Origin: Planoprotostelium fungivorum
Lineage: Eukaryota; Evosea; Variosea; Cavosteliida; Cavosteliaceae
NCBI GenBank assembly: GCA_003024175.1
Contig: MDYQ01000005.1
Location: 186,001-250,000, forward strand
DNA: 64,000 bases
Reading direction: 5' to 3'
This document shows, piece after piece, positions 1 to 64,000 of the stretch. Each line of letters starts with the position of its first letter. Within the stretch, counting starts at the first letter, position 1. The notes under the pieces were generated by a model, which saw nothing but the letters and a program-made list of their open reading frames with translations, made no database searches and was not told where the DNA came from. The position numbers and the translations under genes are program-made.

Positions 1-159
1 GAATGACTGGCTCCCTCCTCTCTCCCCCAACAAAGACATCGACTCAAAGAGAGACAGACATCGCCACCATCCGTATTCGAATTGGTCGTAGACGAATAAA
101 CGATGAAGATTGGAAGTTTATACTTTTACATATTCGTACATACAGAGGGCTTCAGAAGC

Positions 160-603
160 TTAGAAGCGCTCGACGACGAAGGGAGAGTCCTTGAAGAGGT
201 CCTGGATCTTGTCGACTGCGGCGGCGTTGTTCGTGATCTGGCCATTGAAGCAGCTGAAGTCGATCAGGCTGACATCGTCGATCTACAACACTCACACAAA
301 GTTGGTTGGGTCATAGCAAGCCTTGTTGCAAGATCGGTTGCCCTTGGGGCAGAGAGTCAACGAGTTGAAATTTCCGTCGTCGAGAACACAACGGAAGACA
401 TTGGGATCGTAGCATTGACCGGTGCTGCCATGAAGCATCAGTTTCTGCGATCGTCATCGTCTATCGACTCACCAGCAGAGGTCGCCGCGGGGGCACTTTG
501 GACACTGAGAAGGATAGTAAAAGTAGGTGGTGGTAGAGGCCGAGACCTGGGCTGCGAGAGCAAAGAGGCAGATTGCGGCAAAGAGTACAGTGGCGTTCTT
601 CAT
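160..603 (-). CDS. Secreted small cysteine-rich protein, 122 aa
   Basis: Three minus-strand exons (603-473, 424-296, 268-160) join through GT-AG introns of 48 and 27 bases into 122 codons. The start was chosen at 603 because it opens a clean signal peptide (MKNATVLFAAICLFALAAQ). The mature part carries paired Cys motifs: CPRGDLCC, CYDPNVFRC, CPKGNRSC and CYDPTNF. The C-x-DP pattern resembles the repeated Cys module of the giant membrane protein at 12425-22004, so the two may share an extracellular fold; that is inference. No catalytic motif is visible, so a matrix or cyst-wall binding role is only a guess. It faces the SLC25 carrier gene across a 432-bp gap. Exon joins were made by eye, so the second acceptor could shift by a few bases. 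Confidence 0.75.
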
Positions 604-1035
604 TTCGTAGAGTTCGTGATGTGCGTAGGTGTTTGGTGTTTGGATTGTGTTGTTGGGGCGAGAGAGACTGTGAGGACCTTCCATGGAAAACATCCACTAC
701 CTGGATGAAAATTGGCGTGGAGAAGGAACATGCGTCTCTTCCTCTCCAGAGGTCACAAGGTCGACCGTGACCACCTGACGTGCGCGGCAGCTCCTCCAAA
801 ACGAGCGTAGCATGACATTGGAAGACGCGACTCTTGAGATGCTCCTCCTTCGAGTATGAGAAGCCAGTGGTGGGTCCGTGGGAGAGAGGCGTAGAGTACG
901 CTTCAAGTTGAAATTCAAGTGGAGAAGTGAACATTCGTGAAATAAGACGGAAGTGCTTCCGAGGATTCGGGGGTTTTCTTCCGATTGGCGGAACTTTTAC
1001 GGCGAATTCTTCATCTTGGACACGGACAGACCATC
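604..1035. other. Intergenic gap between divergent genes
   Basis: A 432-bp gap between two start codons pointing apart (603 minus, 1036 plus). Open frames here have no start context or homology and look like shadows. It presumably holds both promoters; no TATA-like or repeated element stands out. Confidence 0.5.
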
Positions 1036-2517
1036 ATGCCTGCCGAAGGATCTACACAAACACCTACGAATGTACCCAAAAGGTCTCCAAAGTAGGTCAC
1101 ACTCTTCTGATCGATCGAATGAATCATCTGATATCGATGGGACATATCTTCTCTGTTGGTGATGCAAATGGACTTAATTAACTCTCATTAGGACCGTCAG
1201 AGCCCTGACAGTGGCGAGAGATATTTTCGCAGGCACTATGTCTGGTATCGCCGTCACCATCGTAGGACACCCCTTCGATACACTCAAGGTGCGTCATCTC
1301 TTCAAACGATCAGCTTCTCAATGCCAATCAGGTCAGGCTCCAGACTCAGCCTTCTCCCCCATTATACAGTGGTGTCGTTGATTGCTTCAAGAAGACCATC
1401 AAATGGGAGGGACCTCTCGGTCTCTACAAGGGAATCGCCTCTCCAATCACGGGCCAGGTAGGGAATGGAACACACTTATATGACAACTGAAAGCCGTAGG
1501 TTTTCTTCCGTGCCAACATGTTCTTCTCTTTCGCCGAAGCTAAGAGATTCCTCTCTGGTTATGGTTCTAGACCTCTACGCAACATTGATTACTTCATCGC
1601 TGGTGAGGATCTTTTCTGATGGGAGCGTTTTTCGTGTGGCGACAACGAGATCATCTCGTGAGATCGACATGTCACGATCAGAACAAACGACTGCACCTCA
1701 CGAACCATCTCGAGTTCACCTCTATAAACAGGTGGTTTCGCTTGGTTCACTGGAACCTTCTTCGAGTGCCCCATCGATTTGGTCAAGAGTCAACTTCAGG
1801 TGAGACACGATCACCATCTGCTGGTGACAATGTCACATGATGATTGATGGAATGACGCACAGGTGCAAGTCATCAGATCGAAGACGATTCCAGATTACGT
1901 GGCGCCTTACACCAACATGACTCAGTGTGCCTCCGCTATCGTTCGCACCAACGGGTTTTTCGGTCTATACCAAGGTGAGATCTCCATCCCATCACGATCA
2001 TCACGACGATCGTTTCGTTTCATCCACGATCGATCATCATCCGTGAAATGACGAAGCGATCACGTTCGTTCCAAAATCGTAAAATCCACAAAATCTCATT
2101 GTAGTCTGACATCCACCAGGTTTCGTCCCCCACGTTCTACGTAACATCCCAGCGGGCAGCGTTCACCTCGGTAGTTACGAGATGGTGCGTCAACACTACT
2201 CCAAGAAGAAGGGCGTCCCTGTATCAGAGCTCCCCTCCTCTTACAGTCTATTGGGTGGAGGCATCGGCGGCTTCCTCTACTGGTCGATCTTCTTTCCAAT
2301 CGACGTCGTGAAGAGTTCGATTCAGACGGACAACCTGCAGAAGGACAAGAGAAAATTTTCTGGTGCGATCGATGCGGCGAAGAAATTGTACGCGGAGGGG
2401 GGATGGAAGAGGTTCTACCGTGGATTCACACCTTGTCTCATGAGAAGCATTCCTGCCAACGCCATGATGCTGTGGACGGTGGCATTCATCACGGACAACT
2501 TACCCATTCGACAATAA
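1036..2517 (+). CDS. SLC25 mitochondrial carrier (carnitine/ornithine-carrier type)
   Basis: Seven exons give about 319 residues, the usual size for this family of six-helix inner-membrane exchangers. All three carrier signatures are visible: [11 protein letters not shown] near residue 45, [11 protein letters not shown] near 140 and [11 protein letters not shown] near 245. Each is the P-x-[DE]-x-x-[KR] element ending an odd-numbered helix, followed by the GLYKG, GLYQG and RFYRG motifs of the even-numbered helices. Several introns end in AG followed by G or GT, so joins were set by keeping the carrier repeats in frame. The start at 1036 gives a short polar leader ([12 protein letters not shown]). 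The repeats look most like the acylcarnitine/basic amino acid branch (SLC25A15/20/29), but the substrate cannot be assigned from reading alone. Confidence 0.9.
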
Positions 2518-2692
2518 AGAAGATAGAGGACTTGACATGAGTGGTCTGTTCGTGTAAAGTGTGAGAAGATATCTCGCAACGACTTTACAAGATCGAAGAT
2601 GATGTGATGATGAGATGTTCCATAAAATCACGCACAAGCTTTGAAGTCGTTCTGGATATCTTCCTGAACAATGGCTTGAACTTGCGAAGCTA

Positions 2693-3312
2693 TTAAGGAC
2701 GATACCATAGAGATCCAAGTTCGAGTAATCTCTCAACATCATGACATTCAAATTTGCATGCCACTTCTTCCGCAGAGCTTTTCTCGGCCAGATGCGACAT
2801 GACCCCACACTTCAATAGATGATTCTGATACATAGTCAGTCCATCTATCCACTTTATTTGTTTCAGTATCGTCTCCTTTGCAGTAATTGAGAAATCTTCA
2901 TTGCACGGTGGTGACCTTCAATTTCTCATACATCTGTAACGGTAAGGAGGACTCTTCGCAACTCTGGAAATGAGAAAATCCTGGCAATTTACCACATGAA
3001 AGCTGGCCATCTGAACTAAACGACAGTTGAAACAGACTGTGGGGTCATGGACCATCTGAGCGGAAAAACATTAACGCACCCAAGCCGGAACGAATTTTCC
3101 ATAGAGCCCTCGTAATATACCTTCCACAGGATCTTGAAGTAAAGATCGCCCTTCTTCGAAAGAACAGACCCCTAATCCGCCAGGACGGAGGCTGAGATTC
3201 GGTTGACTTCATCAGCCTCACAAATCGTAAGGCGGGGAGGCTTGTCAACCTTTGTCTCGCATTCTGGGCAACTTAAGAATCTATCGCGGCACTCATCGTG
3301 CTGACTACGCAT
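2693..3312 (-). pseudogene. Decayed or unrecognised Cys-rich coding stretch
   Basis: Read on the minus strand, this gap holds three protein-like segments that do not join into one clean frame. The first starts at an ATG (3312) with CRDRFLSCPECETKV and ends at a TAG near 3165. The second (GDLYFKILWKVYYEGS) lies in the same frame. The third contains CFNCRLVQMASFHVVNC, then after an in-frame TGA continues as CNEDFSITAKETI to a stop at 2695-2693. Biased composition and Cys pairs suggest former or interrupted coding sequence, perhaps zinc-binding. No good GT-AG introns remove the stops. The family is not recognised. It could instead be an expressed gene with introns I mis-set. Confidence 0.35.
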
Positions 3313-3511
3313 TCTGACGAATCAGAAGTATTCATAGCCCTTAAGATTACTTTTTTGATATTCGGAACACCGCCGCGGCTGTCAGGGTGGAGTGCATCAA
3401 CCCACACAAACACTCTTCGCGTGTACAACCGCGTCGCCTCTGCGTAAGCATGACCGAGTCGATCTGCTCATTCTCTTCTCAAATAGCAAAGATCAAACCA
3501 ACTCTTCAGTC

Positions 3512-4150
3512 ATGAGGTCCTTCCTTCTCTTCCTGTGCATCTCTCTCTTCGGCTCAGCCCTGGCTTCTTCTCAATGCCAAGTCAACGGTGCCTGCTGCTA
3601 CTGCATCAGCTCCACCTGCACCCAATTCAAATCGAACCCAGCCTATGGGTTCTGTGACGATGGAACTTATTGCGGGACCTGCTCTTCGTCCACGACCTCT
3701 TCATCTGGAGCATCATCGTCCGGAGCATCATCGTCCGGAGCATCATCGTCCGGAGCATCATCGTCTGGAACAACATCTTTTGGAACATCATCGTCTGGAA
3801 CATCCAACGGCCAGTATGCTAGTATGGTCGGCAAATACAGCTTGGGGAACCACGGAGGCAGCTGCGATTGGGCAAACTCTTACATCGTGACAGCGACTGG
3901 AGTCAACACCTACCAAATCATTCCCCAAGATAACCCTAAAATATCCACTGCATCGATTCAGCAATCCAGCGACTACACATTCTCGATCTCCGCCAGCGGG
4001 ATCACCGTCTGTTCTGGAACGAAAGACGGCCACTCACTCAGTCTTGTATGCAATGGTGGATGCTTCGCAGTCTTAACCGGAGGAAGTGGAATGGTAGTGG
4101 CCAACATCTTTCTCATCGTGGCTGCCGTGTCAGCCCTTTTGGCCTTGTAA
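3512..4150 (+). CDS. Ser-rich secreted/GPI-anchor-type surface protein, 212 aa
   Basis: A single exon. The start at 3512 opens a signal peptide (MRSFLLFLCISLFGSALA); the 40 upstream in-frame codons lack any such signal and are ignored. Residues 22-55 form a Cys-rich knot (CQVNGACCYC, CTQF, CDDGTYCGTC). Next comes a tandem (SSSGA)n linker at about 58-92, then a domain with a few Cys (CDWAN, VCSGT, VCNGGC). The C-terminus is a hydrophobic tail (NIFLIVAAVSALLAL) with no charged residue after it, as expected for GPI-anchor addition. The layout is that of a stalked surface protein. The outer domain is not recognised, and the anchor is inferred from the tail alone. Confidence 0.8.
   Translation: MRSFLLFLCISLFGSALASSQCQVNGACCYCISSTCTQFKSNPAYGFCDDGTYCGTCSSSTTSSSGASSSGASSSGASSSGASSSGTTSFGTSSSGTSNGQYASMVGKYSLGNHGGSCDWANSYIVTATGVNTYQIIPQDNPKISTASIQQSSDYTFSISASGITVCSGTKDGHSLSLVCNGGCFAVLTGGSGMVVANIFLIVAAVSALLAL
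3700..3805 (+). repeat. 15-bp coding minisatellite (SSSGA units)
   Basis: About seven tandem 15-base units of the form TCATCGTCCGGAGCA encode the Ser-Gly-Ala stalk of the surface protein. The inner units are almost identical and the outer ones diverge (GGAACA, TTTGGA), the pattern left by slippage or unequal exchange. Confidence 0.85.
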
Positions 4151-4395
4151 GGAGCATGAATACAATATTCTTAAATGTGAATGTCTTCCGTCCTTCTTTC
4201 GTTTGTACGACTCAGCAATGGTATCATTCGGCAGGATTAAGAATAGAAATTGGCTCCTAAATATATTCTTACGAAAGTGAGAGAAGCATCAGTGGCTGTT
4301 GTCGATCATCGATCATGATCGATATCGAAAGATCGTGTAGCGATGATCCACACGCAGAGATAATATACAACTTACAAATCTGCTTCTTTATGTAT

Positions 4396-5605
4396 TTACA
4401 GAGGCATGAGAGAGCCTGGGACATTCAGACAGCGACAGCTCTTCCAATGGTCCGCCGAAAACGTTGCGATCTTCTTTTCAGGGACCCCCAGCACCTTCAC
4501 CAAGGCATCTCTCTCCCCTTTTGGTATCTTGTATCCTCCACCATGATGGTACGCTCGACACAAGATGACATATTGAGTGTCTGTGATTCTGGGTTCTTTA
4601 CAGGTGTAGTCTCCCGATTTCCTCTTCTGGAGCCAATGTTCGATCTTCTTAAAGGGTTGACGCGTGATGGCCTGCAGTTGCATGAAGTCCGACTCGTCCC
4701 AATCTGACTTCCCTTGGTAGAAGTGCTCGAGGTAAGAAGTCCATCGGCCGTGTTGAGCGAGATCGATCGGTGATACGGATCGGTCGAGGTATGAGAGAAT
4801 GTCTTCTGTTGGTGGAATTATCTCTGTCATCGGATGGGCAGGTGTTTGTGGTGGAACTACGACCTTCTCGTCTCGAAGTGTGTCTTCCATTTTCGATGGA
4901 GATGGATCTTCAGGTTCTGGGGGTGTTGGTGAGGATTCTCCCTCTGTGGAGAGCATCTGCATGTAGTCGTATACTGGATTATATTCCTCTTCTTCTACTG
5001 GAGGAGCCGGTGTCTGCATCACATTTCTGAGAGAATGTGACGTTGCGATTCGGTTGGATGTCGTGATCTGTGAGTGGCCTCTAGAAGATGGTAGTAAGCG
5101 TACGTCAGAATTGGGTCTTCCAACGATGGAATTGCGCTGCTTCTTATCGTGTGGTTCAATGGAGAGATCGACACATTCGATCTCCTTCTGAACCGGAGTT
5201 GGTGCATATTCAAATGCGAGCCATAAGTACAAGTGTCCTTGGATGCTGATCTTCTTGTTTAATCGTGGACGCCCACGTAAGACGCCATTTGCTTTCAGGA
5301 TCGTCTGACATACTTGAGTTCAATGGTCACGCGTGATGGTGAATGTGATTGGTCACCTTTCTCTGTTGCATCGTCACGAAGAGACGCGATTTGTCTGATG
5401 ATAGTGTTCCCCTCGCATCAATTCCTGTTGAGTCTTAGAAGAGACAAAGAGAGGAGGTTGCACCTGGCGTGTACTTGACCCATACATGGAATTCACGAGT
5501 GCGAGCGATTGCAATGGTGGGAAAGAGTTCTGTTGGACCTCTGAACACTTCTGGTAATGGACACTCCAAATTCGTCTGTTTGGGCATTCGTATTCGGTTG
5601 CTCAT
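4396..5605 (-). CDS. Protein with two tandem divergent homeodomains
   Basis: Three minus-strand exons starting at 5605 give about 372 residues. The C-terminal third holds two homeodomain-like folds. The first (about residues 250-300) ends in a readable recognition helix, KKIEHWLQKRKSG, which matches the W-[FL]-Q-[NK]-R core. The second follows at once (RITDTQYVILCRAYHH, then GERDALVKVLGVPEKKI), but its third helix reads ATFSADHWK and lacks the WFxNR core. The N-terminal 100 residues are a conserved-looking basic segment (MQQRKTILKANG, RGRPRLNKK). The middle is acidic and proline-rich. A nuclear DNA-binding role is likely through the first homeodomain; the second may have lost specific DNA contact. 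This is inference from motif reading. Confidence 0.75.
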
Positions 5606-5823
5606 CCTCTAACGGTTAGTGGAAAATATACGCGGGAGACTGAAATCAAGAAATAAAAAGGGTGGAATACAACTTTCATCCATTTTATTTTTGGCGCAAC
5701 AACGACACATCAACACAGCGAGTCATAAATATAGATACCTAATCAGCTGATATCACCATCTCATATCCTCCACAGAAGAGAACAACAGACAATACAAATT
5801 CAGATGACAACTTACACAGATCG

Positions 5824-7762
5824 TCAATTTACTGAGCTCATCGAAGAATAGCTCTTTCTATCCCCGGTGTCTCCTCTACAGTTCACGCACAGGGGTACCC
5901 TCTCTCCACACGGGCTCCCCCTCCACGAGCACCTCACATCGTGCCGGCTGTTGCAACACTTGAAACAGAAGATGAACCCACAGCCCCGGCAGTGATGCTG
6001 TCTCTCGTCATCATCTCGATCGCGATGACGATCGTCTCACCCTCCTCCTGAACAACCAGAAGCCGGCGTTACAGAGAGTACAAGTATTCCGGCTGCTGTC
6101 GGGCTGCCATACGAGTACGGCCCTGCCCATCTTGTGTCTTGGTATCCACTCTATGCCTTCTCGGACGGCGCTGTTGAGTGTCTTGTTCACTTCTCTCTCC
6201 AGCCTCAGATCACATTCGGTCTCCATCAATTGGGACTTGTTATCCTGGTACTGAAAACGGTCGGAACGGATTTGGGACGGTGACGTCACCTGTGAGCGGA
6301 GCTCGTTGTGGGAGATTTGGAGGGAGTGGAGGGAGGTTTGGAGTTGGTAGATTTGTTTTCGATATTCTTCTTCCTTCTGTAAGTATTCTCTGTTATCTCG
6401 TCAACACGACAAGACACTGTGATGTTTGATGGTGGATGTGATTGAGATGATGTGATGGCGGATGATGTGATGTGATTGAGATGATGTGATGTGAAATGAT
6501 GAATGTGATGTGATGGTGTTGTGAGTTTTTGACGGTGAGCGAGGGATACGGTGATGTCATCGTCTGATCGAGACGATGTGATGTCCACGACAGGCTCACC
6601 CATCTTGACCACACGAACACGGCCCGGACGCACTGTCTGAACCATCCTCTGATAGCGTTATCAAATCATCCGTTTCAATCTTTTGGGACCGTCCACTGAT
6701 TTTCGCCTCTCTTAGACTTCTCATGGCCTGATTCGACATCAGCATCATCATCGTGATGGAAACTCACCAGTTCTTCTCTCGCCGCTGCCAAGTCCATCTG
6801 ACACTGCGTCAGATCTCTCCTCTGCTTCTCTGCCTCTGCTAGCCAATCTCTCTGGACTTGCCTCAAAGACATTCGGTTGTTGACCAATTGTTCCTTTTAT
6901 TTCGTTTTAATCAGACGAACACGACGTCATGTGTGATGAGAGATGTTCCTGACGAGAGGATTTCGATGAGAGAGTTGATGGACACACCTTTAATGACTCT
7001 AGAGCTCTGTCTTTTCCCTTCAATTCTTCTCTCTCTTGATGTTCGATGACCCTCTTTCGCTGCACGTATCGAGCTTGAGCACTGCGGATACCTGTTCTCG
7101 CATCAGACGATGTGACGAAGCATGCTGCTACCTTCTATCCACTGCCACATCACATGCTCGGCCTCCATCGTCTTTAACTCGTAACGACGAGTTGTCGTAT
7201 CTACAAAAAAAATCCATCCTTCCTCCTTCTGCAAGGAGGCCGAACTCGACAATGGTAATCTATCATGTGAAGTGCTTAGAGACACGCTTGTTCTCATCTT
7301 TTCTGTGATATCGATGAGATCTTTAGAATCTTTCGTGGCTCACCGTTCGTAGTTTTAGGTGAACATCCCGTGATGTCGGAGAAGCTGATGCATCCCTTGT
7401 ATGTCTTGTGTTCGTCTGCGTCATCATAATAGAATATCTTATCCTCTCCCAGTGCAAAGAGTCTCGATTTCCATTTTGAGCCAAGAGCTCCGACTCCTCG
7501 TTTCTCTAGAGGACCCGAAAGGTTCTAAAAACACTCAGATGTGATGTTATGGTGTTGAGATAGAGGCACAAAGTCTGTGCGAAAAAGTCGGATGATATGA
7601 TTCATCCAACTTTTAGAGGATGCAGCAAAAGGATCCTGAAGAGATCGGATATGTATTTAACCCGATCGATGTGTTTTATAGCCTCTAACTCACCAATCCG
7701 CGAGATACCGTCGATCCTCTATTTGTGTCCTCCATCGATGGAGATGATGGTGTTGTTGTCAT
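5824..7762 (-). CDS. PH - coiled coil - FYVE protein
   Basis: Read from the ATG at 7762 on the minus strand, about eight exons and roughly 440 residues. A PH domain comes first (GSKWKSRLFALGEDKIFYYD ... KGCISFSDI ... VDTTTRRYELKTM ... MWQWIEG, with the PH-terminal Trp). A long coiled coil follows (EREELKGKDRALESLKEQL, then WLAEAEKQRRDLTQCQ). The C-terminus is a FYVE zinc finger with the WQPD entry motif, CTLC, the RRHHCRGCG ligand loop, CFKCC and C-terminal CVNC. FYVE domains bind PI3P on early endosomes and PH domains bind other phosphoinositides, so an endosomal adaptor role follows from the families. The last splice join sits exactly within the RRHHC motif, which supports it. One intron (about 6300-6600) is full of GATGTGATG-type repeats. 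Confidence 0.85.
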
Positions 7763-8350
7763 GTTTTTAACATAGAGAGGTCTATGTCAGGTTTGTGCTG
7801 CCCGCGATGTGGGGTGATCTGGAGAAATGATTCTGACAGCGAAAGCTTTCGGAACGAACTTAGCGGTGATGCGAGAAGGAGGGTGGCTGACTGGTACGAA
7901 TTGGTATCTCAGCTATTTTCCATCTCTTCACGTGAGGGACGATCGCGTTGTGGCAATAGAACTCTACTTCTTATCCGTTCTGAGCTTTAAAGATATCCAA
8001 TGGATCGACGATCTATGATGGGCTCCGACGAAGTGAACTCGCATTATAATGATCGATGATCCCAACTCTGGGACCAAGCTTCCATTATATCGGTGGAGTG
8101 ATAATGGGACGCAGAATGAGGCGTTCTATTCATATATGGCCTTGGAGGCTCGGCGGTTGTGCTATCTTCTCTTCTTGTGGTCCGATTAATTCATCTGTAT
8201 CCCAGGCGGCGTCAAACTTAATTCAGAGTCAGACAATTTCTTGTGGTGGGAGCTTAAAATAGGTAGCGCCAATCGAAAGGCGGAGTGAACGCTTTCAGGC
8301 GGTGCTCGCCACACTCTTGAAACAGCGACGTATTCTATATTCTGTAGAAT
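7763..8350. other. Divergent intergenic region
   Basis: 588 bp between the PH-FYVE start (7762, minus) and the phosphodiesterase start (8351, plus). Short open frames here lack starts or homology. The sequence just before 8351 is AT-rich. No RNA gene or repeat was recognised. Confidence 0.5.
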
Positions 8351-11300
8351 ATGGCTGATAATGAGGCCAAGGTCAGGTGCGTGATGTGAATGACATCACA
8401 TTCCGGTTAATGTGTGGAAGGGAGTTGAAGACCTCCCTGATGGAAGAGGTCAAAGACAAGGCGAACATCGAAAACGCTCGAAAACTGTTGCTGGCAGAGA
8501 ATAACGAGCTGAAAGCTCAACTATCGGCATTGAAAACTGAAGTCAGCAACGCTAAGATAGCGCTTCAAACGAAAACCAATGAGCTGTTGACAAAGGTAGA
8601 GGCGCAGAGTAAAGAGATTAGCATCCTCGATGTTCAAGACCGGAAGAGGTATGACAACGTCGCTGGCACGGCGACTGATCGATTTCAAGTAAGAAAACGA
8701 TAGCGGAACTGAAGAAGCAAGTTGGAGACCTCATCGACATTAAGAAGCGTGTCCAAGTGCAGCAGACAGAATACAATGACAAGGTCGAGAGTGACAACAA
8801 AGGTGATTTCCTCCTTCATCTCGAAATGAGTCACACGATTCTGATGCATTATGATAGAGAAGAACAATCTCGGTAATGACCTACGAAAACTGAAGGACGA
8901 TATGAATGCACTGAAACTCAAGCTCGAAGTCGAGACCAACGGAAGGAACAAGGCTGAGATGGATCTAGACAACCTCCAGCGACGCATTGCATCACAAGAG
9001 AGCGACATGAAGAATAAGACACTGGCTCTCGTGAAGGAGAATGCGTCTCTGATGGAGGTGAAGAAGAAGGGAGACTTGGCCATGGTGCAGATGCAGAAGC
9101 GATGTTCTGATCTAGAGATCGTCAATCGAACTCTGGCAATGCGAATGAAAGAAACGGTGAGTCTCCATCTCCACACCCCATTGACGATCGATCAGGAGAG
9201 GAAGATGCAGTCTCTATTTCGAGTTCAAAACCCGAGCTCACCCTCTAAAATGGCTCCGAAATCTATTCCAAAGAACGGAAAGAAGATCAGCGTGGGCGCA
9301 AAGAAGAAACTGGCGGGAGAAGAGGAAATAGACATCGGTGAATCCATTCTCGAGCTGGACTTTGAAACGGGAGAAGACATCGAAGCCATGTTGGACCAGA
9401 CGACGGTCCCGGACTCATCTGATGTTCTGGTGGTGGGGAGGGGGAAGTTACTGGACAGAGTGCTACTTCACCTGACTTCGAAAAAGTATAGAGGTGAGAT
9501 GAGAGGAGCTGATTGCGATTGACCGTCTGTAGCGGTCTGCGTGGAGCCTCTCGAGGCCGCAGAGATGTTGTCGAAGAAGAGATTCCTGAGTGTGATCTGC
9601 TCGGCGAAGGTTCTACCGGAGATATTGGCCTCGAACGACTCCAACTTTTTAGAGGTGATGAATGATGACGTCATCGCACTCAATTTCAAAAGGTCTTCAA
9701 GAAGAATAATGCGGGCGTTCCATTCATGACGTTCAGCATACAAGAGGGATTAGAGAACGTCGTGAAACAATTGAACAACACTCCAGAGGGTGTAACTTCT
9801 TACGATGTCCTCCGTCTGCACCTCACGGTGAGTTGGAGATACCAATAGAAAGTCAACTCATTCCGTTACAGGTCTTCTTGTATGGTATATGGATGAGCGA
9901 ACACACTCAGTCTTTGGCTTCCGAGTTTGAGAAAGAGAGAGAAGTCATCACAGCCACACGCAACGATGCCATTGCCGGCAAGATCGAGGAAGAATTGAGG
10001 ATCATCGAGTCGGTCAAGAAGAGGTTGGAGCACGAGAATTTTGAACTGAACAAGTTGGTTCGCAAGCTGATGACCGAAAAGGTAGTTTGACTTTGTCTTT
10101 CTCTCCTGATCTTCTCATCAGATGGCGAAAGAAAACGAATTGAATGGAGTGAAGAAGAACGTCAGCAGTCTCTGCTCGAAGATTTTCCTCCTCGAATTAG
10201 AGAACAGAAGCTCTCCGTCTCGTACTGCTCTGGACAACAGCGGCGACGGTGATCGAGACCCTGCCAACACCGAGTCCCCCCTTCAGACGTTGAATCAAGT
10301 CGTGACAGCTCTGCTGAGGGATGACCGCTCGCGAGACAACCGACCGTGGCTGAAATCCATTTTAGCCTCACTGGCCACTCAGATGAATCCGAACGAGGTA
10401 GTCATGGAATACCAGGGCCTCTTTGGAGATGTGAGTGAGAGAGGAGTGGAGGGAGCTGATGATGATCAGATCAATATGGACGCATTGACGCAGAGTTGGA
10501 TCTTATATGAATTTGATCGATCGAGGAGGGCGAGTGGAATGATCACGTCGTCAAGAGGGCCGAGGGAGATACAACCGCCTCCAGAGCCCTCAGACATCAA
10601 CTGCATCGAGAGGTGAGAAATCATCGCATTCTAATCCTCGATGAGATTGTTCCTGACTTCTCTTGCAGATATGATTTCAATGCCCACGCTCACACACACG
10701 AAGAATTGCAATTCCTCTACGTCCACATGCTGCAGAAATTGGGACTCGTCGACTTCTTCAAGATCTCTCTCAACCGTCTTTACTCCTTCCTGCGAGTCAT
10801 CTGTAAGAGTTACCGCACCAACCCTTACCACAACTTTTACCACGCAGTGGACGTATCACAAATGTGTTTCAAGATCATCTATAAGACGAAGGCGCAGGAT
10901 TATCTGACCGAACTCGATCAACTCAACCTCATGGTGGCCGCGATATGTCACGATATCGACCACCCCGGGCTCAACAACAACTTCCAGGTGAGAAATTCAG
11001 ATCATCTCCAAGAGATCGATCTGAATCGAATCGGTAGATCAACGATAGCTCACACCTGGCTCTATTATACAACGACATCTCTGTGTTAGAGAATCACCAC
11101 GCGTCGCGAGCCTTCTATATCTTGAATCATTCGGAGAGCAACATCTTATCTGCCTTGGACGAGAGCGTATATAGAGACTGCAGAAAAACCATCGTCAGCG
11201 CGATACTGGCTACGGATATGGCCAACCACTTTGAGCTCATGTCTAAATTCACGACGCACATCAACACCCAACCGTTCAACCAGAAGAATCCGGATTCACG

Positions 11301-12047
11301 ACAGCTCCTCATGAACATCATCTTGCACATGGCCGATATCTCTAACGTGACTAGACCCTTTGAATTATCAAAGACATGGTGTGACGCCATTCAAGAAGAG
11401 AACATGCGACAAGGTGAGATGAAGACATCTCCCGATGACGGAGATCTGATGTCATCAGGTGATCTGGAGAAAGAGAAAGACTTGCTCATCAGTCCTTACA
11501 TGGACCGAAACAATATGGACCAACCGAAGATGACCCTCGGATTCATCGACTACATGGTGAACCCCATGTTCACGAGCCTGAAGAAAGTCATCCCAGAAGT
11601 AGACGTTGTCGTCGAACAGCTTCACAGGAACAGAGCCACGTGGGTCGAACGCTCCGAAGCACCCGTCATCACAGCCGAATCGGTGATCATCTCACGAACA
11701 TCATTCATCGTGTGATCTGATGATGTCTTTAGGTGATGGAGGGTTTGAAGAAGAATCCGGAATTAGAAGATGGATTCGAGCCATTGCCGTCCATCCCCGC
11801 TCGGATAGGGAGATCGAGAGCTTTTTCTGCCTCTGCAGGAGAGCTAGAGAAGGAGGCGAATGCGCACATCACGACCAGTAGTCAGAGTCTACCTATGCCT
11901 GGAAAGACGAGAAACAGAGGTGAGATTTAGAACTGAAGTTCACGACGACGCCAGCGATGATGCTGACGTCGATCTTTAGAACGTGTGGAAACATCGAGAG
12001 AGGGGACGAAGAGGAAGAGTGGACTGCCGATCATCGCCAAGGGTTGA
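8351..12047 (+). CDS. Coiled-coil 3',5'-cyclic nucleotide phosphodiesterase (class I)
   Basis: About 17 exons and roughly 970 residues. The first half is a long coiled coil (for example ENARKLLLAENNELKAQLSA and EELRIIESVKKRLEHENFEL) interrupted by a basic and then an acidic segment. The second half is a complete PDEase_I catalytic domain: NPYHNFYHAVDVSQ, the metal signature HDIDHPGLNNNF, LYNDISVLENHHAS, HMADISN and FIDYMVNPMF. These supply the His/Asp residues that bind the two metals. The start gives MADNEAKVR before the first intron. The tail after the catalytic domain is basic. No transmembrane segment or cyclic-nucleotide-binding/GAF domain is visible, so it is probably cytosolic and tethered through its coiled coil. 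cAMP is the likely substrate, but specificity cannot be read here. Confidence 0.9.
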
Positions 12048-12424
12048 GCGGTGTGATCATGTGTGGTAATGTACAGAAGTGGATGGAAGAGAATCGAAGC
12101 TTGAGGCGATGGCAACGCTGTTCGCAATGAAACATACGTGTATCAGACGACTTTGTCTCTTCCATTTCTACGTGGTTGTGGAGAAGAGGGTGTGACTTCA
12201 ACAGAGCGTGATACCTAACGACGGTCGCAAAGCCTTACGGTGTGAGGTGTTTCAAAAAATCCCCTGAATTCACCCTGCAACTCGTAAAAACATTCATCTC
12301 TTCTTCGAAAGAGCCCTTTTCACGAGAAATGCACGAGCGCTGCCGCACGAATCGGAGATGTTGACGTGTGGATGTGCCCCACGACCTATCAGAAGGTGTA
12401 GGTGATATGCAAATCACTTGAAAG
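12048..12424. other. Intergenic region before the giant gene
   Basis: 377 bp between the phosphodiesterase stop and the next start on the same strand. It must hold the 3' end of one gene and the promoter of the next. No motif, repeat or RNA gene was recognised. Confidence 0.45.
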
Positions 12425-15400
12425 ATGCGAGCTCACCTCCGGCTGATCCTCTTGATTCTCATCGTCTGTCCCTCGGTCAGATGTGATGCACCTCCCGGTG
12501 TAGACGACCCAATTGGAGATCTGATAGGCGCGGCTGAATTTGGTGAGTGATGATGTGATGTTCCAAAAGTTGATCGCATGTAGGATATAATGCTTACGGT
12601 ATCCTGACTGGTCCCGGCGACGCAAAGACAAAGGCTAAGAATCTCCTCTTTGGTGATTGAAGTGTTAAATGTGAAAACATGCTAATCGTTGACCAGCTGC
12701 CGTGGGTATAGAAGAGATCCAGATTCCCCAAGCAGACCCCACCTTACGTAAATCTCATTCTAACGTCCGATCCATCCAATAACATCATTAGTTCTCAGTC
12801 TCACCGCGATTGACTCCAGCACGGTTCAAGTGACCATTCAACGTGGCGCACAGAACTGCGATGTCCTCGGCGCCGGCTTCAACTCTTGGTCGGGTCTCAC
12901 CCGATCAGGCCAAGCCATCGATTGCAGCGCGCAGAACATGAGAGATCGCAATCTGAGATCCTTTCGCTGCAAATTGAAACTACCCAGTCTGGCTCTCATC
13001 GATTCCGTATCCATCGTGGAGACGTGTTCTACCTCGACGTACAATTCTCGCAGCGCTTACTACATGCAAGTTCCTTGGACGAACGGTGGTATGTTGACGA
13101 CGGCCGCTTATTTCATAGGAGACAGTCAGACTATCGTTGTCGCCTGGTCCTCACCCCAACAACTCTGCACGAACACGCGTCTCAACGACGCGAAGACGTA
13201 CCTACAGGTGAGACGGTGAGAAGTTTTACTGCTGAGTGGTCCTCAGTTTCAAAAGTGGGAGGTTTATTATTGGGTTGGGTGAGCCATTCATCAGCTGAGA
13301 GGAGACTGACATCTTGTCAGATCGAATCGTCTCACGGCTTCTTGCGATTTCGCTGCGGAGAACAAGAGGGGAACCACCTGTTACAACATTCCTCAACAGA
13401 CCGCAGGGAGAACCACCCAGATCGACACCCAGCTATTCTGCAAGGTGAAATCTTCGTCATCATCTGATCACGAGCACCTTAACGTCTCCGATCACATCGT
13501 GACATCATCTGACGATCGTCACCTGATCTCACAATCTGAACCATAAAACCAGGACGCCAGCAATAACCAATACACCGTAGCCGCTCCTGGAATCTTTGCA
13601 GCCTCCTCCGTCAGCACTCCCAAGAGTCAGTAGATATCTCCGTCTCCATTCTAACTCATCGCAGTTGCCTCCGTTACCTTCTCGGACTACATTTCTTTGA
13701 GTCTCACCGGGCTGACGGTCCGTTGCTCGGACAAGGTGGCCGGAGCAAACAATTACTTGTACACCGAGATACAGAGTGGCGCGGGCGATTGGAATCAAAC
13801 ACCAGTTCGCAGTATTTTGGGTAACCCGCAGACGATATCGGTTTCGAAGGAGATTCTGAAGAAGAACACGACCAACATTCGAGTCAGGCAGGATTGTTAT
13901 ATCACCGGCCTCACCCTGCAGCAACCCGTCTCTGATGTCGTCGCTCTCCCGCAATTCATCGATCTGGCTTCCCCCGTCGGTGAGTCGTGAAGCGGGAGAT
14001 TCAAATTTCAAATCTCGAGTTGACCGCGACAGTTTCGATCGATACGGTCTCATCGAATTGGATCGTCATCCGCTGGAACATCAGTGGAACTTGCACGTCT
14101 ATCTACAATCGTCTCACCTTCGATCGATTTCTAGTCACCGTGCAAGGTGGATCCATCACCTCCCAGTCCTGCTCACCCCTCCCCGGATCTTCTGATTTCT
14201 TAAATGAAAGAACGAACGCTGCCAATTGTACCGGACTCGTAGTCAATACCTTCTACACGTTCATCGTGGCTCAGACGTGCAGTTTCTCTCAATTCAACGT
14301 CAGGGGCTACAACTTTGCTGCCACTCAGATTCCAAGTCTGACGCCAGCATCGAGTGAGAAGAGTGACATCGCATGTCGACTCATCGAATCAGTTGTCTCG
14401 GCGACATTGACTAGAGGAAACATCGTCCTCAGTTATCGATCAGACAGGGGATGCCAGTTCTACGGTAGCTCTACGGCAAATTACAATGTGTTCGCCAGAC
14501 AGATCAGTGGAGAATCCAAGTTGTCGTGCGTCAGTGTCGGCGGCACTCTCAGCTGTTCAGCAGCAACACTGACGGATAGTTCTTTCAATTTGATCATCAG
14601 CGAGGTCTGCACGGACACTCAATTGATTCCGGTTCGTTCTGCTCCCGTGAATATTTCGATTCCAACTTATCAAGAAGCCACGAAACGTGAGAGAATCATC
14701 GAACTATGTCAACTGATTCACTGCAGTGATTGCTGGTGTATCTGGTTCTATCGTTCTGATGACTTGGACTCCTCCTGTATTGAACAAGAGAGCCGAAGGT
14801 GGCTCTTCCTTCCGCAGATATCAAGTATGACGTATCTACACCACCACTGTCGTGACGTGAACAGGTACAATTGGTCCTCGGTGGTGGAGCTTTTCAAGAT
14901 CTAGACTGCGGTAATTTGAGTGACATCACCATCACTTCGGTGGGTGATACGTCTTCTCATCTCTTCTGACGAATCGTTCAGGCCAATTGCAGTCTTCCCA
15001 ACACGTTCTTCAGCTATCTGACTGCTCCACAATTTAGCATCTGTGTCAAGAGCATCACAGACGTCACGGCTTCGAATTCGAAGGGCTTGAATGCGATAAC
15101 TTTCAACGTGACCATTCCTCCACCACCATCTTGTGAGCTGAAACCTTCTCTCCTCCCATTGATCTTCGATTGCAGTTTCGGTGGATCTCACGCAAGACAT
15201 CAACATCAGATTGAACGGAAGCTCTTGTACCACCGTTCCAAGCCTGACTACGAATCGTTACGTCCTTCAGACGTGGCAGAAGGGCAGCTGGGTGGATGTC
15301 AACTTCTTCGTCAAAGGGGACACCATCTTGATACCCCCAATGGATCTCACATCCATACGTATTTCAGAAATATGCAGCAATACCGTATTCAATACCGAGT

Positions 15401-18400
15401 TCACCACATTCAATTTCAGCGTCGCCTATCCCACGGCTCCCACACGTGATTGAGGACGTAAATCGATGGCACTAACGTGAAGTACAGTGACGCACGCGTT
15501 GACTTCCAATGGGGTGGACGTAATGTACGCAGGTGGTACGAGAGATTGCAACAGTTCTTTCACCGGAGTTTATTTTCTGAGATACGACGTGGAAGTCCTA
15601 GGAGCCGATGGTATCACGTGGAGCATCTGTGGGACAACTACCGACAGTTCCGCCACTTTCTCCTGCAGTGTCACGGGCTACGTATCTTCCCGCATCACTC
15701 AAGTTTGCTCTTACGCTCCATTCAGCGTGACATCAATGGGCCACGGTAGCGTCAACGATCTCAAAGGTCTTCCTTTCAAATTCATTGATATCTCACATCT
15801 TGTAGTTTCTTCGGTATCCCTCGGCACAGGTTACGACATCATCGTTTCGTTTACTGCGGCAACGACCAGCTGTACCAATTATACGGGTATTCAAGTCGTC
15901 GTGGGAGGAGGAGATACAAAGTTGTCCACAAACTCTACCTTGATTTACACTCTATCTGATGTGGACGTCACAAATCTGAATTCTCAGGGAAATCTGATCT
16001 TATCCATCACGTGCGGAGGTATCAGGCAGAACCCCGACGTAACGTACGCTTTTTTAGCTCCCGTTAAGACTTCGACCCCTCAGCGTGAGTTCCCAGTGGA
16101 AACTATCCTACTGAAGCTCCACAGTCTCACCCTTCAGCTCCACTTCCGCCTCCCTCTCGATGAACATCTCGACCATCACTCAAGATTGCGCTGCGAGCCA
16201 ATCGGTCGGCCTCGGCTTCGATGTTCTCATCTACATCGGTAACGTCTCGTTTGCGGGAGCTTGCTCCGTACAATTCGGGCAGATCGTTTGTATTTCATTG
16301 AGCCCCAGCAATGCATACAAGGTCATGGTCAGAACACTCTGCCGTTCACTTTTGGTCACTTCAGATTACGCCACCATCACCATGTCGACAAAAAATAGTA
16401 CCGGTATCCCAGGTGACCGTTCCTCGGAACACCTCCGTCCTGAGAAATTTCCCAGGAAAGACTTTGTACTCCAACGCCAACGTTGTCAAGAGCACGTACG
16501 ACAACGTGGAGACCTGCAGTTACAACGCTTGGCCGTTCTCCTTCTCCCCGAATTACTCCACTTGGAGCACCTATTACATCCCGTTCGATAGTGATGACGT
16601 CATCTACGTGAGATCTTCATCATCGTGTCATCATCGTGAAGACTGAACGTTCGTCAGGATGCTTACTGGGTGTGGAGAAATACGGCCGGGGCCAATGCCA
16701 ATAACATCGGTTCGGGTAGTCGTGTGAATTTATCTTGTACACTGGTGAGGAAAGTCGTGAGGATAGAAGATGACTCTGTACAGGATTTTTACATGTACAA
16801 TTTGGACAAGAGCACATCACCCAACGGTTGTGGACATCCATTGGACGGCAATTGGGCGAGCTCACACGGTGTCACTTCCGTGCAGGTGATATCTCTTCGA
16901 ATTCTAAGATTCACGCGAAATTTCAGATTCCGTTCCAAACAAATGGAACTTACGACCTGGAATACAGAGTCTCCATCCTCGATGCCATCAACGCTTACCG
17001 TGAGAGATTCCGACGAATTTTCCACTCATCTTGCTCAGGTAACCTGGGTTACACGCGTAATTACGCACTCGTGAGACAGACTTGTAACGGTGGTAACAGC
17101 GGTTACTTATCAACCGGTTACTCTCTCGTCTCCCTGCGCGGCTCCAGCAATGAATGCAAGATTCCCAACATCTGTCCGCAGGGTGACACTTGTTACGATC
17201 CCAATTACGACGTCAGCGGGGATGTGAAATGTACCACTCCCAACTACCTCTACGCTTACGCCACGACTTCTTCGCTGTACAACAATTGTTCGGACAATGC
17301 AGGTACGGTCACGTACGGCGGCCTCGCTTACGATTGCGCTTGGTACGCCGTCAACACTCTGGCGCGTCCGGTGGCCAACTTTTACCAGTGGAAAGGTTAT
17401 CAATTCAGCGCTATCAGCAGGGACCAAGGACTGCCCATCTGCGCTCAATACGCTTACAACAACAACGCTGTGTCGTGGTCACTTCATGACAGACCCCCCA
17501 ATTGGTTCTGCGAGGTGTACAATAACAAGTACGATCCACGAACTCTCATGTCACAAGTCAACGACACCGCTCTCCGTGGAGAATGGATCTACGTTCCCAG
17601 ATCTGTCCGTGAGACGAATCTGGGTCGCATCACGCCGGACTATTGGAGTTTCGATTATAATCTGCCGGATTTCCTGACTCAGAAGAATCTCGTGGTAAGT
17701 GACATTGGAGCATCCTTCATCATCTTGATCGGTGCTGAACGGATACAGAGGGCAGAGTTGGCCATGAGCTTAAATCCGGTGGTGAATTATTCTCTCGGTT
17801 CCATCGATGGTGGTAGAGCTATCTATATCACACCAGGCCTGTGGAATATATCTTCGAGTGAGTGGTGGAAATGTGCGGAACTCGGTTGAGTTTTTCAGGC
17901 GTCGTGGACAGATCTTCTGCCTACTCAGACATGTCCAATCGTTACACGAGAGGTGTCGTAGTGCCACAAGGCTTGAGCTCGACGAACAATTCAGTGGCTC
18001 CATTTCTGGCCAGTTCAGGTACGCATCGGCTTCATCTCTCACACATATACAATTCGATTCTCGTTCATCCACAAGAATGAGACATCTTCTCTCGTTTCTG
18101 ACTCGTTGTAGATTACCTACCGGTCATACGTCTGTGGTGGTCTTACGATGATTGCATCACCAACCCCTGCCTCACCGGTTATCAATGTAAAGACAACAAC
18201 CTCACCCTCCACAATGTCTACGACTGTCTGCCACCCGTCGATCCGTCCATCACCAACTTGACTTCCACTTATTCGTCGGATGATAACAGCGCGACGCTCT
18301 CCTGGAAAGTCACGAGTGACTGCTCCGCTTCGTTTTCAAACTTTTCTTCGTACTCTGCACGATGGAACGCGGCCGGTGGAGTGCCACAGAATCTCACTTG

Positions 18401-21400
18401 CGATGATTTTGGGGAGGGGACGACCAGTGTGAACTGCTCCACTGTGGGCATCCCTATTGGACAACGTGTCACGGTTTCATTACAGTTGATCTGCTCGAAT
18501 GGCAGGATCTCTGTCCTCCAGAATGCAGACGTGTACGTGTTTCTGAAGGCGAAAGGTAATGATATCAGTCGAATACGGTGAACTGATGGATTCCAGATGA
18601 ATGTCTCACGTTAGGATGCGAAAATCGTACACTCTGTGTCGAACCAGATCTGTACACATCCGGCGATGCGTATTGTACGTCTAAACCTCCCACGATATCT
18701 TCTGCCATCTTTGGTAACCCGGGGTACCTCTTGTTGAACACCTCGACGGGAGACGATTCAGCCTGTTCCAAGTAAGCTTTCCTCATTTGTTTTCATCTGA
18801 AGAGTTCAGATACATTCGCGGGGTAAACACTTCTCTCGTTGTACAGACCTCAGCGAGGAATGATAATAACGCTGCATGGGAGAGCTTGATCTGCAATTCA
18901 AACGGTCTCACCCTCAACTGCTTCATCACCGTACAAGTTGACCAAGACATCTTCTACCGTGTTGCAGCCAGATGCACCGATCCAGCTCTGGATTCTTCCT
19001 TCTCGGGTAGAACGATCCATATCTTCGTGGAGACAGATTCTGATGATTACGATAGACATCGGAAGTGTCAAATTGACACGATCTGACACTCTTCCCGCCA
19101 ATTCGACTCTTCTGGATGCAGTTGGAGACGATTTCGCGACGATCGTCATGGATACCTCCTACGTGACTCACTTGTGCTCCGACTTGGCATCCGGTGGCGG
19201 CTCCTCTCAGTGGTCCGTCACATTGTCCGCACAGATATTATCTGGGAATGAGACTTGTATGATCTCTCCTTCTTCGGCGGGAACATACATCATCCACTGT
19301 ACGAACCTGAGCTACAACACTGCTTATGGCTTCTCGGTTCGACAGAACTGCCTTTGGAGCCAAGCTGACTCCATCGCTTCTCCTCTCTTCTACCATTCCA
19401 CTACGGGTGATCTTCATTTTTTCATTATCGACTGACATTCATCAGAGAACGAATGTCTTCACAACACTTGTCCGGCGGGATCTGTATGCATCGATCCCAG
19501 CTTCAACATGACTGGAGACCAATTCTGCACCAGCGTATTGAGAGCTTCTCTGAGGTTGACCCAATTAGGATTCGTACGCATCGATGCGACTGATTACGTG
19601 CTGTCGTCACAGTGCGGTGAAAAATCGTACCAAGTGCAGAGGTCGTTCAATCACGACGGTGGATGGAGTAACATCACCTTCATCAGCCGTACGGCGGGCG
19701 TACTGTACGCACCTTCCGATGACATCCCGCCGAACACTCCGGTTAGCTACCGGGTCAGATTGGGATGCTCAAATGACGTGGCCAGCTCACCCTGGGTCGA
19801 CCTCGATATTCATCTATCTACAACGGACCCACTATCAGGTGACACTCCTTTCGTCATTCATAAGACATCTCATGTGAGCAGCGGTGAGCGTACAACCCGC
19901 AGTTACCACGGCAACGGTCAGTTGGATGACTAGTTCCAAGAGGAACGGAAGAGACTGTAGTGACACAGCGGGTGCCGTGTTCGTCGCATGGGAAGCTAAC
20001 GTGGAGCCGACTCTCTACAACGAGACGTGTGCCTCCGTCTCGGACGAGAATGTCACCAGCACGATCTGTGGTAACCTTCAGCCAGGCACTCACTACAACG
20101 TTTCTGTCTATCGTAGATGCTCCTTCGCCGCCATCAATTCTCTACCCGTAACAACAGACTTCTCCACCGGAGGTGAATGACTCGTTCACATTGCATAAGT
20201 CGAAAGAGATCTCACGCTTCACAGTGGATGAATGCTCATCGTTCAATTGTTCTGGGTCGACTTGTGTTGATCCCGACTTGTATGTCACTGGAGACGCCTA
20301 CTGTATTTCTAAGCCACCATCCGGTGGGATTTCTCTTGCGCCCTCCTTCTCATGTTCTACAGATCTGACCGCAGTCTGGGCCAGTGGTAATCCGAAGCAT
20401 TTCACCTTGTCATGGTTCCCGGAAGCAGGCTGTAATTCTTCTGCGGTCAACGGTGGTCAATCCCATCTTCAGTTCACGCTTCGCGATCTGTACAATTACT
20501 CCCGTACGATACGTTCCGTGTGTTCTGTGAACACTACTGGAGCCTCTTGCGTCATCGAGGAAGAGGCTTTCGCTTACGTGGCAGAAGTGAGGGACCTATG
20601 TGACGCAAGTGTACGTAGCTCTGCGGCCTCCGATCCTGCAGTAATCTATTACGTAAAGGGAATTCTACCCGGAATTTCGATCAACACCACCCGACCCACG
20701 GCAGACTCAGCGGTCGTCGAGTGAGAGGATCACCGTGGAGATCCAATTTGAACTGACGGTTGTAGATGGAGCGCGAACGATTCTGTGGTCTGTGCGGGAA
20801 GTGGAATCATCTTCCAGAGATACGTGGTCCAATTGTTTGATCCTTCTTCCAACTCCACCAACGCCACGTGCGACGATATTACCGACCAGACGGTACACAC
20901 GACCATTTGTCGTGGACTTGGCCGCGGTGATTATCAATTGTCCATGAGACAAGAATGCAGCGTCGATTTCGTCTCTACAACGAGCCAGATCGTCGGTCGT
21001 GTGGCCAGCTTACGTGAGTTATCTCTGAGAGACTTTATCATGAAGTTTTGACATCGAATCAGCTCGGTGCGACATAGACAACGGCCGCTGCTCCTTCCAA
21101 TGCAGAGAGATCGGAATCGCCACCGATTGTTATCACGTGCGTACATTACGTCGGCTTCCCATTGATTCTCCACCAGGACGAGTGCGCGAATCTCAATATC
21201 CCCGGATGTACGTGCGTCGATCCAGATCCTCACGTAGAGGGAGACGCTCGTTGTAATGCCACCACCTTGGACGATCTCTCTACCATTCCCAAGATCTGTA
21301 CGGTAACCGTGGCGAATTGCAGGGACGTGGCTCAGCTGAATGGAGCCAAACACACCAATTACACTCTACAGTTGATGGGAGCAGAAGAATACGTGGACCG

Positions 21401-22004
21401 TTCGATCTCCATCGTGTCGACGCACTACAACGAGGCATTTTTGGAGAACGTCACGATGAGTTTATCCGTGAGATCTCGCGTACAACTCGTGTTACGTATC
21501 GTTGCCATGGGTACCGGTGAGAATTTTCTCGAGATCTTCATCATCTCATCATCTCCCACAGTCAACGGAGTGAACCAAGAGATATCCCCCTTCACATTCG
21601 ATGAAGACAAGCCACTACAACTGGACATCTCGAAAGATTCGACGCAGCAACTGCTGAGCCTCAGGGACGTGGACTTGTACTACGTATCTTACAACAATAC
21701 CCTCGTGAAGGACTCCAACAGCTCTCCCAAATATCCCGCCATAGACGTTGACGACAAGATCCGGTTCTATATCGGCCACTTGACCACTTGGGTGGCCGTT
21801 CGCAACGAAGCCAACACGAACACGATGGCAGAGATGGTACCAACCGATCAGCAGGGAAGGTTGAGTTCTGGTGCCATAGCGGGAATCGTCATCGCCTGTG
21901 TAGTGGCAGCGATTGTCATCGTCGCGGCGGCCGTTTATGTTTATACGAAGACGAGAGGAAAAGGAGAAGATCTCACGAATTCCATTGAGCTCCAGGCACA
22001 ATAA
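12425..22004 (+). CDS. Giant type I membrane protein with Fn3-like repeats and six Cys modules
   Basis: A chain of roughly 40 short exons stays open from a signal peptide (MRAHLRLILLILIVCPSVRC) to a single C-terminal membrane span (IAGIVIACVVAAIVIVAAAV) and a 23-residue cytoplasmic tail, about 2,400-2,600 residues in all. The ectodomain is built of beta-rich repeats with Fn3-like strands (for example SATLSWKV, SAVVEW), many N-glycosylation sites and conserved Cys. A module of about 25 residues, C-x(4,5)-C-x(4,5)-C-x-[DE]-P-x(n)-GD-x-x-C, recurs at 17155-17232, 18153-18227 (diverged), 18602-18676, 19454-19528, 20233-20304 and 21183-21254. A different Cys-rich segment lies at 16.5-17.7 kb. An adhesion or recognition receptor is the natural reading but no named family was recognised. 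Individual splice joins are unverified, and the locus could be two genes. Confidence 0.7.
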
Positions 22005-22265
22005 AGGATGTGATGTCACAGAATCACGTTGCATTGTCACTTCGAGCCGAGATCTGAAGACAATCAGAGTGCGACCGGGTGCACCGAGCGAGCAATATAT
22101 GTGTGTTTCACGCGTATGAGTTGCCACACGGTGCCGATCATCTTCACAATTCCCAGTGTCATCGGAAGAATTCCCCCTTTCCCCGGATTAATCATCGCGG
22201 TAGAACTGACTGAAATCTAGGTTCGTAGGAAATAAAGCGGTTCATAAACTACCAGCACACACAAC

Positions 22266-24403
22266 ATGCACCCGGCGATACAACCCCTCACAGACTACCT
22301 GACTCGCCTGTTTCTCACCCTATACATCTGGGGTCAGACGCTCGTCTCCAAGATCTTCACTCCTGCACGCCCGAGATCGGGACACAACCTTCGCAATGGC
22401 AAGATCGCCGTCATAGGTGCTGGAATCTCTGGAATCTCTGCCGCCGCTCACGCCGTTTCACACGGATGGGACGTCACCATCTTCGAGTCGAAAGAGGATG
22501 TCGGTGGTATCTGGGCTGAAGTCAACCGCACCAGTGGCCTGCAGATCCATTCCTCTCTCTACCGGTGGGACACCCATCACCTTGAATCGACTTCTGATCG
22601 TCAATCAGATTCTTCCCCGACATCGTGTGGCAGAACGGATACCCCCAACAAGAAGAGATCGTTGGCAACATCAAGAGAATCTGGACCGAGCATCACCTCC
22701 AGAACAAGACCAAGTTTGGCTGTGAAGTCAAATCCATCGAGAGAGAAGGAAAGAAGAACGACAACGACTACTCTTCTCCTTCCGTCTGGTACATCAACGG
22801 AGACAGAGAGAACGCATTCGATGCCGTCGTAGTTGCGATCGGTACCTGTGGAAAGCCACGCATGGCAGAATTCAAGAACCAAGACAAGTTCAAGGTAATG
22901 CATCCGATCGTCCCGACATGAAAGTGTGTCTGATCGAGTCGCAGGGCAAGGTTGTCCACTCCAGCCAACTGGATGATGTGGATGTTGCCGGAAAGAGAGT
23001 CATCGTCGTCGGTGGTGGAGCTTCTGCAGTGGAAGCCGTCGAGCTCGCCATCAGCAAGGGAGCCGAATCCACCGACATGCTCACCCGCAGCGACAAGTGG
23101 GTCATCCCCAGGAACATCATGTTCGAGGCCGCTCTGTCTATGTATCCCGGTAGACAGATCTTCCTCAGCAAACTCCCCGAATGGTACCTCCGCACCTTCT
23201 TCTACAGAGAATTGAAGGTGAAGACATCGCATGCGAAAACGAGAAGGATCTGACGGACGGTGGTAGGATTTTGCACCCAGCTTTGGAATTCACACTTCGA
23301 CTCCCGTCGTCAACAGCGAGTTCCTCGATCACATGAGAACCGGAAACGCCACGCTCAGACGTGGTGATCTCGTCGAGATGACAGAGAAGGGAATCTTATT
23401 CGACCAACACGATTCCAGCGCAGACGTCATGTTTGAGGTGAGCCGTCACATCCTCATCCTCACACCATCACATCATCTCATCATCTCATCATCTCACCAT
23501 CTCATCATCACATCGTCACATGATCTTCCACCTTCAACTTGTGCTGATCGACGGTGCAGAAAATGGGAGAGAAATCCCCCAGGAAGATCGCAGAGAGAGC
23601 GAAGAACACCTCCGGTGCCGGCAACCAAGAATTGGAGGCCGACGTCATCATCATGGCCACCGGCTTCGAGTCACCCATCGGAACGCAAAAATTCGTGCCC
23701 GAGAGATACACCGAAGAACCATTCACACCTCCCAACATCTACATGCAAGTCTTCTCCGTGAGAGACCCCACCCTCCTCTTGTGAGTTTTCGCGATGATGA
23801 GATCGCGTCCGCGATGGACGATGTGCTGATGACGATTTCAGGTTGAACTGCACGTTTAAGAATGCAGTTGCCACGGCCGGACACATTCACTTGGGAATGT
23901 ACACTCGTCTCTTGTTGACCTTTTTGGGAGATCCATCCACTGCACCTTACCCCGAGCTGATGCAAGTATGGGTCAGATTCATCAACTTATGTGAGAACTC
24001 TTCCTCCATCGCATCATCGAGACACGATCGCGATCATTGTCACGATGATCGCGATCGTGTCACGTCACCATGCGATCACCACTCATCCTTTACAGGGAAG
24101 ACAAAAGACGCGAAAGCTGTGTCCGCCCTCACCTTCATCACTTACTTCGAGCTGGTGAGCCAGCCTCCTTTCCTCGTCTGTACTGACCGACCCTTCAGCT
24201 CTTGTGGTTCGCCATGTTCTTCATCGTCAACCCCCTGAGGCTTCGCTACATCTTCTTCATTCTCTTTGGATGGAGGAGCGAGACCCTTCAGAACAACGCA
24301 GTGCATCGCAACCGGTGAGAGATGAGAGATGGTGAAGAGTTTGACTGACGAGTGCAGCTTGTACAAGCAGATGCAGGAGTCTGAGGGTAAGAAGATCGAG
24401 TGA
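22266..24403 (+). CDS. Flavin-containing monooxygenase with hydrophobic C-terminus
   Basis: About ten exons and roughly 560 residues. Readable motifs in order: an N-terminal hydrophobic segment, the FAD-binding GAGISGISAA, the FMO-identifying motif FKGKVVHSSQL formed across an intron, the NADPH-binding VVGGGASAVE, and ATGFESPIG. Two hydrophobic stretches near the end (LLLWFAMFFIVNPLRL, YIFFILFGW) suggest ER-membrane anchoring. FMOs oxygenate soft nucleophilic N or S centres using NADPH and O2. Around 23265-23285 the frame runs through GGRILHPA and then needs a one-base shift to reach the conserved GIHTSTPVVNSEFL. No normal-sized intron fits there, so this may be an assembly indel or a real lesion. 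A further intron at 23440-23560 is rich in CATCA repeats. Confidence 0.85.
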
Positions 24404-24558
24404 AAGGACCGAACCAACAACCATCAATTTTGACAATAAACGAAACGAAATCACGAAAGTGAATGGTTTGTATGTTGTGCGATGTAGTACACGAGAATGT
24501 GATCATTCAAATCGAGCGAACATATTACAAATTGACATGAGACACGTTGGTTCTCACA

Positions 24559-24676
24559 GCTATGATCACACCTGGATGAAGACCCACGATCCCATGCCGA
24601 ACTCGTCAGGTAAGCAGCCGTGGGCGATGTCAGTACTGTGATGGGTGACCGTACGGGAAGCCATCGTATCGTAGCT
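24559..24676 (+). rRNA. 5S ribosomal RNA gene
   Basis: A 118-nt match to the eukaryotic 5S pattern. The 5' AGCTATGAT pairs with the 3' ATCGTAGCT to form helix I. The conserved CCCATGCCGAACTCG and the internal control region AAGCAGCCGTGGGCG follow at the expected spacing, then TGGGTGACCG. A run of T follows at once (24676-24680), the usual RNA polymerase III stop. A second near-identical copy is at 51785-51902. It lies singly between protein genes, not in a tandem array. Confidence 0.95.
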
Positions 24677-25178
24677 TTTTCTTCTCCTCTTCAGAGCTCC
24701 TGCGTAATGTCCTTTCACAAACGGTGCGTGAAGTCATCACCGCAGACGATCGTCGTCACATGCAGAAGGTGGATGGATTGATACCGCGCGTGGCTTGTCC
24801 AGTGAATCAAAGATGAGCTCACATGTTGAACCAACCGTTCTGCCACTCATGAATTGTATTCGTGGTGGATTGAGAGTTTTCAACGCACAAGGAATGCACA
24901 TTCAAACAGCAACATCACTCTGCTTGTGACGGCTCAACTCACGGAACTCACGCAGAAAATGACGGATAAGAACGAAGCTGTGATTGCAATTGGCATTCGG
25001 TTCGTTCACGTCGATGACGACGAGTTTTTATAGTTTATCTACAACGTTGTATATCGTTATTTAATTCTCCCGTTATCGCCAGAAAAATAGCTAAAGTTGT
25101 CCAAAAATCTTCTCATCACGGTAGAAAGGGTACAAAAAGGTTTCAGATGGCAAGCCGAGGTTATAGATGGTAAAAGAG
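24677..25178. other. Intergenic stretch between 5S and tRNA genes
   Basis: About 500 bp with no coding potential or RNA structure that I recognise. It contains the near-palindrome ATCTACAACGTTGTATAT at 25037-25054, one of the copies of the 10-mer described under findings. The tRNA terminator lies at its right edge. Confidence 0.5.
25172..25175 (-). terminator. RNA polymerase III T-run after tRNA-Asp
   Basis: On the minus strand the tRNA 3' end is followed by CTCTTTT. A run of four T is the usual Pol III termination signal. Confidence 0.7.
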
Positions 25179-25261
25179 CTCCCCGACCGGGAATTGAACC
25201 CGGGTCCCAAGCGATCTGCGTATATGACAGGCTTGTATACTCACCACTATACTATCGAGGA
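25179..25261 (-). tRNA. tRNA-Asp (GTC) with an 11-nt intron
   Basis: Minus strand. Acceptor TCCTCGA pairs with TCGGGGA (one G-T pair), with discriminator G at 25179. The D arm reads GTATAGTGGTGAGTAT. The T arm reads CCGGGTTCAATTCCCGG, an intact B box. The anticodon stem CAAGC/GCTTG encloses CTGTCA, giving anticodon GTC. Eleven extra bases (TATACGCAGAT) sit right after A37, the canonical position for nuclear tRNA introns. Removing them leaves a 72-nt tRNA that fits the Asp consensus. Intron removal would need the tRNA splicing endonuclease. Confidence 0.93.
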
Positions 25262-25713
25262 GTGGTGAGCAGCCGCAGTGATGGATGGTGCATTATGCAG
25301 GACGATTGCGCTGCACCCATCATTGTGGATTAAACCTGTGAGGCATATAAGACTGTATTATAGCCAGTAGAGGTCACTTAAGTAGACGGGGATTATTTAG
25401 GACTTGTAGGGCTCCTGTTGGAGTCCCACTATGATCTCAGCCTATCAAGTGAGGGCTCAAAGATGAAGTGATGATCCGCCGGATCAAGAAGGATAGAAAT
25501 GAATGAGAAGATGGGTCAGTTCACAGGATAGATCTCGGACGGATGTTCTGGGTTGGTAGAATGAAATATAGTCTTATAGAGGACAAAGGAATCGATGATG
25601 AAACATGTGAATGGATCCATTTTCGTACATATGAGTTCCGACTATATAGTCTCCATTTTATCGATATTATGTTATTTCCAATGAAACATTCATCTTTTAC
25701 ATTTTATCGACTC
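25262..25713. other. Intergenic stretch downstream of ARP6
   Basis: About 450 bp between the tRNA and the ARP6 stop codon. No protein homology is seen in any frame. A short imperfect hairpin (GGGCTCC...GGAGTCCC) lies near 25408-25426 but no known small RNA matches it. Confidence 0.4.
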
Positions 25714-27641
25714 TCAATTATACAGCTTCCTCAAGCAGTACAGACTTCCAGTCTCTTCGTAATCCTTTCTCGTGACAACACACTTGCTCCAATCCACTGC
25801 CTCCGGAAAATTCGACGCTCCGTCCCATGCGTATCTCACAGGGCTATTACGTATGAGTACGTTCGTCTACAACCCGCCTCACTCTTCCGGTATGGACACG
25901 TTGACCTGGTAACGACTGGATACCACACTCCTCAGCTCGAGCTCACTGGAATCTGCGATCAGCATCTGCGATGGAAATCGATCCCCTCACACTCTATCTC
26001 TGAATCCTCTGAAGCAAGCGCTGCCACCAGTCAGCAGGATGTTGTTGTAGAGGGCAGCATGCATGTCTGGGTGACAGCTCTCTACGCTCTGTATGATCGT
26101 CTCTGCGATACCGGCCTGATTGATTCCTGGTAGAGATGTGAGTGGAGAATTTTGGCGGGAACGGCCTCACCCTCGTTCTTGGGGTTGAACAGGATCTCCG
26201 GTATTGAGATACGCTCGTTGTTCAGCCTCAATATCTGCATCTTGGCCCTCTCCTCTGCGCTGAGAGAAGCTTTATCCTCCTGGTCAAAGTCAGCCGTTGA
26301 CTCGTACGTACCGTACGTACCAGTATGTACCCCACGTTGTGGTTTACGTAATCGGGTAATACGTAATCCACGGCCACCGTGTTTAAAGGACCCTTCTTCT
26401 TACAGACCTACCTCGTTTTAGTCCATCTACAACGATGTAGATCGTCACCTGTAATTCCTTGTAGAAATCGATCGGAACGTAACAGCACTTCTCCTTGATG
26501 AGATTCGTCAAATAAGTTTCCTCCAACAGATTCAATTGACGAAATGAAATGGCTTCTTTCATCGCGTTGGTTAAGAAACGACCCCCTACGTCGATCCTCT
26601 TGATGCCATAGTTGATCTACCCTCTTCAGTTTTCATACGAAGAGAAAAACGGTGATGAGATGCTGTGATGAGATACTGTGATGACATTGGGCAACGACAG
26701 TGAAGATGGTGAAATAGAGAATAAATCGAAATAAAAGGTTCACTTTTTGTAGATCGAAGAAAGGTACGACGTGGGTGAACGAAAATCCGCAATCTACAAC
26801 GAGGTGACAAGGAGATTTCGCGAAATTCTCGGTGATTCCCGCCTTTTTTCCCTGGAAGGCCGAGAAGAAGGGTGCTAGGGTAGGTGAGGGGGTGTCGTCG
26901 ATCTACAACGAGTCCAAACGAACCTGAGGCGGTGTACAGGGCGTCGAAGGCGTAATCTTCAAAGATGATCTCTGCCTGCACCTTCCTGACTGAATTTGGG
27001 TTGAAAATCGGCTCAGTCAACAGCAGCTGGAATTCTCTCGCGTCAAACTGTCGATGATCATGATCGGTATCACGATCGCCGTGCACGTCGATGATGGATG
27101 ATGTGAATGCGATGGACGATGATGTGAACGTGATGGATGATGAAGGGAAGACGTACCTCTCCCAAAGCGTAATCCCAAATTTCCTTCTGAGCATCCCAGT
27201 TGATGGGATATCCCTTTTAGACATCAGTTTCCTGTGTTCGACGATGGAGATGATGAGATGGATTACATATTGCTCGGATGACGAAGAGAGCATGATGTAT
27301 CAGATGTCTCACTCGATCGTGTGGCCTGCGAAACCAGACGCCCGCTTGAGATCTTGCCGTCTCTACGTCTCCCACGTAATTCTTTCTGTCTCCCTTCACT
27401 TTGGCTACATAATTACCGTGGCTCCTGATTTTCAATTAACGAAAAAGATAATGTGCAAATGTCTCCTTCCATCGTGATAGATGAGGGATTCTCAATGAAT
27501 CGAATCGAAAGGATGAGAAACGACTCCTATTGCAAGAGAATTGTGCGAATCGAATCACCTATATGTATCAGGTTTCCCTGCATATCCCCATTTGATACGA
27601 TCCGAACCATTATCGATCACGAGTGTCTTTAAGTGACTCAT
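25714..27641 (-). CDS. ARP6: Actin-related protein 6
   Basis: About nine minus-strand exons and about 410 residues, close to the human ARP6 length. It opens with the nucleotide-binding LKTLVIDNGSDRIKWGYAG. Then come GYPINWDAQKEIWDYALGE, LLLTEPIFNPNSV, VVDCGFSFTHVVPFF, GGRFLTNAMKEAISFRQL, DYVLPDY, RISIPEILFNP, NILLTGGSACFRGFRDR and a C-terminal YAWDGASNFPEAVDWSKCVV. ARP6 is a subunit of the SWR1/SRCAP remodeller that puts H2A.Z into nucleosomes. Large open frames on both strands here (for example 26586-27293) are shadows or include introns. The start codon lies 89 bp from the divergent FAD monooxygenase start. Two introns and one exon carry the CGTTGTAGAT 10-mer. Confidence 0.92.
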
Positions 27642-27730
27642 CGGTGATCATGAGACAACTGGCGCTCTCCTGATCTCTCCTCGTTGTAGTGAAGGTTGCA
27701 AAATCCGTGCGCATCATTGTACGACGTTGT
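27642..27730. promoter_or_regulatory. Shared promoter interval, ARP6 / FAD monooxygenase
   Basis: Only 89 bp separate two divergent start codons, so both 5' UTRs and promoters must fit or overlap here. No TATA box is evident. A near copy of the recurrent 10-mer (CGTTGTAG followed by TG) lies at about 27680. Confidence 0.5.
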
Positions 27731-29234
27731 ATGACGGAAAAAGTCATCATCATCGGGGCCGGATTGGGTGGATTGGCTCTCGCCCGAGGTCTTAAGACAA
27801 GTAACATTCCATTCACCATCTATGAATCCGATGTCAAGAACTGTGAGCTCACAGATTACCGCATCAGCGTCAATTCTATCGGTGGTCACGCCCTCAAAGA
27901 ACTCTTGTCACAAGATCTCTTTGATATCTTCCAATTGACATCGGCCATTCCTCTAAATCGCTTCCTCGTCGTAGATGGACAGCTCAACACACTCCTCGAA
28001 TCGAAGATGGAACGAAGAATGGATGTGCCACCAGAGGGATGCGATCGCGCAATGTCTCGATTACTCCTTCGCCAACTCTTATTGGTGAGCGTTTACACGA
28101 TGGATTCCCATCTCTCCTCATGTATCTCATAACCTTTCACAATTCCATCGATCTCATTTCATTGAAAGGAAGGTTTAGAAGACGACATCCATTTCGATCG
28201 AACATACGATCATCACGTAGAAGATGAAGACGGTCTCATCACAGTCCACCTCACAGACGGTACCACCGATCGATGTCTCATGTTAGTCGGTGCCGATGGC
28301 ATCATCTCGAGTGTTCGCAAACAGATCCTGCCTCACGCCAGACTCTACGACACCAAGATGATCGTCATCTCTGGCCGATGCCGTGATGGAGCATCCGTGG
28401 GAACCCTCCACGATGACAGCGTGGCGCACCTCCACGGCCCCAATGGGTCCGGCGGCGTCATCTACAACGCTCGTTACACCCCAATGGAAGAGATACTCCG
28501 TCAGCTCGATGACACACAGAGGAGCAAATTCAGTGGAGATCCACAGTCCCTCTTGCCTCGTTGTAGATCGATGATGATCGACGGAAGATACTGGAACCTG
28601 TGGTTTACGTCGGAGAAATTGCCGGAGAAATTCGTCAGGCTAGAAGGCTCAGAGATGTTGCCCATCGCCATAGACGTCACGAAACAAACGGGCTACAGCA
28701 CCTCCATCATCGACATGATCGAAGACAGTGACCCGCATTCTGTATTCTCCACTCCGGAGTGGAGCTGTGTTCCCATGGATCCGTGGGAACCCACGGCCGC
28801 CACGTTGCTAGGTGACGCCGTGCACGCGACGTCACGTGAGTCCGTCCTCTGTCGTTGGGGTTGAAAAAAAAACAGCCAGAGCAGGGTTCGAAGCCAACAC
28901 GACATTGAGAGACGCCGTGGTGCTCTGTGAGGCGATCCGCGACGTGTGGGACGACGCCACCTCCCCCAGCACCTCCCCCTCCGATCGGAAGCGTACGATA
29001 CGTACGGCCGTTGGGTTATACGAGAGGCAGATGAGAGAGTATGCTTATCCTCTGGTCATCGCATCGAGGAGCGACAATGGCATGTCATCTGTTCAAAGGA
29101 GCCCGACCGCTTCGTGGCTGACGGATTTGATGTTCAGAGCATCGTTGAAGTTGTTCAATTTGATACTGCCCGTGAGAAATCTTTCGAGCTGGATGGATCA
29201 CACAGCGGGAACACAAAGAGAGAAGAGAGAATAG
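27731..29234 (+). CDS. FAD-dependent aromatic-ring-hydroxylase-type monooxygenase
   Basis: Three exons and about 455 residues. The N-terminus is a textbook Rossmann FAD site (KVIIIGAGLGGLALARGL). DGTTDRCLMLVGADGIISSV matches the DG motif that contacts FAD and NAD(P)H. LLGDAVHATSP, completed across the last intron, is the GD motif binding the FAD ribityl chain. This is the PHBH-like group A flavoprotein monooxygenase fold. The substrate is not predictable. No signal or membrane segment is seen, so it is probably cytosolic. It is divergently paired with ARP6 with only 89 bp between starts, which reflects compact packing more than shared function. Confidence 0.87.
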
Positions 29235-29446
29235 AAAGTTGAGATGTTCTGTGAAGCTTCATCCCCGCCGTGTGGTAGCACGTCTTGTACCGTGAGGCAG
29301 GGCGTTAGTTAACGAGAAGGAGACGGTAAGGAGCAAAAAGTCCAAAGTAGCCGGCTGACAACCGAAGCCTCGTGTCGTGACACGAAAAACGTTTGGAAAA
29401 AAAAGTACAAGACTTCATTTTTTTCCGCGATCATCGCGAAACACAC

Positions 29447-31424
29447 ATGAGCATCCAAAAGGGCACCATGCATCAACCAGACGAAGAAGAGACGGCGCAC
29501 CTGATACCATCTAAACCACCCCCATCGATTCGTTACTCTGCGGGAGGACATCGATTCATCGATGAAAATGATGATGGGATCCAGCACCACAGCAATGGAT
29601 CCTTCTTTGGAACCACATTCAACATCATGACGTGTGTGATTGGCTCTGGAATTCTTCTATTGCGTGAGTCGACCACCATCGGGAAGATCATAACCCGACG
29701 CCATTCCATCTGCTGACTCAGAGAAGCTTCCGCCTTCGAAGAATGTGGCGTAGCGCTTGCTGCTATTCTTCTCGCCGGTTTGACTCTGGTATCCATCTAT
29801 ACCATCAACCTTTTGATCAAATGCTCTGAGGTCTCAGGCTCAAAGACATATCAAGAGGTGTGTCATATATTTATTCTCTCTCCCCTCTTCTCACGTAACA
29901 TCAGGTAGCATTCACAGCATATGGTCTGCCGGGGACACGTCTGGCCAAGTTCTTCCTCTTCCTCAACTTGTTTGGCACTCTGTCAGCGTATTGCAAGATC
30001 ATGGGAGATCTTGCGTATCCTGTGGCTGAATATGCCCTGCATGATCATTGGTACACAGATGCAAGGACACTCTCGGCTGCTCTATTGGTCTTCATTGTAT
30101 TACCACTCGCTTTCTTCTCTAAGATCCATCAGGTGCACCATCGAATCCATCATCCTACGTTCTAAAATCGCACAGTTAGAGAAGACATCTATTCTCGCCA
30201 TCTTGTCCGTTCTCGTCGTCCTCTTTCTTGTCGTCTTCAGGTCATTTCGAATCATCCATCTTCATCTCACACAATCACAGGTCCATCCAGCATCTCGTTC
30301 ACAACGGAACGGGTTCCGTCCACATCTTCCGTTTCGAAAACATCAAAGGCATCGCGAGATCGGTCCCCCTCTTTGCATTCGCAGCTGGATGTCAGACGCA
30401 GATCATTCCCATCTTTAATGAGCTAAAACCTGCTCTCCGCGAGAGGAATGCCATCAAGCCCATCGTCTATCTCAGCAATGCGAATTGTTTCGCTGTTTAC
30501 GTCATCATTGCCGTCTTCGGTTACCTCCAATTCGGTGGTGAAACCTGTGACAACATCGTCAGCAATTATGCAGACAGCGACATCATCGCCATCATCGGCC
30601 GTGTGTCCATGGTGAGTCTGCATCCTCTATACTACCTCTCATCGATGACCATCGTGATGTCTAAAGATTCTCATCGTCTCCACAGGCGGCACACGTAGCT
30701 CTGGCTTTCCCTCTCCAATTGTGGCCCTGCAGAAACATTCTGGACAGCTTCTTCTTTGACCCCAACGACAATCGCTTCCAGACACTGCGACACACTGGAG
30801 AGACGATCTTCCTCTTGGTCTCCTCTTACGGATTGTCCATCACCACCAAAAAGATCGACGTCATCTTTGGTAATCATCATCATCCTGCTCTCATTTTGAA
30901 CATGGAACATCAGACAAATTTTTTACACCGAAAATGATTTTCAACTCTCATCTGATCTCATCATCAGGTTTCACGGGTGACATCACTACCATCGTCAACT
31001 TTGTCCTCCCCTGCCTCTTCTTCTTGAAGTTGNCACCAAAAAGATCGACGTCATCTTTGGTAATCATCATCATCCTGCTCTCATTTTGAACATGGAACAA
31101 CAGACAATTTTTTTACACCGAAAATGAATATATTAGCATGGGATTTTCAACTCTCATCTGATCTCATCATCAGGTTTCACGGGTGACATCACTACCATCG
31201 TCAACTTTGTCCTCCCCTGCCTCTTCTTCTTGAAGTTGGCCGAGCGCATCACCATCACGAAGAAGATCGCATGCTGGGCCGTCATCATCTTAGGTATCGC
31301 CGTCGGCCTCCTTTCGTGAGTCGAAGAGGTCAACAGATGCATGCTGACATGATGCAGTTTGGGCATCCAGATCTGGGATTTGGCTGACAAGCCAGATACG
31401 AAACCGTGTAAACCTTCCAATTGA
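29447..31424 (+). CDS. Amino acid/auxin permease family transporter (SLC38-like)
   Basis: About eight exons, roughly 470 residues. After a polar N-terminus (DEEETAHLIPSKPPP) comes the family entry helix FNIMTCVIGSGILLL, then about ten further hydrophobic segments, including FAAGCQTQIIPIFNEL and NCFAVYVIIAVFGYLQFGG. These patterns fit AAAP transporters, which carry neutral amino acids with Na+ or H+ across the plasma or lysosomal membrane. The start at 29447 precedes the acidic N-tail. The last exons are disturbed by an assembly duplication around the N at 31033; read past it, the protein ends TKPCKPSN. AATAAA at 31485-31490 is a plausible polyadenylation signal. Confidence 0.85.
30844..31238 (+). 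repeat. Near-identical tandem copies flanking an N (assembly artefact)
   Basis: 30844-31032 and 31034-31238 are almost the same sequence: the end of one exon, an intron and the start of the next exon of the transporter. They differ by point changes and by a short insertion in the intron (TATATTAGCATG-like) in the second copy. The single N at 31033 separates them. This fits two haplotypes laid end to end at a scaffold join better than a real duplication. Confidence 0.8.
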
Positions 31425-31493
31425 ATCCATAAAGATACATAACCGTCTGTCTCGATCATGTGGCGTCTTTCTATTCGTATCTATAATAAACAT

Positions 31494-33262
31494 TTATTGC
31501 ATGATGGTGTTGCCCAACCGAGGTGACGATACCGCCGGCTCTGTGACGACAAAGAGGTCGTGAAGGGGAACGTGGTCCGTTCGCATGCGATGGATAGACA
31601 AGCCGATAGACTTCTCCACTTCTTCTCTTCTTCCCACCGACAACTGAAATTCGTCTCAACAAGACACCATCACTCGGATGAGCTCACCTCTTTCGCTCTG
31701 GACTCCAACTTGTCTGCGTCACACACGATGAACTTGCAATCACCTCCCATGGTCGAATGACAGAAGGATTCCGCGCATGCGAGGTCCGTGTGAAGAGCTG
31801 AAGAGCACCATCCTCCCAAATAGCCGGCTGTGAAAGCGCAGGTCTGTTGTGACGGATGACATTCTTTATCCACGCACTCGCAACCGTTTTCGAGCCGAAA
31901 GAGAAGAGTCTTACGATTGCTCTGTCATCACGTCAATCACCATCGAAAGAGGACGATCGTTGAGGATTGTGATGGAGGTGCGATCGATGTGATGAGGTCT
32001 CCACTACCTTGATGACGGTATCAGACATGATAGAGAGTCGTCCGAATCCCCTCTCAGTGAAGACATTTGATAATTCCATCAGTCTCGATCTCAGATCCGA
32101 TGTCTCTTGATCGTCATATCTCTTCCCGTCGATGAGTCCTGCATGGCGACCCATCTCCGTCAGATACTTTGCCGCAAGAAGAGCATGAGAGGTCTCGTTC
32201 TATAAAGATATCAGAATAACATCATGCAAGGATGCTCCTCACCTTTCCCGCCTTCTCAAAGTATGCGTAAAACTCGGAGAAAACTCCACACCGTACAGCC
32301 CACTGACGCTGTACATCCTTGCCGAATCGAATGCTTCCGTCACTGCTGTCGATGACGGGAGACCTCTCTCGATGATCGGTCGTGGGCTCCATCATGGGGA
32401 CGATCTTCTCCTCTGTTGGACTGTTGTTCCTGGAATTCGACCGGAAGAATCTCAAGCTCGCTTTGAACCTCCAACCGGAAGCATCGACTGCATCATCGAT
32501 CAGCACAGAAGGAGACATCCAATGGATTACCTCTCTTTGTCTCCGCAGGAAGCTTACCGGGCTTGATCAATTGATATCGACTCGCTTTGATCGGCTCACA
32601 CTGTTTCAAGTGAGCAGGCGTAAAATTTGAAAATCTTCTCACAGTGGATCCGCCGTTCAAACTGTCCTGCGAGATCACCTTGTCGATCTGCTCTTGACTT
32701 CCCACGACAAACTGACAGATCGTGGAGCTACATCTCCGCTCCCACGCCGTCACGTCACTGTCTGTGAAGAATGAGTGGGAACTCTTCCCAACGGGACGAC
32801 TCACTCGTCGATCGCGATCTCCAACCTGCGGCGTAACCGGCAGACAATAGACAAGCTCTTTCTCTCTCCTCTCCAATCTGAGTCAATTCGAACCGTTGCT
32901 CCTCGTTGTTATTTCCGGCTGTCAATATTGAGAATTTTGAGGACAAGACGAGAGGCTCACTCCACGTCCTTATTTTGCCTAAACCATGTCGAAAGCTTTG
33001 GATCTGCCAGCGGTTCTGTCGATCGGATGGAATCTGGATAAGAGTGAGTTGTCAATCATCACAAGGTGAATCGTACTCCTCTTGCGATGTGATGACAATC
33101 GCTGGAACCTGCCACGTAAGCGAAAGTGTAGAGGAAACTCCTGAACAGATCGGCGTTAGATGTGATATCGTCGGACGATTTCTGTTCATTGATGGTGCCG
33201 TCGACGAAACCAAATGAAGAGAGACTGTCTGCGTTCAATAGCGTGTGATTCAACATATTCAC
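31494..33262 (-). CDS. Tandem V4R-domain protein (probably 3' part of RasGEF gene)
   Basis: About eight minus-strand exons, about 480 residues, ending GNTIMQ at 31494. Two V4R (4-vinyl-reductase) sensor domains can be read. Domain 1 runs from FRHGLGKIRTWSEP through ACLLSAGYAAGW to ERRCSSTICQFVVGS. Domain 2 runs from GFGRLSIMSD through TCAFTAGYLGGWCSSAL to AESFCHSTMGGDCKFIV. Both keep the Cys-x(6)-G-x(2)-G core and the E-x(2)-C-x(5,7)-C-x-F end of the family. V4R domains bind small molecules or metals in bacterial regulators such as XylR-type activators. The first exon has an ATG at 33256, but the upstream RasGEF frame can be spliced straight into it by a 111-base intron (33373-33263). I therefore favour one fused gene. 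Ligand and function are unknown. Confidence 0.65.
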
Positions 33263-35283
33263 CTCAGTAGGATGACCCTCTCTCCATTCATCTTACAACT
33301 TGCATCGACCGGGTTGGTGACGATCTTTGTGAGCTGTCCTGTGTCATTCGTGCCTTGATGTCTCTCTCATCACCTCCATCTTCGGTTCGAATGTGATGTT
33401 CCTCTTGCTCGTCGTGTGATGAAGAGTCAGGGATCGCGGAGAACTCGTCAGGTGATTGCTCGATGATCGACTGACGAGCGCCGGTCTCTCCCTCATGGTG
33501 TGTAATCTATCTTGAAACATCTCGTCAATCGAGTGGGAATCATTTCAAACTCACCAGAGTGATCCATCTTGGGTGATGCCATCTCAGTGATGGTGCTGCT
33601 TCGAGCGCTGGGAGACTTTCTAAAGATGCTTCCTGCCCTGCTCCTTCCCTCGATCTGCATCATAAGATCAGATGTCCATTTCATTTCATTCATTTCAAAC
33701 GATCTTACCAGATTCTCAGATTCTCCCCAGGCGGCCGCCTCCGCTTTCACCGATAGACGATAGATGTCGTCGTCTTTCTCGACCAACGTCAGCCCGCTTA
33801 AGAACTCCGTCAGCTGCTCCTGTCGGATCATCAGAGGTCAGATCTCTTCCTCTCTTCTCACGGGAAAGGCCGGCAATCTGAACGCCTCCTTCTGGTAAGA
33901 CATCATGACGTCACATCGGTCGCTGATGCTGCGGCATACGGAGAAGTCGATCTTGCCGTTCGAATCGATGGAAGGATTCTCTGCTACGAACGTGAGGTCT
34001 CTGAGAAAGACCCCCACGTAAGGTAAGAGTGGTCCCTTGTGCTCGGCAAGTGCCGCGTTGTAGTTGCGAAAATTTCCCACGGGTAGGAACAAGGCGTCGA
34101 GTTTGTTGAAGTCGTCCGAGTGGCGCTCGTCTAATCTGGACCACAGTCCTCTCAGTCTCTGAATGCCGAAGCTGTTGAGACCAGACACGATGGCCAGGGT
34201 GGCGTCGAAATTTCCGATTTTCGTCAGACGCTGAGGAGGTGAGTTGCATCGTCTTGTCCGATCGATCACCTTTGCGATGCGGATCATCTTCTGTAGGACT
34301 GCACGTTGTAGAGCACCTTCTTTTTGTATGAGAATCTCATTGATGACCCAATGGCTGATGCGATTGAACATCTCGATCATGTGATCGAGAGGTGATTCAG
34401 GTGTGACCTCTTGGCCAGAAGAGTCCTTCGACTGTTCCGATTAGTTGAGATGTACAGCTGATGACGTTACCTTCCCGACCCAATGGATCTTTCGCAACAG
34501 ATCGACTGGTCTGATCTGGATGAAGCACGTCCACTGCTGTAACGTGAGAGCTCCGGCGATATCGTCACAGGTAACCCGCACGAAGTTTGGTAATAGAGTG
34601 GGCTCGGCGTTGGGAGATTCTAAGAGGGTACAGAATGCCTCATTCTGTCGAGATCATTAGACACCATGTCGTGGGTGACGGTGATGACGGGTCCTCACAT
34701 CGGCATCGTATGGTGCGATGAGGAGCGAGTTACTGTCCGGAGGCAATATCTCCATCTGTCTACCGTTGAAGCTAGAGAAGGGGGAGCGGAAAGACTGAGT
34801 GCGTCAGGTGGCATGAAGTCTTGGGTCGCCCACCTTCAGCACCAGGAGCTTGACTTCGTTCTTGTGAGGCAACCGATCCACTATGCTGATGATCTTCCCT
34901 CGAATCTTTGCAGATATGTCTTCGTTGAAAAGTCTTATCCATGCGATCATGAATTCAGATAAACTATAAATGTCAATAAATGTATTTCGCATTCACATCA
35001 GGAGCTCACTGCTCGACGATCGCTGTCTGTTTCTTCAGTTGAACGACACTATTTTGGGTCAAGGAAAGAACGTAGATTATGACGGAGGGAGGATACAGTG
35101 CATACCACAGCTGGAACAGATCGTCTGATGTGATGAACCTTCTGTATGTTAAGAGGAGCGCCCGCGTGTCCGCTGTTGACATCAGTTTCCCTCCATCTCT
35201 GTGATCTCACATCCATCTCTCGATGCGCTGCACATCACATTCTTTGCCAGAGTAAGCATGTTTTCGTATTTCGTGTCGTCCAT
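33263..35283 (-). CDS. Ras guanine nucleotide exchange factor (RasGEF_N + CDC25)
   Basis: Minus strand from ATG 35283. The short N-terminal region leads into a RasGEF_N segment (LLLTYRRFITSDDLFQL, then FMIAWIRLFNEDISAKIRG). The CDC25 catalytic domain follows: TLQQWTCFIQIRPVDLLRK, MIEMFNRISHWVINEIL, the LTKIGNFDATLAIVSGLNS core with FDA/N-S residues that grip Ras switch regions, RLRGLW, GPLLPYVGVFLRDLTF. It catalyses GDP release from Ras-type GTPases, typically in chemotaxis, macropinocytosis and growth control in amoebae. After the catalytic domain a Ser-rich, basic linker (RSRAGSIFRKSPSARSS) appears. The 3' end is uncertain: it either stops near 33259-33290, or splices on into the V4R exons, which start within a few bases. 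RasGEF identity is firm; its extent is not. Confidence 0.82.
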
Positions 35284-35715
35284 GTTGTTGGCTTGCGTAT
35301 GATGCAGAATATAAACCGACCGGTGCAACTTTTCCTTACTTTGGAGGATTCAGAAGGGCACGAGGCCTCCATTACGCGAAACACCACCAGCGTCGAATGC
35401 TACCACCCTTAAATCTATGGAGGTCGTGTCACGAGTGTCAGATTGACTCCACCGGATGGAGAGGTACGTCCCTTACGCTGCTATCTGGGTCCCCTTTGCA
35501 CAGTAATGAACGTGTTACCGTGAAGCTTTGCATTACATCTAACGTCCATCTGGTCTATTTTATGCGTTCAGATCAGTCGATCATCACGTGATAGTGCATC
35601 GTCCCCCGACCTCTTAAGAGACGGCTGACCTCCGATTGGATCAAGCTCTTGGAACCGCTTGAAATGTTTCACAGAACGTTCGAATTCGACTTTAATGTAC
35701 AAGATTTTGAAGAAT
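35284..35715. other. Intergenic region upstream of RasGEF
   Basis: 432 bp between the RasGEF start (minus) and the zinc-finger stop (minus). Short plus-strand open frames here have no start context or homology. Nothing recognisable was found. Confidence 0.45.
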
Positions 35716-37064
35716 TCACTGCGGCCGATACACAGCGAGACCGTACTGCCCCGGATAAGTCGGAGGGTAAGGGTAAGGATAAGGATAGGCTTGCATCATC
35801 TCTGTCGAAAAGGAGGGTATCGGTGGATGCAGGTTGGTCGGTGATTGCGAAGTCGGTGTAGGTGATCCGGATGACTCATCATACGATCGGATGTTGTGCT
35901 GCTGTTCCTCGTGCCTCCGCAATCTGGCCCTCTCACGAAAGGATCTCCCACACACCGAGCAGCTGTGAGGCAATATGTTATCGTGCGTTCTCTGCAGACG
36001 TTCAGATCGTCACCATGACGATGTTCCGTCTCTCGATCACCTCGTGGGCGTAAAGTTCGGACAGACGAATGAAGGCCTTCTGGCAGTTGGTGTGGGTGCA
36101 TTTGTGTGGAAATTCTCCCTTGTGAATCTTTCGGTGGATGTTGAGATCGGTTCTGGTGGAGTATGACTTTGTACAACCGGGCTCCTCACAGTGAAACCGC
36201 TCGCGGGTGGCATCATGCGTGCGTTCGTGTTTCTGATGAGGTTCAGATGATGTTCAGATGATGAGAAAGTAGAGAGTACCTTTCGATTGGAGGAATCGGT
36301 GAAGCTCTTCGAGCAGTTGGGATGACCGCAGAAATATCTTTTCTTTGGTTTCTGCTCCTGTGAGGTTGTTGTATTATCGGTTTCGTCCAATTTGGTCAGG
36401 AAGGGCATCTGACCGACGTGATTGGATGAAGACAGATGCTTGGCCAGGTTCCTCAGTGTTCCAAATTGTGAATCACAGTTACCCCACACACAGGAGAATG
36501 TGGTCTGAGATGATATCAGAGTAGATTGAGATGATAATTGGAATGCACCTTCTGCCGCCGACCCGTCTGGCGTGGCTGGTGTTCGGATAGATGAGAAGAT
36601 ACATGAGTGGCGAGGCCCGTTCGAGTGTGGAATGTCTGTTCGCATGACCCCCAACGGCACGAAAAAGAACTGTCGTCCAAATCTTCTTTCGGCTTCACCT
36701 TCCAATTCCAATTGATTTCCTCTGTCCCCTCTTTAGAATGCGAATGGCTGATGGTGTATGATTTATACCGGACATGGCACACGGTTCGGGATCTGTACTT
36801 AACACGGAGTAGATGGACATCTTCTGTCTCTTGCTCTTCCTCCCACGAAAGAAATCCTGTCGAGGGTCAGCAAAGGATTCTCTTAAAAAATGCTCGGACC
36901 CGCATATTCATGCCGGCTCTAACAACGAAGACGAATGAAGCTCTCACACGCTGCCGCGTCGGGTCTCTCTCTTCTTGACTAGAATGGTCGCTCTGTGCTT
37001 CAGAGTCACTGGATAGAGTGGCATCTATGAGAGATGCGATGGAACCTGACGGATCATTATCCAT
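35716..37064 (-). CDS. C2H2 zinc-finger protein with about six fingers
   Basis: About six minus-strand exons; start ATG 37064 (MDNDPSGSIASLIDATLSSD). An acidic/Ser N-terminus is followed by a basic stretch (FFRGRKSKRQKM), then the fingers: FSCRWGSCEQTFHTRTGLATH, FSCVWGNCDSQF...AKHL, YFCGHPNCSKSF...KHERTH, FHCEEPGCTKSYSTRTDL, HKCTHTNCQKAFIRLSELYAH and HSCSVCGRSFRERARLRRH. The CxxxxC spacing and TFIIIA/ZIC-like order suggest nucleic-acid binding. The C-tail is a Pro/Tyr repeat (AYPYPYPYPPTYPG). It is a likely nuclear transcription factor; I cannot say whether it is TFIIIA itself. Introns fall between fingers, which supports the model. Confidence 0.85.
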
Positions 37065-38125
37065 CGGGGGGATCGTCTATACCGTACCTAAAGACCTCGA
37101 CCCAGTTCGGGACTCTTCTGACTTTGAACCGAGAGCGTTGAGATCCGTAGGCAGTGCTCCACATCTGGTGCTCTTATATTCACGCCTCTCATCTCCCGTC
37201 GTCTGTGTTCCCATGCTGGCTGATGAACTCTTCGTAATTGCTCACTATTTTCCGCTGACTCGCTCCTATTGGTTGTGAGGTGGTTGGATGAGCACGTCAG
37301 AGGAGGGGGGAAGTTCCGTAAGAACTTGCGATGCTCACCACATCCAACCGCCTCTTCTCGCGAACGTTCTGGCCCTATAACTCCCTCGTATGAGTTACAC
37401 GCACTCCATCACGCTTAAAAGATCGATTTTTACGCCTGAGCGGTGGAGACATCTGTTGCCGGTTCTTTTATTTCCTCGGCAAGAGGCCAGACTTGCCTCT
37501 TTGAGCTAAACGTCATCTAGTTTTACACTTTCGAGCGCACACGTCGGCTCCTCAGGTGGGGTCGTGAAGGGTGTAAGGGCGTGGCGTCATGCCGATAACA
37601 AAAAGTGGGTGAAGAGAGACTATTATCGGACGTATTAATCAGAGGCGACTCCCGCGTGATATCTCAAGCATCTGTCTCCATAGCTGTCGCCCGGGTGATA
37701 TTACCGTATGGGACTGTTCCACATTGTGATTATACTATCACACGAGCATTCTAAATATACGGTATCACCGTTGAATTAAGTCATCGCATAGGTATGACGC
37801 CATGCATTCTTCATCACGAGAACAAGCCACGTCTGACTTTTTTCTACAGTTTTTATTTCTTCTTCATTTTCTTTCCGTCTGGAGCGCTTCCGTTGGCTTT
37901 CCTGCGATTGTGTCACCATCATCATCTGATGGACTCCATCATCTCACCTCTTGTTGTTCTTCGGTGGAGGAGCGGGTTCGAACGGTACAGAAGGCGAGGG
38001 TTGAGGGAGCGATGGTGTTCCGTTGGCCGTCTGCTCCGGCGTAGGAGGCACACCCTCTGTCATTCCATCAATACGATATCATTGTATAATGCGATGATAC
38101 TATTTTATATTCTTTTAATGTTCAT
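37065..38125. other. Intergenic region of about 1 kb
   Basis: No coding frame with start, splice signals and homology was found on either strand. An imperfect inverted repeat (GTGATATTACCGTAT near 37697 and ATACGGTATCAC near 37758) sits mid-region. The 10-mer ATCTACAACG at 38124-38133 overlaps the MED6 stop codon at the right edge. Confidence 0.45.
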
Positions 38126-39027
38126 CTACAACGCCTCACCCGGTGCTGTCAGAGAAGGCATGGGACGGGAGAATTGAGAGTAGAGGTTGCGTAAGATGTT
38201 GTCCACTGCCTTCTCGTCTGTCTTCTCCCGCTGAACGGTCTGCTTGGCAGCCGTCCTCTGAGAGATGGGTATCGTCTTCTCTTCTTTCTCCGAAAAGTTC
38301 CACGTGTAACCGGTGCTGCAATCGAAGCGATAGAAGGTGCAACTCTGATGACACGGTCAACTCGATGATGATCATGTGCGATATGATGTTATCACAGTGG
38401 ATGATTAGATGATGGGGATGGATGATAAGGATGGATCACCTTTTTGAGAGCGGTTTGGAGGTGATAAGCGACTTTGAGCTGAGAGATCGATCAGACGGAA
38501 GGTGCGCGATGGTTTCTCACCGCTCTCGATGCCAAGACGGCATGGATGTTAGGTGATTGATAGATGGTGCCGTGGATGACGTAATAGGAGGCTCTGGCTG
38601 ATCGACGTCAGACATGAGGACAAGAAGAGGCAGGAAGGAAAGATGATGTCTCACCGATGACCATGTTTTGATCCCTTCGATCTTGTTTATAGATTAGAAA
38701 GACACCATCGGAGGCCTGTGTGGCCACATATTCGATTCCTTTCATCTGTTTCAATTTCTCGTTGATAGCAGATTGAGGTAGAGGAACTCTCTGTTGCATG
38801 CGAAGCTGCTCGTTATTACATTGCCTGATAAGATGATTAGATTCGTGAGAAGGTATCAAAGATCACCAGTCGTAGAAGATGGAATCTCTAAAGTAATTCA
38901 AAACTGTATCCACATCTAACGGATTGTGTTGCAGCCACATGTTATCTCGATACGAGAGACTCGTCTGATCTTCGGATTGGTTCTGAAGATCAGAAGACAA
39001 CAGACCGGCTCTTCCAATTCCATCCAT
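38126..39027 (-). CDS. MED6: Mediator of RNA polymerase II transcription subunit 6
   Basis: Five minus-strand exons, about 220 residues. Landmarks match MED6 in order: SYRDNMWLQHNPLDVDTVLN, YFRDSIFYD, CNNEQLRMQQ, QMKGIEYVATQASDGVFLIY, KQDRRD, then YYVIHGTIYQSPNIHAVL and the C-terminal TGYTWNF. MED6 is a conserved head-module subunit that links Mediator to RNA polymerase II. Introns are 42-110 bases. The start codon lies 74 bp from the divergent acidic-protein gene. The stop codon TAG is inside a copy of the 10-mer ATCTACAACG. Confidence 0.9.
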
Positions 39028-39101
39028 GTTCGTTCCAATGTGATGTGATGTGATGTGATGCCAAGTTGTAAAACTGTGTCACAATTCACCCAACACATCC
39101 G
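39028..39101. promoter_or_regulatory. Shared promoter interval, MED6 / acidic protein
   Basis: 74 bp between divergent start codons, including four tandem TGATG units (about 39040-39060). No TATA box is seen. Both promoters must lie here or reach into the neighbouring genes. Confidence 0.45.
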
Positions 39102-39363
39102 ATGAACGAGAGAGAAGACAGAGAAGAAGAGAGTTCAGAAGAGGAGGAAGAGGATGAGGAAGCCAGAGAAGAACACTTTTATAACCTTGCGAGGCGTCAA
39201 GTACATTGCGTTTCATGAGTCGACGATCTTCTGATCATCGAAACAGTACGAAGACATATTGAAGAAAGACCCCAACAATGAGACCATCAGGAGAAGATTA
39301 GACGAGATCATCGCCAGCAGAAAGACGTTATTGGAGGCAAACAAGAGAAGCAAAGTAGAATAA
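39102..39363 (+). CDS. Small acidic-then-basic protein, 71 aa
   Basis: Two exons (39102-39200 and 39250-39363 approximately), joined by a GTACAT...CAG intron, give 71 codons ending with TAA at 39361-39363. The first 24 residues are a run of Glu/Asp with Ser and Arg (EREDREEESSEEEEEDEEAR). The second half is a charged helix (ILKKDPNNETIRRRLDEIIA) ending in basic residues. No family was recognised. The split charge suggests a histone- or RNA-protein-binding role, but this is speculation. It is divergently paired with MED6. Both halves stay open only with the splice, which supports a real gene. Confidence 0.6.
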
Positions 39364-39488
39364 ATATTGTTGTTGACGTGCAACCTTCTGAAATGACAAA
39401 CTCCACCTCATCACAGCAACCCACTCCACATCATCATCCACACATCGTCCATCACAAATCCATCCATCATCTCAGACAAACATCCTCT

Positions 39489-41595
39489 TTATTGCATCTC
39501 CGTCGTATAAGTAGAAGGTATCCTTCCAAACTGTCCCTTCTCGTTGGTCACAAAGAGCCATCCTTCACTCTCGGACTCGAGCTTGAACGTCTCCCCGGCC
39601 GTGAAGCTGAGCTCCTCTTCATCTTGCGCAGTATAATCGTACAGTGCTTGGTATCTACCTCCTTTGATGGTGGACACCTCGCGGGGAGTCGTGGAGGTTG
39701 AGCTGACTCCCGCTGGCTCGACAAAGTTGTAGGGGAAGATACCAACTGGATGGAACGTAAGTCGTGTGGAAGAGATGACTTGATGATGATGGTCGTGATC
39801 TTCTGATGGGAGAGAGAAATAAAATAGAATAAAACATATCGAATCGTTCGAATGCAAAAGAATGGATTTGAGAGAAAAACGAGAGAGATGATGATGATGA
39901 TGACTCACTCTTTCCATTGTATTCACCCTGCCACCACCCCGACTCGTCTTTCGAGAGGACTGAGATCTGCGCATGCGCAGGGAAAGACAGCTCGTTGCTC
40001 TCGGCAGCCTCGTACGCGTACAGCGATACGACTTGTTCCTTGGTGCCTCCACTCGCATTCGCAGTCGCAGTCACATTCGCATTCGCAGTCGCGTGGACCT
40101 CCTTCAAGCTACCGCTGCTGGCCGTGGCGTTGAGATTCCGCGAACTACCGGCAGCTGCCGGCGGTGGATAAGAACCGGAGCTGCTGGGCCCGCCCAGGGG
40201 ATCGTTTACGTTCTGGTACGTAGCCAGCACCAGCTGCCTGCCGGTGCAGATTCTCTCTGCGAAGCCTAAGAGGTCCGTGCGCGGGTTGATGTTGTGGACG
40301 GTGTTGGATAGTTTGTCAGATATAGACTTGATGCTGGGGGCGGCCCTCGATTCAGCCTCACAGACGTTCCCCATTTCGATGCGGACGAGATCAATCCTCT
40401 CGCTTTCCATCTTCTCTAGCTCCTACTGGACGTCAATTTTGTTTTATTTTATTTTGTTTTATTTCGGTTTATGTTGTGAGTGTGATTCATCTTTCCCCTA
40501 TTTCATTTCTCTATCACGTCTCGTTTCATTCGCGTATTTTATTTCACTTTTATTGTATCTTATCGTATGTTTCATCATCTCATCGATCACGTTGACATGA
40601 GAGAGACTCACCAACAGTATGCTTGGCATGTCATTCAAGAAGACTTTCTCTTGGCAAGATCGCAGAACTTCGACTGATTTGTGTAGCTCCCTGATCGAGT
40701 CAACATCCATGATAACCTCTTTCGAACTCACTTGTCGGCCTTCTCTTCTGCTTTTCCGTCCGTGTCTGCCTTCTTACCCAACTGTTATATGTCGGTCGTG
40801 TGTCTCATGACGTCTCAATTCTTCACCTTAGATACCACCGTGGCCGCCTGCGTGTCTTTTGCGGTCATGTATTCTGCCATCGATTCCTCATGCTTCTTCT
40901 TCAGTGCGACGTACTTCTCTTTCGCCTTCGCGGTGGAGACTTCGCATTTCTTCAATTCAGTCAAGAGACTCTTTCCTTGTGTCATCAACTGCAATGGTCA
41001 ATCGTGATATGACGTTGAGATGGGAATGTCTCGAGATGGACGAGTCGAAGAAGGAGAAGAGATGGATTACCGATTTCATCGGCTTGACTCTGTCCTTCTC
41101 TTGTCGATTGACGGAATCGACGACCCTCTGAACGTCTTCCGAAAAGGTGAAGATGACGGTGCCCATCTGTTCGATGTTCTCTAATATACCACCCCATGCG
41201 GATTTCACGGTGCTGATGATACATTAACATCGATTCGGATGCAACCACATGCAAAGACGTCACCTGTAGAGAACACCATCCACAGTGTTTGGTAACTTCG
41301 TCTTGGAGAGTGCCTGAAGTCCTGACGACGTCAGTACATCTACGTCCACACCATATCACATCGTGTACCTTTAGCATAAGAAGCCGATAACGTGTTCAGC
41401 TTCTCTAACGTCTTCACAAAGTCTTCTCGAAAGGCCGTCGTGGTCTTCGTCTGAGCTTTCACAGAATCAAAACTGTCCTATCATGATCTTCAGTCACAGG
41501 AGACTCTCTATCAGCGCTGCGCTCACCCATGTCAGCTCTGCGAAGGTCATGTTTGAAGCGATGAATTTGCTCTTCCCGATGTATGAACTTGACAT
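39489..41595 (-). CDS. F-BAR protein with two SH3 domains
   Basis: About ten minus-strand exons, roughly 480 residues. The N-terminal third is an F-BAR/FCH helical domain (TWDSFDSVKAQTKTTT, FREDFVKTLEKLNTLSASYA, KGLQALSK, EKYVALKKKHEESMAEYM). A linker includes an Ala/Asn/Thr-repeat (ATANANVTATANAS). SH3-1 reads VVSLYAYEAAESNELSF ... DESGWWQGEYNGK ... IFPYNFV. SH3-2 reads YQALYDYTAQDEEELSFTAG ... GWLFVTNEKGQFGRIPSTY. F-BAR dimers sense or bend membranes and SH3 domains recruit actin regulators, so an endocytic or contractile-vacuole/cytokinesis adaptor is expected. It resembles the mEn/syndapin-style layout. The start lies 63 bp from the divergent p24 gene. Confidence 0.88.
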
Positions 41596-41658
41596 GTTAA
41601 GATATCTCAAGGGAGGTCACGGCTGTCTCACATCAGGCAACGTAGCATCAAATTCACG
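41596..41658. promoter_or_regulatory. Shared promoter interval, F-BAR / p24
   Basis: 63 bp between divergent start codons, among the shortest in this window. No TATA box was recognised. Transcription start sites probably overlap the opposite gene's 5' UTR. Confidence 0.45.
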
Positions 41659-42509
41659 ATGATGAAGTTACAGACGCTCTTTGTGCTCGCACTGGTATCA
41701 GGCTGTATCGCCACCGCGGGCAGCTACTTCCAGTTAGAAGAGGGATCGCCTCGATGTTTCATCGAGGAAGTACCCAGAGATACCCTCATTGTGGGTAAAT
41801 GCAAGGCCGAAGGTCTCGCCACACCCGACGGAGAGCCCAGAGGTATTCGACTCACTGCCAAAGACCCTTCTGAGGCGACTGTAATCGATATGGACCTGCG
41901 TATGCCCGAAGATACTTTCTCATTCACAAGTCACGTGGGAGGAGAGCACCAATTTTGCTTCCAGCCCAACACTTCTCACTGGTTCGGTCACAGAACTCCC
42001 ATCGTGAGTCCAATTATCATACCAATTGAAACATATCGCCGACGACCATTTAGAAGTTCTATCTGAACATCGAGACCGGAGAGGCCGCCAACGATTACAA
42101 GGACGCTGTCGAGAAGGAGCACATTTCCGGTGAGGATATACTTTAGATCTGACGTCATTCACGATTGTCTGATCATTCATAGCCCTCGAGCTCAGAATCC
42201 GTCGTTTGAGTAACCGTCTGAGAGACATCCGTGCCGAACAGAATTACCAGAGAGTGAGTTCCATATCGATCGTATCGTGCAGTAGGATGGATAATGACGG
42301 CTCGATAGGGAAGAGAAGAAGTCTTCCGAAACACGTCAGAGAGCACGAACGCCAGAGTCATGTGGTGGAGTATCATTCAGACGGCCATCTTGGCGCTCTG
42401 TGGACTCTGGCAGATTACCCATCTGAAGGGTTTCTTCAAGGCAAAGGTGAGAGAACGATAGAATGCATGAGGTATTGATGATGCGCAGGGACTCGTCAAG
42501 CAATACTAA
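41659..42509 (+). CDS. p24 family (emp24/gp25L) cargo receptor
   Basis: Five exons, about 215 residues. It has a signal peptide ([20 protein letters not shown]) and a GOLD domain with the expected pair of Cys ([17 protein letters not shown] ... HQFCFQPN). A luminal coiled coil follows ([20 protein letters not shown]), then one membrane helix ([20 protein letters not shown]) and a short tail, KGFFKAKGLVKQY. The FF pair in the tail is the usual COPII-binding signal; a terminal KKXX is absent. p24 proteins cycle between ER and Golgi and help load GPI-anchored and other cargo. AATAAA at 42514-42519 is just 5 bp after the stop. Two adjacent ATGs (41659, 41662) could both serve. Confidence 0.92.
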
Positions 42510-43504
42510 AAGAAATAAAAGTTTCGGTTCTGATCTCTTATTCTTCTTTGAAGGCTAAAACTCTCAGTATGATTGAGGTTATGTGTTTCACTGTGTCTGA
42601 TGGATGAACTCTGCGTTCCACTGTGGCGACCTTACAGATCACGGTGGATGATGACGATCTGTCAGAGGAAGGATGCTTGCCCTTCACGAAGATTTAGATC
42701 TACACACTGTGACTTTCCATCGATCTGATGATGAGTGGGATTGTCAGTGATGTACGTACGAGATATCAATCGACTTTTTGGGCGTCATTCCATGACTAGC
42801 TTCATCCTCTCCACTTCCTTCTCGACAATCTGACTCAAACAACTGATGAGAAGACGAAGAGCCAAAGTGATTATCCAGAGGCGTTCTTCGTCAGAGACTT
42901 CTCTGCGAGCTAATCGGACACACCACAGTTAGCTCCCTCTCAAAGCCTTCGTTACTGATTCGAACATCTTCACAATAATTCCATTTAAGTGAGTATGAAC
43001 ACTAGGAACATACGAGGAGACGTATTAGATCGTATTCATTTATTGTATCGTATTGACCACGGCTTGTGATCTGTGATGAAATCAGAATCTGAAATCAAGA
43101 CACAGCGAAATAGTGTTTGAAGAAGGATCAGAAGACAATTCGAATCATTTGGACTCATATAATGTAGGTTATAATAATTCAGTCATCACGAAAGAGGAGA
43201 AGAAGAGTGATGAAAGAGTGACCCACCTATTGCTCTCTTGTTGACGTGGCCGACTCACCTGGCAAATGCGATGGTGCACCTGAATGTGTTCCCTCTTGTG
43301 TGATTGTGATCCGATCGTCTTCCCTGATTGTCTACGTTTCTCCACAATGTAGACCCTCGTTGTTTGTATAACAATAAAAGTAATATTTTATGTGGTTTAT
43401 TGTCTATTGCTTAAGATGAATCACAGTGAATGACGTGACAACCTCCATCACAACATGAGAACCTGATCAGAAGCGAAAAACTTCGAGTTTTATTGTGGCA
43501 GAAT
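42510..43504. other. Intergenic region with a possible small minus-strand exon
   Basis: About 1 kb without a clear gene. On the minus strand 42915-42785 reads REVSDEERLWIITLALRLLI and on through EKEVERMKLVME to a stop, which looks like a protein terminus. The nearest upstream ATG (about 42975, MFESVTKALRG) is cut off by a TAA, with no good GT donor before it. It may be a tiny gene, a terminal exon or a relic. The rest of the gap shows nothing recognisable. Confidence 0.35.
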
Positions 43505-44992
43505 TCAGCAAGAAGCGATACCGGTCTGGCCCTTGTTGATCCATCCCTTCTCGAAAGCAGCCTGGAGAGACCAAGCGTCACCTCCCCACGTCTTAGACCA
43601 AGCCCAGAAGATCCATCCTCCGTTGATCTGCCCTCACATCAGTTTCCATCTTACATCGCATGCGATCGCATCACCTTGTTGAAGGGGTCCAACTGGGCCT
43701 GCATGGCGGCGTAACCGTCGGCGATGCCTCCAAGGGACCACTCGTCGATGACTCCTGGTTTGGGGTTCTTCTGCATGTATTCCGAGACCTGTCCGTTTCT
43801 GTCGTACTTGATGTAGTTGAGCTTGTCTTGGTCGCTCTTTCCTTCGAATCCCTGTGTAAGAGGTCAGACCGAGAGAAGGTGAGATGACGTCACCCAGATG
43901 TGGTACCAGTGATGCGACATGAGAACATTCTGATAGTTGGGAGGGTTCATGAAAGAAGTCCACTCCTGATCGGCGGTGTTCTGGTTCGTGATGAGAGGGT
44001 TGATCACGATGAGTGCCTTCGCAGCGTAGTTTCTGATCTTGGCGTAGGCGGCCTTGTAATACGCTTTGAGTGTGGTCGTGTTGACTTTCGGCTCGTTCAG
44101 AAGGCAGAAACCGAGGAGGGCAGAGTGGTTTCCGTATCTCTGGGCGTAGAGGCCGAGGGAGTCGATTGACTGAGCCTGGTTGGCCGAGTAAGCGTCCCAA
44201 TATTGTTTTCCGGGGTCGTTAGGAGCGCTGTGATCGTCTCCTGCGAGAACGTGTGAGTCACGATCGTGAGGTGTATGAGATCATCATCTTCTTTGGAAAG
44301 ACGAGATGATGTGAGGACGTACCGTTCTGAGATCCTGGAGCGGCGTGGAGGTCGAGAAGGATGCCGACTCCGTATTTGGCGCCCCATTCGAAAGCCTTGT
44401 CGATGTATTTGAGAGCACCGGTGGCATAGTTGGTGGGCACGACGTACTGGTTCAACTTGGCCTTGGCAGCTCCTCCTTGAGGGTCGTAGATCTGCATCGT
44501 CGATTCAGAATGCGACGTCCATCACTTGACGATATGCACCTGCCACCAACCGACGGGCAGTCTGACGGTGTTCAAATTGTATTGTGCGAGCTTCTGGAAG
44601 TCGGCCTCGGTCACGAAGGTGGACCAGTGCTTCTCCATCACGCTGGCGACTTTGTTGCCCAGACACTGCTCGAGCTTGGTGGTTCCAGCGTAGGTACCGA
44701 CGTCGCAGTTGCTGAACGTTGTGAGTCGTTTGAGACGGTGAGACGTTCTCTCACTTGTCGTTCCATAACCAGCCGACCATCCATCCTTCCTGGATGAACC
44801 AAGAGCCGAGGTTAGCACCTCTCATGGGAGTCTTACGAGACTTCACGTCCTGTCGAATGTGAGATGGATCGTTCTCGATTGGTGAAATCAGGAGGTCATC
44901 ACCGAGAGTCTGTTCTTCAGGCATTGGTTCTGTCCGAGACAGGAAGAGATGGCCAAAGCCACGACGAAGGCTAAGACGATCTGTCTAGACAT
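43505..44992 (-). CDS. Secreted GH5 glycoside hydrolase (exo-beta-1,3-glucanase type)
   Basis: About six minus-strand exons, roughly 420 residues; start ATG 44992 with signal peptide MSRQIVLAFVVALAISSC. Readable landmarks: RGANLGSWFIQEGW, LNTVRLPVGWW, YGVGILLDLHAAPGSQNG, LGFCLLNEPKVN with the acid/base Glu, SHHWYHIWGF, and VIDEWSLGG with the nucleophile Glu, then GGWIFWAWSKTWGG. These are the standard GH5 (subfamily 9-like) blocks of fungal exo-1,3-glucanases. A phagotrophic amoeba could use it to digest yeast or fungal walls; that role is inference. TATA-like TTATATA occurs upstream at about 45275. No carbohydrate-binding module is seen. Confidence 0.9.
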
Positions 44993-45689
44993 CGGGTGGA
45001 ATGAGAATGAGGTACCACGCGCTGAAAGCCAAAGCGGAACCTCGATCTGTTCTGCATCCTGCGATATGCGACGCGTGCTACTACTCTTGCAGGATTTCGC
45101 ATTCACCTGTCGATATTGCAGGAGTTTTGTTCGGTAAGGGGGCGTCAGTTGTCCATACAGCGAGTAGATCGCCACTTGACACGCACATGTTTGAAGAAGT
45201 TTGCTTGAAATGTCCTTGTTGGGGCGATCGTCTCGATCTCACCCCACATCTCTCGCCTCTATGGATCGACCCGTTATATACAGCTGTACCATCTGATTCT
45301 GTGATCAGATGATCAGCACCGTACGATACTGTAGTCAGTGATGCTGAATGTGATATATAGGCGCGAGATCGTTTTTATTCTCATTTTAATTACTTCTACG
45401 AATGCAATGGCGTATTTCAATGAAACGAAGGAGAGAAGAAAAAAGAAAGAAGCGAATTCAACATCACCTTCTTTACTTTATCAAAAACCACCTGCCCTAA
45501 AGACTTCAGCAGGACTCACCATGAGTACCTCTCTTCTATGCACTACTCTGCCCGATGCGGCAGGCGTGCATCATTCCATCTCGCCAGCCACATTCGTATC
45601 ATTCTCCTTCAACTCCTCTTCTTTCGGTGCATTCATTGGTAGCAACACCGCCTCGGACCTCGCGACCCTATAAGGGGACAAACATCAAG
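44993..45689. other. Divergent intergenic region
   Basis: 697 bp between the GH5 start (minus) and the eIF4E-like start (plus). TATA-like sequence TTATATACAGC lies near 45274. Open frames on the plus strand around 45338-45670 lack support and run into the next gene in the wrong frame. Confidence 0.45.
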
Positions 45690-46547
45690 ATGATGATTCT
45701 CGCGGCCCCCCAGCCGGTCCCATCTGGGTTCATCCCAGAGCCATTCAAGGCCCCACGTCTACCGGATAGACCTCGCCCAAGAAAGACCTCTCCAAAGAGG
45801 AGACAGTCCCCTCCTCCCCGAAATGAAGAGTCTGTGATCGCTCGATCACCTCCACCCAGGACACCCTCACCCACTCTCGAGGAAGAGAAAAAGAGGGTCG
45901 AAGAGCTGACTAAATATGCTCTGGAGAACGAATGGGCGTTCTGGTATGACAAGTATCCTGGACCCGGACTATCCTTCCAAGAGTACAAGGCTTCTCTTCG
46001 CCTTTTGGGATCTTTCGATTGCATTCCTGTGAGTGATCATTTTGATTGTTTTTTGGTCCAATTGCATGATTTCTCACACTCATCCAGGACTTTTGGAGAT
46101 GGTTCAACAACATGGCCAAACCAACTGAATTGGGCCCCCGTAGCAGCCTCCACTTGATGAAGCACGGCATCTACCCTCTTTGGGAGGATCCTTCCAATTA
46201 CAATGGAGGAGAGGTCGTCATTCACATCGACCGTGGAGACACTTCGATCGCTTGGCAAACCGTCCTCATTGCCGTCATCGGAGAACAGTTCTCCAACATC
46301 ATCATGTCTGGAGATGATATCTGCGGAGTGTCTGTCAACGTACGAAAGAACGAGAGCTGCATCTCCGTATGGAACAAGTCGATCAAAGACATGAATATTA
46401 ATGCCGTGGAGATCGTGTTGAGAAACCTTCTCAAGGGCATTCGAATTCGACAGGTCAACTACAAAGGTGAGACGCGAACAGGATGAAAGACTTTGAGCTG
46501 ATGAAAGTGTAGTTCATAGAGATGAGATCGCAGAAACTTCTCATTAG
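45690..46547 (+). CDS. eIF4E-family cap-binding protein (class II/4EHP-like)
   Basis: Three exons, about 259 residues. A 75-residue Pro/Arg/Ser-rich N-terminal extension (RPRPRKTSPKRRQSPPPRN) precedes the eIF4E fold: NEWAFWYDKYPG, DFWRWFNNMAKP, GIYPLWEDPSNYNGGEVV, AVIGEQF and VWNKSIKD. The cap-stacking Trp of the PLWED block and its following Glu are kept. The other cap Trp, expected near SFQEYKASL, is replaced by an aromatic Phe/Tyr, as in class II members (4EHP). Class II proteins usually repress translation rather than recruit eIF4G. The Ser-Pro sites in the extension suggest phosphorylation. The last exon adds only VHRDEIAETSH. Class assignment is a reading, not an alignment score. Confidence 0.88.
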
Positions 46548-46703
46548 AATCTGTAAGTATGGACTGTGAATAGATTCAACTCGGTTGAAGACATGTGTGT
46601 TTTCTTATCATTGAGACGTGTATCGCGCAACATCATGTGCTCGCGTGACACGAAATCAATAGTTATAATGGATTGGTTTTAAATTCGGTCCGTGCACGTC
46701 TTC

Positions 46704-47152
46704 TCATCGACGTTGACGATGTCGATGGACCCAGTTATCATCCCTCAGTTCATTCTTGGGCAAGAGAAAGATGGCCGGTGCCCTGTTCCTCGCTAGATTG
46801 GGCATGCTGCTCGTCTTATCGTTGGCGTAGATCTCCGTGCTGGTGATGGGTTTCGTCTTCAGCTGTATCCCTCCCGCATTGTTCGTCATCGTCTCCAACA
46901 ATGTCGAAGCTCTTCACATAAAAGATTTCACTGGAATTTAACTGATACCTTATCCGCAGAACTTCGTGTTCTAATGGTATCTTCAGTAACCGTATGCCAT
47001 CGTAACGAACCCAGAGAGGGTGTCCGTAGGGCCAATGTTCCTGACACACCTGAGCCTGTAATTGTCAGAAGCACCGCGAGAGTAGAAGTGTAAGGTGTTC
47101 TCGATCAGATCCCGTCCATCCTGCGGATCATTCTGAGCCTATTAAGGGGACG
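46704..47152 (-). CDS. Unrecognised minus-strand gene or 5'-truncated fragment
   Basis: Minus-strand coding-like sequence ends with a stop at 46706-46704. It begins near 47152 just after an acceptor-like CTCAG, with NDPQDGRDLIENTLHFYSRG. Two further segments follow: YGHPLWVRYDGIRLLKIP, and, in another frame after a probable short intron, NNAGGIQLKTKPITSTEIYA ... PAIFLLPKNEL. No ATG start is available upstream because the sequence turns into an inverted copy of itself (47162-47233, plus strand). It may be a gene whose 5' end was lost or rearranged by that inversion. The family is not recognised. Confidence 0.4.
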
Positions 47153-47233
47153 AAATATCACATGATCCGCAGGATTGGCAAGATGTGAACGAGAACACCT
47201 TACACTTCTACTCTCGCGGTGCTTCTGACAATT
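47060..47233. repeat. Inverted repeat: 72-bp arms, 30-bp spacer
   Basis: Left arm 47060-47131 and right arm 47162-47233 are reverse complements. The outer 44 bp (47060-47103 with 47190-47233) match perfectly. The inner 14 bp (47118-47131 with 47162-47175) match perfectly. The 14 bp between them match at 8 positions. Each arm read outward encodes the peptide ENTLHFYSRGASDN after DPQD. The structure could form a strong hairpin. Confidence 0.92.
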
Positions 47234-47298
47234 GTCTTCAGAGTAGGAGTACGTCGACAATCGAAGCTTCTATCGGGCTCATTTTCCGCCGCAGCAAC

Positions 47299-48381
47299 AT
47301 GGTGAGAGACTTCGTGTGGATCCACCCCTCACACCTCTTTAGAGATCCGTCTTCATCTTCTGCCTCATCGCCTGCACTTTGGCTCTGAAGAATGACTGGG
47401 AGTTCTGTTCCGTCTCTTCAGAGTGCACCAGCACCTGCTGCTCGAAGCAATACTCTGACGATGGCAAGCTGAAATGCACGCCCACCCCCGGCTCGTCTCA
47501 GTGTGTTCAGGGGTCCTCTAGAACTGTGGCTCCCGTCAACGACGTGAGCGTCGATACGATGTCGCATGGACGAGAGACTCACATCATCGCAGGTGGACGT
47601 CCCCACCTTCTTGAGAAGCTCTTACAACAAGATCGGGTTGCAGAGGCCTGATGCAGGTTCCGATAGTGACTACTTCAGATCGTGTGGAAAGACCGCCGGA
47701 CCTGATGGCCAGCAGTGCTTGTGGTTCAACGTCAGATCAGACGTGAGATGTCGATCGTTTCATCTCATGCGTCTGACTTGATGCAGCAACACACTGGAGA
47801 CGGCCACGATGGAGAGCCCGGCAGACCCAGAGTCGAGATCCTCATCTACGATTACGTGAGCCATCACATCGTCGCCATCTTCTCATACGCACGCAGACCG
47901 CCAAAGATGGAGAGACCTGGAACTACCAGTGGAACTTTTACATCCCTTCCAACTTCCCCGTCACGAGTGACTGGTGCCACGTCCATCAGCTCATCGCCGA
48001 CGGAGGTCCCGCTCTGACCCACAGCATCCGTCAGAACGGCTACGGCGTCGAATCGAAGGTACTTCCCCAGGGAAGCGGCTCCGCCCAGAGCTACGCGACC
48101 ATCGACAACTCCAAGATATTCGGACAGTGGGTCTCCGTGAACCAGACCGTCACATTCGGAAAGAGGTTCAAGATCATCATGAAGACTGGCAGCACCACCC
48201 TAGCCAACGTGAGTGGACACGCACGTGTGGTGGCGACAGACACTGAAGAAGACAGGTGGATCAGACTTACAACCCTGGTACCTCTACCAAGTACCAGTTC
48301 AAGATGGGAACCTACAACGACAACGGAGACTTTGGCACTCGAGCTGTGGCTTTCACTCTCCCCAAAATCAGAAAGTTGTAA
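47299..48381 (+). CDS. Secreted Cys-rich beta-sandwich-like protein, about 300 aa
   Basis: About six exons. ATG at 47299-47301 is the last codon before the first intron, and the signal peptide (RSVFIFCLIACTLAL) is in exon 2. A Cys knot follows (WEFCSVSSECTSTCCSKQ, CTPTPGSSQC). Then comes a beta-rich domain with HTGDGHDGEPGRPRVEI, WNYQWNFYIPSNFPVTSDWC, IFGQWVSVNQTVTFGKRFKI and a final TYNDNGDFGTRAVAFTLP. The QW..N and F...I.M..G pattern is like a jelly-roll polysaccharide lyase or GH16-type lectin fold, but catalytic residues were not located. A secreted carbohydrate-binding or cell-wall-acting protein is the cautious call. The inverted repeat lies directly upstream, in its promoter/5' UTR region. 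Confidence 0.7.
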
Positions 48382-48698
48382 GGATAAATTGCAGCTGAAT
48401 TCACATTTCACGTGTCTTTATATCGAGAGATTGACTCTCTCAATGCTCCGATGCGCCAATGTGAAGATGTTGTAGCTGTAAGACGTTGATGTTAGACGTA
48501 ACGTTGATGGCGTCTACGATCAGCACCACGTCAGAGACGAGGAAAAGGAAGGTTCTGAGACCTCTTTCATCACAGAGCGCTGACGATGTGCTTTAAAATA
48601 TTTGAAGAATCATTCTTTCATTTGAATTCCCTCCGAAGGTTCGTTTTGGCGGGAATCCGAACCTCTCTTCCTGGAAAGAAAAGATCAGACAAACAAAC
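48382..48698. other. Short intergenic region
   Basis: 317 bp between two plus-strand genes. It contains the downstream end of the secreted-protein gene and the promoter of the LRR gene. No motif, repeat or RNA gene was recognised. Confidence 0.4.
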
Positions 48699-51459
48699 AT
48701 GATGGACACCGACCTTGCCCACCACGTGTGGTCGATGTCTAAAGGGCAGCTCTCAGATTCCAAGACGGAGCAGCAGATTGATGCCCTCAATCTATCGGAA
48801 CTGAAGGATCTCCTGGATGCACTCGTCACAACGAAACGTATGGACACGAGCACGGTGGAGCTTTTATGTAAACAGAGAACCCTCGATCTATCTTCCATAA
48901 TCGACGCAAGAGGATGGAAAATGTCCAATCAGAGTCTTCAGAGAATATCATCCCTAGACTCTGTTTTATCTCTCAATCTTTCTGGATGTCAGCTCTTCGA
49001 TTCTGTATCCATCCGATTTTTAAATGGTAAGGATGACATCACTGTCTCAAGCGAGTGTTAATATTAAACAGGTATGAAGCATTTACGAAAATTAGACTTG
49101 AGTCGAACGAAAGTAGATGACGATGGGTTAAAGAAGCTGAACGGTGAGATACCTCACCATCCTCCGTCTCATCTCCACAGATCTTCCCTCTCTTCGACAA
49201 TTAGATTTATCCGGTTGCAACGTCACCGATTCATCGACATCATGCATCAGCAGTGAGTGATTCCATCCATCATCTCTTCTTCAGCCGAATGACCGTTTCC
49301 TCTCTAGATTTCAATCTCTTAGAAGAACTCAACCTGTCTAAGACTCGCATCACCGACGATACCATCACCCATCTCTGTGCATTGGACGCTCGAACACAAT
49401 CTTCACGCCTCCCCCGCCTGCAGAAGCTCTGGCTGGCCTCTACAAGAGTCACGAATCGATCTCTGTCTCTTCACCTCCACAGTGAGTCATGTCTCATCAT
49501 GCATGTCGTTGATGTGTCGATAGAACTGAAGGACCTCGTGTACATCAACCTCTTGTCTTGTTCTGTCGACGAGTCTGGCATGGAAAAGTTCAAAGGTGAA
49601 ATTCCAGGAAAATTCTATGGATCTTCTCTGAACTTTCTCAGCCGTCGTGCAGAAGATCGATCACGTGAGGACAACAGCTCGCTGCGAGATCTGTGAGAGA
49701 GAAATTTATTTTATTTCATTTTATTCTTCTCACACTCTCTAGTCATCACTCGAACGAAGAAAGTGTACCCAACACCCCTCCCCCCTTGTCATCATCTCTG
49801 GTCGTCTGATGTCATCAGACACTTCTTAGAAGACAACAGCCAGGTGATGTGTCTCCTCTCCTCTCCAACTGACCCTTTCAAGACACATAAATTCGATTCG
49901 AAACCATTCGATACATCACTCGATTCTATTTTCGCGCCAATCCCAGGGACACCTTGTACGCCTCACAGCGAGAACGTGGACCCCAATCCAAGGAGCAAAT
50001 CCAGTGCAATACGTACCCCCGCCGGGTCCGGTGTCAGAATGACATCTGTCAGATCTGACAGATCTACACCCGTCAAGATCCATTCGGCCCGTCTGCGACC
50101 CACTTCTCCCATACCCCTCCACCTCTCCCCCTTCGGAAAAAAGGCGGGAAAAAAGAAGGGTGCCTATGATATGTCCTCGTCCGAGGAAGAAGAGCTGCTG
50201 CGCGTTGTAGATCGACCGATCGAGAAGGCGAAGAAGAGAGAGAACAGAGAGAGGATGGAGCAGACATTTCAGATTGTCAAGGAACACGTAGAAAGCATGG
50301 CAGTGTTACAAGAGAAGGGAATATTACCACAAAAGGTCGCACTACAACCTGCCAAGACGGTCGAACGACAATCTGACAGAAACGATACCCCCACGGGTGA
50401 ATATTCGTATTTTAATCGATTTTAATGTTTCTGAAGAGAGGATAGGCGTTGTAGATGAGAGTCGGCCGTGGTGGGCTACGTTCGATGATTCGATTCCAGT
50501 CAGTGAGCCCGCCGACACACTCTCTTCTCCTCTTAAACCCATCGCACCACGCACATCACCATCATCATCACCATCGTCTTCACCATCATCATCACCGGCA
50601 CCATCACCATCATCATCACCGCCCGCCTTTACAGAGACACACCCCACGCGATCCGATCCACGTCCTTTAGACGACACCATCATCGTCATCGACTCGGACA
50701 CATCATCCGATGCACCCATCGATGCAGACGCCATCATCATCATCGATGACGACTCCTCCGATTCAGAAGATATAGAGGACACCCAGATCGCAGATTCGCA
50801 GATTCAAGACACCCCGCCCACCACTCAGACACCTCCCACCCAGACTCCACCGTCTTCCCAGGGAGAGAAAATTCTCCGATGTTTCCGCATCAGCATCGAC
50901 ATCAGCAGCTCGAGGATGCCAAAGAGGCCGAGGCCGGAGGACATAGACAGACACTATTCTAAGAGGTGCTGCGTGTCCGAACCTCTGATGAGGACGATGA
51001 GTTCATTCAGTGAAGGGACGAGGGAACCACCGGTGGGCGAGAAAAATTTCCGAGAAAATTCTGAGCGGGAACAGGAGTCACCTTACGTCCTTCGGTCAAA
51101 GTTGGGTCAACGGACCCGATCGGACGTCGTTCCCACGACACGGCGACACGGTGAGATCTACAACGATGCGTGAAATCCTGATGAAATACAGAATCGGACG
51201 TAACTTCCCCTCCCGTGCGACGTACGCTTTCCCTGGGCCTTTCACCCCAGCGCCTGTCGCCTTACCGTGTCACACGGCCCCTCTTTACGCCCTCTCCGCA
51301 GAAGCAGTCACCCTCTTACTTCTCCCCCATCAAGAGGTCGCACAAGCCCAATGGATTTGTACCACCTAGAGAGCTGCGTTCTTGTGTGCGAGTGAGATTG
51401 TATCACAGGAGGACACAGAAGGTGAGATCGTCTTTAGAACATGACGTTCATCGTGTTCG

Positions 51460-51508
<49 letters not shown>

Positions 51509-51585
51509 AGGTGGGGCCAAAGTTATTTGGAAGGAAGAAGAAAGTGTGGTGTAGAGACCAAAACGAGATCTTGATCGTAGATTGA
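48699..51585 (+). CDS. LRR protein with long Ser/Pro-rich tail and SUMO-interaction-like motifs
   Basis: About ten exons, roughly 780 residues. The first third holds leucine-rich repeats of the RNI type (LRKLDLSRTKVDDDGLKKL, LLEELNLSKTRITDDTI, LQKLWLASTRVTNRSL). A 56-base intron with a strong C-rich tract (gtgtacccaac to gtcatcag near 49824) joins it in frame to KHFLEDNSQV and a tail rich in Ser-Pro, Thr-Pro and Arg. The tail carries two acidic-flanked hydrophobic cores, TIIVIDSDTSSD and AIIIIDDDSSDSED, typical of SUMO-interacting motifs. It also contains SPSSSP repeats and a final basic segment (LFGRKKKVW). If this join is wrong, the tail would be a separate gene starting near 49847. Likely nuclear scaffold; function is unassigned. 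Confidence 0.65.
51461..51508 (+). repeat. (GAT)n microsatellite in an intron
   Basis: About 16 pure GAT units fill the last intron of the LRR gene just before its acceptor (GATAG). Long poly-His or poly-Ile frames read on the minus strand here are products of the repeat, not genes. Confidence 0.95.
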
Positions 51586-51784
51586 GAAGAACGAGAGGAG
51601 AAGCAGTCCGACACGGCTGCACGAACCATTTTGTATCGAAGACATAAACCGAAAATTGTATTTAACGTCGAATCTCTCCGTGTCTCTTCCACTCGCGTGT
51701 GATGATCATCGCGACATGATGATGCATCACGAGCTCAACTTGTCTTTGAGATGAATGGTATGGATCGTCACAGTCACACAGACA

Positions 51785-51902
51785 GCTACGATCACACCTG
51801 GATGAACACCCACGATCCCATGCCGAACTCGTCAGGTAAGCAGCCGTGGGCGATGTCAGTACTGTGATGGGTGACCGCACGGGAAGCCATCGTATCGTAG
51901 CT
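51785..51902 (+). rRNA. 5S ribosomal RNA gene, second copy
   Basis: 118 nt, matching the copy at 24559-24676 except for about three substitutions (CTACG for CTATG near the 5' end, GAACACCC for GAAGACCC, GCACGGG for GTACGGG). The change near the 5' end restores a Watson-Crick pair in helix I. Internal control region and T-run terminator are present. Flanking sequence is unrelated to the first copy, so it is a dispersed single gene. Confidence 0.95.
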
Positions 51903-52100
51903 TTTTCTTTTTGTGTAGAGCCGTGAGACCGATGTCTTCTCACACGAGATGATGAGTGGCGATGCTGATCATCTTCGATGATGATGAAACAGATCGACCT
52001 CCGTCTCTCAAGAAGAGATCGAGAAACCAAGCTTTAGACGTATTCGTTTATTCTTTATCTCTATTAAGAGGTTGCTCTTCCAAATTCTTCTCTGCCTCTC

Positions 52101-52708
52101 TCAATTTGTCCAACAGGGGGCATACTCTGGAAACAGCAGCTCGGTCATGTGAAGACAATACTTGACCAGAACGATTCGGTTTAAGACCATTCGGTTCCAG
52201 TGGATGTCAAAAGTAGTCAAGAGACTGCTGCTGAGAAAGGAGTAGGTGATGATGTCGGCCAAGGTGGGTGTCTGTGTGCAGTTTGTTGGAGATGTCGTCC
52301 GCAGCGACCTCCATTCGAGACATGATCTGATCGAATGACGTCAGATGTGCTCTCCATCGTGATGTTCGTGTTCACCTCATCGTCCGAGTGTCTTGCAGTT
52401 CCCTGAGCCCAGAGAGAACTATGGACCTTGTGACTGACGTGCCAGCCCACCAGCGAACGCATCGGCCACACCATTGATTTCAACATGGAGTTAACAAGGT
52501 TCGTGTAATTGGGTTCATCCAACCATCTCTCCTTGACCACACAGGGATACAACTTCTCCTCCAAATAAGCTTGCCAGGCGCGTGTGTCTCCCTTCTGTTC
52601 GGGTATGAGCTCGGCGTCGATGTCTTTCGAGGCGCCAGGACTTAGAGACCCTCTTTTTTTCAGGGCTTTCGAGGTGGTCCACCATCGTCCACACCTGTGA
52701 ACAACCAC
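52101..52708 (-). pseudogene. Fax/metaxin-like GST C-terminal domain, apparently 5'-truncated
   Basis: Minus strand. It reads IDAELIPEQKGDTRAWQAY, LEEKLYPCVVKERWLDEPNY, LWAQGTARHSDDE, then IMSRMEVAADDISNKL, PTLADIITYSFLSSSLLTTF and LVKYCLHMTELLFPEY to a stop at 52103-52101. These are the blocks of the Fax (failed axon connections)/metaxin C-terminal GST domain, including the RHS and PTLAD motifs. The expected N-terminal thioredoxin-like half is not found upstream; unrelated plus-strand ORFs lie there instead. Between about 52259 and 52285 the frame must shift by one base, unless a weak GTCGCT donor is used. Either the gene is broken, or its 5' exons lie in sequence I cannot parse. Confidence 0.55.
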
Positions 52709-52804
52709 CTTTGCCTGTTATTCAATAACAGCCGTTGGCATTCCAAGTTTTGTTGCATCGCAGAGACTGACGGGAGGTATCATCGAGCGGAAGAGAGTCT
52801 CCAC

Positions 52805-53190
52805 ATGCATTCATCACACCGAGCCCCGAATGACGCAGACTCGCCTGTATCGCATGCAACAGAAGAGGCTAACCAAAAAAATGAATCATTGGAGCTGCTG
52901 AGAGGAGCCCAGCTGGCTAGACAAAGGGGTTACCCAAGAAATGACTAGGCCTTAGTTGTCTGTGCTTGTGAACTACACGAATTAAATCTCCATAGTTTAA
53001 GGATCTCCCAACCTTAGCGAAAGGTGTGCTGCCCGGCTGAACTAGCGCGTCTACAGCGAAGCTACCACACCTTTCAACTCACCCTGCGCGATATATCTGT
53101 TAAATGTCTCGAAAGACAGCGAGGACTGCTTTCAATCTGGCGAAATCGCGAACTGCAAGAAAGGCAGCTGCGCTAATGGGAGATCCGTGA
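52805..53190 (+). other. Patch of short unrecognised intronless ORFs with a hairpin
   Basis: Plus-strand ORFs 52805-52948 (47 codons, ending RGAQLARQRGYPRND) and 53104-53190 (28 residues, MSRKTARTAFNLAKSRTARK, very basic) lack introns and homology that I know. Between them a perfect 10-bp inverted repeat GAAAGGTGTG/CACACCTTTC (53019-53028 and 53066-53075) encloses 37 bases. The style differs from the neighbouring intron-rich genes. It may be a relic of inserted DNA, but no element family can be named. Confidence 0.3.
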
Positions 53191-53235
53191 GAAGCAAGCA
53201 TAATTTCTCAGCACCCAAAACAGCAAGAGCAAAAG

Positions 53236-53556
53236 ATGAGCAACACCTGCCAGGAGCAAAGCAAGACCACAAAGAGGAGACTCACCCAGAACGAGACACT
53301 CAAATTGCTCGACACCGTACGGCCACAGTTGATGATGGGACTTAGCCAAACGTTTAAGAAGATGAGAAGAGACAACACGAGGATGACCGCGCAGTACCTG
53401 CGAACCCGCCAGGCCGGCTTTCCATTAGAAGTCAGGCCGCCCCAGTCACGCATGGTCTACCGTCCCATCTATATCGTACCTGCACCAGTCTACAGCATCC
53501 CCATCGGTACACCCTCACAAGAAGCTCGCGTGTCCATTCAGAACCTCTTGACGTAA
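53236..53556 (+). CDS. Unrecognised intronless ORF, 106 aa
   Basis: ATG 53236 to TAA 53556 on the plus strand, with no GTGAG-type intron. Residues 12-40 are Lys/Arg-rich (TTKRRLTQNETLKLLDTV). A middle helix (LSQTFKKMRRDNTRMTAQYL) follows, and the end is Pro/Tyr/Ile-rich (MVYRPIYIVPAPVYSIPIG). No family was recognised. It sits beside the truncated Fax-like gene and a small hairpin, and shares their uncertain origin. A short DNA-binding or structural protein is possible but unsupported. Confidence 0.4.
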   Translation: MSNTCQEQSKTTKRRLTQNETLKLLDTVRPQLMMGLSQTFKKMRRDNTRMTAQYLRTRQAGFPLEVRPPQSRMVYRPIYIVPAPVYSIPIGTPSQEARVSIQNLLT

Positions 53557-54176
53557 GAGTCACTCTCTTATCTCTGGTCTCGGACATCTCGACGATAGAG
53601 GTACCACACTCGACGGTCGCTCATGGAGAGGGAATGATTCGAAGAGTTTATAAATAGCACTGTTTATAGAGGGTCTCCATTTTGTGATGAACATGTGTGA
53701 AAGATGCAAGTGTCGAGGGGGTTGAATGAGAGTGAGACAGCTCTTGGAAATCATCTTGGAGGGACGAGAGCTGCAAGATTAGACCGATGAAGGTAGAGTG
53801 ACCCCCGAACCATCGGTTCGCCAGATGTTCACATGAGCAGGCCTTCGGGCTTCAATCAAGCACCTTCAGCTGGCAAAACTTCTGTGACACAGATATCCAC
53901 CTCTTCTCACTGCTTGTCTTCCAATTGCGACCCAGTCATATGGGGAAGTCATTAGCGAACGTAATACTGATGTGTCTCCTGTTGAATCATCCTAGGACGT
54001 GATGATATCGTCTCAGACCTGACAAGGAGCTCTTGGGTCGATTTCAGTGTTCGAAGTCAGATGTGTTCTTGAGATCAACCGAGATGAACGCGATGCACAG
54101 GCCAAACTGCAAGACCATCAGCAGACGACAATCCATCACATCGCATGAGGCTTCTGAGATGTACAACAACGATACT
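53557..54176. other. Intergenic region
   Basis: 620 bp with no supported gene on either strand. A TATA-like TTTATAAATAG lies near 53648. A minus-strand open frame (53754-53560) has no start context or homology. Confidence 0.4.
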
Positions 54177-57100
54177 TTATATATTGGGAAATTCAGATTC
54201 CATCTGTCGTATGAAACTTTCCGCCTGGTTGTAGTTGATGGGATGGTCCGTGTTGCCGTTGTAGAACGACAATAAATGTCCCGAATCATTGTGACCTCCC
54301 AACTCTGGATTCCACGCCTCGAACGGCTGCAAGCTCTGCCCATTATCATCATCACATCGTCATCATCATCACTCACCCCCTCGCTGATCGAAGGCCGTAA
54401 AGCCTGAGACGGGCTGAACAACTGCGACGCGTACTCTCCGCTGTAAGATCTAGAGAGGACGTTGCCCATGCCACCACTCATGGTGGGGATGTCGTTGTTT
54501 GAGATACGGAGGGCGGGGGACATGTTCGGTGCTCTTTGTGATCGAGAGATAGAGCCCCTACGGCCGATGCTGTTGCGGCGTGGAGCGTTGATGTTCTCGT
54601 GGAAATTCTTTTCGGGTTGTAGATTGTGGAGATTGCCGTGGGTGTGGTCCACGGGTGGAGCGTTGTAGTCGGATTGGAGGAGGCTGGGGGGGATGAGGGA
54701 GTGGTCGGGGGGAGGGTGGGGGACCAAAGAATTGGGCAGGTGGAAGGGGTCTTCGGTTGGGTTCGCATCGATTCGAACGGGAGTGTAAGAGCTTACGGTG
54801 AAGCGTCTGATTGGGTCAGATGATATCTTACGTGATATCATATCGTGGCGTGGATAGAATGATAGTCGAATGACGTGATGTGATATCATATTCGATACCA
54901 CGGGGAATCGTGTGATATCTTATTCGATATCATGGTGTATGTATCGTAAGAGATGAAAAAGGTATGGACGATATGATATCTCATCGAAAACACGTGACAT
55001 CTCGAAAACTCACCGTCCCAAATTGGCTCCAGCTTTCGAGTTGTATGGAGGTATCATCCTCATGGCATTTGGATCACCTGTAAGATGTCACATGTAAGAT
55101 GTCATGATTGTCTCACCCATAATGAAGGTTTCGGCAGCATAGTTGAAGGGCTGTGAGGGTTGAATCATGGCTGGTTGTAGTGGCTCGTACGGCATATTGC
55201 CGATGCTTCCCATGCTCTGGCTCATCGGGTTGACCATCTGTCCGAATGGGTCTTCATCTACAACGAGCCACTCACCTCTGAGGCCAAGAGGTTCTGACTG
55301 CTGTTGGTCCTCTTCACCGGTCGATTTCCTTCCTCGAAATTTTCGGCGGGAATTTCGATCTGGCTGGTTGTAGATGGGATGGACGGTACCTTGACCAGGG
55401 AGGGTGACGTATTTTGTCGTCTCATTGTCCGATTATTCGGCCTAACGGGGGACGTGGGGGTGTTCCTCGGATAATTCTGAGGCTGATCGAGTCAGTTTTG
55501 GCGGGAAAAAATGGCGGGAAAAGTTGTACGAGATGAAATTTCACCGTGTTTTCTATGGCCCAGTGGGCGGGGCGGATCGCACCCGATTCACCGGCGCTTC
55601 TCTTCCTCTGTCGTCCGTCTACAACGCTCTTCAGATAAGGCGGATTATTTGTCTTTTTTTCCTCTGGGAAGCCCTTCTGGTTGATCATGAGCCAGGGATC
55701 AAACGGCTCTTGGCTCGTTGTAGATGAAGGATTGTGGGTCCCGTAAGTATTTGGAACGAGACCGTGATTGGAATCGTACGCGCCGTACTCCTGTCCCAAA
55801 TTTTAAAAAAATAAAATAGCAAATAAAAGCATCGTCGAAGAGATATCTCACGGGTGTCTGTATGATGTCTTCGGTCGATCTCAGGTAGTACGATTCGAAC
55901 GGTGACATCGTTCGGCTGACTGGACTCTGCCTCGTCTCAGCCTCGATCTACAGCGTTGTAGACTCACCTCCGTGAAGCTCTCACTGTTTGAGAGTGATGG
56001 TGAGTTGAGGAGAGAAGATGCATCGGCATTTCTACGGGTGGTAGGTGATGTAGGGTCATCACATGAGATGGACAGTGGGTTCTGTTTCGGAGGAGCCACC
56101 ATCCAGTTATGGTTCTACATGGAGTCAATACTGCTCGAGAAAAAGTTTAAAATGAAATAAAATTGTTTCGGCGGATTTCGTCGGGGAGATGATGCATGGA
56201 TGGTGATACACGGGATGACATATAGAGGGTGGAGAGACTCACTTTGACTTGTTCGAGGGTGAAGCGATGTGATCTCTGTTGCATCATGTTTCGGATGAGG
56301 TTGCCACACGAGTCACTCAAGTCATCTCTGAATTTGAATTTTCCCCTCTTGATAGACAAGTACACATTGCCGCTCGAAGCTCCCGGAAATGGATAGCAGC
56401 CACACACCATTACGTAGAGTAAGACACCTCACATCATGTCATTGGACGTTAGGATGAGTGGTGTCTCACCCAGAGACCACACGTCCGATAGAGGTGATAC
56501 CTCATCGACACCATCACCCCAGATCTCAGGTTCCATAAAGTGATGGACATCTTCTAATCGGTTCGATGTCTTGTCATACGTGACCATGCTTTTGACTCCT
56601 ACGAGGAAATCGCCCAATTTAACCATTCCCTGTTTCGATTTAAGGGATGAAGGGATGGGTTTGGATGCACCTGTCTGCAGACAAAGACGTTATGAAAACT
56701 GAGCATCCTCGCGATGATGTTACTCCTGTGGAGGTAATCGACTGCATTGACCATCTGTCTGAAGAACACCAGAGCTTCTTCTTCTGTCAATCTTTTGTTC
56801 GGTTTGTTCAACAGATATTCCCTCAGAGGAGGCCCCTATCATCGGTCAGCCAGCATGTTACTCCATCAGAACTCACCATCGGAAACTCTAATGTGATTCC
56901 AATCTGAACGTCATTTTGGACGATCTTGTGGTATTTGAGGATGTTGTTGTGTTTGATGCCCCCAACTCTAGAGACGTACTCGTGAAATCGGTCTTCGTCG
57001 AGTAGAGCGCCCAGTTTCGATTTGACGATAATGAGTACGAGAACCTGTAAATATCAGGAGAGAACGATGAGCTCGATTGGATGGGAAGATGGGACGAATC

Positions 57101-57250
57101 GATAGAAGAAAATCAATGTCGATCGAAATGGTTTTAGAGGATGGGTCACAAAGACTCTACCTGAATACCAGTTCTTGTGTGAACACCCGCCCACGTTTCA
57201 TAGAGCTCCCCATTAGCCAGTCTGGGTTTTAAGATTTCTGTATCTTCCAT
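54177..57250 (-). CDS. Kinase-fold protein lacking catalytic Asp (probable pseudokinase) with low-complexity tail
   Basis: About a dozen minus-strand exons starting at 57250. The N-lobe is degenerate: no clear Gly-loop (GELYETWAGVHTRTG), while VLIIVKS keeps a candidate Lys. In the C-lobe the expected HRDLKPEN reads ARMLSFHN, so the catalytic Asp is absent; DFG reads DFL (KLGDFLVGV). MEPEIWGDG stands for the APE motif, and SDVWSLG and CGCYPFPG follow normally. The fold resembles the CAMK/SNF1 group. The tail of several hundred residues is rich in Asn, Ser, Pro and Gln (PSSTTSQEPFDPW, NTPTSPVRPNN, FEAWNPELGGHNDSGH). A scaffold or allosteric role is the standard reading for pseudokinases. Several plus-strand open frames here are shadows. 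Confidence 0.75.
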
Positions 57251-57579
57251 CGCACACGTCGAAAGACTCAGCGACAGCCTTGTTCTTAACGTTCGATGGA
57301 CTCTTTAGAGCTCAAAGATCATGACCGTTCGTCCGATCCCTGGTGTTCCCTTTGACAGTTTGAATTGTGTAGCGGTTTATTATTGCCTCTAGCTCTCAAC
57401 AAAGAATGGAAAGCTTGCAAACATCATTCATCCATATTACATAGAGGTAGTACGTGCCAATACTGCTTACCTTGGGTGGGAACTTGATTCGATGTTTCTT
57501 TCTCCTGGACGAATGATTCTACAACGCAAACGCTCGGTGGCGTGTGTGTTTGTTTAGAGAGATGACATCATGCTGGACC
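57251..57579. other. Divergent intergenic region
   Basis: 329 bp between the pseudokinase start (minus) and OSCP1 start (plus). It contains a one-mismatch copy of the ATCTACAACG 10-mer (TTCTACAACG, about 57517). Nothing else was recognised. Confidence 0.4.
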
Positions 57580-58969
57580 ATGCCTCTATTGACCGTCAAC
57601 CTGCAAACGGAGATGCTGTATATCATAGAACAAAGATTGAAGGCCCAGGTGGTTAAAGAAGAGAAAGCGCAGAAAGGTGTGTCGGGCGCGACTTGATAGC
57701 AGCCTCACACAGCTTCAGTCTTGAGTGATATCGTCTCAGCCATGTTCGACACGAAGGTGGTGGTAGACGATGGATCTGACGTTGATCCCATCAGGTCGTA
57801 GACGAGTTGTTCAAACCTCAAGAGATGCACACACCAGCTATGGTGAAAGGATACATCGATCGACTGGTGCACTCGTCGGTGATGAAATTGAACGAGAGTA
57901 GTCTGAGCATGGTGTGATCGACATCAATTCATGAGACAATCGTTCTCAGCCAGACGTAGTTGTTCGATCTCGTCTTGATGACTGTTAAGTGGCAATTGTT
58001 CAGTTGCACTTATCCAGAACAATTCTTGGTGAGAGGAAGTTGCATTCGATGATGTGACTCAACTCTTCAGGCCGTGACGACGAACCATCTCAATGCCGTC
58101 AAGAAGATGATCGTAGATCGCAACCTCATTTCCGCCGTGGATCAGTTCGCGTCTCGGATCGATGCGGTAAGCGATACATCCGTCGCACACTGCAAGACTG
58201 AGGCCTCTACAGAAATATTCGAAGATGTGCAACGGAGAGCTACATCTCATCTGGAGGACTCTCTTTCGCTTCTTCCAAGACAGGAGAGTACACGTGTCTC
58301 TCTTTTTGAATCGAGGCTATCAGCTCAAAAACGGCACGTTGGTCAGGCCGACAAAAGGTGACCTGAAATCGGTTCCTGTTGTTGTTCATCACGACAGATC
58401 ACCTACCCCCTCACGTAGAGCAACCGGGGACCATTCGTTATCTTGCTCCGAATGGAAGCATTAGCAGCGAGGATCGCTTCAATTATCCTGTAGAACATGC
58501 CGTGCGAACACAGTACACACCTCCAGTAGACTTGGGGAAGAATGTGTGAGTGCATCACATCATGCACCGTGCATCATCTTCATCATCACCTCACCTTCCA
58601 TCAGATATCTGGCGGCTGAGACGGTGACGAAGCCAACGACTATGAAGGTACAACCGACTGCGCCGCCAGCAGAGAGGAGCGAGTCATCGAAACAAGAGCT
58701 GTCACTACTGGCTCATCTGATCCGACCTCTGAGTCAGACGAGTGGTGAAACTTTCCGTCTGAACATGTTCGACGCTGGGTTTATCGAGGAGTGAGACGAT
58801 GATCTCTCATGGAAGAGGAATTGACGAAGACAGTGGCAGTAGGTGGCAGGTGGACACGATCACCATCGACGCCACGAAGAAGGAATCGTCGAGATTGGAT
58901 GATATCATGAAGGATTTAGACATGGATGACGAGGATGGGGATGATAGTGTCTTCGATCTTGTGTCATAA
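57580..58969 (+). CDS. OSCP1: OSCP1 (organic solute carrier partner 1/NOR1) homologue
   Basis: About nine exons, roughly 375 residues, matching human OSCP1 in order: LLTVNLQTEMLYIIEQRLKA, VLSDIVSAMFDTKV, VVDELFKPQEMHTP, YIDRLVHSSVMKLNESSL, LFDLVLMTVKWQLF, TTNHLNAVKKMI, WRTLFRFFQDRRVHVSLFL, IRYLAPNG and a C-terminal ETFRLNMFDAGFIEE plus acidic end (IMKDLDMDDEDGDDSVF). The start MPLLTVNL was chosen because it aligns with LPLLFLNL of the human protein. In animals OSCP1 affects organic solute uptake and is linked to cilia or microtubule organisation; its basic job is unclear. No membrane span is visible. Confidence 0.88.
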
Positions 58970-59058
58970 AAAGATGTTCTATACAGATTCTATTTCAATA
59001 AGTCCTCGGTGCACTCGTGAAATGTTCGCCTTCTGTCGTTTGCTTCTCCTCCTCCTTC

Positions 59059-59513
59059 TCAGGCTTTGAATCGCTGGTGACGTAAAAGATACCTGATCAC
59101 ATGAATCAACTTGACCGCTTTGCTTTGAGACAAACCTTCGAATTCAGACTTCTTCAACTGTTTCAATTGTCTTCTGCCTTGATTGAGGAAAAATTCGACT
59201 CGATTGATGTCTTTAAATTGCACTGTATGTGCCCTCTCTTTGAAAATACTTCTGATGTGATTAGACAAACTGCTTGTTGGTCCAAAGTCTGAATCATATC
59301 AATTCGTGCTCGTTGTGAGACTGTCAGAATGGCCTGAGATTACCTTTAAGATCGTGTTTTGGCGGAGGTTTCTTGATGGCTACAGTCATCATGTCGTGAT
59401 ATAACTTCAGCACCTGACTTCTGCTCGTCATTGACCCTCGTTGATCGTCAAATGGGACGTCTCACCTCTCTCTGTAATCCTGAATGTCTCTTGAATCGTA
59501 CCACCTGCGCCAT
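59059..59513 (-). CDS. SDHAF1: SDHAF1-like LYR protein (succinate dehydrogenase assembly), 115 aa
   Basis: Three minus-strand exons, 115 residues. RHSGLQREVLKLYHDMMTVA aligns with the human start RLQRQVLSLYRDLLRAG. Next come SNHIRSIFKERAHTV, the Arg-rich block RVEFFLNQGRRQLKQLKKSE, and a short tail. SDHAF1 is a mitochondrial matrix factor that docks the Fe-S transfer machinery onto SDHB. The signature L-Y-R reads L-Y-H here. The start at 59513 was chosen because it gives the N-terminus just before the conserved LQRE. The last intron join (AAGTCAG then GTGCTG) is forced by the conserved motif. Confidence 0.82.
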
Positions 59514-59550
59514 CTCACTTTTGTCCTCGGTCTGATCTGATATCCGTCGT

Positions 59551-60005
59551 ATGATTTCTATTATCGTCACGTGATCGATATCCAATCATCCGATCTGATT
59601 CGATGTGACACGTTATACAACTCCTGCATCACGACCAGATCCTCTCTCTTACGAACGAAGAGGCGTTTCATCCCCTCCATCATCTCAGAAACCTCCCCCG
59701 CATTTCTATCCCTACGCGAACGAGTACTCGTCGGACTTTTCGGTGTTATTATCAAGACACCGCACGCTCACACCACAAGTCTATCACTTGGCTCTGCGGG
59801 GGTTCAGAAGTGAAGGTAAGGAGTTATAGCTGTTAGAACGTATGGAAAAACCGCATAGAGGGCTACTGTACTGCTCTGCGGGCTTTGATCCCAAAAAATT
59901 GTGATAGGCTTTGGCAGGAGGAGCGACGAAGAGGAAGGAAGGAATTACTTTGGTGCCAGGCCGTTGTCATTGCAACAGCAGATATTTAGAGGAAGAAGTG
60001 GATGA
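59551..60005 (+). CDS. Small unrecognised gene, start uncertain
   Basis: Two confident exons: one from an acceptor at about 59690 reading PPPHFYPYANEYSSDFSV and LTPQVYHLALRGFRSEG, and one from about 59909 reading FGRRSDEEEGRNYFGARPL ... QIFRGRSG to TGA at 60003-60005. The frame before the acceptor has no ATG; the best start is an upstream exon MISII at 59551, 37 bp from the SDHAF1 start. No family was recognised. The next gene starts only 29 bp after the stop, so this could also be the 5' part of the SET-domain gene if another splice exists. Confidence 0.45.
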
Positions 60006-60034
60006 GCAACGGTCGACGCTGACATCGATCGACA

Positions 60035-61223
60035 ATGGATCACATGGAAGGAAAGAAGGAACCCCCCGATGGATCCGATGTATCGCCCCACGAGACAGCG
60101 ATGGTCACTGATAGAGATAGTCCCACCTTCTTCCATCAAGTGATGCCCTCTCGGGTCACACACCATCTGCCTCAAAACACTTGGTATGGTTTAGAGGGTA
60201 AGATGGAAAACATTCTAAAACGTTTCTCTGATCGAGACGGGTAGAGAGTGCCAGATGGTCTATCCGATTTGATCCTCTGAAGGGAAACGTTCTCGTGTCA
60301 AAGAAGAGGATCTCAGCCGGTACAGAAATCCTTCAAGAGAAGGCCCTTATCATACACGCCGTGAAGGATAAGATCCTCAAGACGTGATACACCGTCCCAA
60401 ACACACAATCATCTCACTCATTTCTCAGATGCTGCTCCTGTGGACTCGCTGTTCCTTATGTCGCTGGACGTCTGCCCCCCACCTTCTGTGACACATGCAA
60501 CCCCCCATGGAAAGATATAGAGATTGATGCATTCTGCTCGCTCTGGCCAGCCGCATGGAAGAGTGGCACTGTCGTCCATAGTCTCAGGTCTTCTCTCCTC
60601 TATATCAGTCTCCCATTCTGACTCATCTCAACCAGGATCCTTCACACCGTCTGTTCTCTGTCTTTACAAGAGATAGAGACGTTCTCTCAGCTGGGAAGGG
60701 TCTTTCCCGATCGACCTGTGGATCACGAGTCGCATTGGACAAGCGCTGGCGAGCTCGTGGCAGCCCAATTACAGGGCGAATATGTGAGACACTCTCCATC
60801 ACATGATTACTCACACATGATTAGAAGGAGAAGATGGACAAGTTGAGAGGGCTACTTGACAACAACCTTCTCAACATCAACAAGATAACAAACGCGAATT
60901 CTTTCGGATACGATGTGAGTCTTCTCATTCCATTCCCATCTGATGGACATCAGGTAATGGGTGTATACCTGCAGTCCAGCATCCTATCCCACAGCTGTGA
61001 CCCCAACTGCAGATGGGAGATCAATGGCAACAACCTCACCATCCACAGCCTCAGGGAGATCGATGAAGATGAAGAGATCACCGTCTGCTACGTCCCTCTC
61101 GTCAATACCTGGGGATTAGATCTCAGACGAGCAGTCATCGCAAGGAGGAGAGGATTCCTCTGCATGTGCGACAGATGCAAGGTGGAGGAGGAGGAACTAG
61201 AGAAGGCAGACCCATTGAGATAA
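60035..61223 (+). CDS. SET-domain protein, SMYD-like
   Basis: About six exons, roughly 330 residues. VLVSKKRISAGTEILQEKAL is the N-terminal SET strand pair. A Cys cluster follows where SMYD proteins carry MYND (CCSCGLAVPY ... FCDTCNPPW), though it looks incomplete. The core SET motifs are SILSHSCDPNCRW (for NHSCxPN), NNLTIHSLREIDEDEEITVC and YVPL. The post-SET ending RRGFLCMCDRCKVEEEE has the CxCxxC zinc pattern. SMYD enzymes methylate Lys on histones or chaperones with SAM. The Asn/His of the NHS motif reads SHSC, so activity is likely but not certain. ATG 60035 was taken as start; it lies very close behind the preceding stop. Confidence 0.8.
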
Positions 61224-61326
61224 AGAATGTGTGTCTGTGACATGTATGGTGTCTTCATTGTGCTCGTGATGCAGGTGCATTCATCGTATCTCCTCTGTGA
61301 TGCACATGATCGAGCTGTTACATGAT

Positions 61327-62054
61327 CTATTTATTCTTCAGCGTGTCGAGTTTCTTCTCCCATGCGTTGATAGATGAGTCCCAATAGACAAACTTTTCAG
61401 AAAGGAGACTGATCTGCGAGAGTCAAGGAGCATAGAGGATGAGAGATATGAGATCATGTGTGGATACAATGTCGTTGTATGCGTTCAGAAGGTCCTCCAA
61501 ATGTCGCGTGTTGACGGTCGATACATCGTCACATTGCTTGAGGTGCTCGATCTCTAATGGAACCAATCTTTCGATCAGTTGTGGAACGGCTGAAAGACGT
61601 GAGAATCCAGTGACGATGAAAGATGTTGTTGTTGTGTGACACGATCGTCTTCACTCTCACCTCTCAATCTCTCAGAGTTGATGTAAGGATCGAGTGATTG
61701 GATCGTCTCCAGATCTCGACATGATTGTCTCATTCTACCCTCGCTCGATAGAACGATACTTTGTTTCGACAAAACTCCTAATATATCGGAAGACACTGGA
61801 TTCTCTAAAATGGGCCGCGTCTCTGCATCTAGAAGAATGCATTAGACGGGCTCTTTCAGAACATTCTCACATGTATCGAGGAAAGTGCTGACTCCAGGTG
61901 TATTCAAAACATCCGTCGCCTGCTTCTGTATGATACCAATCGTCTCGATCAGGTCCCTCTGATCCGTACCTGTCTTCTCTCCACCGACGAGCTGTTCCTC
62001 TAATCGGCGCAATCTCTGTGAGAGAGAGTCTAATGTGACCTCAGTTTCGCTCAT
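61327..62054 (-). CDS. DCTN3: Dynactin subunit 3 (p22/p24)
   Basis: Four minus-strand exons, 186 residues, the same length as human DCTN3. It is helical throughout: LDSLSQRLRRLEEQLVGG, the LDPYI block (IQSLDPYINSERL) matching human YLDPEYIDRI, LLNAYNDI, and the C-terminal SLLSEKFVYWDSSINAW matching the human LLSKQFVQWDELL. DCTN3 sits in the dynactin shoulder that connects the p150 arm to the Arp1 filament and supports dynein transport. The match is clear by eye because both ends align. The start lies 89 bp from the divergent gene at 62144. Confidence 0.85.
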
Positions 62055-62143
62055 GTTTGAAATGATTCGAGGTCAGGTGATGTGGCGATTCGCAAGATTC
62101 AGACATCGGAAGGTGAGATGATCACCACAAAGAAGAAGAGAAG
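62055..62143. promoter_or_regulatory. Shared promoter interval, DCTN3 / downstream gene
   Basis: 89 bp between divergent start codons. No TATA box is visible; the sequence is purine-rich near the plus-strand start (AAAGAAGAAGAGAAG). Confidence 0.45.
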
Positions 62144-62688
62144 ATGTCAGACGATGAGATTCCCAGGGCTGAGCCCATTCCTCACCTCGATCTGTCTTTA
62201 GATGTGGAGAATGATGTCATGTGGCAGAGGAAGAAGGTGACAGCGAGAGAAGAGAAAGGAATGGAGTGGGCCATTAACATCAACCTGAGTAAACCCCAAT
62301 CGGAGAAAGAACTGTGGGAAGGTGATTATCATCATCACGAGGAGACAATTGAAAGAGACTGATGAAGGACAGTCTATAAGAATGTGAAGCTCTCGAGTCA
62401 CGGTGGGGATGGAACAGGTTTTCCTGGCGCAGTCAGTTTTCTCGGTTTCAGTGCAGATGGCAATCAGTCCGAGTTATTTGGTGAAAAGGTCAGCGAGAAT
62501 AGATTGAATACCTCTCTTGCATCATCATCGACTTGCTATCAGACGTCATCTGATAAATCGAACAGTTTCTGATGAGAGAATGTGGAGAGGAACCTGAGCA
62601 ATATAAGGTGACCATGCCCAACCGTAAACCCAAACGCCCGAAGAAGTTCCAAGATGTGTGGATAGACATCATCGTGCATCACCACTGA
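62144..62688 (+). CDS. Unrecognised gene, about 150 aa, possibly continuing downstream
   Basis: Three exons: MSDDEIPRAEPIPHLDLSLD ... INLSKPQSEKELWE, then VYKNVKLSSHGGDGTGFPGA ... SELFGEK, then CGEEPEQYKVTMPNRKPKRP ... VWIDIIVHHH to TGA at 62686-62688. No family was recognised. The C-terminal part is basic. The same frame stays open after the TGA (ILVVVKLISRTYHSVEDL, then a Glu-rich run to about 62828). A 24-base GT-AG segment (gtgcatcacc to atcccaag) would remove the stop, which would make this part of a longer, acidic-tailed protein that might even reach the next gene. Confidence 0.5.
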
Positions 62689-62948
62689 CATCCCAAGATC
62701 TTGGTCGTCGTCAAATTGATATCGAGAACATATCACAGTGTAGAAGACCTTTCTGATGAAGAAGAAGAGGAGGAAGAAGAGATGCAAGAGGAAGACCAAG
62801 CGATGGACGCCCAGCCCAATTCAGAGGTCGTCCTCTATTCTACATCTTTTCATCTATCTTTTCATCCATCACACAACCTCCACACTCCATCTCCATCAAC
62901 ACGACACTCATTCAACATCATGCAATCCCATCTTCACATCGGCTCATC

Positions 62949-63900
62949 ATGATCCAGGGAGAGATCGAAGTCGTGGAACTCTTCAACGACGACCGCGAAT
63001 TAGAACCCGAGCTCATCGGCAGGGAGGACCTCCAAAAGTTGTTGGTCCAAGTGCAAGAAGCAACAAAGAACTACGATAAGAAGGCCAAAATCGCACCAGA
63101 AGAACCAGCAGCAGACGGAGCAAAGAGGGCGGAGACGTTGGCTGAGACCATCGACTTCTGCGATCACGTGACCGGAATCGAGCTGCTCGCTCCACGGGGG
63201 TGTGTTCGCATTCAAGTGGAACTACCCAGCGGGCTGACGAGATTTCAGCGGATTTTCCGGACCACAGTTGTACGATACGTTGGTGTCTTTAGGGTTTACT
63301 TATGAGCCGGAGAGCAAGCAGTTCCTCATGGACCTGACGGACCATTTGTCTCAACTGAAGAGAGATTACAACAAGAAGAAGAAGATCAACCCAATCAGAG
63401 GGGGCAGGCCGAGGAGGCCAGAGCCTGAAGTGAGATGGAATGTCTCGTTGTAGACTGAATGGATGGTAGGAGGACGAAGAAGAGGAAGAATCGGGGCTGA
63501 TGGAGGTGAGAGATTCGTGGAGAATGCGTGGGACAATCTGACACATGTGATAGGTCGTGGGCAGTACTGGCATGGAGAACTTGAGCCAAACGGCTATGAC
63601 GGACCCGCAGGCCAGGCTGTCCAGTCTCTCCTTTCAATTCTTCCTGCCTCATTGTAGATACCCGTTCACGCTGGCCAGAGCGGTCGTGTTAGCTGCAGAA
63701 GAAGTGAGAAGGAGATTGGGTGGAGAGGTGAAGTTTCAAATTTTGAATTCAGACCGTTGATTTTCCGTTAGATCGTAGACATCGACCGGCGACCTTGTCC
63801 TTCTCATAATCCAGTCATCGACGAAGTGAAGGAGATGATGATGAGCATGCAGAGGGCGGGCTTGCGACCGGGCAGCCCAGAGTGTGGCTATCTCTTTTGA
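62949..63900 (+). CDS. Unrecognised gene with coiled, acidic and conserved C-terminal parts
   Basis: About five exons from ATG 62949 (MIQGEIEVVELFNDDRELEP) to TGA 63898-63900. Part one is charged and helical (LQKLLVQVQEATKNYDKKAK). It joins through a GTGTGT intron to GGFSGPQLYDTLVSLGFTYE and LMDLTDHLSQLKRDYNKKKK, then an acidic block (EDEEEEESGLME). The last part reads LSSLSFQFFLPHCRYPFTLA ... EEVRRRLGG, then IVDIDRRPCPSHNPVIDE ... RPGSPECGYLF. Exons stay open only when spliced, which supports a real gene. No family was recognised. AATAAA follows at 63904-63909. Its first exon could be internal to the gene starting at 62144. Confidence 0.5.
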
Positions 63901-64000
63901 TGTGAATAAAGAGAACACATCAGCTCTTAGCCATAACTGGTCTCGGAGGGTAAAGATTATGTTGAATGTGCCTCTATGCACAGAGCCTGCCTGTCCCTTC

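Follow-up and report, generated by a model that had tools for sequence, protein, structure and literature searches.

Regulation of a GEF by sensor domains in the same chain is known from EPAC and, probably, from GbpC and GbpD, where cyclic-nucleotide domains exert the control (PMC1273635). V4R/TRAPPC3 domains, which pair through the helices at their N termini, surround a hydrophobic cavity and in many cases bind zinc (PMC10933270); in DmpR, phenol binding releases the attached effector from its restraint by a sensor dimer (PMC7264223). The V4R-domain titles and abstracts that we searched concerned either prokaryotes or the link to Bet3, and within them V4R domains outside Bet3/TRAPPC3 were described solely from bacteria and archaea. 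Our literature search returned no publication combining a V4R domain and a RasGEF.

Here, we describe a locus that is best read as a RasGEF joined to a pair of V4R domains, and which, by analogy with the systems above, we file as a putative sensor-regulated RasGEF with a sensor type unreported in the literature searched. Few RasGEFs in this lineage have known inputs, and a tandem V4R on a RasGEF would directly link small-molecule, metal or redox sensing to Ras signalling, a link that is testable.

Genomic setting and organization of the locus

The window (the whole 64,000-nucleotide stretch of DNA analysed) is a gene-dense eukaryotic contig with a GC content of ~49% and abundant short GT-AG introns, whose lengths have a mode of 38-46 bp in the higher-scoring predicted genes (144 introns) and a median of 44 bp over 158 introns. 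Genes were predicted ab initio by a gene finder without V4R knowledge, and the scores of the two proposed junction-region introns and of the fusion came from a model trained with this gene left out. Among the neighbouring predictions are a cyclic-nucleotide phosphodiesterase, an F-BAR/SH3 protein, an actin-related protein and a C2H2 zinc-finger gene. The last of these (35716-36900, minus strand), which lies upstream of the RasGEF and has somewhat TFIIIA-like finger spacing, was missed by the gene finder. At 8351-22004 (plus strand), the gene finder ran a PDEase_I protein (E = 8e-86) together with a Cys-rich repeat protein that is very long and has a transmembrane-like segment at its end; this prediction probably merges two or more genes. 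Full-length 5S rRNA genes (Rfam) at 24558-24677 and 51784-51903, both on the plus strand, lie ~27 kb apart and are thus dispersed here, with no array, and a tRNA-Met (CAT) gene (25178-25261, minus strand) lies ~0.5 kb from one of them.

The locus itself spans about 35283-31494 of the minus strand and encodes a CDC25-type RasGEF of canonical form and, after it, two complete, diverged V4R domains (V4R1 and V4R2):

35106-35283, minus strand: 5' end of the gene; candidate starts are ATG 35283 (gene finder) or ATG 35182 (MSTADTRALLLTYRRFITSDDLFQLW, RasGEF_N-like)
35048-35010, 34963-34834, 34755-34699 and 34644-34471, minus strand: linker exons from RasGEF_N to RasGEF, with GT-AG introns of 39-78 bp
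34431-34270 and 34230-33862 (within 33862-34431), minus strand: CDC25/RasGEF catalytic core (PF00617, E = 7e-41)
33819-33709, 33654-33555 and 33510-33374, minus strand: exons of the C-terminal RasGEF and Ser-rich linker (gene finder)
33334-33373, minus strand: proposed junction intron of 40 bp, GTGATG...GGACAG, phase 0, donor 5.49, acceptor 4.26 (gene finder)
33263-33333, minus strand: exon of the V4R1 N-terminal β-hairpin, encoding LTKIVTNPVDASCKMNGERVILL
33225-33262, minus strand: intron of 38 bp, GTGAAT...GAACGCAGACAG, donor 5.41, acceptor 2.94
33224-33077, 33033-32961, 32918-32805 and 32761-32531, minus strand: exons of the V4R1 remainder (profile matches); 32960-32919 may be coding
32487-32243, 32199-32008, 31921-31688 and 31643-31494, minus strand: exons of a linker and V4R2, stop TAA (MsvR, E = 2e-5)

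The CDC25-type RasGEF recognized in the first-pass annotation of this stretch is borne out as an intact catalytic domain on the minus strand. After splicing by hand, it matched PF00617 over the full profile length (1-181 of 181) with E = 7e-41 and 140.5 bits, against a curated cut-off of 23.1; its beginning lies in exon 34644-34471. The closest PDB relatives of the domain are RalGPS1, Epac2, RasGRP and SOS, so that the substrate of the predicted GEF may be Ras, Rap or Ral. RasGEF_N (PF00618), N-terminal to the catalytic domain, was sub-threshold (19.2 bits against a cut-off of 28.3), its best E value of 0.0014 being obtained with the 57-bp stop-free segment 35105-35049 kept as coding. This segment and the 42-bp segment 32960-32919, both on the minus strand, are intron-like, but they are stop-free multiples of three. 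Since keeping them gives a better RasGEF_N match and one continuous V4R1 match, respectively, both may be coding or optionally retained.

Profile and motif evidence for the V4R domains

Two V4R domains had been proposed in the first-pass annotation, and both are found downstream of the RasGEF, sharing its strand and in a frame compatible with it; the matches are significant, although both score under the Pfam curated cut-off. Against PF02830 (cut-off 31 bits), V4R1 reached 18.0-22.9 bits, with E values from 9e-5 (full V4R part) to 3e-3, and V4R2 reached 10.8-13.4 bits (E = 0.085 using its exon alone). Among the Pfam families anticipated earlier, PF00617 was thereby recovered above its cut-off, while PF00618 and both PF02830 matches were sub-threshold. 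V4R1 also matched XylR_N (E = 1.7e-4, under the curated cut-off) and, weakly, the NCBIfam profile MobR. The best curated match of V4R2 was NCBIfam MsvR (E = 2e-5), over the C-terminal V4R part of MsvR, and the two domains resemble each other (BLASTP E = 8e-8).

We further used a custom bacterial XylR/MopR sensor profile comprising nine XylR-type plasmid-encoded sensors, MopR and one Rhodococcus V4R. V4R1 alone matched this profile with E = 2e-10 at Z = 20,000, which supports its homology despite the missed Pfam cut-off; with the in-frame segment 32960-32919 kept, it gave one full-length match (3.6e-10). On the fused protein, the profile aligned in three collinear stretches corresponding to the V4R1 hairpin and helices, the V4R1 zinc half, and V4R2, the last being domain 3 of the match (i-E = 0.0039).

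A phmmer search of the V4R part against the PDB yielded no meaningful match. By tblastn against plasmids, V4R2 found no V4R match and V4R1 only Rhodococcus 4-vinyl reductases (E 0.2-0.4), and the viral contigs searched contained no relative. Tandem-like V4R matches on the same strand, ~0.6-0.8 kb apart, occurred in 3 of the 149 genomes scanned from the phylum of a Rhodococcus (loci L007 and L016 in genome G080, L008 and L018 in G149, L009 and L017 in G127), and may be a prokaryotic parallel to the V4R tandem described here.

Both V4R domains carry the sequence pattern of a MopR/DmpR-type Cys-Glu-Cys-Cys zinc tetrad. The reference positions C0, E23, C26 and C34 come from the MopR (5kbe) and DmpR (6iy8) chain sequences in the PDB. 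The published zinc ligands of DmpR are Cys151, Cys177, Cys185 and a Glu numbered 172 (PMC7264223); as Glu172 would fall at position 21, which misfits the DmpR chain sequence, position 23 was adopted. V4R2 reproduces the reference pattern exactly (C-x22-E-x2-C-x7-C in TCAFTAGYLGGW...AESFCHSTMGGDCKF; positions 0, 23, 26, 34), and V4R1 differs from it by a 3-residue deletion (C-x22-E-x2-C-x4-C in ACLLSAGYAAGW...WERRCSSTICQF; positions 0, 23, 26, 31). Candidate counterparts of MopR His106 and Trp134, the phenol-hydroxyl anchors, occur in one splice version only of V4R1; none was recognized in V4R2.

Proposed splice structure of the RasGEF-V4R junction

The first-pass annotation had joined RasGEF and V4R exons through a single 111-bp intron (33373-33263). 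Its donor at 33373 is a good one (score 5.49), but its acceptor TCCTACTGAG scores -0.32, under the median of 0.64 for all same-strand AGs. Such an intron would be long against the 44-bp median and would remove the V4R1 hairpin exon 33333-33263, and the first 38 bases of the V4R exon as drawn there (33262-33225) read as intron. A pair of alternative introns of 35 and 34 bp was rejected, as it uses the same weak acceptor and puts the hairpin exon in the wrong reading frame.

In the structure proposed here, a 40-bp GT-AG intron of typical length separates the hairpin exon from the open RasGEF frame, with which the exon is in phase. V4R1 thereby has an N-terminal β-hairpin leading to an R-M-x-L strand, as in XylR_N/V4R sensor domains, and the hairpin aligns gap-free with its bacterial equivalents, AERLRFNPADGRIWLDDRRMVLIH and LDKIVFDAQHGQIWFDENRMLLMH among them. 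With a position matrix derived from nine bacterial hairpins, none of them from the window, exon 33333-33263 ranked first among the 54,486 stop-free 24-mers in six frames of the window (20.5 bits, next 10.5); ITFEPKMEVNMLNHTLL, another candidate for the V4R hairpin, was discarded at a matrix score of -11.6 or lower versus +20.5. The sensor-profile score was 40.4 bits with the hairpin exon, versus 36.1 with an ATG start and 35.4 with the 111-bp-intron junction.

No in-frame ATG lies between the upstream stops and V4R1 β1. The β1 half of the hairpin, located upstream of the sole in-frame ATG, has a score equalled at 55 of 76,434 sites (per-site p ~7e-4), and this unusual score indicates that coding runs upstream of any ATG usable by the V4R exon. 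With the first strand of V4R1 inside the supposed intron and without its own start codon, the fusion is better supported than was recognized earlier: RasGEF-V4R-V4R in one gene is retained, and the splice originally drawn for it is replaced.

Ab initio parsing, in which no homology was used, gave a P(fused), summed over parses, of 0.73-0.95 across gene-density settings, with the hairpin exon required or not, and the best parse was fused in every case. The linker exon 33510-33374, which ends ...NITFEPKME, has a weak codon log-odds (-2.9), yet the highest among its three frames. When donor 33373 was forbidden, the best parse was still fused, joining 33555 to 33338 in phase and skipping this linker exon. 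Because the exon-skipping parse was near-best, and in that run ranked first outright, the fusion is more secure than its precise splicing. Collectively, these results make it very probable that the RasGEF and the V4R pair constitute a single fused gene.

Predicted regulation and competing explanations

The predicted product of ~940 residues, 937 in our model, would comprise, in order, a weak RasGEF_N, the CDC25 catalytic domain, a Ser-rich linker, V4R1, a linker and V4R2. V4R1 and V4R2 would dimerise within one molecule (or between molecules), like V4R/TRAPPC3 domains, and would hold zinc structurally. Occupancy of the V4R1 pocket by a small ligand, hydrophobic or aromatic, or cysteine oxidation or metal loss, would then change the seating of the V4R pair on the CDC25 domain, or the positioning of that domain, and nucleotide exchange on a Ras/Rap/Ral-family GTPase would go up or down. 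V4R-ligand gating is a reasonable extrapolation from the V4R regulators of bacteria and from other RasGEFs under ligand control. The proposal as a whole, a ~940-residue GEF fused to a V4R pair and regulated by ligand, redox state or metal, appears to us somewhat probable; for the gating step itself, through ligand, zinc or redox state, the analogy suggests a real possibility that falls short of probable.

More tentatively, and on the doubtful side, an amoebozoan may have acquired a prokaryote-type V4R sensor of small molecules, metal or redox state and joined it to a CDC25 GEF, such that an environmental or prey-derived aromatic or hydrophobic compound, or redox state, sets Ras-family activity. 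If so, a single protein would set this activity directly, with no receptor or second messenger involved.

A real fusion might also have a different purpose, the V4R pair serving as a TRAPPC3/Bet3-like dimerisation or membrane-targeting platform that positions the GEF constitutively, with no small-molecule sensing. V4R is homologous to Bet3/TRAPPC3, which belongs to a Rab GEF complex in which the subunits use this fold for pairing and bind palmitate (PMC2253512, PMC10933270), and tandem V4Rs would supply a ready-made pair. However, the nearest profiles are those of the bacterial and archaeal regulators XylR_N, MobR and MsvR, not TRAPP, and the zinc tetrad is kept in both V4Rs, whereas a hydrogen bond replaces the zinc site in mouse TRAPPC3 (PMC10933270). 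We consider such a platform unlikely, if not strikingly so.

A role of the V4R pair specifically as a thiol/redox sensor, like methanogen MsvR, is in our judgement distinctly unlikely. MsvR is the best curated match of V4R2 (E = 2e-5), the C-x25-C-x7-C spacing of V4R2 equals that of the redox-relevant cysteines C206, C232 and C240 of MaMsvR, and more cysteines lie near the V4R2 motif; but the identical spacing forms the structural zinc site of phenol sensors, so that spacing alone is no indicator of redox sensing.

It is very unlikely that the locus comprises two adjacent genes, a RasGEF ending at ~33344 and a double-V4R protein whose start is 33379 or slightly upstream, with its promoter in the RasGEF 3' exons. 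The linker exon does contain in-frame ATGs (ATG-GAG at 33379 is one), the unspliced RasGEF frame stops at 33346-33344, and the ab initio model assigns 5-27% to a split. Yet V4R1 coding starts at 33338 or 33333, only 5-10 bp beyond that stop, whereas other same-strand predicted neighbours in the window are spaced by at least about 260 bp. This recomputed gap narrows the ~0-35 bp given by the first-pass annotation and upholds its point that no usable intergenic space exists. Moreover, V4R1 β1 lacks its own ATG, and the junction has neither terminator-like AT richness (AT content 0.51, coding-like, versus about 0.6 in 3' flanks) nor an AATAAA-like polyadenylation hexamer. Such signals follow 8 of the 14 predicted gene ends, and at the V4R end of this gene the stop overlaps AATAAA (CAATAAATG).

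An assembly chimera of two unrelated loci is extremely improbable: one N and duplicated segments of 94-97 bp, ~460 bp downstream of the gene stop, reveal a local assembly problem in the contig, but this defect lies outside the gene, and the junction is continuous, free of N, coding in phase and flanked by matched splice sites.

The duplicated segments (30844-31238, plus strand) are direct repeats of 97 nt (100%) and 94 nt (98%), with spacings of 206 and 190, around the single N near 31033. The N and flanking repeats fall inside a predicted plus-strand membrane-protein gene, and the repeats have the look of an artefact, either of duplication in local assembly or of gap filling.

Comparison with known systems

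A single-gene RasGEF regulated by its V4R pair would, if true, be a bacterial-type sensor steering a eukaryotic growth-and-movement switch, and would offer a GEF with exchangeable input, by swapping in characterised V4R sensors. With the TRAPP RabGEF complex it shares a distantly homologous fold (TRAPPC3/Bet3) within a GEF assembly; TRAPP, however, is a Rab GEF that consists of several subunits and lacks a CDC25 domain, and the sequence here is nearer to prokaryotic V4R, with zinc ligands retained. MsvR, the methanogen V4R redox regulator, provides the best curated match of V4R2 and identical three-cysteine spacing, but the present locus has no HTH DNA-binding domain and carries a tandem V4R in an intron-bearing eukaryotic gene.

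The sigma54 activators XylR, DmpR, MopR and PoxR (XylR_N + V4R) share the N-terminal hairpin, the helices and the Cys-Glu-Cys-Cys site, and their sensor controls an attached effector, as proposed for the fusion. Their effector is an AAA+ transcription activator, whereas here it is a eukaryotic RasGEF, with a sensor that is C-terminal and duplicated and a His/Trp ligand dyad that is uncertain. The EPAC family and Dictyostelium GbpC/GbpD (RasGEFT/RasGEFU) resemble the locus in combining a CDC25 GEF and sensor domains in one chain, and in GbpD, a cGMP-binding Dictyostelium RasGEF, the cyclic-nucleotide domains lie C-terminal to the GEF (PMC1273635), as the V4Rs do here. The difference lies in the sensor, a cyclic-nucleotide-binding domain in those proteins and two tandem V4R folds in this one.
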